Source: Amycolatopsis deserti
GTDB taxonomy: Bacteria > Actinomycetota > Actinomycetes > Mycobacteriales > Pseudonocardiaceae
NCBI RefSeq assembly: GCF_014653945.1
Contig: NZ_BNAU01000001.1
Location: forward strand, 1,674,001-1,738,000
Direction: 5' to 3'
Length of the DNA stretch: 64,000 bases
Below the pieces are notes generated by a model. That model searched no databases. It was not told the origin of the DNA and was given only the letters and a program-made list of their open reading frames with translations. Of this stretch, positions 1-64,000 are shown piece after piece (positions within the stretch are counted from its first letter, which is position 1; each line of letters begins with the position of its first letter). A program made the translations under genes and the position numbers.

Positions 1-481
1 GGACCGCGCCCGCGCCGACGACCGGCTGGAGATCCTGGCCGGCGGCACCGCCGACGACAGCGAGGGCTTCTTCGTCCGCCCGACCGTGATCGCCTCGGAC
101 CACCCGGAGCACGAGGTGTTCACCACCGAGTACTTCGGGCCGGTGCTCGCGGTGCATGTCTACGACGACGCCGACTACGACACCGTGCTGCGCCAGGTGG
201 AAAGCGTCGCGCCGTACGGGCTGACCGGCTCGATCATCGCGACCGACCGGTCTGCCATCGCCCACGCCACCGAGGAACTGCGGTTCGCGGCGGGCAACTT
301 CTACGTCAACGACAAGCCGACCGGTGCGGTCGTCGGGCAGCAGCCCTTCGGCGGCGGCCGGGCGTCGGGCACCAACGACAAGGCCGGGTCGATCCACAAC
401 CTGCTCCGCTGGGTCAGCCCGCGCTCGATCAAGGAGACGTTCGTGCCACCCACCACCGTCGGCTACCCGCACCAGGGCTGA
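1..481 (+). CDS. pruA: L-glutamate gamma-semialdehyde dehydrogenase, C-terminal part
   Basis: This is the 3' end of a gene that begins before the window; about 160 codons are visible, read from base 2. The product is an NAD-dependent aldehyde dehydrogenase of the P5CDH group. It oxidises glutamate gamma-semialdehyde to glutamate, the second step of proline catabolism, in the cytosol. The visible part has the YFGPVL segment and the FGGGRASGTNDKAG signature followed by the WVSPRSIKETF tail, all typical of the family. The catalytic Cys and Glu lie outside the window. The stop is followed 11 bases later by the proline dehydrogenase start, so the two pathway enzymes form an operon. Confidence 0.93.
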   Translation, partial: DRARADDRLEILAGGTADDSEGFFVRPTVIASDHPEHEVFTTEYFGPVLAVHVYDDADYDTVLRQVESVAPYGLTGSIIATDRSAIAHATEELRFAAGNFYVNDKPTGAVVGQQPFGGGRASGTNDKAGSIHNLLRWVSPRSIKETFVPPTTVGYPHQG

Positions 482-492
482 GGAGGACCACC

Positions 493-1401
493 GTGCTGCG
501 CACCGCACTGCTCGCCGCGGCCGGGTCTCCGGCCTGCCGGTCGCTCGTCGAACGGTCCCCGCTGACCCGCCCCGTGGTCCGTCGCTTCGTCGCCGGTGCC
601 GGAGTGGGCGACGCGCTGGCCGTGACCGCCGAGCTGATCGGCAGCGGCCGGACCGTCACGCTCGACCACCTGGGCGAGGACACCACCGACGCGGCCATGG
701 CCGCCGCCACGGTGAAGGCCTATGTGGAACTGCTGACGCTGCTGGCCGACTCCGGATTCGCCGCGGGCGCCGAGGTGTCGGTCAAGCTGTCCGCCGTCGG
801 GCAGCGCCTGCCCGACGGCGACCGCGTCGCCTTGGACAACGCCCGCCGCATCTGCGAGGCCGCGGCCGCGGCGGGCACCACGGTCACGCTGGACATGGAG
901 GACCACACCACCACCGACGCCACCCTCGGTGTGCTGCGTGAGCTGCGCGCGGACTTCCCGTGGGTCGGCGCGGTCCTGCAGGCCTACCTCAGGCGCACCG
1001 AGCAGGACTGCCGCGACCTCGCCTACGCCGGTTCTCGGGTGCGGCTGTGCAAGGGCGCGTACCGCGAACCCGCCTCGGTGGCGTTCCCGGACAAGTCCGA
1101 AGTGGACCGCTCCTACGTGCGCTGCCTGCGGGTGCTCATGGACGGCGAGGGCCATCCGATGGTCGCCACCCACGACCCGCGGATGATCGCGATCGCCGCG
1201 GAGCTGGGCCGGGACCGGCCGGACTGGGAGTTCCAGATGCTCTACGGCATCCGGGACGCCGAGCAGCGGAGGCTGGCGCGCGAGCACACCATGCGCGTGT
1301 ACGTGCCCTACGGCGACGAGTGGTACGGCTACTTCATGCGCCGCCTGGCCGAGCGCCCGGCGAACCTGGCGTTCTTCCTGCGGGCGCTGGTCACGCGGTG
1401 A
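493..1401 (+). CDS. putA: Proline dehydrogenase (monofunctional)
   Basis: The 302-residue product is an FAD-dependent proline dehydrogenase oxidising L-proline to pyrroline-5-carboxylate, feeding the dehydrogenase encoded just upstream. The TIM-barrel motifs appear in order: VKLSAVG (about 97-103), DMEDH (134-138), QAYLRRTEQD, RLCKGAYREP (about 183-192), ATHDPRM, and the C-terminal FQMLYGIRD and RVYVPYGDEWYGYFMRRL that bind flavin and substrate. Start is GTG with an AGGAGG Shine-Dalgarno at 481-486. Length fits the short monofunctional PRODH of Gram-positives rather than bifunctional PutA. Its last 11 bases overlap the end of the convergent serine hydrolase gene. Some annotators use pruB or prodh as the symbol. 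Confidence 0.93.
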   Translation: MLRTALLAAAGSPACRSLVERSPLTRPVVRRFVAGAGVGDALAVTAELIGSGRTVTLDHLGEDTTDAAMAAATVKAYVELLTLLADSGFAAGAEVSVKLSAVGQRLPDGDRVALDNARRICEAAAAAGTTVTLDMEDHTTTDATLGVLRELRADFPWVGAVLQAYLRRTEQDCRDLAYAGSRVRLCKGAYREPASVAFPDKSEVDRSYVRCLRVLMDGEGHPMVATHDPRMIAIAAELGRDRPDWEFQMLYGIRDAEQRRLAREHTMRVYVPYGDEWYGYFMRRLAERPANLAFFLRALVTR

Positions 1402-2368
1402 GTTCGGCGATCCGGCGGGCGATCGGCCAGGCTCCCTCGGAGGTGTTGGACAGCACGGTCCACGTCGTCCTGCCACTGTGGACGGTCCGGAACGACACCC
1501 CGGCGTCGTAGCCCTCCAGCTGGACCGCGTCCCCGGTGAGCCAGAACCCGAGGCCGTAGCGTAGGTTCTCCTCGGGAACGTCACTGTGGGCCGCGGTCAT
1601 CTCCCGCACCCGGGGCGGAGGGACGATCCGCCCGGCGAACAACGCGGTCCAGAAGGCGTGGACGTCGGCGGCGGTGGAGTAGATCCCGCCGTCGCCACTG
1701 CCGAGCACGGGCAGGTGGAACACGTTGGTCCGCCGCTCGCCGACGTAGCCGAGGGCCACCCCGGCGGCGGGCTCATCGGAGCGGAGGAACGCCGTGTCCG
1801 TCATGCCCGCGGGCACGCAGACCAGGTCGTGCACCAGGTCGGCGAACGGGCGGCCCGCGGCCCGTTCGGCGAGCAGGGCGAGCACCACGTAACCGCTGTT
1901 GCAGTAGGAGAACCGCTGCCCGGGCGGGAACTTCGACAGGTGGCCGTCCAGCACGCGCAGGTAGTCCTCGGTGGCGGCCAGCTCGTGCACCGGCACGGGC
2001 AGGATGTGGTCGGTGACCGGGCGGTCGGCCTCCTCGTCGCAGTAGTCGCCGATGCCGGAGCGGTGCGCGAGGAGGTGTTCGACGGTGACCGCGTCGCCGA
2101 TCAGCGGCAGGTCGTCGCCGAGCAGGGCGCGGGCGGGCGTGTCCAGCGCGAGCACCCCGCGCTCGGCCAGCGCGGCGATCGTCACCGCGGTGACGCCCTT
2201 GGTGCCGCTGGCGAGGGCGAAACGGGTGCCGCCGGTGTTGGGCACCCGCAGCCCGCGGTGGGCGAAACCGTAGGCCCTGGTGAACGTGCGGCCACCGGAG
2301 TCCACGCGGACGACGCCGGAGAACCCGGTTTCGGCCGCGAGCGCGTCGATCCCCTCCACCCGGACCAT
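1391..2368 (-). CDS. Serine hydrolase, beta-lactamase class C / DD-peptidase family
   Basis: The product of about 325 residues belongs to the penicillin-binding-protein-like serine hydrolases. The SxxK nucleophile motif is in LASGTKGVT, the YxN motif is YCN in RFSYCNSGY, and an HSG triad lies near the C-terminus (TVHSGRTTW). No signal peptide or membrane segment is visible, so a cytoplasmic esterase or amidase is as likely as cell-wall peptidase activity; substrate unknown. The start is uncertain: ATG at 2368 sits in the loop of a perfect hairpin, while an in-frame GTG at 2395 lies upstream of it. The gene follows ssuD in the same direction and overlaps the convergent proline dehydrogenase gene by 11 bases. 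Confidence 0.8.
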   Translation of the reverse strand: MVRVEGIDALAAETGFSGVVRVDSGGRTFTRAYGFAHRGLRVPNTGGTRFALASGTKGVTAVTIAALAERGVLALDTPARALLGDDLPLIGDAVTVEHLLAHRSGIGDYCDEEADRPVTDHILPVPVHELAATEDYLRVLDGHLSKFPPGQRFSYCNSGYVVLALLAERAAGRPFADLVHDLVCVPAGMTDTAFLRSDEPAAGVALGYVGERRTNVFHLPVLGSGDGGIYSTAADVHAFWTALFAGRIVPPPRVREMTAAHSDVPEENLRYGLGFWLTGDAVQLEGYDAGVSFRTVHSGRTTWTVLSNTSEGAWPIARRIAELTA

Positions 2369-2389
2369 CCTGCCGGGTGGAGGGGATCG
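2347..2389 (-). promoter_or_regulatory. Perfect 17-bp hairpin around the serine hydrolase start codon
   Basis: Arms 2347-2363 and 2373-2389 are perfect reverse complements (CGATCCCCTCCACCCGG on the plus strand for the left arm), with a 9-base loop at 2364-2372. On the mRNA (minus strand) the loop contains the ATG at 2368 and the weak upstream CAGG. There is no T-run, so it is not a canonical intrinsic terminator. A stem this stable would limit translation from that ATG or dampen read-through from ssuD. Confidence 0.7.
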
Positions 2390-2394
2390 GCTCA

Positions 2395-2426
2395 CCTGGT
2401 TTTACTGCGCGGCCCTGGTTTTACTG
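2395..2426. repeat. 13-bp direct repeat at the ssuD stop codon
   Basis: CCTGGTTTTACTG occurs at 2395-2407 and again at 2414-2426, with a period of 19 bases. On the minus strand each copy reads CAGTAAAACCAGG; the TAA in the copy at 2414-2426 is the ssuD stop. It looks like a small duplication of the ssuD end in the short gap before the serine hydrolase gene. Confidence 0.75.
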
Positions 2427-3578
2427 GGCAGCGACGTGTCGCTCCTCGCGCAGGGCGGTGCGCTGGTCGCGGGTGCCGCGCAGCAGGCCGCGGTGCGCCA
2501 GTTCGGGCAGCACGCCCTCGGCGAACCAGTACGCCTCCTCCAGGTGCGGGTACCCGGACAGGACGAACTCCTCGATGCCGAGCGAGTGGTACTCCTCGAT
2601 GAGGTCGGCCACCTCGCCGTGGCTGCCCACCAGCGCCGTCCCGGCGCCGCCGCGGACCAGGCCGATGCCGGCCCACAGGTTCGGGTGGATCTCCAGCCCG
2701 CGCACGCCGCGGTCCAGGCCGCCGCCGTGCAGGGCGACCATCCGCCGCTGCCCCTCGGACTCGCTGGCGGCCAGCTGCGCCTGTGCCTTCGCCACCTGCT
2801 CCGGGCTCAGCGCGTCGAGAAGCTTCTGCGCCTCCGCCCAGGCCTCGGCGGAGGTGTCCCGGGACAGGGTGTGCAGCCGGATGCCGAACCGGATCCGCCG
2901 CCCCTGCGCCTGCGCGAGCTCCCGCACGCGCCGGATCTTGTCCGCGACCTGGGCCGGCGGTTCGCCCCAGGTCAGGTACACGTCGGCGTGCTTGGCGGCG
3001 ACCGGCAGCGCGGCCGGGGACGAGCCGCCGAAGTACAGCGGCGGCACCGGGTCCGGCGGGGCAAGCACGGTCGCGCCCTCGACCGACAGGTGCTCGCCGG
3101 TGAAGTCGAACGGCTCGCCGCTCCACACGCCGCGCGCGATGGTGAGGAACTCGTCGGTGCGGGCGTAACGCTGGTCGTGGTCGTGGAAGTCGCCGAAGCG
3201 CTTCTGCTCGACCGAGTCGCCGCCGGTGACGATGTTGAGCAGCAGCCGCCCGCCGGAGATCCGCTGGTAGGTGGCGGCCATCTGGGCGGCCAGGGTCGGC
3301 GAGATGACGCCGGGGCGGAACGCGACCAGGTACTTCAGCCGCTTGGTCTCGCGGATCAGCGCGGCGGTGGTCAGCCAGGCGTCCTCGCACCAGGTGCCGG
3401 TCGGGGTGAGCACACCCTCGAACCCGAGCTGCTCGGCGGCGCGGGCGATCTGCGCCAGGTAGTCGATGGTGGGTTCACGCTGCGCGACCGGTCCGAGGGA
3501 CCGGTTGGCGTGGAACCGCTCCACGATCGTGCGGCCGTCGCCGCTCGTGGGCAGGAACCAGTGCGGTGTGATGGTCAT
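2421..3578 (-). CDS. ssuD: FMNH2-dependent alkanesulfonate monooxygenase
   Basis: The 385-residue product is a luciferase-like monooxygenase that uses reduced FMN and O2 to cleave the C-S bond of alkanesulfonates, releasing sulfite and an aldehyde in the cytosol. It begins MTITPHWFLPTSGDGRTIV, the SsuD hallmark, and carries the GIRLHTLSRDT segment holding the Arg-x-His pair that corresponds to the catalytic Arg226 and His228 region of the E. coli enzyme. Length matches the family (about 380). ATG 3578 is chosen because GAGGGG ends six bases upstream; ATG 3584, which overlaps the ssuA stop, lies directly on that site. It is last of the four ssu genes. No SsuE flavin reductase is encoded nearby, so reduced flavin must come from elsewhere. 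Confidence 0.93.
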   Translation of the reverse strand: MTITPHWFLPTSGDGRTIVERFHANRSLGPVAQREPTIDYLAQIARAAEQLGFEGVLTPTGTWCEDAWLTTAALIRETKRLKYLVAFRPGVISPTLAAQMAATYQRISGGRLLLNIVTGGDSVEQKRFGDFHDHDQRYARTDEFLTIARGVWSGEPFDFTGEHLSVEGATVLAPPDPVPPLYFGGSSPAALPVAAKHADVYLTWGEPPAQVADKIRRVRELAQAQGRRIRFGIRLHTLSRDTSAEAWAEAQKLLDALSPEQVAKAQAQLAASESEGQRRMVALHGGGLDRGVRGLEIHPNLWAGIGLVRGGAGTALVGSHGEVADLIEEYHSLGIEEFVLSGYPHLEEAYWFAEGVLPELAHRGLLRGTRDQRTALREERHVAAQ

Positions 3579-3580
3579 GC

Positions 3581-4591
3581 TCATCCCCTCGCTGCGGCCA
3601 GGTCGGCGGCGAACCGGGTATCGGTGAACTCCGCGAAGTCGATCTTGCCGGGCAGGACCTTGTCCGCGGTGAACGCGTCGGCCAGCTGCTGCTCGGAGGC
3701 GATCACCTTGTCGTCGAGCGGCACCGGCAGATCGGGTCCGTTCTGCACGGACGCGAGCGTGATCTCCGGCTTCAGCCCGGTCTCCGCGGACCACGCCTGC
3801 GCCCACTGCTCGCGGTGCGTGTCGGCCCACTTCTGGGCCTTGGCGATCCGGACCACGTAGTCGCGGATGGCGGCGTTCTTGCCGGCGTCGGCCAGCGCGT
3901 CGTGCCCGGCCACCTGGAAGGTGTAGCCGTTGGCGGTGCCGGTGCCGTCGGCCAGCACCCGGGCGTTCGCTTCGAGCCTGGCCTGCGAGGTGTAGGGGTC
4001 CCACACCGCCCAGGCGTCGATCTGGTGCTGGGTGAACGCGCCGTAGGCGTCGGCGGGTTGCAGGAAGGACAGCTTGACGTCCTTCGTGGACAGTCCGTTC
4101 TTGGCCAGCGTCAGCAGGATCTGGCCGTGCGCCGAGCTGCCCTTGGCCACGCCGATGGTCTTGCCCTTGAGGTCGGCGACCGACCCCAGCGGCGAGTCGG
4201 CGGGCACCAGCAGGGCATCGCTGGCAACGTTGCCCTGCGCGGAGCTCACGATCGAGATCTTCGCCTTCGCGGCGGCGGCGAAGATCGGCGGCGTGTTGCC
4301 GACTCCGCCGATGTCGATCGCGCCGGCCGAGGCGGCCTCCAGCAGCGGCGGGCCGGAGGTGAAGGTGGACCATTCGATCTTGTACGGCAGATCGTTCAGC
4401 AGCCCGGCGGCCTTGAGCAGGGCCTGCGAACCGCCCTTCTGGTCGCCCACCTTCAACGTCACCTTCGCCAGGTCGGCCGCGCTCACCGGCGGCGGCACCG
4501 ACGGGCTCGACGACGGCTCGCTCCCGCCGCCGCACGCGGTGAGGCTCAGCGCGAGCGCCGTGACGGCGGCGAGGATTCTAGGCAATCGCAT
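3581..4591 (-). CDS. ssuA: Sulfonate ABC transporter, substrate-binding lipoprotein
   Basis: The 336-residue product is the extracytoplasmic receptor of the sulfonate importer. The N-terminus is a lipoprotein signal with lipobox LTAC (Cys20), then a Ser/Pro-rich linker and the NMT1/SsuA-like fold. It contains LKVGDQKGGSQALLKA near the start and GSVADLKGKTIGVAKGSSAH in the middle, the strand-turn typical of SsuA/TauA receptors. ATG 4591 overlaps the 3' end of ssuB by 14 bases, and the stop overlaps the potential first ATG of ssuD, so the genes are translationally coupled. The preferred ligand (alkanesulfonate, taurine or another) cannot be told from the sequence. Confidence 0.92.
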   Translation of the reverse strand: MRLPRILAAVTALALSLTACGGGSEPSSSPSVPPPVSAADLAKVTLKVGDQKGGSQALLKAAGLLNDLPYKIEWSTFTSGPPLLEAASAGAIDIGGVGNTPPIFAAAAKAKISIVSSAQGNVASDALLVPADSPLGSVADLKGKTIGVAKGSSAHGQILLTLAKNGLSTKDVKLSFLQPADAYGAFTQHQIDAWAVWDPYTSQARLEANARVLADGTGTANGYTFQVAGHDALADAGKNAAIRDYVVRIAKAQKWADTHREQWAQAWSAETGLKPEITLASVQNGPDLPVPLDDKVIASEQQLADAFTADKVLPGKIDFAEFTDTRFAADLAAARG

Positions 4592-5288
4592 GGTCGGTCA
4601 CTCCCAGATCGGCCAGCACCCTGGCGCGAACGTCGATGTGGTCGGACACGGCGCGCGGCCGTGGGTGGTCCAGAACGTGCTCGGCGATGATCCGCCCCTC
4701 CCCCAGCACCAGGACGCGGTCGGCGAGCAGCAGCGCCTCGTCCACGTCGTGGGTCACCAGCAGCACGCCGGGCCGGTGCTCGGTCCACAGGTCCTCGACC
4801 AGCCGGTGCATCGCCAGCCGGGTCAGGGCGTCCAGCGCGCCGAACGGCTCGTCGAGCAGCAGCAGGTCGGGTTCCCGCACCAGCGCCCGGGCCAGCGAAA
4901 CCCGTTGCGCCTCACCGCCGGAGAGGGTGCGCGGCCAGGCGTCGGCGTGGTCGGCCAGCCGCACCTCGGACAGGGCGCGCTCGGCGAGCGCGCGGTCCCG
5001 GCCGCGGTCCGGCAGGCCGAGGACGACGTTGCGCCACACCCGCCGCCACGGCAGCAGCCGGGGTTGCTGGAACGCCACGGACACCGCGCCGTCGACCCGG
5101 GCCTCGCCCTCGATCGCGGTGTCCAGCCCGGCGAGGATGCGCAGCAGGGTCGACTTGCCCGAGCCGCTGCGGCCGAGCAGGGCGACGAACTCGCCGCGCC
5201 CGATCTCGAGGTCCACATCGGACAGCACAGCGCGTTCGCCGAAGCGTTTGGTCAGGCCGTGCACCCGGGCGATCAGTTCCCGCGCCAT
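4578..5288 (-). CDS. ssuB: Sulfonate ABC transporter, ATP-binding protein
   Basis: The 236-residue product is the ATPase of the sulfonate importer, on the cytoplasmic side of SsuC. Walker A is GRSGSGKST (39-47), the signature is LSGGEAQR (about 129), and Walker B is LLLLDEPFGALD (about 149-158), followed by the His switch in LLVTHDVDEALLLADR. The PFGALD and VDEALLL phrasing is typical of the nitrate/sulfonate/taurine ATPase group. It overlaps ssuC by 16 bases and ssuA by 14. Confidence 0.93.
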   Translation of the reverse strand: MARELIARVHGLTKRFGERAVLSDVDLEIGRGEFVALLGRSGSGKSTLLRILAGLDTAIEGEARVDGAVSVAFQQPRLLPWRRVWRNVVLGLPDRGRDRALAERALSEVRLADHADAWPRTLSGGEAQRVSLARALVREPDLLLLDEPFGALDALTRLAMHRLVEDLWTEHRPGVLLVTHDVDEALLLADRVLVLGEGRIIAEHVLDHPRPRAVSDHIDVRARVLADLGVTDHAIA

Positions 5289-6097
5289 CGCAGCGCCCTC
5301 CGTTCGATCAGGCGGACCAGCGCGTCGGTGACCAGGCCGAGCGCGGCGTAGACGATCAGGCCGACCACGATCACGTCGGTGCGCAGGAACTCACGCGCGT
5401 TGTTGATGAGGTAGCCCAGGCCGGCGTCGGCGTTCACGGTCTCGCCGACGATCAGCGCGAGCCACGCGACGCCGAGCGCCTGCCGCAGCCCCACCAGGGT
5501 TTGCGGCACGGCGGAGGGCAGCACCACGTGCACCAGCCGTTCCCAGCGGGTGTAGCCGAGCGCCGTGGTGGCCTCGACGAGGTGGTCGTCGACGTTGCGG
5601 ATCCCGGAGTAGATGTTGAGGTACAGCGGGAACGCCACGCCCAGCGCGACCAGGACGATCTTCGGTTCCTCACCGATGCCGAACCACAGGATGAACAGCG
5701 GGATCAGGCCGAGGAACGGCAGGGTGCGCAGCATCTGCACCGGCGGGTCGATGAGCACCCCGCCCCACCGGGACAGGCCCGCGACCACGCCCAGCACCAG
5801 CGCGACACCGGCGCCGAACGCGAAGCCCAGCCCGACGCGGACGATCGACACGGCGAACGCCTCGCCCAGCTCGCCGGATCGCGCGGTCTCGATCCCGGCC
5901 TGCAGGACCGTCCACGGTGAACTGAGCTGGTCCGGTGAGAGCACACCGGTCGAGGAGGCCACCTGCCACAGGGCGAGCAGCGCGAGCGGACTGATCCAGC
6001 GGCGCAGGTCGGGCAGGCGGCGTCTGCGGGCCGGACGCGGCCGCGTCCCGGTTGCCTCCTCCGGGCGCGCGAGAACGTCCGTTGCGGACAGCGACAC
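5273..6097 (-). CDS. ssuC: Sulfonate ABC transporter, permease
   Basis: The 274-residue product is the integral-membrane subunit of the sulfonate importer, with about six hydrophobic segments after a basic cytoplasmic N-terminus (ARRRRLPDLRRW). The EAA loop contacting the ATPase is EATTALGYTRWERLVHVVLPSAVP. It is the first gene of the minus-strand ssuCBAD operon. Start is GTG 6097 with GGGAGA a few bases upstream. In many bacteria this operon is induced when sulfate or cysteine is scarce; here only a short leader hairpin hints at control. Confidence 0.92.
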   Translation of the reverse strand: MSLSATDVLARPEEATGTRPRPARRRRLPDLRRWISPLALLALWQVASSTGVLSPDQLSSPWTVLQAGIETARSGELGEAFAVSIVRVGLGFAFGAGVALVLGVVAGLSRWGGVLIDPPVQMLRTLPFLGLIPLFILWFGIGEEPKIVLVALGVAFPLYLNIYSGIRNVDDHLVEATTALGYTRWERLVHVVLPSAVPQTLVGLRQALGVAWLALIVGETVNADAGLGYLINNAREFLRTDVIVVGLIVYAALGLVTDALVRLIERRALRWRGN

Positions 6098-6112
6098 GGA
6101 TTTCTCCCAATT

Positions 6113-6134
6113 TTTTCGGGGGTTTCACCGAAAA
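6113..6134 (-). promoter_or_regulatory. Small hairpin in the ssuC leader
   Basis: Arms TTTTCGG (6113-6119) and CCGAAAA (6128-6134) are perfect complements with an 8-base loop, directly upstream of the ssuC Shine-Dalgarno. A/T-rich arms stand out in this GC-rich sequence. It could be an operator or an mRNA element; nothing further can be shown. Confidence 0.35.
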
Positions 6135-6230
6135 TGCTTCCTCCCACGATCGGGCGGGTCAACGTCCTCCCGGATCGCGGAACCGCGGCCGCTGAGCAGG
6201 CCGGAGTTTCTTTCACCGCTTGGGAAAACG

Positions 6231-6260
6231 TTGACAGGAAGCGGGATCGGCGGTCAGGCT
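6231..6260 (+). promoter_or_regulatory. Candidate promoter for the cupin gene
   Basis: A perfect TTGACA (6231-6236) is followed after 18 bases by CAGGCT (6255-6260), six bases before the GTG at 6267. If used, the transcript would be leaderless, consistent with the lack of a Shine-Dalgarno before this gene. The -10 element is weak. Confidence 0.35.
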
Positions 6261-6266
6261 GCCGAG

Positions 6267-6605
6267 GTGACCGACTTCCAGCCGCTGACTACCGTCGAAG
6301 GCCTCCCGCTGCTCGGCGGCTCCGGCCGTTTCCGCGTCCTGCAGCACAGCGAACGAGGGCTGCTGCTCGAACTGGCCTACCCGGCGGGCGTTGCCTCGCC
6401 CGAGCACTTCCACGACCACGACAGCTTCATCTACGTGCTCGAGGGTGAGCTGACGGGCACGGTGGACGGGAAGCCGGCGCGGCTGGGCGCCGGCGACACG
6501 CTGGTGCACCCGCGCGGGGTGCGGCACACGGTCAGCGCGGTGACCGACAGCCGGTGGCTGGAGTTCAAGGCGCCGCCGCCGGAGGTGGGGCGCGTGCTCA
6601 GATGA
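6267..6605 (+). CDS. Small cupin-domain protein
   Basis: The 112-residue product is a single-domain beta-barrel cupin. Motif 1 is visible as PEHFHDHDSFIYVLEGEL, supplying the His, His and Glu that normally bind a metal, and motif 2 as GDTLVHPRGVRHTV. Such proteins are small dioxygenases, isomerases or sensors; no substrate can be assigned. It is divergent from the ssu operon and its end overlaps the convergent winged-helix gene by 8 bases. GTG 6267 is chosen as the first start in frame giving a complete domain (VTDFQPLTTVEG). Confidence 0.75.
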   Translation: MTDFQPLTTVEGLPLLGGSGRFRVLQHSERGLLLELAYPAGVASPEHFHDHDSFIYVLEGELTGTVDGKPARLGAGDTLVHPRGVRHTVSAVTDSRWLEFKAPPPEVGRVLR

Positions 6606-7008
6606 TGTCGGCGCGTCCGTCGAACCGGTAGCCGACTCCGCGGACCGTCGTGATCGAGAAGCGGTCGATCTTGCTGCGCAGCTTGCGGATGTGCACGTCG
6701 ATGGTGCGGCCGCGGCTCGGTCCGGGCAGGCGCCACACCTGTTCGGTGAGTGCTTCCCGGTCGAAGACCCGCCCGGGGTGGCTCGCCAGGAACAGCAGCA
6801 GCTCGTACTCCAGGCGGGTCAGCTCGACCTCGGCGCCGTGCGCGCGGACCCGGCGCGAGGTCGTGTCGATGCGCAGTGCGGGCGCCGGTTCGAGGGCGTC
6901 CAGCGCTTCGCCGATCGCGGCGCCGATGCGGTCCGGATCGCCGTGGACGACGATGTGCAGCTCGACCGCGCCGTCCGGCCGGTCGACCCGGGTGAGGGAC
7001 TGCGTCAT
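6598..7008 (-). CDS. Winged-helix (OmpR/PhoB-type) regulator without receiver domain
   Basis: The 136-residue product ends in a complete OmpR-type winged-helix DNA-binding domain: LTRLEYELLLFLASHPGRVF, then REALTEQVW, RGRTIDVHIRKLRSKI and the wing ITTVRGVGYRF. The first 40 or so residues (VELHIVVHGDPDRIGAAIGEALDAL) are too short to be a phosphorylated receiver domain and lack the conserved Asp. It therefore cannot be a standard response regulator. It lies between the ssu/cupin genes and the IclR-P450 genes, and is divergent from the IclR gene with 81 bases between. Target genes are unknown. Confidence 0.8.
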   Translation of the reverse strand: MTQSLTRVDRPDGAVELHIVVHGDPDRIGAAIGEALDALEPAPALRIDTTSRRVRAHGAEVELTRLEYELLLFLASHPGRVFDREALTEQVWRLPGPSRGRTIDVHIRKLRSKIDRFSITTVRGVGYRFDGRADII

Positions 7009-7089
7009 GGTCCCATGCAGCCACGGGGCCGCCGGGGGGTCAATCGCGTCCCGGTGCTTGGGCGCGGGTTGCCGTGGCACACTCGGGCC

Positions 7090-7851
7090 GTGGCGAGGCA
7101 GGCGACCGGTGAGTCCGTTCTCTCCCGCGCCGTGCGGATCTTCGAGGCCTTCACGCCCGACGAACCGGTGCTGCAGGTCTCCGAGATCGCCCGGCGCACG
7201 GGTCTGCACCTGGCCACCGCGTCCCGCCTGGTGGCCGAGCTGACCAGCCACGGCCTGCTCGCCCGCGACGACGACCGCCGGGTGCGGATCGGCGTGCGGA
7301 TGTGGGAGCTGGCCCTGCGCGCCTCGCCCACGGCCACGCTCCGCGACGCCGCCATGCCGTTCATGGAGGACGTGCACGCCGTCGTCGGGCACCACGTGCA
7401 GCTCGGTGTCCGCGACGGCGCCGAGGTGATCTTCCTGGAACGCCTCTCCGCCCCGAAAGCGGTGATCAACTACACCCGCGTCGCCGGCCGGCTGCCGCTG
7501 CACGCGTCCTCCTCCGGGCTGGTCCTGCTCGCCCACGGGCCCGCCGACCTGCGGGAGCGCGTGCTCGCCGGGCCGCTGCGGGCCTACACGGGGAACACCA
7601 TCACCACGGCGAGCCGCCTGCGGGCCGCGCTCGCCGACATCCGCAAAGAGGGTTTCGCCTGGTGCCCGGGCCACATCCACGAGGAGGCGCTCGGCGTCGC
7701 GGTCCCGGTCAAGGACGCGCGCGGGACGGTGATCGCGGCCCTGTCGGTCATCGTGCCCAACACCGCCGAGAGCAGGGCCGTCACCGGAGTCCTGATGGCC
7801 GCCGCCCGCGGCATCACCCGCTCGCTCCCGCCCTCACCTCTCATTCAGTGA
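7090..7851 (+). CDS. IclR-family transcriptional regulator
   Basis: The 253-residue product has an N-terminal winged helix-turn-helix (SVLSRAVRIFEAF...LQVSEIARRTGLHLATASRLVAEL) and a C-terminal IclR effector domain (INYTRVAGRLPLHASSSG, GFAWCPGHIHEEALGVAVPV). IclR proteins bind small organic acids or aromatics and usually control adjacent catabolic genes. It precedes the reductase and P450 genes on the same strand by 71 bases, so they are the likely targets. GTG 7090 has no evident Shine-Dalgarno. Confidence 0.88.
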   Translation: MARQATGESVLSRAVRIFEAFTPDEPVLQVSEIARRTGLHLATASRLVAELTSHGLLARDDDRRVRIGVRMWELALRASPTATLRDAAMPFMEDVHAVVGHHVQLGVRDGAEVIFLERLSAPKAVINYTRVAGRLPLHASSSGLVLLAHGPADLRERVLAGPLRAYTGNTITTASRLRAALADIRKEGFAWCPGHIHEEALGVAVPVKDARGTVIAALSVIVPNTAESRAVTGVLMAAARGITRSLPPSPLIQ

Positions 7852-7880
7852 GAACCCGGTCGCCGCCCGCGACCGCGGAA

Positions 7881-7893
7881 ACGCATCCTGCGT
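7881..7893. promoter_or_regulatory. Short inverted repeat before the reductase gene
   Basis: ACGCA-TCC-TGCGT, a perfect 5-bp dyad, lies in the 71-base gap between the IclR gene and the reductase gene. It is a possible operator for the IclR regulator; a dyad this short can arise by chance. Confidence 0.3.
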
Positions 7894-7922
7894 GCCAGCA
7901 ACCCAGCGCAAGGAGGCGTCCG

Positions 7923-8864
7923 GTGAGCCAAGTCGTGACCCTGCAGGTCACCGCACGAGAACAACGCGCCGAGGGGGTGCTGGCGCTGACCCTGTCCCGT
8001 CCGGACGGCGGACGGCTGCCGGACTGGACCCCCGGCGCGCACATCGACCTCGTGCTCCCCAACGGGGCGACCCGCCAGTACTCGCTGTGCGGCGACCGGT
8101 GGGACGCGCACAGCTACCGCATCGGCGTGCTGCGCGAACCCCAGAGCCGCGGCGGTTCCGCCTACGTGCACGACCACCTGCGCGTCGGCGACCGCGTCGG
8201 GGTCGGCGGGCCGCGCAACAACTTCCCGCTCGTCCCGTCGCAGCGGTACCTGTTCGTCGCGGGCGGCATCGGGATCACCCCGCTGCTGCCGATGATCCAC
8301 CAGGCCGACCTGCTCGGCGCCGGCTGGACCCTGCTCTACGGCGGCCGCCGTAGAGCTTCGATGGCCTTCACCGACGAGCTGGCCGGCTACGGCGACCGCG
8401 TCCACCTGGTGCCCGAGGACGAGCACGGCCTGCTCGACCTCGCGTCCTGGCTGGGCACCCCGCGCCCGGGCACCAAGGTCTACTGCTGCGGGCCCGCTCC
8501 CCTGCTGGCCGCGGTGGAAACCGCCTGCCGCGACTGGCCGCCGCACTCGCTGCACGTCGAACGCTTCACCGCCCGCGAGCAGGCCCCGGTGCGGGACGAG
8601 CCGTTCGAGGTCGAGCTGCGGCGGACCGGCGCGACGGTCACCGTCACCCCCGAGGTGTCGGTGCTGGAGGCGGTGCGCGGCGCGGGCGTGGACGTGCTGT
8701 CCTCGTGCCGGCAGGGCACCTGCGGCACCTGCGAAACCGGTGTGCTGGCCGGGATTCCGGACCACCGCGACTCGATCCTCGCCGACCACGAACGCGCCGC
8801 GGGCGAGGTCATGTTCGTGTGCGTGTCCCGCTCCCGCACCGACCGCCTGGTCCTCGACCTGTGA
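7923..8864 (+). CDS. Oxygenase reductase (FAD/NAD(P)H domain with C-terminal 2Fe-2S ferredoxin)
   Basis: The 313-residue product passes electrons from NAD(P)H through flavin and a plant-type 2Fe-2S cluster to a terminal oxygenase. The flavin-binding RQYS motif is at 51-54, the nucleotide-binding VAGGIGITPLLPM around 113, and the C-terminal ferredoxin cysteines are in SSCRQGTCGTC plus a fourth in FVCVSRS (about 262, 267, 270 and 300). This domain order is that of phthalate dioxygenase reductase and VanB, not of the GcoB-type P450 reductase, where ferredoxin is N-terminal. Start GTG has AAGGAGG six bases upstream. The P450 gene begins 14 bases downstream, making it the obvious partner. Confidence 0.9.
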   Translation: MSQVVTLQVTAREQRAEGVLALTLSRPDGGRLPDWTPGAHIDLVLPNGATRQYSLCGDRWDAHSYRIGVLREPQSRGGSAYVHDHLRVGDRVGVGGPRNNFPLVPSQRYLFVAGGIGITPLLPMIHQADLLGAGWTLLYGGRRRASMAFTDELAGYGDRVHLVPEDEHGLLDLASWLGTPRPGTKVYCCGPAPLLAAVETACRDWPPHSLHVERFTAREQAPVRDEPFEVELRRTGATVTVTPEVSVLEAVRGAGVDVLSSCRQGTCGTCETGVLAGIPDHRDSILADHERAAGEVMFVCVSRSRTDRLVLDL

Positions 8865-8878
8865 CCCCGGGGAGTCCC

Positions 8879-10066
8879 ATGATCACCGACGACACCGACC
8901 CGTTCGCGCCGGATGTCCTGGCCGAACCCGGACCCCTGCACGCCCGGCTGCGCGACGCCGGCCCGGTCGTGTACCTGAACCGCTACGACGTCTACGCCCT
9001 CGCCCGCTACCAGCACGTGCACGCCGCGCTGGTGAACTGGCAGGACTTCTCTTCGGCCGCGGGTGTGGGACTGGCCAACTTCCGCGTGGAGAAGCCGTGG
9101 CGCCCGCCGAGCCTGCTGCTCGAGGCCGATCCGCCGCACCACGACGCCCCGCGCCGCGTGCTGTCCGGCATCCTCGGCCCGCGCGCGCTGCGGAAGCTGC
9201 GGGAGGACTGGTTCGCCGCCGCCGAGGACCTGGTCGAGCGGGTGCTGGACACCGAACTCGACGTCGTCCCCGCGCTCGCCGAGGCGTTCCCGCTGCGCGT
9301 CTTCCCGGACGCGGTCGGCATCGGCCGCGAGGGGCGCGAGAACCTGTTGCCCTACGGCAACTTCGCTTTCAACGCGTTCGGCCCGCGCAACGAGCTGGTC
9401 ACCGAGCTGGTGCCGGACATGCCGCGGTGGTCGGGGTGGGTGACCGAGCAGTGCGCCCGCGACCGGCTCACCGGTGACGGCTTCGGCGCGGCGATCTGGG
9501 CGGCCGCCGACCGCGGGGAGATCACGCACGAGCAGGCGCCGCTGGTGGTCCGGTCGCTGCTCACGGCCGGCGTGGACACCACCGTGCACGGGCTGGCCGC
9601 CGGGCTGCACGCCTTCGCCACCCACCCGGACCAGTGGGACCGGCTGCGCGAGCAGCCCCAGCTGGCCCGGGTCGCCTTCGACGAGGCGGTGCGCTGGCAG
9701 TCGCCGGTGCAGACGTTCTTCCGCACCGCCACCCGCGACACCCGCGTCGCGGACGTGACCATCCCGGCCGGGCACAAGATCCTGATGTTCCTCGGCGCGG
9801 CCAACCGGGACCCGCGCCGCTGGGCCGACCCGGACGCCTTCGACCTGAGCCGCGACCCGTCCGGTCACGTCGGGTTCGGGATGGGCCTGCACCAGTGCGT
9901 CGGCCAGCACGTGGCCCGGCTGGAGGCCGAGGCGCTGCTGACCGCGCTGGCGAAGCGGGTGCGCCGGTTCGAACCGCTCGGCGGCGGCACCCGCCACCTG
10001 AACAACACGCTGCGCGCGTGGCGGTCGCTGCCGATGCGGCTGCACCTCAGTCGGCCGCGCCGGTGA
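8879..10066 (+). CDS. Cytochrome P450
   Basis: The 395-residue soluble P450 shows the I-helix oxygen-binding stretch [12 protein letters not shown] (about 230), the EAVR form of ExxR (about 269-272) and the heme loop [13 protein letters not shown] with thiolate Cys340. Paired with a VanB-like reductase it resembles, by family knowledge, CYP199-type O-demethylases of para-methoxybenzoates; the segment [12 protein letters not shown] is consistent with that, but the assignment is tentative. The upstream IclR regulator also fits an aromatic inducer. Its last 20 bases overlap the convergent FtsX-like permease gene. Confidence 0.9.
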
Positions 10067-11891
10067 GCGACACCGGGCTGGGCCGGGTCGCGGACAGCGC
10101 CGTCCACGCGCTGGTCACCCCGACCACCGCGAACGCGCCCAGCACCAGGACGCCGACCAGCGTCCACGGCACCACCACGACGGTCTGCCCGGTGATGCGG
10201 CCGGCCGCCGAGGAGATGCCGATCAGCGTCGCCGACGCGGCCAGACCACCCAGCACCAGGCCGATCCCGGTCACCGCGCCGGACTCCAGCACCGCGGTCC
10301 GCACCACCTGAGCGCGGGTCAGGCCGGTCACCCGGGCCACGGCGAACTCGCGGCGGCGGTCGGCCGCGGCGATCACCACGGCGTTGATCACCGCGATCAG
10401 CGCGTACAGCCCGGCCAGGCCCATGATCACGGTCATGATGCCGGTGCTGACGTCCTGCTGCTCCGAACTGCCGGCGGCGATCCAGCTGTCCACTGTGGTC
10501 ACTTCGCCGCGAGTGGCGAGGGCGGCCGGGTCGGCGCCGGGTTCGAGCCGCACGATCGACTCGGTGGGCGCGGCGGCCATCAGCGCGGCGGGCACGATCT
10601 CGCGCGGCAGCAGGAAATCCGCGCCGCCGCCGAGGCTTTCCGGCAGCACGGCCACGACCCGCAGGTCCAGTTCCTGGTCGCCGATCCGGGCGGTGACGGT
10701 GCTGCCGACCGGGGCGAAGCCGTCGGCGACGGCGATGGCGGGCCCGGTCAGATCGGCGAGCGATCCGCTCGCCGGGCCGCGGGTGTGGGTCGCGGCGTAG
10801 GCGGCGGGGTCGACCACCGTCGCGACCTCCTGTTCGACCTCGGTTTCGTCGTCGTCGCGGGTCACGACCGAGATGGGCACCCGGGTCTGCGGGGACACCA
10901 CGGCCACGCCGGGAACGTCCAGATCGGACGGTCCGGTGGTGGTGACGACGAGGTCGCCGCGGAGGTCGGCGCGCTGCTCGATCTCGGTGCCCCTGCCGAT
11001 GGTGGCGAGCGTGCCGGCCTGGGCGACCAGCAGCGCGACCAGCACGATCAGCGGGGCGGCGGTGGAGGCGCTGCGGCGGACGCCGTCGCGCAGGTTCGCC
11101 TCGGCGAGCCGTCCCAGGGGGCCGCGCAGGACCAGCCCGGCCACGCGCCCGGCGAGGGGCACGACCAGCGGGCTGAACGCGGTCAGCGCGACCGCGGCGG
11201 CGATGGCGGTGTTGATCGCGAGCGCGATGGCGCCCTCGGGCGGGGCGAAGGCGGACACGATGGACATGGCGACCGCCCCGGCCAGGAACAGCAGCCCGAA
11301 GAACCAGCGGGCGCCGGTCATCACACGGGTCGCGGCGCCGGTTTCGCGCAGGGCTTCCAGCGGCCGGACCTTCGCCGCGCGCCGGGACGCGGCGAGCACC
11401 CCGGCGACCGAGACGCCGAGCCCGATGCCCGCCGAGACGCCGAGGATCCAGTCCTGCCAGCGCGGGGTGAACGCGGGCGGGACGAACCCGAGGTCGCGCA
11501 GCAGCCAGGTCTGGAACCGCATCACCAGCAGGCCGAGCGGAACACCGAAGGCGGTGCCGAGCACCCCCAGCAGCAGGGCTTCGGACAGCAGCAGGCGGCG
11601 GACCTGGCCGCGACCGCCGCCGACGAGCCGCAGCAGCGCCAGGTCGCGGCGGCGCTGGGCGACGGTGAAGGCGAAGGTCGAGCTGACGATGAACACCGCG
11701 AGGAACGCCGAGATGCCCAGGGTCAGGCCGAGCAGGGTGACCGCCTCGGAGACCTCGCCGCCCGCGGTCGCCGCCGAGACCAGGATCAGCAGGGACGACT
11801 GGACGAGCGCGACCCCGAGGCACACGGTGAGGATCGCGCCGAGGAACAGCGGCCAGCGGTCGGTGAAGGTGTTCCAGGACAGGCGCAGCAT
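10047..11891 (-). CDS. ABC transporter permease, FtsX/MacB type
   Basis: The 614-residue membrane protein contains FtsX permease regions: an N-terminal segment ([21 protein letters not shown]), a group of membrane helices around residues 70-250, a large extracytoplasmic region, and a C-terminal FtsX domain with helices ([35 protein letters not shown]). This duplicated layout is usual for actinobacterial exporters of lipids, antimicrobials or for cell-envelope signalling. The ATPase gene lies 2 bases upstream on the same strand. Substrate unknown. Confidence 0.88.
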
Positions 11892-11893
11892 GC

Positions 11894-12664
11894 TCAGGCC
11901 TCCAAGCGGGCGAGGCGGTCGGCGACCTCGCGGGCGGTCGGGGCGGCGGCGTGGTCGACGATGCGGCCGTCGCGCAGGAACACCACGGAGTCGGCGGCGG
12001 CCGCGGCGGCCGGGTCGTGGGTGACCATGACGATGCTCTGGCCGGTGGTGACGAGTTCGCGCAGCAGGCCGAGGACCTTGCGGGCCGCGGCCGAGTCGAG
12101 GGCGCCGGTGGGTTCGTCGGCGAAGAGGACGCGTGGCCGGGTGACCATGGCACGGGCGATCGCGACGCGCTGCTGCTGGCCGCCGGAGAGCTCACGCGGC
12201 CGGTGCCGGCGGCGGTCGTCGAGCCCGACGGCGGCCAGCACCGCGCGGACGTCCTTCGTGCGCGGCCGCGCCCCGGCGAGTTTGAGCGGCAGCGCGACGT
12301 TCTGCTCGGCGGTGAGGGAGCCGATGAGGTTGAAGCTCTGGAAGACGAAGCCGATCTCGCGGCGGCGCAGCGCGGTGAGGTCGGCGTCCCCGGCGGTGGT
12401 GATGTCCTGGCCGCCGAGCAGGACCTGCCCGCTGGTGACGCGTTCCAGGCCGGCGGCGCAGTGCAGCAGGGTGGACTTGCCGGAGCCGGAGGGCCCCATG
12501 ACGGCGGTCCAGGACCCGGCCGGGAAGGCGACGCGGACGCCGTCGAGCGCGCGGACCTGCTGCGGGCCGGCGGAGTAGGTGCGGGTGACGTCCCGAAGCT
12601 CGACGGCGGGCTCGGAGAGCGGCCGGTGCGCGGCGGCGACCGCGGTTTCCAGAGGCGTTGTCAT
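11894..12664 (-). CDS. ABC transporter ATP-binding protein, MacB/LolD type
   Basis: The 256-residue ATPase has Walker [15 protein letters not shown]-loop [20 protein letters not shown], signature [15 protein letters not shown] and Walker [13 protein letters not shown]. The FQSFNL and PTGALD wording is characteristic of the MacB/LolD/FtsE class, partners of FtsX-type permeases like the one 2 bases downstream. About 197 bases without a gene separate it from the universal stress protein gene; they presumably hold its promoter, though I see no clear elements. Confidence 0.92.
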
Positions 12665-12861
12665 GGGTTAGATCCCATCGTGGATCACGGGCGGAGACAG
12701 CGGTGCCGACCACCGGATCCACGGTGGGGCTGGCCCTACCCCGGGGATCTCGCGACGCGCGGGAACGTGCCGGGACGCCACCGGCGCCACCAGCCGCGCC
12801 CGGCCGCGACTCACCTCGAGGCTCGGGCCGGTCGCCCCACGCGCCACCAGCCGCCTCGGGA

Positions 12862-13710
12862 TCAGTGTGGGCGTACCACCAGCACCGGGCAGTCGGCGTG
12901 GTGGATCAGCGCCTGGCTCGTCGACCCGAGCACCAGTCCGCGGAACCCGCCCCGGCCGCGGCTGCCCACCACCACCAGCTGCGCCGTCCGGCTGCGCGCC
13001 AGCAGCTCGTCCCGCGGCCGGTCCCGCACCACGACCCGCTCCACCCGCACGTCCGGGTACCGCTCGCGCCAGCCGGCCAGCCGCTCGGCCAGCAGGCGCT
13101 GCTGTTCGCGCTCGACCTCGGCCCAGTCGAGGTCCGGCGCGGGCAGCGGCACCCCGTAGTCGGCGTCGCTCCAGGCGTGGACCGCCACCAGCGGCACCCC
13201 GCGCCACGCGGCCTCGTCGAAGGCCACCGCCAGCGCCTCCTCGCTGGTCGGGCTGCCGTCGATGCCCGCGACCACAGGGCCGGTGGCGTCCGGCCGCCCC
13301 CGCACCACCGCGACCGGGCAGGACGCGTGCGCGCTCACCGACACGGCCGTCGACCCGGCGAGCATCCCGGTGAACCCGCCCCGCCCGGACGAGCCGAGCA
13401 CGACCATCCGCGCCGTGCGCGAGCACTCCAGCAGCAGCGACACCGCCGGTTCCAGCGGCATCTCGGTGGACACCGGCACCTCGCCCGCCACGGCCGCCGC
13501 CTCGGCCAGCAGCTGCTGCCCGGCCCGCTGCAGCTCGTCGAAGAAGCTCTGCGGTACCGGCAGCCCGCCGTCGAACCGGCCGCCGGTCACGTCGGCCGCG
13601 TAGACCAGCCGCAGCGGCAGCTTCCGCAGCGCCGCCTCGCCCGCCGCCCAGCGGACGGCGTCCAGCGCCGCCGGCGAACCGTCCACCCCGACCACGATCT
13701 CCTCCGCCAT
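12862..13710 (-). CDS. Universal stress protein, tandem UspA domains
   Basis: The 282-residue product contains two UspA domains. The first begins IVVGVDGSPAALDAVRWAAGEA and ends with GSSGRGGFTGMLAGSTAVSV; the second begins VVAGIDGSPTSEEALAVAFDEA and ends with GSRGRGGFRGLVLGSTSQAL. Both keep the G-x2-G-x9-G-S/T ATP-binding pattern. Tandem USPs are abundant in Actinobacteria and accumulate under hypoxia or stationary phase; a specific role cannot be given. ATG 13710 is divergent from the quinone oxidoreductase gene, 57 bases away. Confidence 0.9.
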   Translation of the reverse strand: MAEEIVVGVDGSPAALDAVRWAAGEAALRKLPLRLVYAADVTGGRFDGGLPVPQSFFDELQRAGQQLLAEAAAVAGEVPVSTEMPLEPAVSLLLECSRTARMVVLGSSGRGGFTGMLAGSTAVSVSAHASCPVAVVRGRPDATGPVVAGIDGSPTSEEALAVAFDEAAWRGVPLVAVHAWSDADYGVPLPAPDLDWAEVEREQQRLLAERLAGWRERYPDVRVERVVVRDRPRDELLARSRTAQLVVVGSRGRGGFRGLVLGSTSQALIHHADCPVLVVRPH

Positions 13711-13767
13711 ACCGCCCACGCTACTCACGCTTGACCTCCAGCGCGGTGGAGGTTGCAGCCTGGGGAC

Positions 13768-14709
13768 ATGCGAGTGATCGAGGCGGAGCGGTTCGGCGGC
13801 CCCGAGGTCCTGCGGGTGAAGACGGTGCCCGACCCGCACCCGGGACCCGGGCAGGTCGTCGTCGAGGTGAAGGTGGCGGGTGTGCTGTCGATCGACACGG
13901 CGATCCGCCGCGGCGAGGCCGGGCACCTGTTCCCGGTGACGCCGCCGTACGTGCCCGGCGCGGGCGCGGCCGGGCAGGTCACCGAGCTCGGCGAGGGGGT
14001 CGACCCGTCCTGGTGCGGGCAGTGGGTGCTGGCCGACGTCGACGGCGGGTACGCCGAACAGGTGGTCGCGACGCCCGCCCAGCTGATGCGCATCCCCGCG
14101 GGGGTGGGGTTGCGCGAGGCGATGGCGCTGCTGCACGACGGGGCCACGGCGCTGGCGGTGTTCGAGCGGGTGGGCGTCGGCCGCGGCGAGCGCGTGCTGG
14201 TGCAGCCGGCCGGGGGTGGCCTCGGCAGCCTGCTGGTGCAGCTCGCGCACGCGGCGGGCGCGCGGGTGATCGGCGCGGCGCGGGGCGCGGAGAAGCTCGA
14301 GACGGTGCGGGCGCTGGGCGCGGACGCGGTGGTGGACTACAGCGAGCCGGGGTGGACCGACCGGGTGGGGCCGGTGGACGTGGCGTTCGACGGCGTGGGC
14401 GGCGACCTGGGCCGCGCGGCCGCCGAGCTGGTCGTGCCCAGCGGCCGGTACTCCAACTACGGGTGGGCCGGCGGCGCCACCGTGCCCGCAGCGGAGGTGG
14501 CCCAGCGCGGCGTGACCGCCTACGGGTTGGAGCAGCTGCACGACTACGCCCCGGGCCGCCGCGCCCGCGCCGAACGGATGCTGCGCCTGGCCGCCCGGGG
14601 CGCCGTACGCACCGTGATCGGGCAGACCTTCCCGCTCAGCCGCGCCGCCGACGCGCACCGAGCGCTGGAAAACCGCGCCGCGAAGGGGAAGACGCTGCTG
14701 GTGGTCTAG
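13768..14709 (+). CDS. NADPH:quinone oxidoreductase-like zinc-independent MDR protein
   Basis: The 313-residue product is a medium-chain dehydrogenase/reductase of the quinone oxidoreductase type. It has the N-terminal GroES-like half (MRVIEAERFGGPEVLRV, PYVPGAGAAGQVTELGEGV) and a Rossmann half with VLVQPAGGGLGSLLVQLAHAAGARVIGAA. The structural and catalytic zinc cysteines are absent, so it is a zinc-independent reductase of quinones or enones. Start ATG 13768. Its last 74 bases overlap the convergent EamA gene, an unusually long tail overlap. Confidence 0.88.
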   Translation: MRVIEAERFGGPEVLRVKTVPDPHPGPGQVVVEVKVAGVLSIDTAIRRGEAGHLFPVTPPYVPGAGAAGQVTELGEGVDPSWCGQWVLADVDGGYAEQVVATPAQLMRIPAGVGLREAMALLHDGATALAVFERVGVGRGERVLVQPAGGGLGSLLVQLAHAAGARVIGAARGAEKLETVRALGADAVVDYSEPGWTDRVGPVDVAFDGVGGDLGRAAAELVVPSGRYSNYGWAGGATVPAAEVAQRGVTAYGLEQLHDYAPGRRARAERMLRLAARGAVRTVIGQTFPLSRAADAHRALENRAAKGKTLLVV

Positions 14710-15538
14710 CGCCGGCGGCGACCAGCGCCCCGCCCAGGACCAGTCCGCAGCCGAGCAGCTGCGGCAGCGACAGCCGTTCCCCCAGCACCAGTGCGCCCAG
14801 CACGACCGCGCCCACCGGGGTGAGCAGGAGCAGCACCGCCCCGGCCGCGCTGGACATCCGGGGCGTGTTCGCCGCCACCAGGAGCCACCCGACGACCTGC
14901 CCGCACACCGCGACGGCCACCAGCCAGCCGATTGCGGCCCACCCCGGCGTCAGGTCCAGCCCGTACCCGAGGGCCCCGGCGGCCAGCGACACGACCGCCG
15001 CGGACGCGGTGACCACCAGGTACGGCCGCCGCGTCCGCCCGTCCCGCCCGCCGCGGCGCAACAGGTGCAGAAAGCCTGCGTAGCACAGCGCGGCCAGTGA
15101 CGCGTGGATCGTGCCGGCCACCGACGCCGGCTCGCCGGTCACGCCCGCGGCGAGCACCACGCCGGGCAGCACCAGCGCGACCGCCGCGAAGTAGCGGCGG
15201 GACACCGGTTCCCGGTCGGCCACCCACGCGATCACCGGTACCAGCACCACCTGCAGGTTGACCAGAACCGTGGACAGACCGGCCCCGATCTCGCCGATCG
15301 CCTGTGTCCACAGCAGACCGTCGCCGGCGAACAACGCGCCGGCCAGGACGGCCCGGAGGCGTTCGGCGCGGTCGAGCGCGCCGCCCGGTTCGGCGCGGGC
15401 GAGCAGTGCCAGCGGGCCCAGCGCGAACAGGCACCGGAAGAACGACGCGGTGCCCGGCGCGGTCCCGGACAGCTCGATCAGCACGGCCGAGGCGGAGACG
15501 CTCAGCGCCCCCGTCGCGACACCCCAGGCAGGTCGCAT
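14636..15538 (-). CDS. EamA/DMT-family transporter
   Basis: The product of about 300 residues has roughly ten hydrophobic helices in two EamA repeats, the drug/metabolite exporter fold. Helix examples are VLVNLQVVLVPVIAWVA in the first half and AVLLLLTPVGAVVLGALVLG in the second. The cytoplasmic C-terminus is basic and Ser/Arg-rich. ATG 15538 (MRPAWGVATGAL) is preferred to an in-frame start 33 bases earlier because it gives a normal N-terminus. It is divergent from the CGNR regulator, which may control it. Substrate unknown. Confidence 0.85.
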   Translation of the reverse strand: MRPAWGVATGALSVSASAVLIELSGTAPGTASFFRCLFALGPLALLARAEPGGALDRAERLRAVLAGALFAGDGLLWTQAIGEIGAGLSTVLVNLQVVLVPVIAWVADREPVSRRYFAAVALVLPGVVLAAGVTGEPASVAGTIHASLAALCYAGFLHLLRRGGRDGRTRRPYLVVTASAAVVSLAAGALGYGLDLTPGWAAIGWLVAVAVCGQVVGWLLVAANTPRMSSAAGAVLLLLTPVGAVVLGALVLGERLSLPQLLGCGLVLGGALVAAGARPPAASSPSRRGFPALGARRRRG

Positions 15539-15555
15539 ACCCGTTCGGCTACCCG

Positions 15556-15590
15556 TGGACCTAACAGGCAAACGCCGATATGCTCGTTAG
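15556..15590 (+). promoter_or_regulatory. Candidate leaderless promoter of the CGNR gene
   Basis: TGGACC (15556-15561), a 17-base spacer and TATGCT (15579-15584) precede the ATG at 15591 by six bases, the layout of a leaderless sigma-A promoter. CTAAC (15561-15565) and GTTAG (15586-15590) form a dyad across it, a possible autoregulatory site. Confidence 0.45.
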
Positions 15591-16118
15591 ATGTTCGTCG
15601 GCGGGCATGTGGCGCTCGACCTGGTCAACACGGTCGCGTGGCGCCTGGATCCGGCGCGGCGCGAGGAGCGGCTGCCGGACGACGAGGCGCTGCGGTGGTG
15701 GGCCGAGGCGGCCGGATTTCCGGTGGTGGCGAACGGTGGCGTGGCCGAGGTCCGTGCGCTGCGGGAGACGGCGCACCGGGTACTGGAGCCGCTGGCGACC
15801 GGCGCGGAAGCCGCGGACGCCGAACCGCTGCGCCGGCTGATCGTGGACGCGCTCGCGCGGGCGGAGGTGGCGTCGGTGGTGCCGCTGGAATGGCGGATCC
15901 CAGTGCACGGCACCCGGGACCTGCCGGCCGCGCTCGCACTGGAGACGTGGCGGCTGCTGCAGTTCGAAGACCTCACGCGGTTGCGCCAATGCGCGGACGG
16001 GGGCTGCGGATGGCTCTTCCTGGACCGCAGCCGCAACGGTTCCCGCCGCTGGTGCAGCTCGGCCGATTGCGGCAACCGGGAACGGGCGCGCCGCCACTAC
16101 CACCGCACCCGGCGCTGA
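15591..16118 (+). CDS. CGNR zinc-finger / ABATE-domain regulator
   Basis: The 175-residue protein starts with the ABATE-type N-terminal region (FVGGHVALDLVNTVAWR) and ends with a CGNR zinc finger: CADGGCGWLFLDRSRNGSRRWCSS then ADCGNRERARRH. The four Cys (CxxxxC, C, C of CGNR) would bind zinc, and the finger is thought to bind DNA. These proteins often sit beside transporters or oxidoreductases they control; the divergent EamA exporter 52 bases away is the natural target. No Shine-Dalgarno is visible; the transcript is probably leaderless. Confidence 0.85.
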   Translation: MFVGGHVALDLVNTVAWRLDPARREERLPDDEALRWWAEAAGFPVVANGGVAEVRALRETAHRVLEPLATGAEAADAEPLRRLIVDALARAEVASVVPLEWRIPVHGTRDLPAALALETWRLLQFEDLTRLRQCADGGCGWLFLDRSRNGSRRWCSSADCGNRERARRHYHRTRR

Positions 16119-16125
16119 GCAGGCG

Positions 16126-17160
16126 TCACTCGTCGCGGTGGAATTCCGCTCGTACGCCCAGCAACCGCACCGGGCGGGTCCACTCGAAACGGTCCAGCAA
16201 GGACAGTGCGGCGCGCTCGATCTCGCCCCGGTCGCTCGTCGGCGCGGGCAGCGTCACGCTGCGGGTGTAGGTGAGGAACGGCTTGAACCGCACTTTGACC
16301 CCGATCCGCACCGCCGGCCGGGCCTCGGCCAGGACGTCCTCGGCCACCCGCGCCGCGAGCACCGACACCTGCGCCTCCACCGACGCGCGGTCGGTCAGAT
16401 CCGCCTGGAACGTCGTCTCCCGGCTCCTCGACCGCGCCAGGTACGGCGTCGCCGTCACCTCGGTGTCGCCGGCGCCCTGGGCGAGCAGCCGGTACCACGG
16501 CCCCATCGTCGGACCGAAGCGCGCCGCCAGCTCGTCCGGGTCGGCCGTGCCCAGGTGCCGCACGGTGGTCAGCCCGGCCTCCGCGAGCTTCTTCGCCGTC
16601 TTGCGCCCGATCCCCCACAGCGCGTCGGTCGGCCGGTCGGCCATCACCTCGACCCAGTTCGCCCGCGTCAGCCGGTAGATCCCGCCCGGCTTGGCGAACC
16701 CGGTCGCGATCTTGGCGCGCACCTTGTTGTCGCCGATCCCGACCGCGCAGGACATCCCGGTCCGCTCGGCGACCCGCTGCTTGACCTCCGCCGCCAGCGC
16801 CTCCGGGTCCGCCACCCGGGCGCCGAGGAACGCCTCGTCCCACCCGAGAACCTCGACGACCACCGGGAAGGTCCGCAGCGTGGCCATCACCCGTTCCGAG
16901 ACCTCCTCGTAGGCCTCCTTGTCGACCGGCAGGAACACCGCGTCCGGGCAGCGCTTGGCCGCCAGCCGCAGCGGCATGCCCGACTGGATGCCGAACTCGC
17001 GGGCCTCGTACGACGCGGTCGCCACCACGGCCCGCTCGGCCGGGTTGCCGGACCCGCCGACCACCACCGGCTTGCCGCGCAGCTCGGGATGCCGGGCGAC
17101 CTCGACCGCCGCGATGAACTGGTCGAGGTCCACGTGCAGCACCCAGTCGTCCGCGGACAC
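16126..17160 (-). CDS. dinB: Y-family DNA polymerase, DinB2-like
   Basis: The 344-residue polymerase has the Y-family metal-binding aspartate in HVDLDQFIAAVE (Asp11) and the catalytic Asp-Glu pair in LGWDEAFLGA, then fingers, thumb (helix-hairpin-helix GIGRKTAKKLAEAGL) and little-finger domains. It resembles the short mycobacterial DinB2 branch (VLHVDLDQF, WDEA, no long C-terminal tail or clamp-binding motif I can recognise). The residue after DxDxF, the steric gate that is normally Phe or Tyr, is Ile16. In mycobacterial DinB2 it is Leu, and that enzyme readily inserts ribonucleotides. Start is GTG, 10 bases after the AtuA-like gene on the same strand, so co-transcription is possible. Confidence 0.9.
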   Translation of the reverse strand: MSADDWVLHVDLDQFIAAVEVARHPELRGKPVVVGGSGNPAERAVVATASYEAREFGIQSGMPLRLAAKRCPDAVFLPVDKEAYEEVSERVMATLRTFPVVVEVLGWDEAFLGARVADPEALAAEVKQRVAERTGMSCAVGIGDNKVRAKIATGFAKPGGIYRLTRANWVEVMADRPTDALWGIGRKTAKKLAEAGLTTVRHLGTADPDELAARFGPTMGPWYRLLAQGAGDTEVTATPYLARSRSRETTFQADLTDRASVEAQVSVLAARVAEDVLAEARPAVRIGVKVRFKPFLTYTRSVTLPAPTSDRGEIERAALSLLDRFEWTRPVRLLGVRAEFHRDE

Positions 17161-17170
17161 GCGGTCCAGG

Positions 17171-17479
17171 CTAGCCGGACAGCTCGATCTCCAGCGACAG
17201 CAACCGCGAGCTCAGCCCCTTGCCGTGGGTGTCCAGCGCGAGCGATGTGGTGACCCCGCCGTCGAGCGCCTGCCGGCACCGGAACTGCAGCGCGCACAGC
17301 TTCGGCAGCACGTACCGGACGACCTCGCCGCGCACCTGGCCGGCCAGGTGCTCCCGCACCCGCTCCGCAGTCACCTCGCGCTCCAGGTCCGCGAACTGCC
17401 GGTCGTCGTAGGGGAACAGCGACAGGATCGACGTGTCACCCTTGTCGCCGGCCCGGCAGTGCGCGATCTCGTGCAACAT
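17171..17479 (-). CDS. AtuA-like C-terminal domain protein
   Basis: The 102-residue product (MLHEIAHCRAGDKGDTSIL...) matches the small domain found at the C-terminus of AtuA-type proteins or, as here, as a separate subunit encoded immediately downstream. HCRAGDKGDTS is the conserved core. It starts with ATG overlapping the last base of the preceding TGA, so it is made with the larger subunit. The molecular function of the pair is poorly known; AtuA is named from acyclic terpene (citronellol/geraniol) utilisation in Pseudomonas. Confidence 0.82.
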   Translation of the reverse strand: MLHEIAHCRAGDKGDTSILSLFPYDDRQFADLEREVTAERVREHLAGQVRGEVVRYVLPKLCALQFRCRQALDGGVTTSLALDTHGKGLSSRLLSLEIELSG

Positions 17480-18771
17480 CACCCGCACGACCGACCCCCG
17501 AACACGGTCACCGCGGGCTCCACGCGGTCCCGGTCGATCAACGTGGACACGATCCCGATCACCTCCGTCACCGCCGTCCGGACGCCCCCGCCGCCGGCCG
17601 GCCCGTTCGTGTACAGCGCCTCCACCTCGTGGCAGACGACCTCGGCCCCGGCCCGGTCCGCGGCGGACGCGGCGACCCGCAGCCGGCACTCCGGCGACCC
17701 CTCCGCCCCCAGCACATCCGCTCGCACCCGCATGCCCGCGAGCCGCCGCACGACCACGTCGGCGGCCATTTCGGCGCGTGCCCGGGCGCCCGGGCCCTGG
17801 TAGGAGATCCCGGCTTCGGCCCGCCACCCGGCGCGGTAGCCGACGCTGACCTTCAACCGCTCCGGACGCGCCCGGCCGACCGCGCCGCGCACCGCCACCC
17901 GGTCGGGCCCGGTCTCGGTGACCGTCACCTCGCGCAGGTCGAGCGTGACGTCCGGGGTCAGGTAGGCGGTGGGGTCGGTGACCTCGTAGAGCAGCTGTTC
18001 CCGCACCGTCGCCCGCGACACCAGGCCGCCGGTTCCGGGCAGCTTGGACACCTCGACACCCCCGTCGGCGCGCACGTCGGCGAACGGGAACCCGAGCTCG
18101 GCCAGGCCGGGCACGTCCTTGCGGCCGGGGTCGGCGAAGTACCCGCCGGTGAGCTGGCCGGCGCACTCCAGCAGGTGCCCGGCCACGGTCCCGGCGGCCA
18201 TCGGCGCCGGATCACGAAGGTCCCAGCCGAGCCGCTGGGCCAGGGGCGCGGTGAACAGCGACGGATCGGCGACGCGTCCGGTGAGCACCACCTGGGCGCC
18301 GGTCTCCAGCGCGGGCAGGATCTGCTCCGCGCCGAGGTAGGCGTTGGCGGACACCAGCTCGCCGTGCTCGGCCAGCGGGCGGCCGGTCTCCAAGGCCGGG
18401 GCGGCCGGGTCGATCCGGTCGAGCACGTCGTCGCCGGTCAGCACCGCGACGGTCAGCCCGAGCCCGAGACGGGCGGCGAGGTCCGCCGTCACCCGGCCGG
18501 CGGCCAGCGGGTTCGCCGCGCCCATGTTGGTGATCACCCGCACGCCCCGCGCCGCGGTGATCGGCAGCAGCCGCTCGAACCGGGCGACCAGCCGCGGATC
18601 GTAGCCCGCGTCCGGATCGGCGAGCCGGCGCTGCTGGCCGAGCGCGATCGTCCGCTCCGCCAGGCACTCCAGCACGAGATCGGCCAAGTCCCCGTCGCGG
18701 GCGAGCGCTTCCGCGGGTTCGAACCGGTCCCCGGCGAACCCCGCTCCCCCACCGATGCGTACGCAGTTCAT
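17479..18771 (-). CDS. AtuA-family (DUF1446) acyclic-terpene utilisation-like protein
   Basis: The 430-residue protein begins MNCVRIGGGAGFAGDRFEPA, the family's start, and contains VITNMGAANPLAAG, VLTGRVADPSLFTAPLAQRLGW and YFADPGRKDVPGLAELGFPFAD. It is cytosolic with no membrane segment. DUF1446 proteins occur in terpene and other carboxylate degradation clusters, but no reaction is firmly assigned. ATG 18771 overlaps the stop of the CitMHS transporter gene (ATGA), and the small partner follows with a 1-base overlap. The trio is one operon. None of the other atu genes (carboxylase, acyl-CoA dehydrogenase) is present nearby, so the substrate is open. Confidence 0.85.
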   Translation of the reverse strand: MNCVRIGGGAGFAGDRFEPAEALARDGDLADLVLECLAERTIALGQQRRLADPDAGYDPRLVARFERLLPITAARGVRVITNMGAANPLAAGRVTADLAARLGLGLTVAVLTGDDVLDRIDPAAPALETGRPLAEHGELVSANAYLGAEQILPALETGAQVVLTGRVADPSLFTAPLAQRLGWDLRDPAPMAAGTVAGHLLECAGQLTGGYFADPGRKDVPGLAELGFPFADVRADGGVEVSKLPGTGGLVSRATVREQLLYEVTDPTAYLTPDVTLDLREVTVTETGPDRVAVRGAVGRARPERLKVSVGYRAGWRAEAGISYQGPGARARAEMAADVVVRRLAGMRVRADVLGAEGSPECRLRVAASAADRAGAEVVCHEVEALYTNGPAGGGGVRTAVTEVIGIVSTLIDRDRVEPAVTVFGGRSCG

Positions 18772-20060
18772 GCACTCCCCTGGATCGCGCCCGTGACGAG
18801 GGCGACGGCGGTCATCACCACGGTCGTCCCGAAGGCCCACTTGAAGACGAACCGCTGGTGCTCGCCCAGGTCCACACCCGCCATCCCGACGAGGATGAAC
18901 GTGGACGCGGTCAGCGGGCTGAGCGGGAACCCGGTGGTCATCTGCCCGAGCAACGCGGCACGGGCGACCTCCGCCGGATCACCGCCGAGCGCCGCGCTCG
19001 TCTCGGCGAGCACCGGCATCACCCCGAAGTAGTAGGCGTCCGGGGTGAACACCAGGCTCAGCGGCATCCCGGTCAGCGCGGTCAGCACCGGCAGTGCGCC
19101 TCCGGCCCAGTCCGGCACGACGCTCACCAGCGCCCGCGCCATCGCCTCGATCATCCCGGTGCCGGACAGGATCCCGGTGAACACCCCGGCGGCGAAGATC
19201 ATCGTGGTCACCAGCACCACGTTGTGGCCGTGCCGCTCGAACAGCTCCTGCTGCTGACTCCACTTCGGACGGTTGACCAGCAGGGCGAGCACGAACGCGC
19301 CGACGAACAGCACCTCGAGCTTCGCCACCTGGGCCAGCAGCGCGGCCACCAGGGCGAGGGTGAGCACGACGTTGGCCCAGGACCGCACGCGATCGGCGCG
19401 GGTGCGTTCCACGATCGCCGCCGGAATCTCGCCCTCCAGGTCGAGCACCCCGATCCGCTTGCGTTCCGCCCGTCCGATCAGCCACGCGGCGAGGAGCACC
19501 CACGCGATCCCGGCCAGCATCGCGGGCAGCAGCGGCAGGAAGATCCGCCCGCTGTCGGCGTTCAGCGCCGCCATCGCCCGTGCGGTCGGACCACCCCACG
19601 GGACCAGGTTCATCACGCCCGCACCGAGAGCGACGACCCCGGCGAGCACCAGCCGCCGCATCCCGAGCCGCTGGTACAGCGGGAGCAGCGCGGACACCGT
19701 GATCAGGAACGTCGAGGCGCCGTCGCCGTCGAGGGCGACCAGCACGGTGAGCGCGGCGGTCCCGACGGTGATCTTCAGCGGATCGCCCTTCGCCCACCGC
19801 AGGATCCGCCGCACGGCCGGGTCGAACAGGCCGGCGTCGATCATCAGGCAGAAGTACAGGACCGCGAAGGTGATCATGATCGCGACCGGGGCGACCGTGG
19901 TGAGCCCCTTGCCGATCAGCTCGCCCAGGCGCGGGGCCGCCCCCACGGCGAGCGCGGCCAGCACCGGCACGACGGTCAGCGCGAGCAGGACCGAGACGCG
20001 GCGCGAGAGCACCCCGGCGAGGAACACGCCGATCGTCAGAAAGCCCGCCAGGGCAAGCAT
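18768..20060 (-). CDS. CitMHS-family citrate/carboxylate transporter
   Basis: The 430-residue membrane protein has about 12 hydrophobic segments and the CitMHS landmarks: SVLLALTVVPVLAALAVG near the N-terminus, ALDGDGASTFLITVSALLPLYQRLGM, NLVPWGGPTARAMAAL, and a C-terminal FVFKWAFGTTVVMT. The family imports citrate complexed with a divalent metal through proton symport. Because it heads an operon with AtuA-type proteins, its real cargo may be another branched or hydroxylated carboxylate. ATG 20060 faces the LysR gene across about 98 bases. Confidence 0.88.
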   Translation of the reverse strand: MLALAGFLTIGVFLAGVLSRRVSVLLALTVVPVLAALAVGAAPRLGELIGKGLTTVAPVAIMITFAVLYFCLMIDAGLFDPAVRRILRWAKGDPLKITVGTAALTVLVALDGDGASTFLITVSALLPLYQRLGMRRLVLAGVVALGAGVMNLVPWGGPTARAMAALNADSGRIFLPLLPAMLAGIAWVLLAAWLIGRAERKRIGVLDLEGEIPAAIVERTRADRVRSWANVVLTLALVAALLAQVAKLEVLFVGAFVLALLVNRPKWSQQQELFERHGHNVVLVTTMIFAAGVFTGILSGTGMIEAMARALVSVVPDWAGGALPVLTALTGMPLSLVFTPDAYYFGVMPVLAETSAALGGDPAEVARAALLGQMTTGFPLSPLTASTFILVGMAGVDLGEHQRFVFKWAFGTTVVMTAVALVTGAIQGSA

Positions 20061-20134
20061 CTCGGGGACCTCCAGTGGCTGTCGACGGTGACGTCTGCCG
20101 ACTCTGCGGCATCACAGCTATCGAGGTCAAACAA

Positions 20135-20157
20135 GAGTTACGCATAGACTCATGCGT
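20135..20157. promoter_or_regulatory. Overlapping dyads between CitMHS and LysR genes
   Basis: ACGCAT (20140-20145) pairs with ATGCGT (20152-20157), and GAGT (20135-20138) pairs with ACTC (20048+100: 20148-20151). Both lie just upstream of the LysR ATG and overlap TAGACT (20145-20150), a possible -10 eight bases before that ATG. This is where an autoregulating LysR protein would be expected to bind. Confidence 0.4.
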
Positions 20158-20158
20158 C

Positions 20159-21169
20159 ATGCGCATGGATCTGACGGTGCAGCAGCTCCGGGCCGTGGTC
20201 GAAGTGGCCGACGCCGGCGGGTTCACCACGGCCGCCCAGCGGCTGCACCTGGCCCAGTCGTCACTGAGCCGCACCGTCGCCGAGGTCGAGCGCAAGGTGG
20301 GCGTGCCGCTGTTCGAGCGCACCACCCGCCGGCTGGTGCCCACCGCGGCGGGCGTGGAGTTCACCCGGATCGCGCGGGAGGTCCTGGCCTCCTTCGATGC
20401 CGGGCTGCGGCACTTCACCGGATTCCTCGCCGGGACCCGCGGGCACGTCCGGGTGGCGACCCTGCCGTCGCTGGCCGCGATCCTGCTGCCGCCGGTGATC
20501 GCCCGCTACCGGCGGGAACTGCCGGACGTCGAACTGTCCATCGAGGACTGCCTGTCCGACGAGGTGCTCACCCGCGTGCGCTCCGGCGCGGTGGACCTCG
20601 CGGTCACGGTCGTCGGCGAGCCGCCCGGCGATCTGGAGGTGCAGCCGCTGGCCGCCGACGAGTGCTGCTGCGTCTTCCCGCCCGGCCACCGCTTCGCGGA
20701 CGCGGAAACGCTGTCCTGGCAGCAGATCTCCGGCGAGCCGTTCATCGCGTTCTCCCCCGGCAGCAGCATCCGGCCGCTGGTCGACCACGCGCTCGCCGAA
20801 GCCGGGGTGGTGCCCGGCCGCACGATCGAGGCACGCAACATCGCCGCGGTGGCCGGGCTCGCCGCCGCCGGGCTGGGCGTGTCCGCGATCCCCGGGCTGG
20901 TGCTGCCGCTGGTCGCCTTCGCCGGGCTGCGCCACCGGCCCCTGGACGGGCCGCGCGCCGAGCGCACGATCGCCCTGGTGCGCGACCCGTCCCGGCCGCG
21001 GCCGCCGGCCGTCGCCGCGTTCACCGAAGCCCTGTTGCGGGCCCGGGACCGCGGCGACGGCCTGCCGGATCACGCGCGCTGGCTCACCCGCCGTGGCAGT
21101 GGCCCTGCGCCGAGGGCGGCACGTCCAGCGTCGGGTTCCGGTCGAAGAAACCGACCGGCTTCAACTTGA
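20159..21169 (+). CDS. LysR-family transcriptional regulator
   Basis: The 336-residue regulator has the N-terminal helix-turn-helix (LTVQQLRAVVEVADAGGFTTAAQRLHLAQSSLSRTVAEVERKVG, given here in outline) and a periplasmic-binding-protein-like effector domain. LysR regulators typically activate the divergent operon, here CitMHS-AtuA, in response to its substrate. ATG 20159 is chosen because a TAGACT -10-like box sits eight bases before it; ATG 20165 (MDLTVQQL) is the alternative. The basic C-terminal tail (RRGSGPAPRAARPASGSGRR) runs 86 bases into the 3' end of the convergent amine oxidase gene. Confidence 0.88.
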   Translation: MRMDLTVQQLRAVVEVADAGGFTTAAQRLHLAQSSLSRTVAEVERKVGVPLFERTTRRLVPTAAGVEFTRIAREVLASFDAGLRHFTGFLAGTRGHVRVATLPSLAAILLPPVIARYRRELPDVELSIEDCLSDEVLTRVRSGAVDLAVTVVGEPPGDLEVQPLAADECCCVFPPGHRFADAETLSWQQISGEPFIAFSPGSSIRPLVDHALAEAGVVPGRTIEARNIAAVAGLAAAGLGVSAIPGLVLPLVAFAGLRHRPLDGPRAERTIALVRDPSRPRPPAVAAFTEALLRARDRGDGLPDHARWLTRRGSGPAPRAARPASGSGRRNRPAST

Positions 21170-23000
21170 ACCCGGTGTAGTCCACGGGCATCACCGGCCA
21201 GTCCTCCGGGCGCGGGAAGTGCGTCAGCCCGAAGGTGTGCCACAGCACGATGTCCTCGCCGTCGATGTCCCGGTCCGCCGCGGTCCACGCGGGCAGCCCG
21301 GCGCCGCCGGGGTTCTGGTTCACCAGGTCGCCGGCCGGGTAGCGCTCGGCGTCGGAGTAGCGGGTCACCCACAGGTGCTTCGTCGCGAACGTCGCCCGCG
21401 CGTGCACCGACGACGACTCGTCCGCCAGCAGCGTCGGCTGCCCCTCCGGGTAGAGCACGTACGCCGGGTTGCGGCCGAAGCGGTTCTGCCGGTCCGGGTT
21501 GACGATGTGCCACACGCGCCCCCGGGTGTTGTCGGCCGCGCGCGCCGCCTCCGACTCCCGGGTCAGCCGGGTGCGGGCCTCGCGGAAGGCGTTGCCGTAC
21601 GGGTTGGCCTCGCTCACCGGCACGCGCACCGCGTCGACCTCGTCCACGGCGTTGCGGTCGCCGTCGACGCTGACGTCCAGCCGCGCGCAGAACAGGTGCT
21701 GGTGGTAGGGCGCACCCAGGCCGGGCGCCATCTCGGTGGCGTAGGAGTGGCCCTCGGCCGGGTACGCCGAGGTGAACGTGATGCCGGTGGCCTTGGCCTC
21801 CAGCTCGATCGTGCCGTCGAGGTAGAAGTACCAGTAGAAGCCGTAGTCGTAGTTGCCGATCGTGGTGAAGAACGACACCACAAGCCGCCGCTGCCGCCGC
21901 GTCTCGTGCGAGCCGGCGAACATGTCGCTGTGCTTCCACAGCACGCCGAAGTCCTCTTCGTGCATGCAGATCGCGTTGCGGATGGTGCGCGCCTGGCCGA
22001 GGTCGTCGGCCACCACCGCGTCGAAGTAGCGGATCTCGCCCAGGCAGTCGCAGCCCAGCTCGAGCGAATTGGTGTAGCGGGCGAACATGTACTCGCCGCA
22101 GTCGAAGTAGTTCTGCCAGAACCGCACCGGCGACGGGTCGGCGTAGGGCACCACCATCTCGGCCACCGACGCCCGGTACAGCACCGGCCGCTCGTGGAAC
22201 GAGATCTCGTGCAGGGTCAGGCCTTCCCGCTCGTTGAAGCCCAGCCGCAGGTCCCAGTTCTGCCACCGCACCCGGCTGCCCTCGACCGTGAAGCTCGGGC
22301 CCTCGGGCTGGGTGATCCGGATCGGCTTGAGGCTCGTGCGGTGCGGCCCGGTCTGCGCCGGGTCGTCGAAGTTGCCCGGCTCCTGCGGCACCGGCAGGTC
22401 CCGGTGGTCGATCACCTTCGTCACCGCGCGAGCGGTCAGGTCGACGTAGGCGACCAGCCCGTCCACCGGGTGCGCCCACGGGTGGTCTTTCTCGTGGAAC
22501 TGCTGGAAGCCCAGCGCCCGCACCACGCGGCGGCCGGTCTCCTCCGGGTGGTCGTAGGAGCCCGCGGACAGCGGCACCGCTCGCACCGTGGCCGGGTCGA
22601 GGCCGCGCCTGCGCAGCGCGTCGGTCCACCGCGGCTCGGCGCCCAGGATGTCCTCGATCAGCTCGAACTCGGTGTCGATGATCGGCGGCTGACCGTCGGT
22701 GACCGGGTCGATCTCCCGTAGCTCGTCCACTGTGGACCGGGTGGCGGAGACGACCACGTCCTTGGACGAGCCGTCCGCCAGGTCGAGCAGGATCGCGCGG
22801 AACCGGCGGTCCACCTCGTCGCCCGGCTGATGGGCGCGCACCGCGGCCTTGGCCGGCTCCTCCAGCGCCAGGAAGGCGAACCGGACCGATTCGCCCAGCA
22901 GGCCGGCGGCGGCGAGGATCTCGCGGACCGCGCGGACCTCGTCGGCGGTCATCGGGTCCAGCGGGTGCGTGGTGGTGGTGCGTTCTTCGGCGAGTGTCAT
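21084..23000 (-). CDS. Copper amine oxidase (primary-amine oxidase)
   Basis: The 638-residue enzyme deaminates a primary amine to an aldehyde, with H2O2 and ammonia, using copper and the protein-derived cofactor TPQ. The cofactor precursor is the Tyr of TTIGNYDYGF (Tyr384), the catalytic base the Asp of NYFDCGEYMF, and the copper ligands the His pair in YHQHLFCARLD plus a His in LTHFPRPEDWPVMP. Length and residue spacing match the Arthrobacter globiformis enzyme (638 residues, TPQ at 382). No signal peptide is visible, so it is probably cytosolic. Start ATG 23000 has AAAGGA upstream. The permease gene 11 bases upstream likely imports the amine; aromatic amines such as tyramine or phenylethylamine are plausible. 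Confidence 0.94.
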   Translation of the reverse strand: MTLAEERTTTTHPLDPMTADEVRAVREILAAAGLLGESVRFAFLALEEPAKAAVRAHQPGDEVDRRFRAILLDLADGSSKDVVVSATRSTVDELREIDPVTDGQPPIIDTEFELIEDILGAEPRWTDALRRRGLDPATVRAVPLSAGSYDHPEETGRRVVRALGFQQFHEKDHPWAHPVDGLVAYVDLTARAVTKVIDHRDLPVPQEPGNFDDPAQTGPHRTSLKPIRITQPEGPSFTVEGSRVRWQNWDLRLGFNEREGLTLHEISFHERPVLYRASVAEMVVPYADPSPVRFWQNYFDCGEYMFARYTNSLELGCDCLGEIRYFDAVVADDLGQARTIRNAICMHEEDFGVLWKHSDMFAGSHETRRQRRLVVSFFTTIGNYDYGFYWYFYLDGTIELEAKATGITFTSAYPAEGHSYATEMAPGLGAPYHQHLFCARLDVSVDGDRNAVDEVDAVRVPVSEANPYGNAFREARTRLTRESEAARAADNTRGRVWHIVNPDRQNRFGRNPAYVLYPEGQPTLLADESSSVHARATFATKHLWVTRYSDAERYPAGDLVNQNPGGAGLPAWTAADRDIDGEDIVLWHTFGLTHFPRPEDWPVMPVDYTGFKLKPVGFFDRNPTLDVPPSAQGHCHGG

Positions 23001-23011
23001 CGACGATCCTT

Positions 23012-24412
23012 TCAGGCGAGGGCGGGTTCGGTGGCGGGCGAGCGCAGGACGGCCGAGAGCACGGCCCCGATGGCGAACGCGAGGACGAGCACGGCGGCGA
23101 TGACGGCGGCCAGGCCGAACGAGCCGCCGATGAGCGTCGGGAAGTTGAGCACGGTCAGCACCAGGCACGTGCCCAGTCCGGCCAGGCCGAGCACCGGCGC
23201 GGCGAACGTGTGCCAGGCGCGCCGGTCCACCCGCGTGCGGCGGAAGAACACCACCACGGCCAGGCAGGTCAGCGTCATCAGCACGAGCACACCGAGGGTC
23301 GCGGTGCCGGCCATCCACGAGAACACCTGGGTCACCGGGTCCATCCCGGCCAGGGCGAACACCGCGATCAGCACGACCGCGCTCGCCGACTGCGCCAGCG
23401 ACGCGACGTGCGGCGAACCGTGCCGGGTGTGGCTGCGTCCGCACACGGCGGGCAGCGCGCCGGAGTTGCCGAGCGAGAACGCGTACCGGGCGATGACGTT
23501 GTGGAACGACAGCAGCGCGGCGAACAGGCTGGTGACCAGCAGGACCTGGACGACGTCGGCGCCCGCGGTGCCCAGGTAGCGGCCCACCGTGGTGATGAGC
23601 ATGTTCCCCGGGTCGGCGCCGGCCTGCTCGACCGCGCCCGCATCACCCCACGCCGAGACGACCGCCCAGCTGGACAGCGTGTAGAACCCGGCGATGAGCA
23701 GCAGCGACAGGTAGGTGGCGCGCGGGATCGTGCGGGCCGGGTCGCGGGCCTCGTCGCGGAACACCGCGGTGGCTTCGAACCCGATGAAGCTCGCGATCGC
23801 GAACATGATCGCGATGCCCACCGAGCCGGAGCCGATCTGAGCCGGCTGCAGGAACGCCGTGGACAGTCCGGCCTCGCCGCCACGCACGGTCACGACCGCG
23901 TCGAAGACCAGCACGATCCCGGCCTCGCACAGCAGCAGCACGCCGAGGACCTTGCTGCTCAGGTCGATGTGCCGGTAGCCGAGCACGCCGACCACGGCGA
24001 GCGCGGCCAGCGACCACACCCACCACGGCAGCGCGGGACCGCCGTAGTGCTGGACCAGGCCGTCCAGGGCGGCGCCGAGGTAGCCGTAGACGGCCAGCTG
24101 CACCGCGGTGTAGGTGACCAGGGCGAGGAACGCCGCGCCGAGGCCTGGCGCGCGGCCCAGCCCCTCGCGGATGTAGGCGTAGAACGCCCCGGCGTTGGGG
24201 ACGTGACGGCTCATCGCGCAGAACCCGACCGCGAACAGCAGCAGGACCACGCAGCACAGCACGAAGGTGGCGGGGAATGCGGCGCCGTTGCCGAGCGCGA
24301 CGCCCAGCGGCACGCTGCCGGCGACGACGGTGAGCGGCGCGGCGGCCGCGACGACCATGAAGACGATGGAGCCGGCGCCCAGCGAACCGGTCAGCGACCG
24401 TGGCGTATCCAT
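23012..24412 (-). CDS. APC-family amino acid/amine permease (amine oxidase operon)
   Basis: The 466-residue protein has about 12 membrane helices and APC features: the N-terminal SLGAGSIVFMVVAAAAPLTVV and IASFIGFEATAVFRDEARDPARTIPRA in the helix 6 to loop region. It precedes the amine oxidase by 11 bases on the same strand, so the two form an uptake-and-oxidation operon for a primary amine. It is divergent from a second APC permease across 242 bases that contain a candidate IclR operator. Confidence 0.9.
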   Translation of the reverse strand: MDTPRSLTGSLGAGSIVFMVVAAAAPLTVVAGSVPLGVALGNGAAFPATFVLCCVVLLLFAVGFCAMSRHVPNAGAFYAYIREGLGRAPGLGAAFLALVTYTAVQLAVYGYLGAALDGLVQHYGGPALPWWVWSLAALAVVGVLGYRHIDLSSKVLGVLLLCEAGIVLVFDAVVTVRGGEAGLSTAFLQPAQIGSGSVGIAIMFAIASFIGFEATAVFRDEARDPARTIPRATYLSLLLIAGFYTLSSWAVVSAWGDAGAVEQAGADPGNMLITTVGRYLGTAGADVVQVLLVTSLFAALLSFHNVIARYAFSLGNSGALPAVCGRSHTRHGSPHVASLAQSASAVVLIAVFALAGMDPVTQVFSWMAGTATLGVLVLMTLTCLAVVVFFRRTRVDRRAWHTFAAPVLGLAGLGTCLVLTVLNFPTLIGGSFGLAAVIAAVLVLAFAIGAVLSAVLRSPATEPALA

Positions 24413-24458
24413 GAGACCTCCGGGGACTCAGCGGGGATTTCCGGTGACGGCTGCACAG

Positions 24459-24477
24459 CGTTGAGCAGCAACGTTGC
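24459..24477. promoter_or_regulatory. Nested palindromes between the two APC permease genes
   Basis: CGTTG-AGCAG-CAACG (24459-24473) overlaps the perfect 10-bp palindrome GCAACGTTGC (24468-24477), in the region shared by two divergent promoters. It is a good candidate operator for the IclR regulator encoded at the end of the rightward operon. Confidence 0.4.
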
Positions 24478-24654
24478 GCCGCCGTCAGTCCCGGGTCAAA
24501 CCCCGGTCTCCGGCACCGGGAACTCCCGCGGCGGCGTTCTCCCAACGCGGGAACGGGCCGGGGAAAATTCTCATTTGACGTCACGAGGCATGTGCCGCGG
24601 CGTGACCCCGGAGTTACAGTCCCAGGTTACCGTCCACAGAGGAGGAAGAGCTGG

Positions 24655-26094
24655 ATGTCCCTGCCACCCCGGGTGCTGCCGCCGCTGCGGCGCGAGTCCC
24701 CGATGTCCGGGCTCGACCGCCGCAACCTCGGCCCGCTCCAGGTGTTCGCGCAGTCGATCTCGGCGGCGGCGCCGTCGGCGGCGATGGCGGCCGCGCCCGC
24801 GGTCGCCGCGGCCGGAGCCGGCACCGGGGTGCTGTGGTCGTTCGTCGTCGCGACGGTGCTCGCGCTGCTCATCGGCCTGGGCATCGCCCAGTTCACGCGC
24901 CGCATGGCCGCCGCCGGGTCGCTGTACAGCCTGACCGCGAAGGGGCTCGGCCCGGTCACGGCCTTCGCGTGCGGCGGCGCGCTGCTGGTCGGCTACGGCC
25001 TGCTGACCATGGCCGCGCTCACCGGATCCGGCGTCTACCTGCAAGACGTGCTGCGGCGGGTCGGGGTGGACCTGGGCTGGGGGCTGGTGGCGGCGCTGGT
25101 GCTGGTGCTGGGCGCGCTGGCCACGGCGTGCGTGCTGCGGGGCGTGCGGTTGTCGGCCACGGTCGTGCTGGTCACCGAGGCGGTGTCGATCTCGTTGATG
25201 CTGGTGGTGTTCGGGTTGCTGCTGGCGCGCGTCGGACCGGAGCTGGCGCCGGCCACGCCGGACCGCGGGGTCGGCGGGATCGCCGCCGGGGTGCTGCCCG
25301 CGCTGGGCGCGTTCATCGGGTTCGAGGCGGCCGCGTCGTTCGGGGTCGAGGCGCGGCGGCCGTTCCGCACGGTGCCGCGCGCGGTGCAGGGCACGGCCGC
25401 GTTGTGCGGGGTGCTGTACCTGGTGGCGGCGTACACGCAGGTCATCGGGCTGGGCGCGCTGCCGGGCGGGCTGGCCGGGCAGGCCGAGCCGGTGAGCACG
25501 CTGGCCGCGCTGCAGCAGCTGCCGTGGCTGTCCTACCTGCTCGACCTGGGCATCGCGGCGTCGTTCCTGGCGTGCACGCTGGCGACCGGCAGCGCGCTGG
25601 TGCGGGTGCTGTTGTCGATGGGCCGCGAAGGTGTGGCGCCCGCGGCGCTGGGCCGGACGCACCCGCGGTACCGGACGCCGCACGTCGCGATCCTCGCGGT
25701 GCTGCCGCCGGTCGCGGTGGTGCCGGTGGTGCTGATGGCGGCCGGGATGAGCACCACGTCGGTGTTCGTCACGCTGCTCAACGTCGCGGTGTTCGGGTAC
25801 CTGGTGGCGTACCTGCTGGTGTGTGTGGCGGCGCCGGTGTTCCTGTACCGGATCGGCGAGCTGACCCGCGGGGTGCTGGTGGTCAGCGCGATCACCGCGC
25901 CAGCGCTGCTGGCGGCGCTGGTGGTGTTCACCGCCGACAACCTGGGCGGGCCGTATCCGGCGGTGTTCGGGCTGTTCGCGCTCGGCGGTCTGGCGTGGTT
26001 CGCGTGGCTGCGCCGGCGGCGGCCGCGGCAGCTGGCGCGGATCGGGATCTACGACGAGACGTCCGAGGCCGATCTGCTGGGCGGCGAGCGGTGA
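24655..26094 (+). CDS. APC-family amino acid/amine permease
   Basis: The 479-residue membrane protein has about 12 helices. It begins with a soluble N-terminus (MSLPPRVLPPLRRES) followed by GPLQVFAQSISAAAPSAAM, and carries the APC segment GAFIGFEAAASFGVEARRPFRTVPRAV. A strong GGAGGAAGAG site lies just upstream of ATG 24655. The downstream IclR gene overlaps its stop, so permease and regulator are co-expressed. It belongs to a different subgroup from the leftward permease; together they may import related amines. Confidence 0.9.
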   Translation: MSLPPRVLPPLRRESPMSGLDRRNLGPLQVFAQSISAAAPSAAMAAAPAVAAAGAGTGVLWSFVVATVLALLIGLGIAQFTRRMAAAGSLYSLTAKGLGPVTAFACGGALLVGYGLLTMAALTGSGVYLQDVLRRVGVDLGWGLVAALVLVLGALATACVLRGVRLSATVVLVTEAVSISLMLVVFGLLLARVGPELAPATPDRGVGGIAAGVLPALGAFIGFEAAASFGVEARRPFRTVPRAVQGTAALCGVLYLVAAYTQVIGLGALPGGLAGQAEPVSTLAALQQLPWLSYLLDLGIAASFLACTLATGSALVRVLLSMGREGVAPAALGRTHPRYRTPHVAILAVLPPVAVVPVVLMAAGMSTTSVFVTLLNVAVFGYLVAYLLVCVAAPVFLYRIGELTRGVLVVSAITAPALLAALVVFTADNLGGPYPAVFGLFALGGLAWFAWLRRRRPRQLARIGIYDETSEADLLGGER

Positions 26095-26837
26095 GCCCCG
26101 AGACGCCGCTGTCGGGCCGCCAGCCGAAGGCGGTGCGCAGCGCGCTGGCCGTGCTGGAGGAGGTCGTGGCGGCCGGGCCGGGCGTGACGGCGAAGGAGAT
26201 TTCGGCGGCGCTGAAACTGCCCCCGGCGACGACCTACCGGCTGCTGAACCTGCTGGTCGGCGAGGAGTACCTGGTGCGGTTGCCGGACCTGCGGGGGTTC
26301 GCGCTGGGCCGCCGCGCCGGGCGCCTGGCGATGCCGGTGACGGTGCGCCCGCCGGCGGCCGCGCGGGCGATCGTGGAGCACCTGCGGCAGCGGGTGCGGT
26401 GGGGTGTGCACCTGGCGTCCTACCGGACCGGGCGGCTGACGCTGGTCGATCCGGACCCCGACCACCCGCCGTCGGACGGGGCGCTGCTCGCGCGGTACCC
26501 GCACGTGTCCGCGCTGGGCAAGCTGCTGCTGGCCGAGCAGGCCGACTGGCGGGCGGTGGTGCGGGAGCTGCGGTCGTTCACCGAGCGCACGATCGTCGAC
26601 GCCGACCGGCTGGACGCCGAACTGGCCGAGGTGGCGCGCAGCGGGATGGCGCGGCAGTGCGGTGAGCTGCTGGAACGCAAGGGGTGCCTGGCGGTGGCGA
26701 TCCGGGACGTGGTGACCGGCGAGCTGGTCGCGGGGCTGGCGGTGAGCGGCCCGGCGGAGCGGGTCGCCGAGCCGAACGCCGAGCTGGTGGCGCTGGTGCG
26801 CGACCACGCCGGGCAACTCGCGCCACTTCTGGCGTGA
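26091..26837 (+). CDS. IclR-like transcriptional regulator
   Basis: The 248-residue protein has an N-terminal winged helix (AVRSALAVLEEVVAAGPGVTAKEISAALKLPPATTYRLLNLL in outline) and an IclR-type effector domain (LLARYPHVSALGKLLLAEQ, ERKGCLAVAIRDVVTGELVAGLAVSG). GTG 26091 overlaps the permease stop (GTGA), giving translational coupling. It is the likely controller of both divergent permease operons and thus of the amine oxidase. Confidence 0.85.
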   Translation: MSPETPLSGRQPKAVRSALAVLEEVVAAGPGVTAKEISAALKLPPATTYRLLNLLVGEEYLVRLPDLRGFALGRRAGRLAMPVTVRPPAAARAIVEHLRQRVRWGVHLASYRTGRLTLVDPDPDHPPSDGALLARYPHVSALGKLLLAEQADWRAVVRELRSFTERTIVDADRLDAELAEVARSGMARQCGELLERKGCLAVAIRDVVTGELVAGLAVSGPAERVAEPNAELVALVRDHAGQLAPLLA

Positions 26838-26904
26838 GCGATGTCGAGAACGCGGACGCGGCTCCGTCCCCGGCGTGACACACAACGAACCGGAGGAGAC
26901 GGAC

Positions 26905-27384
26905 ATGGATGTCACCGCGGAACTGGCCAAGCCGATCGCACAGCAGCTGCTGCGTTCGGACATCCCCGCGCGGCTGGCCTACGACGGGCTGGACGGCGCG
27001 CCACGGGTGATCCCGATCGGGTTCTGGTACGACGGCGCGAACGTGGTCATGGCCACCGTGCCCGGCTCGGCGAAGGTCCCGGCCCTGCGGCGCAACCCCC
27101 GGGTGGCGATCACCATCGACTACGTGAGCCCGTGGCCGCCCCGCGTGCTGCTGATCCGCGGCACCGCGCACCTGGAGCTGGTCGACGGCGTGCCGGACGC
27201 CTACATCGAGGCGAGCCGGAAGGTGACGCCGGCCGATGTGTTCGAGTCCTGGGAGCAGGGCGTGCGCGCGCTGTACGAGCAGATGGTGGTCATCACGGTC
27301 ACCCCGGACTGGGCGAAGCTGCTGGACTTCGAAACGACGCTCCCGAAGGCGGTCGAGGAGCTGCTCCAGGCGCGCCAGGGCTGA
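26905..27384 (+). CDS. Pyridoxamine 5'-phosphate oxidase-like (PPOX) flavin/F420-binding protein
   Basis: The 159-residue protein has the split beta-barrel start of PPOX proteins (PARLAYDGLDGAPRVIPIGFWYDGANVVMATV) and KVPALRRNPRVAITIDY. Such proteins bind FMN, F420 or heme; actinobacterial members are often F420-dependent reductases. Nothing here fixes the cofactor. Start ATG 26905 has GGAGGA nine bases upstream and is preferred to an in-frame start at 26875. It stands alone between the amine genes and a divergent pair. Confidence 0.8.
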   Translation: MDVTAELAKPIAQQLLRSDIPARLAYDGLDGAPRVIPIGFWYDGANVVMATVPGSAKVPALRRNPRVAITIDYVSPWPPRVLLIRGTAHLELVDGVPDAYIEASRKVTPADVFESWEQGVRALYEQMVVITVTPDWAKLLDFETTLPKAVEELLQARQG

Positions 27385-27391
27385 GGGGCGC

Positions 27392-27859
27392 TCACACCGT
27401 CCCGGCACCGGGCACGACCACCACCCGGTCCGCCCCGAGGTCGAAGGCGAGGACCGGCCGGTCGTCGCCTTCGGGGCAGAGCAGCACCGGTTTGCCGAGG
27501 TGACGGCCCAGCGTCGCGAACAGACGGCAGAGCGCTTCCACGCCCCGCTGACCCCGTAGCTCGCGCAGGTCGATGTCGAAATCGATCGAGCCGGGCTCGA
27601 GCGGCCAGAAGTTCACCTGGCAGCCGGGCTCGGGCCACACCCGCAGCACTCCCGTGCCACCCAGCATCGCTTCGACGCTCGGCGGTGGTCCCGGCTCTCC
27701 GTCCGCCACGTAGGAGTGCGGCCAGCCCCGGGACACCACGAGATCGAGCAGCGCCCGCCAGTCCTGCACGGCCGTCAGGGGCACGTGGCCGTCCGGCAGC
27801 GCCCCCATCACCTCGACGTCGAGGAATCGCCGGACGTCGGGCCAGTGCGGATCCGTCAC
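27392..27859 (-). CDS. Conserved hypothetical protein
   Basis: I do not recognise this 155-residue protein. It is acidic, soluble, without signal peptide or membrane segment. Notable stretches are [45 protein letters not shown] and a C-terminal [20 protein letters not shown]. Start is GTG 27859, divergent from the cobalamin-binding protein gene with 46 bases between; it ends 8 bases from the convergent PPOX gene. No function is proposed. Confidence 0.6.
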
Positions 27860-27892
27860 CGGCTCAGCCTGCCCGAATCCTGGCCGGCGATC

Positions 27893-27898
27893 TAGGCT
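27893..27898 (+). promoter_or_regulatory. -10 element of a leaderless promoter
   Basis: TAGGCT ends seven bases before the GTG at 27906 and there is no Shine-Dalgarno, the usual arrangement for leaderless actinobacterial transcripts. No convincing -35 box is visible. Confidence 0.4.
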
Positions 27899-27905
27899 CG
27901 GAGCG

Positions 27906-28826
27906 GTGCGGATCGTGTCGTTGCTGCCCGCCGCCACGGACATCGTGGCCGAGCTGGGGCTGCTCGGGGACCTCGTCGGCCGGACGCACGAATGCGACTG
28001 GCCGCCGGGCGTCGAGGGCGTGCCCGTGGTGACCGGCAGCGGCCTCGACACCACCATGAGCAGCCGCGAGATCTCGCAGGCCGTCGGCGGCGCGCACACC
28101 GGCTCCGCGCTCTACGCGCTCGACTCCGCGAAGCTCGCCGAGCTGCGTCCCGACGTCATCCTCACCCAGGACCTGTGCGACGTCTGCGCGGTCTCCTACC
28201 GCCACGTCTCCGAGACCGTGCGCCTCCTGGACACCGGCCCGCGGGTGCTCAGCCTCGAACCCCGCACCCTGCCCGAGGTCCTCGACTGCCTGCGGCAGGT
28301 CGGCGAGGTCCTCGGCGTGCCGAACACCGCCCGCGCCAAGCACGAAGAACTGCGCGCCCGGCTCACCCGCCTCCAGGAGCGGACCCGGCGCCTGCCCCGC
28401 CCGCGCGTCGCCGCGATCGAGTGGCTCGATCCGCTCTGGCCGGCCGGTCACTGGGTGCCCGAGCAGATCGCCGCCGCCAGTGGGGAGCCCCTCCTCGCCC
28501 GGCCCGGCGAACACACGCAAGCCATCGACTGGACCGAGCTGACCACCGCGAAACCGGACGTCCTGCTCCTGCTCCCGTGCGGTCTGCCGCCGGAGCGCAC
28601 CGAAGCCGAACTCGGCCTGCTCACCACCCGCCCGGGCTGGGGCGACCTGCCCGCCGTGCGCAGCGGGCAGGTGTGGATCCTCGACGGCCCGTCCTACTTC
28701 AACCGCCCCGGCCCGCGCGTCGTCCGCGGCGCGGAAATCCTCGCTCACGTGCTGCACGGCATCGGGACCGTCGAGCCGGATCAGGCGAGGCGCACCTCGA
28801 TCTCCGGCGGCGTCCGCAGCGTCTGA
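27906..28826 (+). CDS. Cobalamin-binding protein, BtuF-like periplasmic-binding fold
   Basis: The 306-residue protein has the BtuF/FhuD-type helical-backbone binding fold: [52 protein letters not shown], and [11 protein letters not shown]. There is no signal peptide or lipobox and no BtuCD-type transporter nearby, so it is probably cytosolic, unlike classical BtuF. Proteins of this type occur widely as orphans; a role as B12 carrier or sensor is a guess. Its last 46 bases overlap the convergent OsmC gene. Confidence 0.78.
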
Positions 28827-29284
28827 TACACCACGCAGTACCGCTCGGTGAGCTTGCGCAGCGTCGCCAGCTCTTCCTCGGACGCGTCGGTGTCCAGGTC
28901 GAACGACAGCCGGATCGACTGGAACCCGACCGGTGCCGTCTTGTCGACCCCGAGCGTGCCCCGGAAGTCCAGGTCGCCCTCGGCCCGCACGGTCCCGCCG
29001 CGGATCTCCAGCCCCAGCGACGTCGCCACCGCCCGCAGCGTCACCCCCGAGCACGCCACCAGTGCCTCCAGCAGCATGTCGCCGGAGCACGCCAGGCTGC
29101 CGTCCCCGCCGGTGGCCGGGTGCAGGCCCGCCTCGACCACCGCCCGGCCGGTCTCGACCTTGCACGAGATGCCCAGGCCGTCCAGTTCGGCGTTGGCCCG
29201 CAAGGTGATCAGCGCCCGTGACGGGTCCTCCCGGTAGCGCTCCTTGAGCGGCGCCTGCAGTTCCCTCAGTTCGGTCGCGTCCAT
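28781..29284 (-). CDS. OsmC/Ohr-family peroxidase-like protein
   Basis: The 167-residue protein belongs to the OsmC fold. The two redox cysteines are visible, in [17 protein letters not shown] and in [12 protein letters not shown], which is the YhfA/OsmC type of spacing. Such enzymes reduce organic hydroperoxides with thiols. The N-terminus ([18 protein letters not shown]) is the extended form. ATG 29284; the 3' end overlaps the convergent cobalamin-binding gene. Confidence 0.85.
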
Positions 29285-29399
29285 GCGGCCAGTATGACCG
29301 CGTGAACGGGCTCACGCCGGTGTCAACGCCGGGTCAAGACCACGCCCGGACGAGTCATGACCGCGTCAGCCCCGGTGCCGCACCCGTCGCCAGGGCGAT

Positions 29400-29430
29400 C
29401 TCCTTCGGGTGCACGGAAACCGAAGGAGGA
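29400..29430 (+). promoter_or_regulatory. Hairpin sequestering the Shine-Dalgarno of the decarboxylase gene
   Basis: CTCCTTCGG (29400-29408) is a perfect complement of CCGAAGGAG (29420-29428), with an 11-base loop. The right arm contains most of the AAGGAGGA ribosome-binding site of the gene starting at 29435. Folding would block initiation; a ligand, protein or upstream translation could open it. Confidence 0.6.
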
Positions 29431-29434
29431 CGTG

Positions 29435-30751
29435 ATGACACTCGCCGAGGTGCTGCCCAGCGTGGGCCTCGCCGGAGAACCGCCGCTGGACGAGGGCCTG
29501 TGGCCGCGCACGACCCGCCTCGCCGGGGGCGGCGACCTCACCTGCGGGGGCGTGAGCCTGTCCCGGCTCGCCGCGCGGTTCGGCACGCCGGTGCAGGTGC
29601 TCGACGAAACCGAGATCCGGCACCGCGCCCACCTGCTGCGCGCCGCCTTCCCCGGCGCCGAGATCGCGTTCGCCACCAAGGCGTTACCCGTGCGTGGGGT
29701 GCTCCGGCTGCTGGACTTCAGCGCGGATGTCTGCTCGGCCGGCGAGATCGCGATGGCGCGCTCGGCGGGCGTGCCGGGCGAGCGGATCCTGGTGCACGGC
29801 AACGTGAAGACCCCGGAGGACCTCAAGGCCGCGTTCACCGCGCGCGCCGGCCGGATCGTGGCCGACTCCGCCGACGAGATCGACCAGCTCGCCGCGCTCG
29901 CCCCCGCCGGGCAGCGGGTCCTGGTGCGGGTCACGCCCGGCGTCGACGCGCACACCCACCGCGCGCTCGCCACCGCCGTCGAGGGCCAGAAGTTCGGGTT
30001 CTCCCTCGCCTCGGGCGCCGCGCTGGACGCCGTGGGACGGGTCCTCGCCCAGCCGGGCTTGCGCGCCGCCGGGCTGCACTGCCACCTCGGCTCGCAGGTG
30101 CGCGACACCGCCGCCTACGCCGAAGCCGTGCGGCGCATGGTGCACCTGCTCGCCCAGGTCCGCGACCGGCACGGCGTGACGCTGGACCAGCTCGACCTCG
30201 GCGGCGGGTTCGCCGTGCCCTACCGCCCCGGCGAGGCGGTGTTCGACCTGACCGGCGCCGCCCGCCGGATCCCGAGCACGCTGCGCCTGGAGTGCGACCA
30301 CCACCGGCTGCCGGTCCCGCGGCTGGTGCTGGAACCCGGCCGCTGGCTCGTCGCGACGGCAGGGATCACGCTGTACCGGGTGGCCGCGGTCAAGAGCGGG
30401 TTCGTCGCGGTGGACGGCGGCATGAGCGACAACCCGCGCCCCGCGCTGTACGGCGCGCGCTACACCGCCCGGCTCATCGGACGGCACACCAAGGCACCCC
30501 GCCGCCCGGTGACGATCGCCGGCCGGCACTGCGAGGCCGGGGACGTCCTGGCCGAGGACGTACCGCTGCCCGCCGACATCCGCCCCGGCGACCTGCTGGC
30601 GGTGCCGGTGAGCGGCGCCTACCACCATGCGTTGGCGTCGAACTACAACCTGGTCGGCCGCCCACCCCTGGTGGCGCTCGCCGAGGGCATCGCGCGGGTC
30701 CTGGTGCGCCGCGAAACCGAGGAAGACCTGCTGCGCCGCGATCTCGGCTAG
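29435..30751 (+). CDS. lysA: Diaminopimelate decarboxylase-like PLP enzyme
   Basis: The 438-residue fold-III PLP decarboxylase has the PLP lysine in IAFATKALPVRGVLRLL, the glycine-rich phosphate site QLDLGGGFAVPY, LVLEPGRWLVATAG, and the substrate/PLP segment YHHALASNYNLVGRPP. LysA converts meso-diaminopimelate to lysine. Position next to an OsmC and a LysR gene, not beside argS or hom as is usual for the primary actinobacterial lysA, suggests a second copy, perhaps for a dedicated lysine supply or a related diamino acid. SD AAGGAGGA at 29423-29430. Confidence 0.85.
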   Translation: MTLAEVLPSVGLAGEPPLDEGLWPRTTRLAGGGDLTCGGVSLSRLAARFGTPVQVLDETEIRHRAHLLRAAFPGAEIAFATKALPVRGVLRLLDFSADVCSAGEIAMARSAGVPGERILVHGNVKTPEDLKAAFTARAGRIVADSADEIDQLAALAPAGQRVLVRVTPGVDAHTHRALATAVEGQKFGFSLASGAALDAVGRVLAQPGLRAAGLHCHLGSQVRDTAAYAEAVRRMVHLLAQVRDRHGVTLDQLDLGGGFAVPYRPGEAVFDLTGAARRIPSTLRLECDHHRLPVPRLVLEPGRWLVATAGITLYRVAAVKSGFVAVDGGMSDNPRPALYGARYTARLIGRHTKAPRRPVTIAGRHCEAGDVLAEDVPLPADIRPGDLLAVPVSGAYHHALASNYNLVGRPPLVALAEGIARVLVRRETEEDLLRRDLG

Positions 30752-30761
30752 AGAACCGGGG

Positions 30762-31643
30762 CTAGTCCCGCGCCTCCAACGTGGTGTCGATGAACGCGCG
30801 CGTCGCCGCGGTGACCGGGCCGCCGCGGTGCACCAGCCACTGCGGCAGCCGCTCCGGCGGGTCGAACCGGTAGACGTCCGCGCCCGCCCGGACGGCCAGC
30901 TCCGACCAGCCGTCCGGCATCAGCCCCGCCCCGATGCCCTTGAGCACCATCGGCAGCACCACACCCCGGTCCCCGGTCTCGGCCGCGATCGTCATGTCCC
31001 CCACGGTCGCGGCCAGCCGGTCGAACAGCGCCCGCACCGCCGTGGCCGGCTTGGTCACCACGAACCGCATGCCGCGCAGCATCTCCGGCGCCACCGCGCG
31101 CCCCGGCACGTCGAGCGCGCCGGGCGGCACGACCAGCAGGAACTCCTCGTCCCGCAGGTGGTGCGTCACCAGCCCCTGCCCGGACGGCCGCTCCGCGCTG
31201 CCGCACACCCCGACCTCGCACCGGCCCTGCAACACCATCGCCACCACCTCGGCCGCCGACATCGCCGACGTGGTGCTGACCGTGACGCCGGGATGCCGCC
31301 GCGCCAGCTCGGCGATCACGCTGGTGACCGGTTCCAGCCCGGACGACGAGGTCGCCGCCACGTCCACCCGCCCGGCCGCGCCGTCCCCGATCGCGCCCGC
31401 CGCCGCCCGCAACGCGTCCAGGTCCCGCAGCACCAGCCGGGCCCGGCCGGCCAGCGCCTCCCCCGCGGTGCTCAGCACGGCGTGCCGCCCGACCCGGTGG
31501 AACAGCGTGACGCCCAGCTCGTGCTCGAGCTTGCCGATCGCGCGGGACAGCGAGGGCTGCGCGACGTGCAGCGCCTTCGCCGCCGCGGTGAACCCGCCGT
31601 GCTCGACGATCGCGACGAAGTACTCCAGCTGGCGGCGTTCCAC
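30762..31643 (-). CDS. LysR-family transcriptional regulator
   Basis: The 293-residue regulator has an N-terminal HTH (RRQLEYFVAIVEHGG, AKALHVAQPSLSRAIGKLE) and a LysR effector-binding domain. Start GTG 31643 gives the usual ERRQLEYF beginning and has GGGA six bases upstream; an in-frame ATG at 31655 is the alternative. It is divergent from the gamma-glutamyltransferase gene, with a clear dyad (ATAGC-N5-GCTAT) between them. It probably controls the ggt-peptide transporter genes. Confidence 0.88.
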   Translation of the reverse strand: MERRQLEYFVAIVEHGGFTAAAKALHVAQPSLSRAIGKLEHELGVTLFHRVGRHAVLSTAGEALAGRARLVLRDLDALRAAAGAIGDGAAGRVDVAATSSSGLEPVTSVIAELARRHPGVTVSTTSAMSAAEVVAMVLQGRCEVGVCGSAERPSGQGLVTHHLRDEEFLLVVPPGALDVPGRAVAPEMLRGMRFVVTKPATAVRALFDRLAATVGDMTIAAETGDRGVVLPMVLKGIGAGLMPDGWSELAVRAGADVYRFDPPERLPQWLVHRGGPVTAATRAFIDTTLEARD

Positions 31644-31657
31644 CACGGCTCCCATCG

Positions 31658-31672
31658 ATAGCGAACGGCTAT
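31658..31672. promoter_or_regulatory. Probable LysR-binding site
   Basis: ATAGC-GAACG-GCTAT is a perfect dyad that also satisfies the T-N11-A consensus for LysR proteins. It lies between the divergent lysR and gamma-glutamyltransferase genes. Confidence 0.6.
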
Positions 31673-31730
31673 GGGGATGGTGTCACACATGTCTTGGACG
31701 TTCACCCGTTCGAGGGTGTGTACTCGATCC

Positions 31731-33518
31731 GTGTTCACCACCCGTCCCACGCTGCAGGGCACCCACGGCATGGTGTCGTCGACCCACTGGCTCGCCTCCG
31801 CCACGGCGATGGCGGTGCTGGAGGACGACGGCAACGCCTTCGACGCGGCCGTGGCCGCCGGGTTCGTGCTGCACGTCGTCGAACCGCACCTCAACGGCCC
31901 CGGCGGCGAGGTGCCGATCATCCTCGCGCCCGCCGGCCAGGCGCCGCGCGTGCTGTGCGGGCAGGGCCCGGCCCCGGCCGGGGCGACGGTCGCGCACTAC
32001 ACCTCGCTCGGGCTGGACCTGGTGCCCGGCACCGGCCCGCTGGCCGCCGCCGTGCCCGGCGCGTTCGACGCCTGGATGCTGCTGTTGCGCGACCACGGCA
32101 CCAAGACGCTGGCCGAGGTGCTGAAGTACGCCATCGGCTACGCCGAGAACGGGCACCCGGCGGTCGAGCGGATCGGCTCGACCATCGCCAGCGTGCGGGA
32201 GCTGTTCGAGACCGAGTGGACCAGCTCCGCGGAGGTCTACCTGCGTGACGGCCGCCCGCCCAGGCCCGGCGAGATGCTGCGCAACCCGGCGCTGGCCGCG
32301 ACTTGGCGCCGCGTGATCGCCGAGGCCGAGGCGGCCGGCGCGGGCCGGGAGACCCAGATCGACGCCGCCCGCCGCATCTGGCGCGAGGGCTTCATCGCCG
32401 AGGCGATCGACGAGGCCGCCGCCCGCCCCACGTTGGACACCTCCGGCGAGCGGCACGCCGGCACCTTGACCGCCGGCGACCTGGCCGCGTTCGAAGCCGG
32501 CTACGAGGACCCGGTCACCTACGACTGGCAGGGCTGGACGGTCGCCAAGTGCGGTCTGTGGAGCCAGGGGCCGACGTTCCTGCAGCAGCTCGCTCTGCTG
32601 CCGGACGGCCTCGAATACGGCACGCCGGACTACCTGCACACCCTCGTCGAGGGCACCAAGCTCGCCATGGCCGACCGCGAGGCGTGGTACGGCGACAGCA
32701 CCGACGTCTCGCTGGACACCCTGCTTTCCGCGTCCTACAACGATTCCCGTCGCGCCCTCATCGGCGAGCAGGCGTCGACGGAGCTGCGGCCCGGCTCGCC
32801 CGACGGGCGTCAGCCGCGGCTGAGCAAGCAGGCCGAGCTGTCCGTCAGCGGCGCGGTCCCGCCACCGCCCGCCGCCGGGGCCGGTGAGCCGACCGTCGCC
32901 AAGGACGGCGCTACGCGCGGCGACACCTGCCACCTCGACGTGGCCGACCGGTGGGGCAACCTGATCGCCGCCACCCCGAGCGGCGGCTGGCTGCAGTCCA
33001 ACCCGGTCATCCCGTCCCTCGGTTTCCCGCTGGGCACGCGGCTGCAGATGGCCTGGCTCGACGAGGGCCTGCCCAACTCGCTGGTACCCGGCCGCCGGCC
33101 GCGCACCACGCTGTCGCCGTCGATGGCGCTGCGCGACGGGGTGCCGGTGATGGCTTTCGGCACGCCCGGCGGGGACCAGCAGGACCAGTGGAGCGTGCAT
33201 TTCTTCCTCGCCGTCGCACTGCGCGCCAATGTACGTGGAAGCCTCGACCTGCAGGGCGCGATCGACGCCCCGAACTGGCACACCGACAGTTTCCCGAGTT
33301 CGTTCTACCCGCGCGCGATGAAACCGGGCAGCGTCACCGTCGAATCGCGCATCGGCGATTCCGCGATAGCCGAACTGCGCCGCCGCGGGCACGACGTCGA
33401 AATCGCCGATCCGTGGTCGGAAGGACGGCTCTGCGCGGTCGCCCGCGACCCGGAAACCGGTGTGCTGTCGGCGGGTGCGAACCCGCGCGGCATGCAGGGC
33501 TACGCCGCCGGACGGTAG
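31731..33518 (+). CDS. Gamma-glutamyltransferase-family protein
   Basis: The 595-residue Ntn-hydrolase matures by self-cleavage before a Thr. The likely nucleophile is Thr399 in RGDTCHLDVADRWGN, the family's TxH-S-V-D-like motif, with small-subunit features GRRPRTTLSPSMAL and FGTPGGDQQDQW. It cleaves gamma-glutamyl bonds in glutathione-like compounds or acylates. There is no signal peptide, so it is cytosolic, like many actinobacterial members. GTG 31731 (FTTRPTLQGTHGMVSSTHWL) is chosen; an in-frame ATG at 31671 would run into the LysR site. A strong terminator follows, then a peptide ABC importer. Confidence 0.88.
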   Translation: MFTTRPTLQGTHGMVSSTHWLASATAMAVLEDDGNAFDAAVAAGFVLHVVEPHLNGPGGEVPIILAPAGQAPRVLCGQGPAPAGATVAHYTSLGLDLVPGTGPLAAAVPGAFDAWMLLLRDHGTKTLAEVLKYAIGYAENGHPAVERIGSTIASVRELFETEWTSSAEVYLRDGRPPRPGEMLRNPALAATWRRVIAEAEAAGAGRETQIDAARRIWREGFIAEAIDEAAARPTLDTSGERHAGTLTAGDLAAFEAGYEDPVTYDWQGWTVAKCGLWSQGPTFLQQLALLPDGLEYGTPDYLHTLVEGTKLAMADREAWYGDSTDVSLDTLLSASYNDSRRALIGEQASTELRPGSPDGRQPRLSKQAELSVSGAVPPPPAAGAGEPTVAKDGATRGDTCHLDVADRWGNLIAATPSGGWLQSNPVIPSLGFPLGTRLQMAWLDEGLPNSLVPGRRPRTTLSPSMALRDGVPVMAFGTPGGDQQDQWSVHFFLAVALRANVRGSLDLQGAIDAPNWHTDSFPSSFYPRAMKPGSVTVESRIGDSAIAELRRRGHDVEIADPWSEGRLCAVARDPETGVLSAGANPRGMQGYAAGR

Positions 33519-33536
33519 TTCCCCGGCGCCGGTAAG

Positions 33537-33586
33537 AGGAAAAGCAGCGGTTCGCACCCATCCCCGCGAACCGCTGCTTTTTCCTG
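33537..33586 (+). terminator. Strong intrinsic terminator after the gamma-glutamyltransferase gene
   Basis: Arms 33537-33556 and 33567-33586 are perfect 20-bp complements with a 10-base loop. The stem core GCAGCGGTTCGC is flanked by an A-run on the left and a T-run on the right, so it can terminate transcription from both directions. Confidence 0.9.
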
Positions 33587-33697
33587 CTTTCCGACCGCCG
33601 GGAATTCGTAACGGCAATTTACCCACCGGAAACAGCTGACAACGGTGATCGAACTACCGTAGGCTGCGCACACATTCGAACGCGCTGGAGTTTGCCC

Positions 33698-35338
33698 ATG
33701 CCCCACGAGAAATCCCGGTGGCGCGTTTTCGCGTCACTCGCGGCGGTCACCGTGGCGCTCACCGCGTGCGTGCCGGTTCAGCACGTGGCGAGCACCGCCG
33801 AGCACACCGACGACTACGGCACGCCGGTCGGCGCCCAGGCCGTCCGGTCCGGGGGCGAGCTCGTGATGGGCCTGTCGTCCGAGCCGGACCGGCTCGACCC
33901 GACCACGTCCAGCTCGCTCTACACGCGGTACGTGATGAGCACGATCTGCGAGAAGCTCTACGACCTGGACTCCTCCGGACAGGTCGTGCCGCAGCTGGCC
34001 ACCGCGCTGCCGGCCCTGTCCCCGGACGGCCTGACGGTCACGATCGGAGTGCGCACCGGCGTCACCTTCGCCGACGGCACCCCGTTCGACGCCGCCGCCG
34101 TCCGCACCAGCCTGCAGCGCCACCTGACGCTCAAGGGTTCGCAGCGGGCCAGCGAGATGGGTCCGGTGCAAAGCATCGAGGCGCCCGACGCCACGCACGT
34201 CGTGCTCACCTACAAGCGCCCGTTCGCGCCGATCACCGCCGCGCTGGCCGACCGCGCCGGGATGATCCTGTCGCCGGCCGCGCTGGCGGCCGAGGGCGCG
34301 AACTTCGGTGACCACCCGGTGTGCGTGGGGCCGTTCAAGTTCGTCCGGCGCGTGCCGCAGACCTCGATCGAGGTCGAGCGCGACCCGCTGTACTACGACG
34401 CCGCGCGGGTCCGCCTCGACCGCATCCTGTACCGGATCATGCCGGACGCCAACATCCGCGCCGCGAACCTGCGCTCCGGCGACATCCAGGTGGCCGACAC
34501 GATCTCGCCGCAGGACGTCGACGCGCTGGCGAAGGACCCGGACCTCAAGGTGCTGCAATCGCCGTCGCTGGGCTACCAGGGCATCACCATCAACACCGGC
34601 AACGTCGACGGCGCCGGCACCCCGGCCAAGCCGATCGGCACGCCGATCGCGCGCGACCGCCGGGTGCGCGAGGCGTTCGCGGCGAGCATCGACCGGCAGA
34701 CCCTGGTCGACACCGTCTTCAACAACTGGTTCGACGTGGCCTGCTCCCCCATCGCGCCGCAGTCGCCGTACGCGACACCGGACAGCAACGCCTGTCCCGC
34801 CTTCGACCCGGCGCGGTCGCGGCGGCTGCTGGCCGAGGCCGGCGTGCCGGTGCCCTACACCGTCACGCTGCAGGTGTCCAACAGCCAGGACCAGCTGCGC
34901 TACGCCCAGGCGCTGCAGGCCAGCGTCGCCGAGGGCGGGTTCGACCTGAAGATCGTCCCGGTGGAGTACTCGACGCTGCTGGACGTGCAGAAGCGCGGCA
35001 CGTTCGAGGTGGTGCAGCTGGGCTGGTCCGGCCGCATCGACCCGGACGCCAACACCGCGCGGTTCCTGTCGTCGGGCTCGGCGGGCAACTACGGCGGGTT
35101 CGTCTCGCCGGAACTGGACGATCTGCTCGCCAGGGCCGCCCGCACCACCGACACGGCCGCCCGCGCGCAGCTGTACGGCCAGGCCACGCGGGTGATCCAG
35201 CGGGAGAACCCGATCGTCTACACCTACCGGCTGCGCAACCTCACCGTCCACTCGGCCCGGGTGGCCGGGGTCGAGGTGTACTCCGACGGCGTCGTCCGGC
35301 TCGGCAAGGCCGCCTTCCGCGCGGGCCAGGAGGGCTGA
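33698..35338 (+). CDS. Peptide ABC transporter, substrate-binding lipoprotein (SBP family 5)
   Basis: The 546-residue protein is the extracytoplasmic receptor of an oligopeptide/dipeptide-type importer. It has a lipoprotein signal with lipobox LTAC (Cys24), GELVMGLSSEPDRLDPTTSSSLYTRY, VYEKLYDL-like ICEKLYDLDSSG, and the family signature around GDHPVCVGPFKFV. ATG 33698 has CTGGAG upstream. Two permeases and a fused double ATPase follow without gaps, so this is the first gene of a complete importer operon. The gamma-glutamyltransferase upstream suggests glutathione or gamma-glutamyl peptides as cargo. Confidence 0.92.
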   Translation: MPHEKSRWRVFASLAAVTVALTACVPVQHVASTAEHTDDYGTPVGAQAVRSGGELVMGLSSEPDRLDPTTSSSLYTRYVMSTICEKLYDLDSSGQVVPQLATALPALSPDGLTVTIGVRTGVTFADGTPFDAAAVRTSLQRHLTLKGSQRASEMGPVQSIEAPDATHVVLTYKRPFAPITAALADRAGMILSPAALAAEGANFGDHPVCVGPFKFVRRVPQTSIEVERDPLYYDAARVRLDRILYRIMPDANIRAANLRSGDIQVADTISPQDVDALAKDPDLKVLQSPSLGYQGITINTGNVDGAGTPAKPIGTPIARDRRVREAFAASIDRQTLVDTVFNNWFDVACSPIAPQSPYATPDSNACPAFDPARSRRLLAEAGVPVPYTVTLQVSNSQDQLRYAQALQASVAEGGFDLKIVPVEYSTLLDVQKRGTFEVVQLGWSGRIDPDANTARFLSSGSAGNYGGFVSPELDDLLARAARTTDTAARAQLYGQATRVIQRENPIVYTYRLRNLTVHSARVAGVEVYSDGVVRLGKAAFRAGQEG

Positions 35339-35343
35339 CAACC

Positions 35344-36300
35344 ATGCTGCGTTACCTGTTCCACCGGCTCTGGCAGTCCGCGGTCACGCTGGTGCTCGCC
35401 TCGATCGTGGTGTTCGCCGGGGTGCGCGCGCTGCCCGGCGATCCGGCGCTGGCGATGGCGGGCGAGGAGGCCGACGCCGAGACGCTGGCCGCCGTGCGCG
35501 CCCAGCTCGGGCTCGACCAGCCGCTGCCGGTGCAGTACCTCAAGTTCCTGGGCAACGCGGTGACCGGCGACTTCGGCCGCTCGACCCGCACCGGCACGCC
35601 GGTGACCGAGATGATCGGCACGACCCTGCCGGTCACCGTCCAGCTCGCGGTGTACGCGATGCTGATCGCGGTGCTGGCCGGCCTGCTGCTCGGCGTGCTC
35701 GCCGCGGTGTTCCGCGGGCGCTGGCCGGAGTGGGCCGCCAACGGGTTCTCGCTGTTCGCCCTGTCGGTGCCGACGTTCTGGCTCGGCATCCTCGCGGTGG
35801 TCTACCTGTCCGTCCAACTGGGATGGTTCCCGGCGTCGGGATACGTGTCCCCACTGAAGGATCCGCTGCGCGGCGTGTACTACCTGACGCTGCCCGCGGT
35901 GATCCTCGGCCTGTCGCACGCCGCGGTGGTGCAGCGCCAGACCCGGGCGTCGATGACCGGCACGCTGACCGCCGACTTCGTGCGCACCGCACGGGCGAAG
36001 GGGCTGGGCCGCGGCGCGGTGATCTTCCGCTACGGGCTGCGCAACAGCCTCATCGTGGTCACCACGATCGTCGGCCTGCAGCTCGGCGGGCTGATCGCCG
36101 GGGCGGTGGTCACCGAGCGGATCTTCAGCCTGCCCGGCATCGGCAAGCTCACGCTCGACTCGGTGTTCAGCCGGGACTACCCGGTGATCCAGGCCGTGGT
36201 GCTGGTGATCACCTTCGCCTACATCGTCATCAACCTGCTGGTCGACGTCCTCTACACGGTCATCGACCCGCGGGTCCGGGTCTCCGGGAGGTCGCGTTGA
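35344..36300 (+). CDS. Peptide ABC transporter permease (DppB type)
   Basis: The 318-residue permease has the DppB N-terminus (MLRYLFHRLWQSAVTLVLASIVVF, about six helices overall), the GDFGRSTRTGTPV segment and the EAA loop TARAKGLGRGAVIFRYGLRNSL. It forms the membrane channel with the downstream DppC-type protein. It starts 6 bases after the receptor gene. Confidence 0.93.
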   Translation: MLRYLFHRLWQSAVTLVLASIVVFAGVRALPGDPALAMAGEEADAETLAAVRAQLGLDQPLPVQYLKFLGNAVTGDFGRSTRTGTPVTEMIGTTLPVTVQLAVYAMLIAVLAGLLLGVLAAVFRGRWPEWAANGFSLFALSVPTFWLGILAVVYLSVQLGWFPASGYVSPLKDPLRGVYYLTLPAVILGLSHAAVVQRQTRASMTGTLTADFVRTARAKGLGRGAVIFRYGLRNSLIVVTTIVGLQLGGLIAGAVVTERIFSLPGIGKLTLDSVFSRDYPVIQAVVLVITFAYIVINLLVDVLYTVIDPRVRVSGRSR

Positions 36301-37169
36301 CCGCCATCACCGAAACACCGGTCACCGCCGGGCGGGTCCGCGGCCGGGTGTGGCGCACCCTGCTGCGCAACCCGATGGGCGTCACCGGCGGCGTGCTGCT
36401 GCTGATCGTGCTCGTCGCCGGGATCTTCGCGCCGTGGCTGGCGCCCTACGCACCGTCCGAAGTGCACTTCACGACGCCGTTCCAGCAGCCGGCCACCGTC
36501 GGGTTCGCCCTGGGCACCGACGACCTCGGACGCGACGTGCTCTCCCGCGTGCTGTACGGGACGCGGACCTCGCTCGAGGTCGGGCTGCTGTCGGTGCTGC
36601 TCGCGATCGTCGTCGGCGTCCCGCTGGGGCTGCTGGCCGGGTACTGGCGGTGGCTGGACGCGATCGTGTCCCGGCTGACCGACCTGATGCTGGCGTTCCC
36701 GTTCCTGCTGCTGGCGGTCGGGTTGGCCGCGATCAACGGCGGCGGCCTGACCAACGCGGCGATCGCGCTGGGCATCGCCAACATCCCCACGATGATCCGC
36801 GTGGTCCGCGCGGAGACGCTGCGGCTGAAGGACAGCGACTTCGTGCTCGCCGCGCACACCATGCACGCCGGGCCGCTGCGCGTGCTCGGGCAGCACATCC
36901 TGCCCAACGCGATGTCGGCGATCATCGTGCAGGCCACGGTGATCATGCCGGCCGCGGTGCTCGGCGAGGCGATCCTGTCGTTCCTCGGGCTGGGCATCCA
37001 GCCGCCCGAGCCGAGCCTGGGCATCATGCTCTCCGACGCGCAGCAGTACCTGTTCCGCACCGTGTGGCCGGGCGTGTTCCCCGGTATCGCGCTGGCCCTG
37101 ATCTGCCTGGGGTTCAACCTGTTCGGCGACGCGCTGCGCGACGCACTCGACCCGAGGAGCTCCCGATGA
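36297..37169 (+). CDS. Peptide ABC transporter permease (DppC type)
   Basis: The 290-residue permease has an N-terminal OppC-type segment, then GTDDLGRDVLSRVLYGTRTSL, a six-helix core and the EAA region HTMHAGPLRVLGQHILPNAM, ending SFLGLGIQPPEPSLG...NLFGDALRDALDPR. Start is TTG 36297, overlapping the DppB-type stop (TTGA) with GGGAGG upstream; no ATG or GTG is available in place. Confidence 0.92.
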   Translation: MTAITETPVTAGRVRGRVWRTLLRNPMGVTGGVLLLIVLVAGIFAPWLAPYAPSEVHFTTPFQQPATVGFALGTDDLGRDVLSRVLYGTRTSLEVGLLSVLLAIVVGVPLGLLAGYWRWLDAIVSRLTDLMLAFPFLLLAVGLAAINGGGLTNAAIALGIANIPTMIRVVRAETLRLKDSDFVLAAHTMHAGPLRVLGQHILPNAMSAIIVQATVIMPAAVLGEAILSFLGLGIQPPEPSLGIMLSDAQQYLFRTVWPGVFPGIALALICLGFNLFGDALRDALDPRSSR

Positions 37170-38749
37170 CCGAACCGTTGCTGCGGGTCGAGGACCTGCG
37201 CGTGTCCTTCGGTGACACCGAGGTCGTGCACGGCGCGGACCTGACGATCATGCCCGGCGAGCGGGTCGCCGTGGTGGGCGAGTCCGGGTCCGGCAAGTCG
37301 ACGACGGCGCACGCGGTGCTGGGCCTGCTGCCCGGGTCCGGCCGGGTGACCGGCGGGCGGATCGTGGTGCGCGGCGAGGACGTCACGCACGCCGGCGAGA
37401 AACGGATGCGGCGGCTGCGCGGCCGGGAAATCGGCCTGGTGCCGCAGGATCCGATGACGAACCTGAACCCGGTCGCGCGCGTGGGCAGGCAGGTCGCGGA
37501 GACGCTGGTGACGCACGGGCTGGCGAACCGGCGTGAGGCGATGGCGCGGGCGGTGGAGATCCTCGGCGAGGCCGGACTGCCCGATCCGGCGCGGCGCGCG
37601 CGGCAGTACCCGCACGAGTTCTCCGGCGGCATGCGGCAGCGGGTGCTGATCGCGATCGGCCTGGCGTGCCGGCCGGACCTGCTGATCGCCGACGAGCCGA
37701 CGTCGGCGCTGGACGTCACGGTGCAGCGGCAGATCCTGGACCACCTGGACGGGCTGACGCGCGAGCTGGGCACGGCGATGCTGCTGGTCACGCACGACCT
37801 GGGGCTGGCCGCGGACCGGGCGGACCGGGTGGTGGTGATGTCGCGGGGCCGGGTCGTGGAGTCCGGCCCCGCGCGGCGGGTGCTGACGGCGCCCGAGCAC
37901 GAGTACACGCGGCGGCTGATCGCGGCCGCGCCGTCGCTGAAGGAACCGCTCCCGGTGGCGGCGGCCGCCGCGCCGGTGCTCGAGGTGTCCGGCGTGTCGA
38001 AGGAGTACCGGATCCGCGGCGGCGGGGGCGTGTTCAAGGCGGTGGACGACGTGTCGTTCACGGTCGAGCGGGGCCGCACGACGGCGATCGTCGGCGAGTC
38101 GGGTTCCGGCAAGACGACGACGGCGCGGATGGTGCTCGGGCTGGTCCCGGTGACCGCGGGCACGATCCGGCTGGACGGGGAGGACGTGCTGGGGCTGCGC
38201 GGGGCGCGGCTGAAGGCGGCGCGCCGGGCGATGCAGCCGGTGTTCCAGGACCCGTACGCCTCGCTCGACCCGCTGATGCCGGTGGAGCGGCTGATCAGCG
38301 AGCCGTTGCGGATCTTCCGGATCGGCGATCGCGACAGCCGCGCCGCGCGGGTGCGGGAGCTGCTGGACCAGGTGGCCCTGCCGTCGTCGGTGGCGCACCG
38401 CTACCCGAACGAGCTGTCCGGCGGCCAGCGGCAACGGGTGGCGATCGCGCGGGCACTGGCGCTGGACCCGAGGCTGGTGGTGTGCGACGAGGCGGTGTCC
38501 GCGCTGGACGTGCTGGTGCAGGACCAGATCCTCACCCTGCTGCGCCGGTTGCAGGACGAGCTGGGGCTCAGTTACCTGTTCATCTCGCACGACCTGGCCG
38601 TGGTGAAGGCCATCGCGCACGAGGTGGTGGTGATGCGCGCCGGACGGGCGGTGGAGCAGGGCCCGGTGGCGAAGGTGCTCTCCGCCCCGGAGGAGGCCTA
38701 CACGCAGGCCCTGCTGGAAGCGATCCCGGGAGCGGGCGTGTTCGCCTGA
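37166..38749 (+). CDS. Peptide ABC transporter, fused double ATP-binding protein (DppD-DppF type)
   Basis: The 527-residue protein carries two complete ABC ATPase domains. The first has GESGSGKSTT, SGGMRQRVLIAIGLA and LLIADEPTSALD; the second, from about residue 275, has [25 protein letters not shown] and LVVCDEAVSALD. Both also show the DppD/F-type loop PQDPMTNLNP or FQDPYASLDP. It powers import through the two permeases upstream; ATG 37166 overlaps the preceding stop (ATGA). It ends 25 bases before the convergent PPOX-like gene. Confidence 0.93.
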   Translation: MTEPLLRVEDLRVSFGDTEVVHGADLTIMPGERVAVVGESGSGKSTTAHAVLGLLPGSGRVTGGRIVVRGEDVTHAGEKRMRRLRGREIGLVPQDPMTNLNPVARVGRQVAETLVTHGLANRREAMARAVEILGEAGLPDPARRARQYPHEFSGGMRQRVLIAIGLACRPDLLIADEPTSALDVTVQRQILDHLDGLTRELGTAMLLVTHDLGLAADRADRVVVMSRGRVVESGPARRVLTAPEHEYTRRLIAAAPSLKEPLPVAAAAAPVLEVSGVSKEYRIRGGGGVFKAVDDVSFTVERGRTTAIVGESGSGKTTTARMVLGLVPVTAGTIRLDGEDVLGLRGARLKAARRAMQPVFQDPYASLDPLMPVERLISEPLRIFRIGDRDSRAARVRELLDQVALPSSVAHRYPNELSGGQRQRVAIARALALDPRLVVCDEAVSALDVLVQDQILTLLRRLQDELGLSYLFISHDLAVVKAIAHEVVVMRAGRAVEQGPVAKVLSAPEEAYTQALLEAIPGAGVFA

Positions 38750-38774
38750 CCCCTGCGGCGGCGGGGGCGCCGTT

Positions 38775-39116
38775 TCAGACCTGGTAGCTCAGGTCGGCCG
38801 CGGTGAGCCGGGCCGGGCGCAGGCGCAGCCAGACCGTGCCGCGCTCGGCCGGGTCGTCGCGGAGGTAGTCGCGGAACCGGCGGTCCCAGCGGGTCTCGTC
38901 CGGACCGAGGTAACGGCTTGGTTTGCGCCACCCCCGGTCCGCGTCGAAGGGCAGCACTTCCGCCTCCCCACGCGCGAGGACCTGCCGAACCAATCCGGTC
39001 GTCGTGTCGCAGGTGTCCACTGTGATGGCGACGGCGGGATCGTCCCGAATGTGGTCGAGCAGCTTCGCCCACGGCCCGGTGAGGATCCAGAAGGCGCGGT
39101 CCTCCACCGGTGTCAC
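38775..39116 (-). CDS. Short PPOX-like protein, N-terminally reduced
   Basis: The 113-residue product resembles the C-terminal two thirds of small PPOX (split beta-barrel flavin/F420) proteins: EDRAFWILTGPWAKLLDHIRDDPAVAITVD, VRQVLARGEAEVLPF and KPSRYLG. The usual first strands with a DGRPHVVPVWF-like motif are missing; an in-frame stop lies 12-15 bases before the GTG at 39116, and the ROK gene ends only 22 bases upstream. It is either a remnant or a reduced family member. It is the last gene of the xyl-ROK run. Confidence 0.62.
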   Translation of the reverse strand: MTPVEDRAFWILTGPWAKLLDHIRDDPAVAITVDTCDTTTGLVRQVLARGEAEVLPFDADRGWRKPSRYLGPDETRWDRRFRDYLRDDPAERGTVWLRLRPARLTAADLSYQV

Positions 39117-39138
39117 TCCATCTCCGCGCTACCGCGTC

Positions 39139-40314
39139 TCACCCGTCCGCGAGCACCGTCTCGAAGGCCAGCTCCGCGGCGCCCAGCAGCTTCGCGTCCG
39201 TGCCCAGCGCCGACGTCGCCACGCGGGTGCCGGCCAGGGCGCGGCTCACCAGGCTCCGCTCGCGCACCGTCCGCTCCACGTGCTCGACCAGCACCGGCGG
39301 CAGCGCCGTGAACACGTCGCCCAGCACGACCAGCTGCGGGCACAGCAGGTTGACCACGTTGCCGAGCCCCAGCGCGAGCCAGTCGGTGAACTCGGCCAGC
39401 TTGTCCAGCGCCGCACCGTTCGCCGAGAGCAGCCGCAGCTCGTGCACGATCGCGCCGACCGGGCTGTCCTCGTCCAGCCCCAGCGCCCGCGCCAGCGCCC
39501 GCTCCCCCACCTCGGTCTCCCAGCAGCCGTTCGAGCCGCAGTAACACTGCCGCCCCTGCGGCCGCACGACCATGTGCCCGACCTCGCCCACGTGGTGCCC
39601 GCCGGCGCCACGCATCGACACGCCGTTGGAGATCACGCCACCACCGACGCCGACCTCCGCGCTGATGTAGACCAGGTCGTCGAACCCGCGCGCCACGCCC
39701 CGCAGGTGCTCGGCCAGCGCGCCCAACTCGGCGTCGTTGCCCATGTGCACCGGCAGCTGCAGCGCCCGCGACAGCCACGCCCCGAGCGGGATGTCCGTCC
39801 AGTGCAGGTTCGGCGCCTCGTGCACGAACCCGTCGGCGTGCCGCACCACCCCGGGCACCGACACCCCGGCCGCGACCGGCTGGACGCCCAGCTCGTCGAT
39901 CAGCGGACCGGCCGTGTCGACGATCTTGGTGAACACCTCGCGCGGGTCGTTGGTGGTGGAGCGGATGTTCCACCCGCCCCGCCCGAGGATCTCCCCGCCG
40001 ATGCCGACCAGCGCCATCCCGGCCCGCTCGACCCGGATGTCGATCGCCAGCACCACCGCGGCCTGCGGCTGCGGCAGCACCAACAGGGACGGGCGGCCGG
40101 CCCCGCTGCGCTGGGCCGGCACCCGTTCCTCGACGAGCCCGTCCTCGGCCAGCCCGTCCACCAGCGCCTTGATCGTGCTGCGGTTGAGCCCGAGGTCGGT
40201 GGCGAGACTGGCCCGTGTGGACGGACCATGGACGTGCAGCCGGCGCAACAGGGCGGCCCTGTTGTGCCGGCGCACGTCGTCCGGGCGCGTGCCCGCGGTC
40301 GGTGTGGTCGTCAC
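39139..40314 (-). CDS. xylR: ROK-family repressor (XylR/NagC type)
   Basis: The 391-residue regulator has an N-terminal winged helix (VRRHNRAALLRRLHVHG, RASLATDLGLNRSTIKALV) and a ROK sugar-kinase-like domain with the zinc site HMVVRPQGRQCYCGSNGCWE (CxC-x4-C after a His) and the ROK glycine motif EVGVGGGVISNG. Such repressors release DNA when sugar binds. It lies 45 bases downstream of the sugar permease on the same strand. The tandem palindromes before xylF are its probable targets, giving sugar-induced, self-controlled expression. GTG start. Confidence 0.88.
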   Translation of the reverse strand: MTTTPTAGTRPDDVRRHNRAALLRRLHVHGPSTRASLATDLGLNRSTIKALVDGLAEDGLVEERVPAQRSGAGRPSLLVLPQPQAAVVLAIDIRVERAGMALVGIGGEILGRGGWNIRSTTNDPREVFTKIVDTAGPLIDELGVQPVAAGVSVPGVVRHADGFVHEAPNLHWTDIPLGAWLSRALQLPVHMGNDAELGALAEHLRGVARGFDDLVYISAEVGVGGGVISNGVSMRGAGGHHVGEVGHMVVRPQGRQCYCGSNGCWETEVGERALARALGLDEDSPVGAIVHELRLLSANGAALDKLAEFTDWLALGLGNVVNLLCPQLVVLGDVFTALPPVLVEHVERTVRERSLVSRALAGTRVATSALGTDAKLLGAAELAFETVLADG

Positions 40315-40359
40315 CTGCGCTTCCCTGCTGGCCGGCTGTCGGCGGTCCTCACCCGTGCC

Positions 40360-41790
40360 TCAGCGCGCCACCGCGGCACGCTTGCGGGACAGCGCGTCGA
40401 CGGCTGCCGCCACCAGTAGGACCAGGCAGGTGATGATGTTAACCGTTGCCGCCTGGAATCCGAGCAGGCCGAGGCCGTTCTGGACGGTCGCCAGCACGAG
40501 ACCACCGATCACCGCGTCGCGCAGCCGCCCCCGGCCGCCGAACAGTGACGTGCCACCGATCACCGCCGCGCCGACGGCGAACAGCAGAGTGTTGCCGCCA
40601 CCGGAGTTGCCGTCCACGGCACCGACCTTGGAGCTGTAGACGATCCCACCGATCGCGGCCACCGCCGAACAGATCAGGAACACGCTCATCCGGATCTTGT
40701 CGACCTTGATGCCGGCGCGCCGCGCGGCCTCCTTGTTGCCGCCGACCGCGTAGATGTGCCGCCCGTAGCGGGTGCGATCCAGCACGAACGTGCCGGCCAC
40801 CAGCAGCACCAGCACGATCGGCACGACGTAGGGCACGCCGGCGATCGTGGTCAGGTTCGGGTTGGGCGAGCGGTTGGTGTTGAGCAGGTAGGTCGCGACC
40901 GCGCCGATCACCAGCACCGCGGCGGCCTTGACCACCACGATCGTCGTCGGCTGCGCCACCAGCCCGCGCCGCAACCGTCCGAAGTGGCGGGTCAGGACCA
41001 CCGCGGCGTACCCGCCGGCGGCGACGACGAACATGATCCAGCCGCCCAGGATGGACAGGTTGCCGTTGGCCACCTGGTAGAGCACGTCGCTCTGCCGGAT
41101 GGAGATCGTGCCGCCCTCGCCGACCAGCTGCAGCAGCAGGCCGTACCAGCCGATGAACAGCGCCAGGGTCACCACGAACGACGGGATGCCGATCTTCGCG
41201 ACGATGGTGCCGGTCAGCGCGCCGATCACGACGCCGACGCAGATCGCCAGCACGATCTCGATCCACGGGTTGGCCGCGAACCCGGCGAGCATGAACACCG
41301 GCACGACGAGCGCGAGCACCGCGCCGATCCAGACGCGCATCCACACGCACAGCGCGGCCGCCACGATCGACCCGACGATGAACCCGTAGAACACCGTGCT
41401 GCCGAAGTTGCCGAGCAGGTTGCCGTTCTGCGTGAAGTGCAGCGCCATCACCGACGCGGCGAGTCCGGACGCGGTGCCCGCGGACAGGTCGATCTCGCCG
41501 AGCAGCAGCACCGGCACGATGCCCATCGCGATGATGGTCTGCCCGGCGCCCTGCGCGAACAGGTTCGCGATGTTGTTCAGCGACAGGAAGGTGTCGGACA
41601 GCCCGGTGAACACCAGCACCAGCACGAGCAGGCCGAGCAGTGCCGGCAGGGCGCCCAGTTCGCCGCCGCGCAGCCGCCCGAAGTAGTCACCGATCGCCTC
41701 GCGGGTGGACCGCGAGGTGGTGTCGATGCCGAAGTCCGAGATCGCCGCCGGGGGCTGGCCCGAGCCGGCCTTGGTGGGGGTTTCAGTCAT
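40360..41790 (-). CDS. xylH: Sugar ABC transporter permease, XylH/RbsC type
   Basis: The 476-residue permease has a soluble N-terminus of about 50 residues and 10 or more helices, with the family motifs GQTIIAMGIVPVLLLGEIDLSAG, AKIGIPSFVVTLALFIGWYG, RYGRHIYAVGGNKEAARRAGI and VGAAVIGGTSLFGGRG. The long length resembles actinobacterial XylH rather than the 320-residue RbsC. ATG 41790 follows xylG by 14 bases. Confidence 0.9.
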   Translation of the reverse strand: MTETPTKAGSGQPPAAISDFGIDTTSRSTREAIGDYFGRLRGGELGALPALLGLLVLVLVFTGLSDTFLSLNNIANLFAQGAGQTIIAMGIVPVLLLGEIDLSAGTASGLAASVMALHFTQNGNLLGNFGSTVFYGFIVGSIVAAALCVWMRVWIGAVLALVVPVFMLAGFAANPWIEIVLAICVGVVIGALTGTIVAKIGIPSFVVTLALFIGWYGLLLQLVGEGGTISIRQSDVLYQVANGNLSILGGWIMFVVAAGGYAAVVLTRHFGRLRRGLVAQPTTIVVVKAAAVLVIGAVATYLLNTNRSPNPNLTTIAGVPYVVPIVLVLLVAGTFVLDRTRYGRHIYAVGGNKEAARRAGIKVDKIRMSVFLICSAVAAIGGIVYSSKVGAVDGNSGGGNTLLFAVGAAVIGGTSLFGGRGRLRDAVIGGLVLATVQNGLGLLGFQAATVNIITCLVLLVAAAVDALSRKRAAVAR

Positions 41791-41804
41791 GGCCACTTCT
41801 TTCC

Positions 41805-42578
41805 TCACACGGCCGCGGTCTCGGGGCGGGCCAGGCCGAGGTCGCCGGACCGGCCCGCGGTGATCAGTTCGACGACCTGGCTGTTCGTGACGTCCTTGGT
41901 GGCGACGTCGGCGGCGAGCCGGCCGAGGTAGAGGGTGGCGATCCGGTCGGCCACCTCGAACACGTCGTTCATGTTGTGGCTGATCAGCACCACGCCCAGG
42001 CCCTGCTCGGCCAAGCGCCGGACCAGGTCGAGCACCTGCCGGGTCTGCGCGACGCCGAGCGCGGCGGTCGGCTCGTCGAGCAGCACGACCTTGCTGTTCC
42101 ACAGCACGGCCTTGGCGATCGCGACGGTCTGCCGCTGCCCGCCGGACAACGACGACACCGGGGTGCGGACGGATTTCACCGTGCGCACCGACAGCGACGC
42201 CAGTGTCTTGCGCGCGGCCAGCTCCATCGACGCCTCGTCGAGCAGGCCGCGCTGGTTGCGCTCGCGGCCGAGGAACATGTTCTGGACGATGTCGAGGTTG
42301 TCGCACAGCGCGAGGTCCTGGTAGACGACCTCGATGCCGAGCGCGGCGGCGTCGCGCGGGTTGTGGATGTGGACCGGCTCGCCTTCGAAGACGATCTCGC
42401 CGCTGTCGATCGGGTGGATGCCGGCGATGCACTTGACGAGCGTGGACTTCCCGGCGCCGTTGTCGCCGACCAGCGCGGTGACCTCCCCCGCGCGCACCTG
42501 GAAGTCCACGTCGTGCAGGACGTGCACCGGCCCGAAGCTCTTGTTGACGCCTCGCAGCGCGAGGACGGGCTCGTTCAT
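41805..42578 (-). CDS. xylG: Sugar ABC transporter ATP-binding protein, single-domain XylG/FrcA type
   Basis: The 257-residue ATPase has Walker A GDNGAGKSTLVKC, signature SLSGGQRQTVAIAKAV and Walker B VVLLDEPTAALGVAQT, the sugar (CUT2) subclass. E. coli XylG and RbsA have two fused ABC domains (about 500 residues); this has one, so it must act as a homodimer, like FrcA. The gap to xylF is 92 bases. Confidence 0.9.
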   Translation of the reverse strand: MNEPVLALRGVNKSFGPVHVLHDVDFQVRAGEVTALVGDNGAGKSTLVKCIAGIHPIDSGEIVFEGEPVHIHNPRDAAALGIEVVYQDLALCDNLDIVQNMFLGRERNQRGLLDEASMELAARKTLASLSVRTVKSVRTPVSSLSGGQRQTVAIAKAVLWNSKVVLLDEPTAALGVAQTRQVLDLVRRLAEQGLGVVLISHNMNDVFEVADRIATLYLGRLAADVATKDVTNSQVVELITAGRSGDLGLARPETAAV

Positions 42579-42670
42579 GGAAGAACCTCCGCTATCAGTG
42601 GCGTGACGCGCGTGGAGGGGACGCGCGGCCCGGGTCACCGGTCCGCGCGTCCCCAGCTCGATGCGCGCCG

Positions 42671-43789
42671 TCAGGAGATGCCCAGCTGCTGGCAGACCGC
42701 GGCGGTGTCGCCACCGCAGATCTCGCTCGCCTTGACGTAGCCCTGGTCGACCACCATCTTCACGTTCTCCTTGGTGATCGAGAACGGCTGCAGCAGCACC
42801 GACTTGACCGTGCGGTTGGCGGTCGGGTCGGTGGAGGTCTGCTTGGCGATGGCGTCGGCGCCGGCGGTGTCGCCCTTGACCAGCGCGGCGGCCAGCTGCG
42901 CGGTGGCGTCGGCCTCCTGCTGGATCGGCTTGAACACCGTCGAGTACTGCTGGCCCTGCAGGATGGACTTCAGGCCCGCGGCGCTGGCGTCCTGGCCGGT
43001 GACCGGGACAGAGCCGGCGAGGCCGTTCTTCTGCAGCACGGTGATCACGGCGCCGGCCATGCCGTCGTTGGCGGCCAGGACACCGTCGACCTTGCCGCCG
43101 TTGGCGGACAGGAACTGTTCGAACGTCGCGCCACCGACCGCGTTGTCCCACTTGTCGATGCGCTGGCTGGCGACCTTCTTCAGCGCGCCCGAGCTGTAGA
43201 GCGGGCCGAGGATCTCCTGCTGGCCGTTGTAGAACAGGGTCGCGTTGTTGTCCGTCGGCGAGCCCTCGATCTCGATGACCTGGGCGCCGGCCTTGGTCTT
43301 CAGCGCGTCCGCGAGCGCCTGGCCCTGCAGACGGCCGACCTGGACGTTGTCGAAGCTGACGTAGTAGTCGGCGCTGCCACCGAGGTTGAGGCGGTCGTAG
43401 TTGATGACCGGAACGCCCTGCTGCTTGGCCTTCTGCTCGACGGTGGCGCCGACGTCACCGCTGGGCGCGGCGATGATCAGGACCTTGACGCCCTGGCTGA
43501 GCATGCTGTCGGCCTGCTGCGCGAACCGCTGGTTGTCGCCCTGCGCGTTCTCGATGATCGGGCTGAGCCCGGCCTTCGTCAGCGCGGACTGGAGCATCGG
43601 CTGGTCGAAGCCGGCCCAGCGGGCCGAGGTCGCGGTCTCGGGCAGTATCACGCCGACCTTCGGGCCACCGTTGTCGGACCCGCCGCTCCCACCGCTTTGG
43701 TTGTTGGCGCTGTTCGCACCGCACGCGGTCAGCGCCAGGACGAGCCCGGTGCCCGCGGCGGCCAGCGCGAGGGTCTTTCTCCGCTTCAT
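42671..43789 (-). CDS. xylF: Sugar ABC transporter, XylF-type substrate-binding lipoprotein
   Basis: The 372-residue receptor has a lipoprotein signal with lipobox LTAC (Cys23) and a Gly/Ser-rich linker. Segments parallel E. coli XylF: VPVINYDRL, DYYVSFDNVQVGRLQGQAL, EGSPTDNNATLFYNGQ, DGVLAANDGMAGA and VPVTGQDASAAGLKSI. D-xylose is therefore the best guess, but related sugars are possible and no xylA or xylB is in view. ATG 43789 follows GGGGACGC, and two palindromic operators lie just upstream. Confidence 0.9.
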   Translation of the reverse strand: MKRRKTLALAAAGTGLVLALTACGANSANNQSGGSGGSDNGGPKVGVILPETATSARWAGFDQPMLQSALTKAGLSPIIENAQGDNQRFAQQADSMLSQGVKVLIIAAPSGDVGATVEQKAKQQGVPVINYDRLNLGGSADYYVSFDNVQVGRLQGQALADALKTKAGAQVIEIEGSPTDNNATLFYNGQQEILGPLYSSGALKKVASQRIDKWDNAVGGATFEQFLSANGGKVDGVLAANDGMAGAVITVLQKNGLAGSVPVTGQDASAAGLKSILQGQQYSTVFKPIQQEADATAQLAAALVKGDTAGADAIAKQTSTDPTANRTVKSVLLQPFSITKENVKMVVDQGYVKASEICGGDTAAVCQQLGIS

Positions 43790-43806
43790 TGCGTCCCCTT
43801 GGCAGG

Positions 43807-43827
43807 AATGTTGTGGCTCACAACATT
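43807..43827. promoter_or_regulatory. Operator palindrome 1 (ROK repressor)
   Basis: AATGTTGT-GGCTC-ACAACATT is a perfect 8-bp-arm palindrome located 18 bases upstream of the xylF ATG. The TTGT...ACAA core is A/T-rich in a GC-rich genome and typical of ROK-type operators. Confidence 0.8.
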
Positions 43828-43830
43828 TGA

Positions 43831-43849
43831 ATGTTGTGGCCGACAACAT
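43831..43849. promoter_or_regulatory. Operator palindrome 2 (ROK repressor)
   Basis: ATGTTGT-GGCCG-ACAACAT repeats operator 1 with identical 7-bp arms; the centres are 23 bases apart, close to two helical turns. Cooperative binding of two dimers is likely. Confidence 0.8.
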
Positions 43850-44028
43850 ACGTCGTAACCGGGCGTGAGGGAAGTCCGCTCCGACACGTTCCGGTAACAA
43901 AAGGGCCGCGATCCTCAAGTCCCGGACCGACGGGCAGGTCTTCCGGCCCTACCGGGCAAAACCGGGTGGGCGCACGCTGACGGCAGGGAATCCGCGGGCA
44001 CCTCCGAAGCGGCGACGAGGAGGCCGTC

Positions 44029-44394
44029 ATGTCCGATTTGCGCAGGCTGAGCCTGGACGAACCCGAAGAGGTCCGGCCGTTCGAGGACGGCTCCGGGCAG
44101 ATGGAGCTGGTGAACCTGGCGGGCGGCGCGGTCGGCCGCGGCACGTTCCACCCCGGCTGGCAGTGGTCGAAGCACATCAAGCCGATCGCGGGCACGGACA
44201 GCTGCCAGGCGAACCACATGGGCTACGTGCTGTCCGGCCGGATGACGGTCCGCATGGACGACGGCGACCAGGCCGACTTCGGTCCCGGGGACGTCCTGAT
44301 CTGCCCACCCGGCCACGACGCCTGGGTGGTCGGCGAGGAGCCCTGCGTGGTGATCGACTGGGGCGGCTACGCCGACTACGCCAAGCGGAGCTAG
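44029..44394 (+). CDS. Small cupin-domain protein
   Basis: The 121-residue single-domain cupin has HPGWQWSKHIKPIAGTDSCQ, NHMGYVLSGRMTVRMDDGDQ and GPGDVLICPPGHDAWVVGEEP, giving the two cupin motifs with His at ligand positions. This type is common in Actinobacteria with no known substrate. ATG 44029 has GAGGAGG seven bases upstream. It is divergent from xylF, and its last 4 bases overlap the convergent peptidase gene. Confidence 0.8.
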   Translation: MSDLRRLSLDEPEEVRPFEDGSGQMELVNLAGGAVGRGTFHPGWQWSKHIKPIAGTDSCQANHMGYVLSGRMTVRMDDGDQADFGPGDVLICPPGHDAWVVGEEPCVVIDWGGYADYAKRS

Positions 44395-45632
44395 CCCAGC
44401 CAGGCGGCGAAATCGTCGCAGAGTGGCACACCCGCCACGCGCTCGGCGTGCGCGATGAACTCCTCCGTCGTCACGGTGCCGTGCGCGTGCTCGGCCACCC
44501 ACGACCGCAGCAGGCCGAAGAACACCTCATCCCCCACGCGGGCGCGCAGCTCGTGCAGGACCAGCGCCCCGCGCTTGTACACCTGCTCGTCGAACAGGTG
44601 CGCCACCCCGGGGTCGCCGATCGCGACGTCGGTGCCCACGCGGGACCGCCAGTCGCGTGCCAGGGCCTCCGCGGACGCGCCCCCGGCGGCTTCCGACCAC
44701 AGCCACTCCGCGTAGGTCGCGAAGCCCTCGTTGAGCCAGATGTGCCGCCAATCCGCGACGGTGAGGCTGTTGCCGAACCACTGGTGCGCCAGCTCGTGCA
44801 CCACCAGCCGCTCGAACGTGCGGCGCCCGTCCACGTGGTTGGCGCCGAAGATCGCCATCCCCTGCGCCTCGATCGGGTCGTCCAGGTCGTCGTCGGTGAC
44901 CACCACGACGTACTCGCCGAACGGGTACGGCCCGAACCACTCGCTCAGCGCCCGCATCATCTCCGGCTGGCGGCCGAAGTCGTGCGCGGCCGCCGCCCGC
45001 AGCCGTCGCGGCACCCCGAGTCGTTGCGCAGCACCGAGTTCCAGCTCGTCGTACCGTCCGATCTGGACACTCATCAGGTACGGCGCGGTCGGCTCGCGCC
45101 GCTCGAACACCCAGGTCGTCGCGCTGCCCCCGGCCCGCCGGGCGACCAGGTCCCCGGTCACCAGCACCGTGTAGGCCGACGCGGTGGTCAGCGACACCCG
45201 GTAGGACGCCTTGTCGCCGGGCCGGTCGTTGCACGGGAACCAGGACGGCGCCCCGGTCGGCTGGCTCGCCACGAGCGCGCCGTCGGTCAGCTCGTCCCAC
45301 CCGATCTCGCCCCACCGGCTCGCGACCGGACGCGGGTTGCCGGCGTAGCGCACCTCGATCGTGAACTCCCCGCGCACCGGCCGGGCCGGCCGGACGACGA
45401 GCTTGCCGCCGCGGTGGGTGAACTTCGCGGTCCGCCCGTCGACGCGCACGCCCTTGACCGCGAACCCGGCCAGGTCGAGCGGGATCCGGTCCAGCTCCTC
45501 AGCAGCGACCGCGGACAGGGCCGCCCGCGCGCTCAGCCGGTTCGGCCCGATCTTGTAGTCCAGCTCCAGGTCGTAGTGCGTGACCCGGTAGCCGGTGCTG
45601 CCGTGGCCGAGCGTGTAGTCGGCGCGGCTCAC
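44391..45632 (-). CDS. M1-type zinc metallopeptidase, candidate polymer-degrading (Pld-like) enzyme
   Basis: The 413-residue gluzincin has HELAHQWFGN (His279, Glu280, His283) and the third ligand Glu302 in WLNEGFATYAEW, the exact HExxH-x18-E spacing. It keeps the N-terminal beta domain (TGYRVTHYDLELDYKIG) and the catalytic domain but lacks the long C-terminal half of PepN (about 850 residues). The GAMEN exopeptidase motif is replaced by PIEAQGMAIFG. There is no signal peptide. GTG 45632 overlaps the stop of the Pls-type synthetase (GTGA), so the two are made together. By family precedent, Pls synthetases are paired with a zinc peptidase (Pld) that degrades the product and protects the producer. 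Confidence 0.85.
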   Translation of the reverse strand: MSRADYTLGHGSTGYRVTHYDLELDYKIGPNRLSARAALSAVAAEELDRIPLDLAGFAVKGVRVDGRTAKFTHRGGKLVVRPARPVRGEFTIEVRYAGNPRPVASRWGEIGWDELTDGALVASQPTGAPSWFPCNDRPGDKASYRVSLTTASAYTVLVTGDLVARRAGGSATTWVFERREPTAPYLMSVQIGRYDELELGAAQRLGVPRRLRAAAAHDFGRQPEMMRALSEWFGPYPFGEYVVVVTDDDLDDPIEAQGMAIFGANHVDGRRTFERLVVHELAHQWFGNSLTVADWRHIWLNEGFATYAEWLWSEAAGGASAEALARDWRSRVGTDVAIGDPGVAHLFDEQVYKRGALVLHELRARVGDEVFFGLLRSWVAEHAHGTVTTEEFIAHAERVAGVPLCDDFAAWLG

Positions 45633-48600
45633 GCCCGCCACGCCGCGATCGGGTTGCCCAGCCAGCGGCTGTCGGCCGGGACGGCGTCGCCGCGGGTCAC
45701 CAGCGAACCCGGGCCCACGGTGGTGCGCGCGCCGATGCTCGCGCCGGGCAGCACGATCCCGTGCGGGCCGACGGTCGCGCCCTCGGCCACGGTCACCTCG
45801 CTCATGCGCATGATCCGATCATGGAACAGGTGGGTCTGCACGACGCAGCCGCGGTTCACGGTCGCGCCGTCGCCGAGGCGCACCAGATCGGTCTCCGGCA
45901 GCCAGTACGTCTCCAGCCACACCCCGCGGCCGATCTTCGCGCCCATCGTGCGCAGCCAGCACGGCAGCAGCGGCGTGCCCGCGCTCCAGCCCACCAGCCA
46001 CGGCACCACGAGTGTCTCGACGAACGTGTCGGCCAGCTCGGTGCGCCACACGAACGAACTCCACAGCGGGTGGTCCACCGCCCGGAACCGCCCGGTCAGC
46101 GCCCACTTCACCGCCGTGGTCACCGCACCGGCCACCAGCCCGGCGACGACCAGCACGACCGGCGCGGCGAGCGCGGCCACGATCAATCCCGCCGCGGACC
46201 ACACGGCCGTCAGCGCGGCGAGCACCAGCACCGCGAGCGCGACCGCGCACATCACCGGCACGATCCGGCACAGCTCGACCGCGGCCCGCGCGGCCTTCAG
46301 GCGCAGCGGCGGCGCGAACGTGCGGCTCTCGTCAGCCGTCTCCACCGCGCGCCGCAGCGGCATCGGCGGCATCCCCAGGTACGACGAGCCCTTCTTCGCC
46401 TTGCGCGGCGCCGACGACAGCACCCCGACCAGCCCGCGCTTGGGCACCGCCCGCCCGGCCGCGGCCATGCCCGAGTTGCCGAGGAACGCCTGCTTGCCGA
46501 TGCGCGTGGGCGCGACGTGCAGCCAGCCGTGCCCGAGTTCGTAGGTGGCGACCATGGTGTCGTCGGCGAGGAACGCGCCGTCGTCGACCTGCGTCATCCG
46601 CGGCACCGCGAGCACCGTGGAGACCTCGGCGCCGCGCCCGACCTTCGCGCCCAGCAGCCGCAGCCACACCGGCGTGAACAGGCTCGCGTACAGCGGGAAC
46701 AGCACCTGGCGGGCCAGGTCCATCAGCCGCTCGGTGGCCCACACCTGCCAGGCGATCCGGCCGTGCACCGGGTGGTAGCCCTCGTGCAGGCCCAGCCCGA
46801 GCAGCCGCACGGACACCAGCACCAGCAGCGCGTAGGTGCCGAACGCCGCCAGGGTCGCCACCGGCACCGCGAGCAGCGCGGCACCGAGGCTCGGCGAATC
46901 CGCGACCGCGGCACCCAGCACGAGCAGGCCGGGCACGGCGGCGAGCACCGGGAACAGGCCCAGCACGAACGACGCCGCGCCGTAGGTGAAGGCCCAGAAC
47001 CGCGACCGCGGCGGCCGGCTGGACGGCCACCGCAGCGCGCCCTTGCCGTCACGGCGGGCGGGCGAACCGGCCCAGCGCTGACCGGCCGGCACCGCGCCCA
47101 GCACGGTCGACCCGGCCGCGATCTCCGCGCCCTTGCCGATCCGCGCCCCGGGCAGCAGCACGCTGCGCGCGCCGACGCGGGCACCGGCGCCGATGCGGAT
47201 CTTGCCGAGGTGCACGACGTCACCGTCCACCCAGTGCCCGGACAGGTCCACCTCGGGCTCCACGGCCGCCCCGCGGCCCAGCTTGAGCAGGCCGGTGACC
47301 GGCGGCGGGGTGTGCAGGTCGACGTCCTTGCCCACCTTCGCACCCAGCGCGCGGGCGTACAGCGTCATCCAGCTCGCGCCGGAGATCCCGGCCGCACCGG
47401 CGGCCTCGGCGAGCCGTTCGGCCGCCCACAGTCGCAAGTGGACCCGCCCGCCGCGCGGGTGGGTGCCCGGGCGGACCCCGCGCAGCAGCAGCCGGGCACC
47501 GCCCGCCGCGATGGCGATGCGGCCCGGCGGGCTGAACAGCACCAGCCACGCCAGGGCGAGCGACCACCACGGCACGGCCGGCGCCCACGCGGCACCGGTC
47601 ATCGAGAGCACAGTGGACAGTGCGGCGAGCGCGGTCAGCCAGCGCAGGCCGGTCAGGGCGAGCACCGGCACGGCCAGCACGGCCTGGACGGCACCGGCCC
47701 GGCGCGACACCGGGCGGACGTCGCGCCGCCGCGCGGTTTCCCCGTCCAGACCGTCGAGCAACCCGGCGAGCTGTCCCAGCTTCGGGTGGCGGTAGAGGTC
47801 GGCGACCGACACCTGCGGATGCCGGGTGCGGATGCGCGCGACCAGCTGCGCCGCGGTGAGGCTCCCACCGCCGGAGGTGAAGAAGTCCGCGGCCGGATCG
47901 GTCACCGGCACACCGAGGATCTCGGCCCAGCCCTCGGCGAGCCACGACTCCGTGGGCGTCAACGCCGCGGCACTGTCCACTGTGGCCAGCGGCCAGGGCA
48001 GGGCGGCGCGGTCGACCTTGCCGGAGGTGCGGGTCGGCAGGTCGTCCACCACCGCGAGCAGCGGCACCAGCGCGGCGGGCAGCTTCCCGCGGAGCAGAGC
48101 CGACGCCGCGGAGGTGTCGAACTCGCCCTGCGGCACCACGTACCCGACGAGAACCTGGTTGCCGGCCTTGGTGGTGCGGATCGCGGCGGCCGCTCCGGCG
48201 ACCCCGGGCAGGGCCTGCAGCGCGGCATCCACCTCGCCCAGCTCGATGCGGCGGCCACCGAGCTTGACCTGCTCGTCGGCGCGGCCCAGGAAGACCAGCC
48301 CCGCGGGCTCGGCACGCACCAGGTCACCGCTGCGGTAGGCGCGCTCCCAGCCCAGCGCGGGCAGCGGCGCGAACTTCTCGGCGTCCTTCACCGGATCGAG
48401 GTAGCGGGCCAGCCCGGCGCCACCGATCACCAGCTCGCCGGACTCCCCCATCGCCACCGGCTCCCCGGCGGGATCGACGACCACGAGGTCCCAGCCGGCC
48501 AGCGGCAGCCCGATCCGCACCGGGCCCGCACCGGTCAGCGGCGCGGCGCAGGCGACGACGGTGGCTTCGGTGGGGCCGTAGGTGTTCCACACCTCGCGGC

Positions 48601-49477
48601 CCTCGACGGCGACCCGCTCGGCCAGCTCCGACGGGCACGCCTCGCCGCCGAAGATCAGCAGCCGCACGTCCTCCAGCGCCTCCGCCGGCCACAGCGCGGC
48701 CAGCGTCGGCACGGTGGACACGATCGTGATGCGCTGCGCGACCAGCCACGGCCCCAGGTCCACCCCGGTGCGCACGAGCGCGCGCGGAGCCGGCACCAGG
48801 CACGCGCCGTGCCGCCAGGCCAGCCACATCTCCTCGCACGAGGCGTCGAAGGCCACCGACAGCCCGGCCAGCACCCGGTCACCCGCGCCGATCGGCTCCT
48901 CGGTGAGGAACAGCCGGGCCTCGGCGTCGACGAAGGCGGCCGCCGAGCCGTGGCTGACCGCGACGCCCTTGGGTTTGCCGGTCGAGCCGGAGGTGAAGAT
49001 GATCCACGCGTCGTCGTCCGGTGTGGGCGGACCGGTGCGGCGGCCGGGCTCGGCGAGCATGGTCAGCCCGTCGTCCATCAGCACCGCGCACACCCCGGCC
49101 TCGCCGAACACCAGCTCGGCGCGCTCGTCCGGGTCGTCGGCGTCGACCGGCACGTACGCCGCGCCCGCGGCGAGCACACCCAGGATCGCGACGTACAAAT
49201 CCGCCGTGCCGGAGGAGATCCGCACGCCGACGCGGTCACCGCGGCCGACGCCCTCGGCGGCCAGCCGACGGCCCAGCGCCTGCGCCTCCTCCGACAGCCT
49301 GCGGTAGCTCAGGACCCGCTCGCCGTCGTCCAGCGCCGCCGCGTTCGGGTGCCGCGCGGCGGTGCCGGCCAGCACGTCGAGCAGCGTGCGCCGGGCCGCG
49401 GCGGGTCCACCCGGGAACAGGGCCCGCTCCGGGGCCAGCACCCCGGGCAGCATCGGATCGAGAACGGGCGCGCCCAT
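45629..49477 (-). CDS. Pls/PosA-type membrane non-ribosomal peptide synthetase
   Basis: The 1282-residue protein is a single-module synthetase. Adenylation domain (about 30-510): IIFTSGSTGKPKG, NTYGPTEATV, YRSGDL, GRADEQVKLGGRRIELGEV, TRTSGKVDRAALP. Carrier domain: FFTSGGGSLTAAQL with phosphopantetheine Ser539. Then come membrane helices framing three tandem soluble domains, each opening with a near-identical motif: ALGAKVGKDVDLHT (about 711), LLGAKVGRGAEVST (about 940), TMGAKIGRGVWLET (about 1178), with hexapeptide-type repeats. There is no condensation or thioesterase domain. This is the architecture of epsilon-poly-L-lysine synthetase (about 1319 residues), which polymerises one amino acid through isopeptide bonds. 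Specificity residues read by eye are D-A-E-S-I-G-T-V-V-K. ATG 49477 follows GGAAGG; GTG 49486 is possible. Confidence 0.88.
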   Translation of the reverse strand: MGAPVLDPMLPGVLAPERALFPGGPAAARRTLLDVLAGTAARHPNAAALDDGERVLSYRRLSEEAQALGRRLAAEGVGRGDRVGVRISSGTADLYVAILGVLAAGAAYVPVDADDPDERAELVFGEAGVCAVLMDDGLTMLAEPGRRTGPPTPDDDAWIIFTSGSTGKPKGVAVSHGSAAAFVDAEARLFLTEEPIGAGDRVLAGLSVAFDASCEEMWLAWRHGACLVPAPRALVRTGVDLGPWLVAQRITIVSTVPTLAALWPAEALEDVRLLIFGGEACPSELAERVAVEGREVWNTYGPTEATVVACAAPLTGAGPVRIGLPLAGWDLVVVDPAGEPVAMGESGELVIGGAGLARYLDPVKDAEKFAPLPALGWERAYRSGDLVRAEPAGLVFLGRADEQVKLGGRRIELGEVDAALQALPGVAGAAAAIRTTKAGNQVLVGYVVPQGEFDTSAASALLRGKLPAALVPLLAVVDDLPTRTSGKVDRAALPWPLATVDSAAALTPTESWLAEGWAEILGVPVTDPAADFFTSGGGSLTAAQLVARIRTRHPQVSVADLYRHPKLGQLAGLLDGLDGETARRRDVRPVSRRAGAVQAVLAVPVLALTGLRWLTALAALSTVLSMTGAAWAPAVPWWSLALAWLVLFSPPGRIAIAAGGARLLLRGVRPGTHPRGGRVHLRLWAAERLAEAAGAAGISGASWMTLYARALGAKVGKDVDLHTPPPVTGLLKLGRGAAVEPEVDLSGHWVDGDVVHLGKIRIGAGARVGARSVLLPGARIGKGAEIAAGSTVLGAVPAGQRWAGSPARRDGKGALRWPSSRPPRSRFWAFTYGAASFVLGLFPVLAAVPGLLVLGAAVADSPSLGAALLAVPVATLAAFGTYALLVLVSVRLLGLGLHEGYHPVHGRIAWQVWATERLMDLARQVLFPLYASLFTPVWLRLLGAKVGRGAEVSTVLAVPRMTQVDDGAFLADDTMVATYELGHGWLHVAPTRIGKQAFLGNSGMAAAGRAVPKRGLVGVLSSAPRKAKKGSSYLGMPPMPLRRAVETADESRTFAPPLRLKAARAAVELCRIVPVMCAVALAVLVLAALTAVWSAAGLIVAALAAPVVLVVAGLVAGAVTTAVKWALTGRFRAVDHPLWSSFVWRTELADTFVETLVVPWLVGWSAGTPLLPCWLRTMGAKIGRGVWLETYWLPETDLVRLGDGATVNRGCVVQTHLFHDRIMRMSEVTVAEGATVGPHGIVLPGASIGARTTVGPGSLVTRGDAVPADSRWLGNPIAAWRA

Positions 49478-49618
49478 GGAGTTCACCTTCCGCCACCGGC
49501 CGGGCCGGAACTCGCGAAAAGAGTGAGGCGCCCGCGCGGGACGATCACTCTACCCGAGGTGAACACCGGGTGACCGGGCGGTCTCACCGGGGTGTCGCCG
49601 CCGTCACACCTCGTTGCG

Positions 49619-51043
49619 TCACTTGCCCTTCTTGGCAGGCCGCGGCTTCTTTTCCCGCACCCGCACGTTGATCCGCACCGGGCTGCCCTCGAAACCGAAG
49701 CGCTCGCGGAACTTCCGCTCGATGAACCGGCGGTACCCGGCCTCCAGGAAGCCGGTGGTGAACAGCACCAGCGTCGGCGGGCGGATACCGGCCTGCGTCG
49801 CGAACAACACCTTCGGCTGCTTGCCGCCACGCACCGGCGGCGGGGTGGCCGCGATCAGCTCGGACAGCCACGAGTTCAGCTGCCCGGTGGGCACCCGCTG
49901 GTCCCACGACGCGAGCGCGGTGCGCAGCGCCGGCGCGAGCTTGCGCACCGAACGCCCCGTGAGCGCGGAGATGTTGACCCGCTCGGCCCACGTGACGCGC
50001 ACCAGGCCGCGGTCGAGTTCCTTCTCCAGCTGGTGGCGGCGGTCCTCGTCGACGAGGTCCCACTTGTTCAGCGCGAGCACGCACGCCCGGCCGGACTCCA
50101 CCACCGAGGTCAGCACCCGCAGGTCCTGTTCGGACAGCGGCTCGCTGGCGTCCAGCAGGACGATGACGACCTCGGACGAGTCGATGGCCGCCTTGGTGCG
50201 CAGCGACGCGTAGTACTCGGTGCCGCTCGCGGTGTGCACCCGCTTGCGCAGGCCCGCGGTGTCGACGAACCGCCACACCTGGCCGTCCAGCTCGACGAGC
50301 GAGTCGACCGGGTCGACCGTGGTGCCGGCGACGGAGTCCACGACGGACCGCTGCTCGCCGGTGAGCTTGTTGAGCAGGCTGGACTTGCCCACGTTCGGCT
50401 TGCCGACCAGCGCGACGCGGCGCGGACCGGCGACGGCCTCGCGCTCGCGCGGCGCCTCCGGCAGCGCCTTGATGATCGCGTCGAGCAGGTCGCCCGAGCT
50501 GCGGCCGTGCAGCGCGCTCACCGGGTACGGCTCGCCCAGGCCGAGCGACCACAGCGAGGCCACGTCGGACAGCAGCCGCTCGTCGTCGACCTTGTTGGCC
50601 GCCAGCAGCACCGGCCGCTTCGACCGGCGCAGCACCTTCGCCACCGCCTCGTCGGTCGCGGTGGCGCCGACCGAGGCGTCCACCACGACCAGCACCGCGT
50701 CCGCGGTGTTCATCGCCAGCTCGGCCTGTGCGGCGACCGCGGCCTGCAGCCCGGTCGCGCTCGGCTCCCAGCCACCGGTGTCGACCACGGTGAACCGGCG
50801 CCCGGCCCACTGCGCGTCGTAGGCCACCCGGTCCCGGGTCACACCGGGCGTGTCCTGCACGACCGCCTCGCGGCGGCCCAGGATCCGGTTGACCAGGGTG
50901 GACTTGCCCACGTTCGGGCGCCCGACGACGGCCAGCACGGGCTGGCTCAGCTCGGCTTCCTCCTCGGACGCCGCGTCGTCGGCCTGGCTGTCGAGCGCGG
51001 TGAACTCCGCCTCGTCCGACCAGGTCCCGTCAAGCTCCGTCAT
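49619..51043 (-). CDS. der: Ribosome-assembly GTPase Der (EngA)
   Basis: The 474-residue protein has two GTPase domains in tandem and a KH-like C-terminus and is needed for 50S ribosome assembly. First G1 GRPNVGKS (41-48) with DTPGVTRD and NKVD; second G1 GKPNVGKSS (about 218) with NKWD. The C-terminus [29 protein letters not shown] is the KH-like RNA-binding end. An acidic N-terminal extension of about 35 residues ([21 protein letters not shown]) is typical of Actinobacteria. ATG 51043 overlaps the plsC stop; cmk-plsC-der form one unit. About 140 bases separate it from the synthetase gene. Confidence 0.96.
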
Positions 51044-51717
51044 AACTCCGCTTTCTTCCCGCGCACGGGCTCGCCCTGCGCTGCACGCCATTCGTCGAGG
51101 GTGGCGACCAGGCCCGCGAGCTCGTCCCGCAGCCGTTCGGTCGCACTGTCCAGCCCGGCCCGGCCGCGGCCGACCTCGAGCGTGAACGGTTCACCCACCA
51201 GGATGTCGACCCGGGGCCGGAACCGCCGCCCACTGCCTTCGGGACGCCGCGTCCCGCGCACCGCGATCGGCAGGACCACCGCGCCCGAGGCCCGGACCAG
51301 CCACGCCGCGCCGCGTTCGGCGCTGGCCACGTCACCCTCGCCGCGGGTCCCCTCCGGGAACACCGCGACCACTCCGCCGTCTTTGAGCACGTTCGCCGTG
51401 GTCAGCAGGGGCGCCCGGTCCGGTTCACCCCGGCGCACCGGCACCTGGCCGATCCGCCGGAGGAACCACCCGACCGCCCCGGTGAACATCTCCTCCTTGA
51501 CGAGGAACACCGGACGCCGCGGCAACATTCCGAAGATGATCTGCGGTTCGACCATCGAGCTGTGGTTGGCCACCACCAGCACCGGCCCGGTCCGCGGCAC
51601 GCGCTCCAGCCCGCGGATGCGCAGCCGGTAGGCCGGCTTGAACAGGTGCGTCCCGACGAACCGAGCGGCGTCGTGCAGCCGTGCCGACGCGCCCGGCGGC
51701 AGACCGGCAGGGCTCAC
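51040..51717 (-). CDS. plsC: 1-acylglycerol-3-phosphate acyltransferase-like protein
   Basis: The 225-residue protein belongs to the PlsC/LPLAT family, which acylates lysophosphatidic acid at the membrane face. Motif II-like PVRRGE, motif [12 protein letters not shown] and motif [14 protein letters not shown] are present. The catalytic HX4D box is NHSSMVEPQ, that is HX4E (His52, Glu57): Asp is replaced by Glu. GTG 51717 overlaps the cmk stop (GTGA); an earlier in-frame start at 51735 would overlap cmk further. It is an actinobacterial passenger between cmk and der; true activity is uncertain because of the altered box. Confidence 0.85.
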
Positions 51718-52436
51718 CGCGTGACCTGCGCGCACTCGCCCAGCAGCCCGCGGCGGCCGGCCAGCTCGGACAGGGCGACCAGCACCTGGTCGATGGACAG
51801 CTCGGTGGTGTCCAGGTGCACCGCGTCGTCGGCGGCCTTCAGCGGCGCGACCGCACGGGTCGAGTCGAGCCGGTCCCGCCGGTCGACCGACGCCAGCGCC
51901 TCGGCCTGGCTGCTCTGCCGCCCGGCCGCGGTGTCCTGGGCGCTGCGGCGCGCGGCCCGCACCGCCGGGTCCGCGGTCAGGTAGACCTTGAGCGGCGCGT
52001 CCGGCGCCACGACCGTGCCGATGTCCCGGCCCTCGACGACGATGCCGCCGACCTCGCCGAGCACCTCGCCGATGATCCGCCGCTGCCGGGCCACCAGCAG
52101 CTCACGCACCTCGGGCACCGCCGAAACCGGCGACACGGCGTGGTTGACCTCGGCGCCGCGGATCTCGGCCGCCACGTCCTCACCGGCCAGGTGCACGCTC
52201 GGCGCCGACGGGTCGGTGCCCAGGGTGAAGTCGGTGGTCCGGGCCAGCTCGGCGACCGCCGGGCCGTCCGCCGGGTCGACGCCCGCGCGCAGCACGGCCA
52301 GCGTGACCACCCGGTACATCGCACCGGTGTCCAGGTACCCGGCCGACAGCCGGCCGGCGAGCTTGCGCGCCACCGTGGTCTTCCCGGTTCCCGAAGGTCC
52401 GTCCAGAGCGACCACGCCGCGTAGGGCTCCCGCCAC
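51714..52436 (-). CDS. cmk: (d)CMP kinase
   Basis: The 240-residue P-loop kinase phosphorylates CMP and dCMP. Visible are ALDGPSGTGKTTVARKLA (P-loop about 13-21), the nucleotide-binding YLDTGAMYR, VEGRDIGTVVAPDAPLKVYLTA, and the lid/C-terminal DRRDRLDSTRAVAPLKAADDAVHLDTT. GTG 52436 is preferred because AGGAG sits eight bases upstream and it gives a normal length; ATG 52484 in frame would add 16 residues. It heads cmk-plsC-der and is divergent from the KhtT-like gene. Confidence 0.93.
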   Translation of the reverse strand: MAGALRGVVALDGPSGTGKTTVARKLAGRLSAGYLDTGAMYRVVTLAVLRAGVDPADGPAVAELARTTDFTLGTDPSAPSVHLAGEDVAAEIRGAEVNHAVSPVSAVPEVRELLVARQRRIIGEVLGEVGGIVVEGRDIGTVVAPDAPLKVYLTADPAVRAARRSAQDTAAGRQSSQAEALASVDRRDRLDSTRAVAPLKAADDAVHLDTTELSIDQVLVALSELAGRRGLLGECAQVTR

Positions 52437-52530
52437 CGATGCTCTCCTCGCCGTCTCGATCGGTCCGTACCTGCGGTTCTCCATTGTGCCTGGTCCACCC
52501 GGTGACAGCCGCACCGGTACCGTGGCGGAC

Positions 52531-53013
52531 GTGAACGTGGAAGTAACGCCCTTACCGGGCATCGGCGTGCGGAAGGACTTCGCCACCCGGAACGGCCGCC
52601 GCATCGGGGTGGTCACGCACCGGGACGGGCAGATCGAGCTGATCGTGTCCAAGTCCGACGACCCCGACGCGTGCCTGGCGTCCCTGCCCCTGACCGCCGA
52701 CGAGGCCGGCGCGCTGGCCAACCTGCTCGGCGCCCCGCAACTGGTCGCGCAGCTCACCGAGGAGCACCGCGAGGTCCCCGGCATCAACACCAAGCAGCTG
52801 CCCATCAAGGCCAACTCCCCGTTCGACGGCCGCACCCTCGGCGACACGGCGATGCGGACCCGGACCGGCGTGTCCGTGGTCGCCGTCATGCGCGCCGGCC
52901 AGGTGCACCCCTCCCCCACCCCGGACTTCACGTTCACCGCCGGTGACGTGCTGGTCGCGGTCGGCACGTCGGAAGGCCTGGAGGGCGCCCTCAAGATCCT
53001 GAAGAACGGCTGA
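52531..53013 (+). CDS. khtT: Cation:proton antiporter regulatory subunit (KhtT/TrkA-C type)
   Basis: The 160-residue soluble protein ends in a TrkA-C (RCK-C) domain: LPIKANSPFDGRTLGDTAMRTRTGVSVVAVMR and FTFTAGDVLVAVGTSEGLE. The N-terminal part (VTPLPGIGVRKDFATRNGRRIGVVTHR) is the KhtT-specific domain. In Bacillus, KhtT regulates the K+/H+ antiporter KhtU in response to cyclic di-AMP and pH. The antiporter gene follows 4 bases downstream. GTG 52531 lacks a clear Shine-Dalgarno; GTG 52522 is an alternative. Confidence 0.87.
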   Translation: MNVEVTPLPGIGVRKDFATRNGRRIGVVTHRDGQIELIVSKSDDPDACLASLPLTADEAGALANLLGAPQLVAQLTEEHREVPGINTKQLPIKANSPFDGRTLGDTAMRTRTGVSVVAVMRAGQVHPSPTPDFTFTAGDVLVAVGTSEGLEGALKILKNG

Positions 53014-53017
53014 GCCC

Positions 53018-54214
53018 TTGGAGCACACCGCACTGGCCCTGATCGAACTCGGGGCCGTCTTCTTCGTGCTCGGCGCCCTGGGGCGCCTCGCCGGGAAGAT
53101 CGGCCTCTCCCCCATCCCGCTCTACCTCCTCGGCGGCCTGGCCTTCGGGCAGGGCGGCCTCGTCCCGCTCGGTGACATCGGCGACTTCACGCACCTGGCC
53201 AGCGAGATCGGTGTCGTGCTGCTGCTGTTGCTGCTGGGCCTGGAGTACTCGGCGGCCGAGCTGTTCACCGGGCTGAAACGCTCGTGGATGGCCGGCCTGC
53301 TGGACATCGTGCTCAACGCCGCACCCGGCGCGGCCGTCGCGCTGCTGCTCGGGTGGGGCCCGATCGGCGCCATCGTGATGGCCGGCGTCACCTACATCTC
53401 CTCGTCCGGGATCATCGCGAAGGTGCTGGGCGACCTGGGCCGGCTCGGCAACCGGGAAACCCCGGTGGTGCTGTCGATCCTGGTGTTCGAGGACCTGGCG
53501 ATGGCGCTGTACCTGCCGATCCTGACCGCGCTGCTGGGCGGCGTGAGCTTCCTCGGCGGACTGGAGGCCGTCGGCATCTCACTGCTGGTGATCACCGTGG
53601 TGCTGGTGATCGCGCTGAAGTACGGCCGGTACGTGTCGGCGATCGTGGACTCCGACGACCGCGAGGTGTTCCTGCTCAAGGTGCTCGGCGCGGCGCTGCT
53701 GGTGGCCGGGCTCGCCTCGGCGATGCAGGTGTCCGCCGCGGTCGGCGCGTTCCTGCTCGGCATCGCGATCTCCGGCTCCACGGCCCACAACGCCACGCGG
53801 CTGCTGGAGCCGCTGCGGGACCTGTTCGCCGCGGTGTTCTTCGTGGTGTTCGGGCTCAACACGAACCCGGCGTCGATCCCGCCGGTGCTCGGCTGGGCGG
53901 TGCTGCTGGCCGTGGTGACCACCCTGACGAAGGTGGCGACCGGCTGGTGGGCCGCGCGGCGTCAGGGTGTCGGCAAGCTGGGCCGCGCCCGTGCCGGTGC
54001 GGCGCTGGTGGCGCGCGGTGAGTTCTCGATCGTCATCGCCGGGCTGGCCGTGTCGGCCGGCGCGGTGGTCGACGAACTGGCCGCACTGGCGACCGCGTAC
54101 GTGCTGCTGATGGCGATCCTCGGCCCGATCGCGGCCCGGGTGGTGGAGCCGCTGGCGAAGGGCCTGCAGCGGCGGCGCGGGCACGGCCACGAGCCCGCCA
54201 CCACCGCGAGCTGA
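53018..54214 (+). CDS. khtU: K+/H+ (CPA2) antiporter, KhtU-like
   Basis: The 398-residue protein has 11-13 membrane helices of the CPA2 Na+/H+-antiporter fold, including LGGLAFGQGGLVPL, LASEIGVVLLLLLLGLEYSA, VLSILVFEDLAMALYLPIL and AAVGAFLLGIAISGSTAHNA. It lacks the C-terminal TrkA-N domain of KefC, which fits control by the separate KhtT-like protein encoded 4 bases upstream. Predicted role: K+ efflux under alkaline or cyclic di-AMP stress. TTG 53018 is the only start that gives the full first helix. Confidence 0.88.
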   Translation: MEHTALALIELGAVFFVLGALGRLAGKIGLSPIPLYLLGGLAFGQGGLVPLGDIGDFTHLASEIGVVLLLLLLGLEYSAAELFTGLKRSWMAGLLDIVLNAAPGAAVALLLGWGPIGAIVMAGVTYISSSGIIAKVLGDLGRLGNRETPVVLSILVFEDLAMALYLPILTALLGGVSFLGGLEAVGISLLVITVVLVIALKYGRYVSAIVDSDDREVFLLKVLGAALLVAGLASAMQVSAAVGAFLLGIAISGSTAHNATRLLEPLRDLFAAVFFVVFGLNTNPASIPPVLGWAVLLAVVTTLTKVATGWWAARRQGVGKLGRARAGAALVARGEFSIVIAGLAVSAGAVVDELAALATAYVLLMAILGPIAARVVEPLAKGLQRRRGHGHEPATTAS

Positions 54215-54247
54215 CCGCTCCGGCGACAGCGTGGTCGCCGGACGCCG

Positions 54248-54604
54248 TCAGGGCAGCACTGAACGCACGGCCTCTTCCGATCGCCCGACCACCGTGGTTC
54301 CGTCGTCGGCGGTGATGATCGGCCGCTGGATCAGCTTCGGGTGCTCCGCGAGCGCCTCCAGCCACCGGCCGCGGCTCGCCTCGTCCTTCGGCCAGCTCTT
54401 GATCCCCAGCTCGGCCGCCTCGGGCTCCTGCAGCCGCGCGATGTCCCACGGGTCCAGGCCCAGGCGCTCGAGCACCGCGTCCAGCTCGGCCACCGTCGGC
54501 GGCTCCTCCAGATACCGGCGGACCTCGTAGGACACGCCCGCCTCGTCCAGGATCGACAGCGCCGACCGGCACTTCGAGCACCGCGGGTTGACCCAGATCT
54601 CCAC
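54248..54604 (-). CDS. ArsC/Spx-family thioredoxin-like protein
   Basis: The 118-residue protein has the ArsC fold: EIWVNPRCSKCRSALSILDEAG with a CxxC (Cys9, Cys12), WPKDEA and LIQRPIITAD with the cis-Pro. This is the glutaredoxin-linked arsenate reductase group, but CxxC instead of a lone Cys also fits redox regulators, so arsenate reduction is not certain. GTG 54604 shares one base with the recQ stop, suggesting co-expression. No ars operon is nearby. Confidence 0.82.
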   Translation of the reverse strand: MEIWVNPRCSKCRSALSILDEAGVSYEVRRYLEEPPTVAELDAVLERLGLDPWDIARLQEPEAAELGIKSWPKDEASRGRWLEALAEHPKLIQRPIITADDGTTVVGRSEEAVRSVLP

Positions 54605-56439
54605 TACTCACCCTCCGCCAGAGTCGCCAGCACCTTCTCGCCGTACCGGGCGAGCTTGTTCTCCCCGACCCCGCTCACCCCGGCCAGCTCGTCCAAAGTA
54701 GACGGCTGCTCGGTGGCGATCTGCCGCAGGGTGGCGTCGCTGAAGACGATGTAGGCGGGCACGCCCTGGTTCTTCGCCTCCTCGAACCGCCAGGCCCGCA
54801 GCTTCTCGAACACCGGGCGCGCCTCCTCCGGCATCTCCGCCGCCGGCTTGCGCTTCGCCGCCGCCGCGGCGGCACGGGCGGCGCGCTTGGGCTCGCGGCG
54901 CATCCGCACCTCGCGCTTGCGGCCCAGCACCTCGCCGCTGGCCTCGGTCAGCAGCAGCGTCCCGTAGTCGCCCTCGACGGCCAGCAGCCCCTGCGCCAGC
55001 AGCTGCCGCACCACGCCCCGCCACTCGCTCTCCGACAGCTCGGTACCCACGCCGAACACGGTCAGCTGGTCGTGCCGGTGCTGCGTCACCTTCGGCGTCT
55101 GCTTGCCCAGCAGGATGTCGATGATCTGCCCGGCGCCGAACTTCTGGCCCCGCTCGTGCTGCAGCCGGTACACCGCGGACAGCAGCTTCTGCGCGGCGAT
55201 CGTGCCGTCCCACGACTCCGGCGGCGTCAGGCAGGTGTCGCAGTTGCCGCACGGCTGTCCGGACTGGCCGAAGTAGTTCAGCAGCTGCACGCGGCGGCAC
55301 TCGACGGTCTCGCACAGCGCCAGCATCGCGTCCAGGTGCTGCGACAGCCGGCGGCGGTGCGCGTCGTCGCCCTCGGAGGTCTGGATCATCCGCCGCTGCT
55401 GCACGACGTCCTGCAGCCCGTAGGCCAGCCACGCGGTGGACGGCAGCCCGTCGCGGCCGGCGCGGCCGGTCTCCTGGTAGTAGCCCTCCACGGACTTCGG
55501 CAGGTCCAGGTGCGCCACGAACCGCACGTCCGGCTTGTCGATGCCCATCCCGAACGCGATGGTCGCGACCACCACCAGCCCGTCCTCGCGCAGGAACCGC
55601 GCCTGGTTGCGCGCGCGGGTGCGGGAATCCAGACCGGCGTGGTAGGGAACCGCGCTGATCCCGTTGGCGACCAGGAACTCGGCGGTCTTCTCCACCGAGT
55701 TGCGCGACAGGCAGTACACGATGCCCGCGTCGCCCGGGTGCTCGGTGCGGATCAGGTCGAGCAGCTGCTTCTTCGGCTCGGCCTTCGGCGCGATGCGGTA
55801 CTGGATGTTGGGCCGGTCGAAACTCGCCACGAACTGGCGGGCCTCGCCCAGGTTGAGGCGGGACACGATCTCGGCGTGCGTGGCCTTCGTCGCGGTGGCG
55901 GTCAGCGCGATGCGCGGCACGTCCGGCCAGCGCTCGTGCAGCTCGGACAGGCCCAGGTAGTCGGGCCGGAAGTCGTGGCCCCACTGGGACACGCAGTGCG
56001 CCTCGTCGATCGCGAACAAGGCGACCTTCCCGCGGTCCAGAAGGTTGCGCGTGGAGTCCATCGACAGCCGTTCCGGCGCCAGGTACAGCAGGTCCAGCTC
56101 GCCCGCGAGGAACGCGGCCTCGACCTCGCGGCGCTGCTCGAAGTCCTGCGACGAGTTGAGGAACCCGGCGCGCACCCCGACCGCCAGCAGCGCGTCCACC
56201 TGGTCCTGCATCAGCGCGATCAGCGGCGAGACGACCACCCCGGTGCCCGGGCGCACCAGCGACGGGATCTGGTAGCACAGGGACTTCCCGCCGCCGGTCG
56301 GCATCAGCACGACCGCGTCGCCGCCCCCGATCACGTGCTCGACGATCGCTTCCTGGTCACCGCGGAAGGAGTCGTAGCCGAAGACGCGCCGCAGCGTCTG
56401 CAGCGCGTCGCTCACCGGGATGGTCTCAGCGGATGCCAC
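54604..56439 (-). CDS. recQ: ATP-dependent DNA helicase RecQ
   Basis: The 611-residue superfamily 2 helicase unwinds DNA 3' to 5' in recombination repair. It has Walker [17 protein letters not shown]-box [20 protein letters not shown], motif [12 protein letters not shown], the zinc-binding cysteines in [21 protein letters not shown], an RQC winged helix, a basic Ala/Lys linker and a C-terminal HRDC domain ([16 protein letters not shown]). Start is GTG 56439. TAGGAT on the minus strand at 56451-56446 sits six bases before it, consistent with a leaderless transcript. Confidence 0.95.
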
Positions 56440-56498
56440 GCCGCGATCCTAGGGGCTCGCCGCGTCCGCCGGGCGCCGCCACACGAGATGCCCAGTCG

Positions 56499-56526
56499 CG
56501 ACCAGTTTCCCGGGCCGGCGGTGTCC
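56499..56526 (+). promoter_or_regulatory. Candidate ECF-type promoter before the sigma factor gene
   Basis: CGACCAGTT, 11 bases, CGGTGTC (then C). The same two elements with identical spacing occur at 57605-57632 before the DUF899 gene. Distances to the start codons are similar (39 and 35 bases). It is read as a -35/-10 pair recognised by the encoded sigma factor. Confidence 0.55.
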
Positions 56527-56564
56527 ACCACAGTGAGGACAGCCGCGTGACCGAAGGAGCCGCC

Positions 56565-57584
56565 ATGCACCCGACCCACCACCAGGAACTCCTGGCGCTC
56601 GCCCGCGGCGGCGACGGGGAGGCCTTCCGCGCGCTGGTCGAGCCCTTCCGGCGTGAGCTGCAGGTGCACTGCTACCGCATCCTCGGCTCGGTGCAGGACG
56701 CCGAGGACATGCTGCAGGAGACCCTGCTGGCGGCGTGGCGCGGCATCGGCGGCTACGAGGGACGCGCCTCGGTGCGGACGTGGCTGTACCGGATCGCCAC
56801 CAACCGCTGCCTGAACGCGTTGCGGGCCGAAGCCCGCCGCCCACGTGACCACCCGAGCCCCCGAGGAGACGTTCCGTTGCCCGAGCCATCCCGCCGCCGG
56901 CCGGAACCGAGCTGGCTGGAACCGTACCCCGACGAGCTGTTCGAGGCGGCCGGTCAGCTGGCCGGGCCGGAAGCGCGGTACGAGGTCAGGGAGTCGGTGT
57001 CGCTGGCGTTCCTGGCCGCGCTGCAGCACCTGCCGCCCAGACAACGGGTGGTGCTGGTGCTGCGGGACGTGCTCGGGTTCCGGGCCGCCGAGGTGGCGGA
57101 GATGCTGGACACCACCGAAAACGCGGTGACCAGCGCGCTCACCCGGGCGCGGAGCGCGCTGTCCGGCGAGCTGCCCGGCTGGGCGGACGCGCCGCTGCCG
57201 GACTCGCCCCGGGAACGACGCGTCGTGGACACCTTCGCCCGCGCGTTCGAGGCCGGGGACGTCGAGGCGATCGTGGCCCTGCTGACCGGCGACGCGTGGC
57301 TGACCATGCCACCGCTGCCGCTGGAGTACCAGGGGCCCGACGCCATCCGGACCTTCCTGGACACGGTCGTCATGCGCGACGGCCGCCGGTACGTGCTGTA
57401 CCCGACCCGCGCGAACGGCCAGCCGGCCTTCGGCTACTACGTCCGCGACCCGCGGACCCCCGTGCTGCACGCGCACGGCGTGATCGTGCTGACCCTGAGC
57501 GGCGACCGGATCAGCGCGCTGACCCGGTTCTCCGACACCGCGCTGCTGGCCCGGTTCGGTTTCCCGCGAACTCTGCGTCCCTGA
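56565..57584 (+). CDS. ECF RNA polymerase sigma factor with C-terminal SnoaL-like domain
   Basis: The 339-residue protein has sigma region 2 (FRALVEPFRRELQVHCYRILGSVQDAEDMLQETLLAAWRGI in outline), region 4 (LPPRQRVVLVLRDVLGFRAAEVAEMLDTTENAVTSAL in outline) and a C-terminal SnoaL/NTF2-like extension from about residue 210 (VVDTFARAFEAGDVEAIVALL). No anti-sigma gene is adjacent, as is usual for SnoaL-bearing ECF groups, where the extension itself modulates activity. WLEPYPDELF between the regions is typical of this group. ATG 56565 has AAGGAG six bases upstream. It likely drives itself and the next two genes. Confidence 0.9.
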   Translation: MHPTHHQELLALARGGDGEAFRALVEPFRRELQVHCYRILGSVQDAEDMLQETLLAAWRGIGGYEGRASVRTWLYRIATNRCLNALRAEARRPRDHPSPRGDVPLPEPSRRRPEPSWLEPYPDELFEAAGQLAGPEARYEVRESVSLAFLAALQHLPPRQRVVLVLRDVLGFRAAEVAEMLDTTENAVTSALTRARSALSGELPGWADAPLPDSPRERRVVDTFARAFEAGDVEAIVALLTGDAWLTMPPLPLEYQGPDAIRTFLDTVVMRDGRRYVLYPTRANGQPAFGYYVRDPRTPVLHAHGVIVLTLSGDRISALTRFSDTALLARFGFPRTLRP

Positions 57585-57589
57585 CCCTG

Positions 57590-57632
57590 CCGACCAGTTC
57601 CCGCCGACCAGTTCCCGGCCCCGCCGGTGTCG
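57590..57632 (+). promoter_or_regulatory. 14-bp tandem repeat and second ECF-type promoter
   Basis: CCGACCAGTTCCCG is present twice head to tail (57590-57603, 57604-57617). The second copy begins the motif CGACCAGTT-N11-CGGTGTC (57605-57632), matching the one before the sigma gene. The duplicated first element may increase recognition or be a regulator site. Confidence 0.55.
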
Positions 57633-57666
57633 GTACCGGTATCCGACGAAACGGGAAGGCGGACAC

Positions 57667-58407
57667 ATGCAGACACCACCGATCGTGTCACCGGCGGAGT
57701 GGGCGGCGGCGCACCAGCGGATGCTGGTCAAGGAGAAGGAACTGACCCGGGCGCGCGACGCGCTGGCCGCCGCGCGCCGGCGGATGCCCTGGGTGGCCGT
57801 GGCGAAGCGGTACTCGTTCCGCGGCCCCGAGGGCGAGGCGAGCCTGCTCGACCTGTTCCACGGCCGCCGTCAGCTGATCGTCTACCGCGCCTTCTTCGAA
57901 CCGGGCGTGCACGGCTGGCCCGACCACGCCTGCCGCGGCTGTTCGATGATGGCGGACAACCTCGGCCACCTCGCCCACCTCAACGCGCGGGACACCACGC
58001 TGGTGTTCGCCTCGCGTGCCCCGCAGGCCGACATCGAGCGGGTCAAGGCGCGGATGGGCTGGCGGATGCCCTGGTACACCATCACCGACGAGTTCGACGC
58101 CGATTTCGGTGTCGACTCCTGGCACGGCACCAACGCCTTCATCCACCACGGCGACCAGGTGTACCGCACCTACTTCGTCAACAACCGGGGCGACGAGGCG
58201 CTGGGTACCAACTGGAGCTACCTCGACCTGACCGCGCTCGGCCGTCAGGAGTCCTGGGAGGACTCCCCGGAGGGCTACCCGCAGACCGCGCCCTACGAGT
58301 GGTGGGACTGGCACGACGAGTACGGCCGGCACGAACCGTCGCGGTGGTTCGGCGAGCCCGACCCCGACGACCCGGACGACCAGCGCCCGCCGCGGGCCGC
58401 CCGGTGA
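57667..58407 (+). CDS. DUF899-family thioredoxin-like protein
   Basis: The 246-residue protein belongs to the DUF899 family, a thioredoxin-like fold. It begins with ELTRARDALAAARRRMPWV and has LIVYRAFFEPGVHGWPDHACRGCSMMADNLGHL, in which HACRGC holds a CxxC. WYTITDEFDADFGV and VYRTYFVNNRGDEALGTNWSYLDLTALGRQESWEDSPEGYP (in outline) are family features. Function is unknown; a redox role is plausible. GGGAAGG lies eight bases before ATG 57667. The MFS gene overlaps its stop. Confidence 0.88.
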   Translation: MQTPPIVSPAEWAAAHQRMLVKEKELTRARDALAAARRRMPWVAVAKRYSFRGPEGEASLLDLFHGRRQLIVYRAFFEPGVHGWPDHACRGCSMMADNLGHLAHLNARDTTLVFASRAPQADIERVKARMGWRMPWYTITDEFDADFGVDSWHGTNAFIHHGDQVYRTYFVNNRGDEALGTNWSYLDLTALGRQESWEDSPEGYPQTAPYEWWDWHDEYGRHEPSRWFGEPDPDDPDDQRPPRAAR

Positions 58408-59795
58408 CCCCGCGGCAGGCCTGGGTCCTGGGCCTGGCCTCGACCGCGTCGTTCATGATGGCCCTGGACAGCCTGGTGGTGACGACGGCGCTGACCTCGA
58501 TCCGGCAGGACCTGGCGGCCTCGCTCGAATCGCTGGAGTGGACGGTCAACGCCTACAACCTGGCGTTCGCGGTGCTGCTGCTGACCGGCGCGGCGCTGGG
58601 TGACCGGTTCGGCCGCCGCCGCGTGTTCGGCATCGGGCTGGCGTTGTTCACCGCCTCGTCGGTGGCGTGCGCGCTGGCGCCGGGCGTCGGCGCCCTGATC
58701 ACGGCCCGGGCGTTCCAGGGCGCCGGGGCCGCGATGGTGCTGCCGCTGTCGCTCACCCTGGTCAGCGCGGCGTTCCCGGCGGAGCAGCGGGGCCGGGCGA
58801 TGGGTCTGTACCTGGGGATCACCGGCCTGGCGACGTTCAGCGGCCCGTTCCTCGGCGGCGTCATCGCCCAGGGACTGGCCTGGCAGTGGATCTTCTGGCT
58901 GAACCTGCCGGTAGGGCTGATCACGATCGTGCTCACCACGCGGCGCGTCGGCGAGACCTTCGGACCGCACCACCGGTTCGACCTGGGTGGCGTGGTTCTG
59001 GTGACCGCGGCGGGGTTCGGCATCGTGTGGGCCCTGGTGCGCGGGAACGCGGCGGGCTGGGGCAGCGCCGAGGTCCTGGGCGCGCTCGTGCTCGGGGCCG
59101 CGCTGGTGGTGGCGTTCGTGGTCTGGGAACGGCGCGCGGCGGCGCCGATGCTGCCGATGCGGTTCTTCCGGTCGCGCGCGTTCGCCACCGCCAACCCGGC
59201 GAACTTCCTCGTGTTCGCCTCGCTGTACGGGACGATGTTCTTCCTCGCGCAGTACTTCCAGACCGTGCACGGCGACGGGCCGTTGGCCGCCGGCCTGCGG
59301 CTGGTGCCGTGGACCGCGACGCTGATGGTGTGCGCGCCGATCGCCGGACGGCTGGCCGACCGGTTCGGCGAGCGCACGTTCGTGGCGGGCGGGCTGCTGC
59401 TGCAGTCGGTCAGCCTGGGCTGGATCGCCCTGATCGCCGACGCCGGCACCAGCTACGCGGAGATCGTGCCGGCACTGGTCGTCGGCGGTGCCGGGGTGAC
59501 GATGGCGATGCCCGCGGCGCAGCGGGCGGTGGTCGCGGCGGTGCGGCCGCCGGAGATCGGGCAGGCGTCCGGTGCGTTCATGATGCTGCGGATCTTCGGG
59601 GGCGTGTTCGGCACGTCGGTCACGGTCGCCGTGTTCGCGGCCGCGGGCGGCGGCTACACCTCGCCCGGGGAGTTCAGCGCGGGGTTCTCCGCGGGCATGG
59701 GTGCGGTGGCGGTGCTCGCGTTCCTCGGGGCCCTCGTCGCGCTCGGCATTCCCCGGCGAGCCGTGGCACCCCGCGCCCCGGTCGCTGCCCGGTAG
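58404..59795 (+). CDS. MFS transporter, DHA2 (EmrB/QacA) drug-exporter family
   Basis: The 463-residue protein has about 14 helices. It shows the DHA2 motifs FMMALDSLVVTTALTSIRQDL, LTGAALGDRFGRRRVFG (motif A), ARAFQGAGAAMVLPLSLTLV (motif B) and GITGLATFSGPFLGGVIA (motif C, antiporter). It exports drugs or metabolites in exchange for protons. GTG 58404 overlaps the DUF899 stop (GTGA). With the sigma factor upstream it forms a probable stress-response unit. It ends at a strong hairpin. Confidence 0.91.
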   Translation: MTPRQAWVLGLASTASFMMALDSLVVTTALTSIRQDLAASLESLEWTVNAYNLAFAVLLLTGAALGDRFGRRRVFGIGLALFTASSVACALAPGVGALITARAFQGAGAAMVLPLSLTLVSAAFPAEQRGRAMGLYLGITGLATFSGPFLGGVIAQGLAWQWIFWLNLPVGLITIVLTTRRVGETFGPHHRFDLGGVVLVTAAGFGIVWALVRGNAAGWGSAEVLGALVLGAALVVAFVVWERRAAAPMLPMRFFRSRAFATANPANFLVFASLYGTMFFLAQYFQTVHGDGPLAAGLRLVPWTATLMVCAPIAGRLADRFGERTFVAGGLLLQSVSLGWIALIADAGTSYAEIVPALVVGGAGVTMAMPAAQRAVVAAVRPPEIGQASGAFMMLRIFGGVFGTSVTVAVFAAAGGGYTSPGEFSAGFSAGMGAVAVLAFLGALVALGIPRRAVAPRAPVAAR

Positions 59796-59802
59796 CGGGT
59801 CC

Positions 59803-59837
59803 CGGCAGCGCCCGCCGGGGAACGGCGGGCGCTGCCG
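59803..59837. terminator. Bidirectional hairpin terminator
   Basis: Arms 59803-59817 and 59823-59837 are perfect 15-bp complements (CGGCAGCGCCCGCCG on the left) with a 5-base loop GGGAA. It lies exactly between the convergent MFS and rluB genes. There is no T-run, as is common for GC-rich actinobacterial terminators. Confidence 0.8.
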
Positions 59838-60581
59838 CTACAGGCCGACGCGCCGGTACAGGCCGCCGACCTCTTCCCGGTTGAGCTTGCGGATCGTGCC
59901 CGGCTTGCCGTTGCCCAGCTGGACGTCGCCGATCGCGGTGCGCACCAGCTTGCGCACCGGGAACCCGACCTCGGCCAGCAGGCGCCGCACGATGTGCTTG
60001 CGGCCCTCGTGCAGCACGATCTCCAGCAGGGTGCGCCCGCCCATGCTGTCCTTGACGCGGAAGGCGTCGACGCGCACCGGGCCGTCCTCCAGCACGATGC
60101 CGTCCTTGAGCTCCTTGCCCAGGCCGCGCGGCACCTTGCCGTCGACCTCGGCCAGGTAGGTCTTGGGCACGTGGTAGGAGGGGTGCATCAGCCGGTGCGC
60201 GAGGTCGCCGTCGTTGGTGAGCAGCAGCAGGCCCTCGGTGTCGGCGTCCAGGCGGCCGACGTGGAACAGGCGCTCGCTGCGGTCGCGCACGTAGTCGCCG
60301 ACGCACGGGCGGCCCTGGTCGTCGTACATCGTGGTGTGCACGCCGCGGGGCTTGTTGAGCGCCAGGTGGATCAGGTCCTCGCGGAGGATGACCCGGGTGC
60401 CGTCGACGTGGATCACGGCGCTGTCCGGGTCGACGCGCCGGCCGAGCTCGCGCACGATCTTGCCGTCGACGCTCACCCGGCCCTGCACGATCAGCTCTTC
60501 GGCGGCGCGGCGCGAGGCCACGCCCGCCTTGGCGAGCACCTTCTGCAGGCGCACGCCCTCGGCTTCGGGCTCAGATGTCAT
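59838..60581 (-). CDS. rluB: 23S rRNA pseudouridine synthase RluB
   Basis: The 247-residue enzyme has an N-terminal S4 RNA-binding domain (RLQKVLAKAGVASRRAAEELIVQGRV) and the RsuA/RluB catalytic core with GRLDADTEGLLLLTNDG, whose first Asp is the nucleophile, and LHEGRKHIVRRLLAEVGFPV. It isomerises uridine in 23S rRNA. It is the last gene of xerD-parA-scpA-scpB-rluB, its ATG 11 bases inside the scpB end. Distinguishing RluB from RsuA relies on this conserved location next to scpB. Confidence 0.92.
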   Translation of the reverse strand: MTSEPEAEGVRLQKVLAKAGVASRRAAEELIVQGRVSVDGKIVRELGRRVDPDSAVIHVDGTRVILREDLIHLALNKPRGVHTTMYDDQGRPCVGDYVRDRSERLFHVGRLDADTEGLLLLTNDGDLAHRLMHPSYHVPKTYLAEVDGKVPRGLGKELKDGIVLEDGPVRVDAFRVKDSMGGRTLLEIVLHEGRKHIVRRLLAEVGFPVRKLVRTAIGDVQLGNGKPGTIRKLNREEVGGLYRRVGL

Positions 60582-61326
60582 CGATGGAGTCCACTTCCGG
60601 CAACAGGGGGGCGATCGGCGGCAGGTCGGTCAGCGACGACAGACCCAGCCGCTCCAGGAACAGTTCGGTCGTCACGTACAGGGTGCCACCCGTCTCGGGG
60701 TCGGCGCCGCTTTCCTCGATGAGTCCGCGGGCGAGCAGGGTGCGGATCACACCGTCGACGTTCACGCCGCGCACGGCCGCGACGCGGGAGCGCGTGACGG
60801 GCTGCCGGTAGGCGATCACGGCGAGGGTTTCCAGAGCCGCCCGGGTCAGCTTGGAGCGCTGCCCGTCCAGCAGGAGCTTCTCGACGAACGGCGCGTAGGT
60901 GTCGCGGGTGAACAGGCGCCACCCCTCGCCGACCCGCCGCAGGTCGATGCCGCTGCCGCGCTCGGTGAGCTCGGCGGCCATGACCTGCAGGGTCTGCGTG
61001 ACGCGGGCCTCGGGCTGGCCGAGCGCGCCGGCGAGCGCTTCTTCGCTCACCGGCGAGTCGACGACCAGCAGGAGGGCTTCCAGGGCCGCGGCCAGCGCGG
61101 AGTGCTCGGTGAGATCGGGAAGCCCGTCCCCCACCGCGACGAGGTCGTCGTCCTCGGTGTCCTCGGGCTCGTCGGCCTCCTCCGCGGGAGGCATCGCCTC
61201 GGCGGCCGGCGCCTCCTCCGCGGGCATGTCCGGCTCCTCCCCGGCGGCCGGCGCGTCCTCGCGGGGCGCGTCCGCCTCCGGAACCTCGGGCGCCTCGGCC
61301 TCGGCCGGCTCGTGTTCGGGACTCAC
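60571..61326 (-). CDS. scpB: Chromosome segregation/condensation protein ScpB
   Basis: The 251-residue kleisin-associated protein binds ScpA and SMC in the condensin complex. The conserved winged-helix part (LAAALEALLLVVDSPVSEEALAGALG, TRAALETLAVIAYRQPVTRSRVAAVRGVNVDGVIRTLLARGLIEE in outline) occupies the C-terminal 170 residues. The first 75 or so residues are an acidic Glu/Ala/Pro-rich extension, common in Actinobacteria. GTG 61326 overlaps the scpA stop (GTGA). Confidence 0.94.
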   Translation of the reverse strand: MSPEHEPAEAEAPEVPEADAPREDAPAAGEEPDMPAEEAPAAEAMPPAEEADEPEDTEDDDLVAVGDGLPDLTEHSALAAALEALLLVVDSPVSEEALAGALGQPEARVTQTLQVMAAELTERGSGIDLRRVGEGWRLFTRDTYAPFVEKLLLDGQRSKLTRAALETLAVIAYRQPVTRSRVAAVRGVNVDGVIRTLLARGLIEESGADPETGGTLYVTTELFLERLGLSSLTDLPPIAPLLPEVDSIDDI

Positions 61327-62177
61327 CCGTACTCCTCTTCCTCGACGCGGGCCCGGTCCAGCTCGGCGGCGGCCTCGGCCTCCGAGACCGATCCGCCGGT
61401 CCACCGCACCCGCAGCATCGTCAGCGGCTCGTCCTGCTCGAACTGCACGCTGGACTCGCGGTAGAGCTCCAGCAGCGCCAGGAACCGGGCCACCACCTCG
61501 ACCGTGTGCTCGCAGTCCTCGACCAGCTCGGTGAACGTCGCGTCGCCGCGCTCGGCCAGCTTCAGCCGCAGCAGCGCGGCGTGCTCCCGCACCGACACCC
61601 GGTGCGCGTGGATGTGGTCCAGCGACACCGTCGGCGGCGGCTTGGGCCGGAACACCGCCAGCGCGATCTCCGCGAACTTCTCGGCGTCGACCCCGAGCAT
61701 CACCTCGGGCAGCAACCCGAGGTAGCGCTCCTCCAGCGACACCGACCGCGGGTACCGCCGCAGCGCCCCGGCCTCCAGCTCCGCGAACAGCGCGGCGACC
61801 TGCTTGTACGCCCGGTACTGCAGCACACGGGCGAACAGCAGGTCCCGCGCCTCGAGCAGGGCCAGGTCGTCCTCGTCCTCGACCTCGGCGGCGGGCAGCA
61901 GCCGCGCCGCCTTGAGGTCGAGCAGGGTCGCCGCGATGACGAGGAACTCGGTGACCTCGTCCAGGTCCCACTCCGGCCCCAGCGCCTGCGTGTAGGCGAT
62001 GAAGTCGTCGGTGACCTGGTGCAGCGCAACCTCGGTGACGTCGAGCTGGTGCTGCGAGATCAGCTGCAGCAGCAGGTCGAACGGCCCCTCGAAGTTGTCC
62101 AGCCGGACCTTGAACTTCGGCGCCGCCGAATCCTCGACGGGCTGGGCCCCGTCGACCGGAGCCCCGTTCTCGCTCAC
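61323..62177 (-). CDS. scpA: Chromosome segregation/condensation protein ScpA
   Basis: The 284-residue kleisin of the SMC-ScpAB condensin has VRLDNFEGPFDLLLQLISQHQLDVTEVAL at the N-terminus, the AATLLDLKAARLLP region, and a C-terminal winged helix (TFTELVEDCEHTVEVVARFLALLELYRE in outline). ATG 62177 overlaps the preceding stop, and the stop overlaps scpB. Confidence 0.95.
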   Translation of the reverse strand: MSENGAPVDGAQPVEDSAAPKFKVRLDNFEGPFDLLLQLISQHQLDVTEVALHQVTDDFIAYTQALGPEWDLDEVTEFLVIAATLLDLKAARLLPAAEVEDEDDLALLEARDLLFARVLQYRAYKQVAALFAELEAGALRRYPRSVSLEERYLGLLPEVMLGVDAEKFAEIALAVFRPKPPPTVSLDHIHAHRVSVREHAALLRLKLAERGDATFTELVEDCEHTVEVVARFLALLELYRESSVQFEQDEPLTMLRVRWTGGSVSEAEAAAELDRARVEEEEYG

Positions 62178-62599
62178 GGCCCGGCGGCTTCCTCGGAGTC
62201 GAGGCCGCCCTCGCGCAAGCGGCGCACCAGCACCGAGTCGGCGCCGTGCTCGTCGAAGTCCGCCAGCAGCACCGCCACCGCCTCACGGACGAGACGGCCG
62301 CGGTCGATGGCCAGGCCGTGCTCGGCCCGCAGGCTCAGCCGCGCCTGCTCCATCGCGACCAGCTCGTCGCCGGAGACGTAGACGGTGATCTTCGAGTCGT
62401 GCTTCTGCCGTCCGCTGCCGCGGCGCCCGGCGGCGCTGCGTTCCAGCTGCTCGCGGTGCCCGGAGTTGTGCCCGTGGCCCGGCCGCTGCGCCTCCGGGCG
62501 CTGCGGGGCGGGCGTGGGCGGCGCGGGCACGTCGAGGGCCGGGCTGCTGGTCAGGCGGAAGAGTTCCGAAGCCCCGGGGAGGGAGGCTCGCCTGCTCAC
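62174..62599 (-). CDS. Small basic protein with ribbon-helix-helix-like C-terminus
   Basis: The 141-residue protein has a low-complexity Pro/Gln/Gly/Arg-rich first half and a conserved C-terminal half (SKITVYVSGDELVAMEQARL, GLAIDRGRLVREAVAVLLADF). The strand followed by two helices suggests a ribbon-helix-helix DNA-binding fold; I do not recognise it as ParB. Both ends overlap neighbours by 4 bases (parA stop and scpA start), so it is made with the segregation proteins. A DNA-binding partner of ParA or SMC is plausible but unproven. Confidence 0.7.
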   Translation of the reverse strand: MSRRASLPGASELFRLTSSPALDVPAPPTPAPQRPEAQRPGHGHNSGHREQLERSAAGRRGSGRQKHDSKITVYVSGDELVAMEQARLSLRAEHGLAIDRGRLVREAVAVLLADFDEHGADSVLVRRLREGGLDSEEAAGP

Positions 62600-63567
62600 C
62601 GAGCGATCACCTCGCGGGCCAGCGCGCGATACGCCTGCGCGCCGGCGGACTTGGGGGCCCAGCGGGTGATGGGCTCACCGGCCACGGTGGTCTCCGGGAA
62701 CCGCACGGTGCGATTGATCACCGTGTCGAACACGGTGTCGCCGAAGGCCTCCACGACCCGCGCCATGACCTCCCGTGAGTGGAGGGTCCGCGGGTCGAAC
62801 ATGGTGGCCAGGATGCCGGTGATGTCCAGTTTGGGGTTCAAGCGTTCGCGTACCTTCTCGATCGTGTCGATCAACAAAGCCACGCCACGCAAGCTGAAGA
62901 ACTCGCACTCCAGCGGGATGATCACGCCGTCGGCGGCCGTGAGCGCGTTCACCGTGAGCAACCCGAGCGATGGCTGGCAGTCGACCAGAACATAGTCGTA
63001 CTCCGAGATGAGGGGTTGCACGACCCGGAGCAACGTGTGCTCGCGGCCCACCTCGGCGACCAGCTGCACCTCGGCGGCGGAGAGGTCGATGTTGCTCGGC
63101 AGCAGGTCCATGCCCTCGACACTGGTGTGCCGCAGGATGTCCTGGGCGGTCACGGATCGCTCCATGATCGCGTTGTAGACCGTCTGGTCCAGCTCGTGCG
63201 GCTGCACGCCGAGCCCCACCGACAGCGCGCCCTGCGGGTCGAAGTCCACCAGCAGCACCCGTCGTCCGTACTCGGCGAGCGCGGCGCCCAGGTTGATCGT
63301 CGACGTGGTCTTGCCGACGCCGCCCTTCTGGTTGCACATGGCCAGCACCGTGGCCGGGCCGTGCTTGTCCAGCAGGGGCGGTTCGGGAATCTCGCGCAAC
63401 GGTCTGCCGGTCGGGCCGAGCTTGGGCTTGCCGTTCGCTTCGGCGCCCACGGCCACGACAGAGTCCACGGTGTCGGGCTCCCCCTCGGTCGCGATGGTCA
63501 ACTGGTCGAGGTTCGCGGCAGCCGATGCGGCTGTGACCGATCTGGTCGAGGGCTGCGGTGTCGACAT
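62596..63567 (-). CDS. parA: ParA/Soj-family ATPase (second chromosomal copy type)
   Basis: The 323-residue deviant-Walker ATPase has KGGVGKTT (81-88) after AMCNQ, VDFDPQGALSVGLG, VDCQPSLGLLTVNAL and IPLECEFFSLRGVALL. A variable N-terminal region of about 75 residues precedes the core. No ParB homologue is adjacent: this is the paralogue linked to xerD and scpA (Rv1708-like in mycobacteria), distinct from the parAB pair near the origin. ATG 63567. Confidence 0.92.
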   Translation of the reverse strand: MSTPQPSTRSVTAASAAANLDQLTIATEGEPDTVDSVVAVGAEANGKPKLGPTGRPLREIPEPPLLDKHGPATVLAMCNQKGGVGKTTSTINLGAALAEYGRRVLLVDFDPQGALSVGLGVQPHELDQTVYNAIMERSVTAQDILRHTSVEGMDLLPSNIDLSAAEVQLVAEVGREHTLLRVVQPLISEYDYVLVDCQPSLGLLTVNALTAADGVIIPLECEFFSLRGVALLIDTIEKVRERLNPKLDITGILATMFDPRTLHSREVMARVVEAFGDTVFDTVINRTVRFPETTVAGEPITRWAPKSAGAQAYRALAREVIAR

Positions 63568-63653
63568 GGCGCGAAACTCCTCGTTCGACGGGTTGGCCGC
63601 AGCCTATTCGGCGAGCCGTTTGTCGCCAAAGCAACTCGCCGGAGGCGATCAGG

Positions 63654-64000
63654 TCAACCCAGCGCCCGAGGATGGGCCGTAGCATATACCTCACGCAGAG
63701 TGTTCATCGTGACCAGGGTGTACACCTGTGTCGTGGTCACCGAAGCGTGGCCGAGCAGCTCTTGGACCACCCGGACGTCCGCCCCGCCCTCCAGCAGGTG
63801 GGTGGCAAAACTGTGACGCAGCGTGTGCGGCGACACGGCGGTGGAGATCCCGGCGCGCTCGGCGTTGGTCTTGAGCACCTGCCACGCGCTCTGCCGGGAC
63901 AGCCGCGTGCCGCGCGCGTTGAGGAACACCGCCGCGGTGCCCCGGCCGCGCCGCGCCAGCACCGGGCGGGCCCGCACCAGGTAGGCCTCCAGCGCCTCGA
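63654..64000 (-). CDS. xerD: Site-specific tyrosine recombinase XerD, C-terminal part
   Basis: About 115 C-terminal codons are visible; the gene continues beyond the window. [20 protein letters not shown] and [18 protein letters not shown] hold the His-x2-Arg, second His and the nucleophile Tyr (in QVYT) of the lambda-integrase family. XerC/D resolve chromosome dimers at dif. Identification as XerD rests on the neighbours, as the sequence alone also fits XerC. About 86 bases separate it from parA. Confidence 0.88.

Follow-up and report, generated by a model that had tools for sequence, protein, structure and literature searches.

Epsilon-poly-L-lysine is an antimicrobial polymer, and its use as a food preservative lends practical interest to the gene pair described here. 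A 2022 review (PMC9205021) describes growth of the chain on an acceptor that diffuses freely and calls the polymerization mechanism still little known; it also places the activity of the peptidase PldII on the Streptomyces albulus cell surface. Reports on S. albulus describe PldII as an endo-type enzyme whose gene is translationally coupled to pls. Inactivation of both Pld and PldII in S. albulus reportedly left polymer length and yield unchanged (PMC8506220), whereas repression of pldII reportedly affects polymer length (PMC9223678), so that the physiological role of PldII is unsettled. The Pls of Corynebacterium variabile yielded epsilon-poly-lysine upon heterologous expression, for which the S. 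albulus pls promoter was used in the pls-free laboratory strain Streptomyces coelicolor M145, and that study (PMC8117764) gives no detectable polymer for C. variabile itself and none for Corynebacterium glutamicum carrying its gene. Thus, a good gene is no proof of production.

We analyzed a 64,000-nucleotide stretch of Amycolatopsis DNA (the window), whose minus strand carries a synthetase gene and a peptidase gene at 44391..49477. The domains and the identical pocket, together with the phylogeny and the paired, overlapping genes, are very probably best explained by a two-gene operon for epsilon-poly-L-lysine. The pair is an ordinary copy of a known gene pair that is widespread in actinobacteria, and it has the following features.

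45629..49477, minus strand: pls-like gene for a predicted epsilon-poly-L-lysine synthetase, 1282 aa from ATG 49477 (alternative start GTG 49486), matching TIGR02353 and 7WEW
48017..49363, minus strand: adenylation domain and C-terminal subdomain (PF00501, 1.1e-63; PF13193 just below cut-off), with the pocket code
47756..47944, minus strand: carrier (thiolation) domain (PF00550, 1.2e-11), Ser539 codon at 47861-47863
45647..47689, minus strand: predicted membrane polymerization domain with three hexapeptide-repeat segments, C1-C3 (TIGR02353; AlphaFold2 model)
45818..45838, minus strand: Q1214-T-H1216-L-F-H-D1220 of C3, candidate catalytic site with invariant Q, H and D
44391..45632, minus strand: pldII-like gene for a two-domain M1 zinc peptidase, 413 aa (alternative GTG 45641; PF01433 and PF17900)
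44727..44798, minus strand: HELAH-x18-E zinc site of the peptidase, read from the sequence, with conserved H, E, H and second E

Counted from GTG 49486, the synthetase has Pfam matches to AMP-binding (residues 42-361, 1.1e-63), PP-binding (515-577, 1.2e-11) and Hexapep (1.3e-13), and AMP-binding_C at 418-490 scored 24.0 bits, marginally under the cut-off of 24.5. The NCBIfam profile TIGR02353, which represents the Pls/PosA family, covers residues 600-1280 of the synthetase and scores 730.5 bits, far above its cut-off of 423.1. Neither a condensation nor a thioesterase family was detected in the Pfam scan at E <= 0.001 (an NCBIfam scan was also run), in agreement with a preliminary description of a single A domain and carrier lacking both. 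The layout is a single A-T module followed by the C-terminal TIGR02353 membrane domain with its three acetyltransferase-like segments, as defines Pls, and the E-values indicate that the domain assignments of the pair did not arise by chance. The residue encoded by ATG 49477 aligned to Met2 of the 7WEW chain. The carrier serine is Ser539 on this count, as first described, and Ser542 from GTG 49486; it is conserved in 114/114 fetched relatives (80/80 plus 34/34), so that the site for phosphopantetheinylation is in place.

The top PDB match of the A domain was 7WEW, an entry named epsilon-poly-L-lysine synthase, with 664.7 bits (the next match reached 334.7) and 68.4% identity over 481 columns; the alignment was gap-free between the FDAS and YGPTE motifs. 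We take 7WEW to be the A domain of S. albulus Pls. The pocket residues D211, A212, E215, S254, I275, G277, T299, V307, V308 and K487 (ATG count) give the code DAESIGTVVK, identical to that of 7WEW at 10/10 positions, and because the codes are equal, epsilon-poly-L-lysine is the predicted product. As a check, the same column mapping was applied to an Acinetobacter protein (locus L122), for which it yielded DMEHNGTVSK, the PosA code known from the literature, with matching residue numbers. The lysine code is unchanged in all of the best 80 matches (the scan loci), which span actinobacterial families. An A-domain tree was built from 57 of 116 rows. These comprised 7WEW and the window, one in three of the 80 scan loci, and most later loci; L101, L103 and four later loci with <300 residues of A domain were omitted. 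In this tree, where 7WEW is the sole characterized Pls and the PosA-like row sits on a long branch, 45 rows with DAESIGTVVK form one clade with 100/100 support, and 12 rows with other codes stand apart. The window falls inside the clade with 7WEW, as a Pls-type A domain should.

The membrane segments with three tandem domains, each opening with LGAKVG or MGAKIG, were correctly read in the preliminary description: LGAKVG occurs twice, at 714 and 945, and MGAKIG once, at 1181 (GTG count). A simple hydropathy scan found membrane-like stretches at 599-623, 832-900 and 1066-1130 (GTG count), by themselves insufficient for six helices; AlphaFold2, run on residues 580-1282 (ATG count; pLDDT 92, pTM 0.92), predicts paired long helices ahead of each of three strand-rich repeat segments. 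When the membrane domain was compared with the PDB using Foldseek, the best fold matches were hexapeptide acetyltransferases with partial coverage, and none of the 50 matches listed was a solved structure related to the domain in its entirety (highest TM-score, normalized to the query, 0.15). Within C3, Q1214, H1216 and D1220 are identical in all 114 fetched relatives, some of which are only 21-24% identical over the domain; an earlier count had used 17 distant loci with L103 omitted, and the final count covers all 114 loci. This conservation marks the three residues as a candidate catalytic site of polymerization and as concrete mutant targets for that step. The three tandem domains have already been the subject of a mutational study (Kito, 2013), and we therefore do not present these residues as a new discovery.

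The peptidase matches PF01433 (7.2e-30) and PF17900 and contains HELAH, 18 residues and then E, the HExxH-x18-E zinc motif noted in the preliminary description; the H, E, H and second E are identical in 94/94 aligned peptidases, including that of the window. Its fold matches the Deinococcus radiodurans two-domain M1 enzyme 6koz_B (E = 1.5e-39). E255 aligns with the GXMEN glutamate of leukotriene A4 hydrolase and is kept in 94/94 peptidases; a supposed loss of the M1 amine-binding glutamate was rejected on this alignment, which shows x-P-(I/V/L)-E-A. The likely start, GTG 45632, gives 413 aa and a 4-base GTGA overlap with the synthetase TGA, and the alternative, GTG 45641, gives 416 aa and a 13-base overlap. 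Thus, the overlap of the peptidase GTG with the synthetase stop holds for both starts, the 4-base version being the most likely, and it suggests that the two genes are translationally coupled. No hydrophobic segment or export signal was found by a simple hydropathy scan of the peptidase. Synthetase-adjacent peptidases of Streptomyces loci are 52-58% identical to it, and by neighborhood, size and fold it is a putative ortholog of PldII. The preliminary description had named Pld as the accompanying peptidase; the enzyme adjoining pls is PldII (PMC9223678).

An M1 peptidase adjoins the synthetase in 93 of the 96 fetched lysine-code loci, which include the best 80 matches, as against 0 of the 18 fetched loci of other-code family members. 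The scan loci are the best 80 matches to the query from a list of limited length and are therefore biased to near relatives; among the later loci, six come from the window's own genus. The three peptidase-less loci (L102, L104 and L106) are among the 16 loci that have the lysine code but do not belong to the scan set; a substitute enzyme was sought there and dismissed, as they had no common neighbor among frames of >=100 aa with third-position GC >0.85. The peptidase start overlaps the synthetase or lies <=4 nt from its end in 77/94 cases, where the start codon nearest the synthetase stop was chosen, which favors overlap, and where N-termini were viewed for 25/94. Together, TIGR02353, the tree and the 93/96 pairing support the original proposal of a Pls-type synthetase with a peptidase in the position where its degrading enzyme is expected. 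The genes der-plsC-cmk precede the pair in 14/114 fetched loci, those of Amycolatopsis and one Prauserella. Among 150 sampled genomes of Pseudonocardiaceae, 102 have a TIGR02353 member over the cut-off and 48 do not, so the pair is not universal in the family; at E <= 0.001 the profile hit 144/150 genomes but also 13/14 controls (one over the cut-off), and only the cut-off count was used. No second synthetase was found in the window's genome, where the window holds the sole place over the TIGR02353 cut-off.

Nothing in the profile scans, pocket, tree or neighborhood contradicts assignment to the Pls family. Other products do occur within TIGR02353 (PMC10522769), and the same bacterial family has other pocket codes, including DFECLSVVTK, DFEYLGTVTK and DGESVSVVNK, so the synthetase might be thought to make a different or new cationic homopolymer, of ornithine, diaminobutyrate, diaminopropionate, beta-lysine or an unknown residue. 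We consider this very unlikely: the window pocket agrees with 7WEW in each of its ten residues and has the lysine-enzyme marker Ala at the chain-length position, and the window lies in the lysine-code clade and has the peptidase neighbor absent from the 18 other fetched members. Pocket code, tree and neighborhood thus reject a novel polymer, and the earlier remark that the polymer could be novel was not borne out; no sequence feature of the pair points to one, and epsilon-poly-L-lysine remains the predicted product. It is similarly improbable that the M1 peptidase is a general aminopeptidase that lies here by chance or operon convenience. Its two-domain fold (6koz) and its retained GXMEN-equivalent glutamate would suit such an enzyme, but neither the contrast between 93/96 and 0/18 in pairing nor the close spacing in 77/94 loci (each start being assigned as near as possible to the synthetase stop) would be expected of one.

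A silent or housekeeping unit of the core genome, making little polymer for export, is possible though on balance unlikely; it might, for example, supply small amounts of a polycation whose turnover takes place at or inside the membrane, and not an antibiotic. Placement behind der-plsC-cmk, an unchanging code across actinobacterial families (80/80 of the best matches), a peptidase without an export signal in the simple scan and the lack of native production by C. variabile (PMC8117764) would all fit. Against this, the carrier serine, the pocket and the invariant membrane-domain residues are intact, 48/150 sampled family genomes lack a member over the cut-off, and S. albulus yields tens of grams per litre, with acidic pH required to see the polymer (PMC9205021). 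Given that requirement, absence of polymer in ordinary culture means little.

For the proposed epsilon-poly-L-lysine operon, the substrate, the isopeptide bond, the mode of chain growth and the endo-type cleavage are predicted from work on relatives. The adenylation domain would activate L-lysine with ATP and load it onto Ser539 of the carrier domain, and the membrane domain would form an isopeptide bond to free lysine or to a chain that grows without being covalently held. The M1 peptidase, which is predicted to be translationally coupled, would hydrolyze the polymer, probably for self-protection or lysine recycling. More doubtfully, the polycation may serve a standing physiological role (membrane charge or lysine management, with turnover on the inner side) instead of acting as an exported antibiotic, with the C3 His-Asp as the single catalytic center of a pseudo-threefold polymerase; such a role is conceivable because the pair is widespread in Actinomycetota with an unchanging lysine pocket, lies near der/cmk and has a peptidase without a visible export signal. 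The pair in the window is a further likely epsilon-poly-lysine locus found outside Streptomyces, and the wide, strict pairing raises the question of what the polymer does for the numerous actinobacteria with these genes.

The D. radiodurans M1 metallopeptidase (6A8Z, 6KOZ) has, like the window peptidase, an M1 fold of two domains in which the usual C-terminal one is absent, and is ~31% identical to it; we know of no link between that enzyme and a polymer synthetase. PosA, the delta-poly-L-ornithine synthetase of Acinetobacter baumannii (PMC10522769), shares family and layout with the window synthetase but differs in its pocket, DMEHNGTVSK as opposed to DAESIGTVVK. The PosA-like protein of L122 has the invariant C3 residues in common with the window synthetase, with a membrane domain 27% identical and no M1 neighbor within the 9.3 kb examined. 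In C. variabile, which belongs to another actinobacterial lineage, Pls and a peptidase gene likewise form an operon, and its pocket is described as identical or highly similar to that of Pls (PMC8117764). Compared with S. albulus, the window locus sits behind der-plsC-cmk, and its peptidase is shorter (413 aa versus the 467 aa of PldII, a 1404-bp ORF; PMC9223678). A simple scan of the window peptidase revealed no hydrophobic segment, yet PldII activity is reported at the cell surface (PMC9205021). In other respects the two agree closely: the window synthetase shares the published order A-T-(TM/C1)-(TM/C2)-(TM/C3) of S. albulus Pls, its A domain is 68% identical to 7WEW with an identical ten-residue pocket, and its peptidase gene lies downstream just as the pldII gene is coupled downstream of pls.

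The locus clearly belongs to the Pls-PldII system and is intact; in this system, an epsilon-poly-L-lysine synthetase (Pls) is paired with a degrading peptidase (PldII). Its two genes are as follows:

45629..49477, minus strand: Pls-like synthetase, 1282 residues from ATG 49477 (1285 from the upstream GTG 49486)
44391..45632, minus strand: M1-family peptidase with the motif HELAH-x18-E, 413 aa from the likely start GTG 45632 (416 aa from the alternative GTG 45641)

From GTG 45632, the peptidase gene shares 4 bases with the end of the synthetase gene. Pfam and NCBIfam searches identified in the synthetase one adenylation (A) domain, one carrier domain and the membrane domain TIGR02353 of Pls and the delta-poly-L-ornithine synthetase PosA (730.5 bits; cut-off, 423.1), and found no condensation or thioesterase domain. 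The preliminary description had recognized this kind of system, and correctly placed the carrier serine at residue 539, counted from the ATG. Its expectation of a new polymer was wrong; the pair is an ordinary Pls-PldII member.

Among solved structures, the A domain is closest to 7WEW, named epsilon-poly-L-lysine synthase (664.7 bits; runner-up, 334.7); the two are 68.4% identical over 481 columns, and we take 7WEW to be an S. albulus protein. The window and 7WEW share the ten-residue pocket code DAESIGTVVK. We checked the mapping of the pocket columns with the A. baumannii protein of L122, a PosA-like Acinetobacter locus; its pocket reads DMEHNGTVSK, in which D217, M218, E221, H260, N280, T304, V312 and S313 match the published PosA numbering. 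PMC10522769 likewise describes 7WEW as the adenylation domain of the epsilon-PL synthetase, and gives alanine at position 2 as the mark of the lysine enzymes. All of the 80 best matches listed to the synthetase query (scan loci) carry DAESIGTVVK. In an A-domain tree built with 57 of 116 rows, the 45 rows with the lysine code, including 7WEW and the window, formed one clade (support 100/100), and the 12 rows with other codes stood apart, the PosA-like row on a long branch.

In 80/80 of these best-match loci the synthetase is followed by an M1 peptidase gene on its own strand; a stricter distance window retains 79/80, L037 missing it by 15 bases. We picked 34 further loci as diverse or close kin; 16 have the lysine code, 13 of them with the peptidase, and the neighbour is absent from the other three (L102, L104 and L106). 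The remaining 18 loci carry a different code or lack an A domain that could be read, and none of them has an adjacent M1 peptidase; in one, L105, a weak M1 match sits 7.7 kb off on the opposite strand. Overall, adjacency was 93/96 for lysine-code loci versus 0/18 for the others, counts that are not independent because the loci are related and were mostly picked by similarity. This pairing fits the published coupling of pldII with pls in S. albulus (PMC9223678) and the pls-peptidase operon of Corynebacterium, from which the other three synthetases described there differ (PMC8117764). L102, L104 and L106 are lysine-code Pls paralogues from the window's family, with membrane domains ~51-52% identical. 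In the Williamsia loci L078 and L082, ~300-450 bases separate synthetase and peptidase, which overlap or nearly touch in most other relatives.

Of 150 genomes sampled from the window's bacterial family, 102, the window's own counted, exceeded the TIGR02353 cut-off, including 7/7 of the window's genus; the remaining 48 had no member above it. The window's genome has a single such gene. Upstream of it, on the same strand, lie cmk, an acyltransferase gene and der, a setting shared by 14 of the 114 fetched loci (6 from the window's genus, all 7 titled Amycolatopsis, and 1 Prauserella) that looks like the core-genome type rather than a large secondary-metabolite cluster. The nearest named relatives among the matches listed are Amycolatopsis, at 76-79% in the best segment, with records very near the window possibly excluded. 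A search of open-access literature for poly-L-lysine synthetase together with Amycolatopsis listed a single paper, on S. albulus. The role of so widespread a gene pair is a modest lead.

In fold, the modelled peptidase resembles a two-domain M1 enzyme from Deinococcus radiodurans (6koz_B, E 1.5e-39). M1 enzymes bind the free alpha-amine through the GXMEN glutamate, and 94/94 peptidases have a glutamate aligned with it. Since a free alpha-amine lies beside the scissile bond at every epsilon-poly-lysine residue, such an enzyme could cleave the chain at any point, in line with the reported endo-type action. Another short M1 peptidase is encoded in the window's genome (L009, G000:C3:364474-365718, minus strand); it shares 39% identity and has an apparent signal-peptide end and one in-frame TAG close to its end.

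No hydrophobic segment or signal was seen in the window's peptidase, although cell-surface activity is reported for PldII (PMC9205021). The peptidase of another lysine-code Pls paralogue (L100:5446-6972, minus strand) has a twin-arginine, lipoprotein-like N-terminus, unlike that of the window's peptidase and nearly all of 25 N-termini compared. Inactivation of Pld and PldII reportedly left yield and length unchanged (PMC8506220), while CRISPRi repression of pldII reportedly affected the degree of polymerisation (PMC9223678). Native C. variabile yielded no detectable polymer even though its gene functioned in S. coelicolor (PMC8117764), so polymer production by the window's strain is a prediction only.

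By analogy with relatives, the A domain would adenylate L-lysine and load the carrier, and the membrane domain would then form the bond with a freely diffusing acceptor, as PMC9205021 describes for those relatives. Residues S539, W684, E1147, E1195, Q1214, H1216, D1220 and W1272 are unchanged in 114/114 loci, several of which are merely 21-24% identical to the window across the membrane domain. In C1 and C2, the first two of the three hexapeptide-repeat segments of this domain, the histidines of the motifs matched by eye to the corresponding place in C3 vary among these loci. We infer from sequence that the catalytic site lies in C3. A mutational paper on the three tandem domains reportedly appeared in 2013, so C3 catalytic residues are not claimable as new; the catalytic segment is a modest lead. 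In four family members (L091, L093, L094 and L097), the open frames span 841-977 aa and retain the carrier serine and membrane domain but no readable adenylation domain; a separate adenylating enzyme may supply them. In the AlphaFold2 model of the window's membrane domain (pLDDT 92, pTM 0.92), paired long helices precede each of the three repeat segments, in agreement with the layout given for Pls in PMC8117764 and with the pseudo-threefold model of PosA described in PMC10522769.
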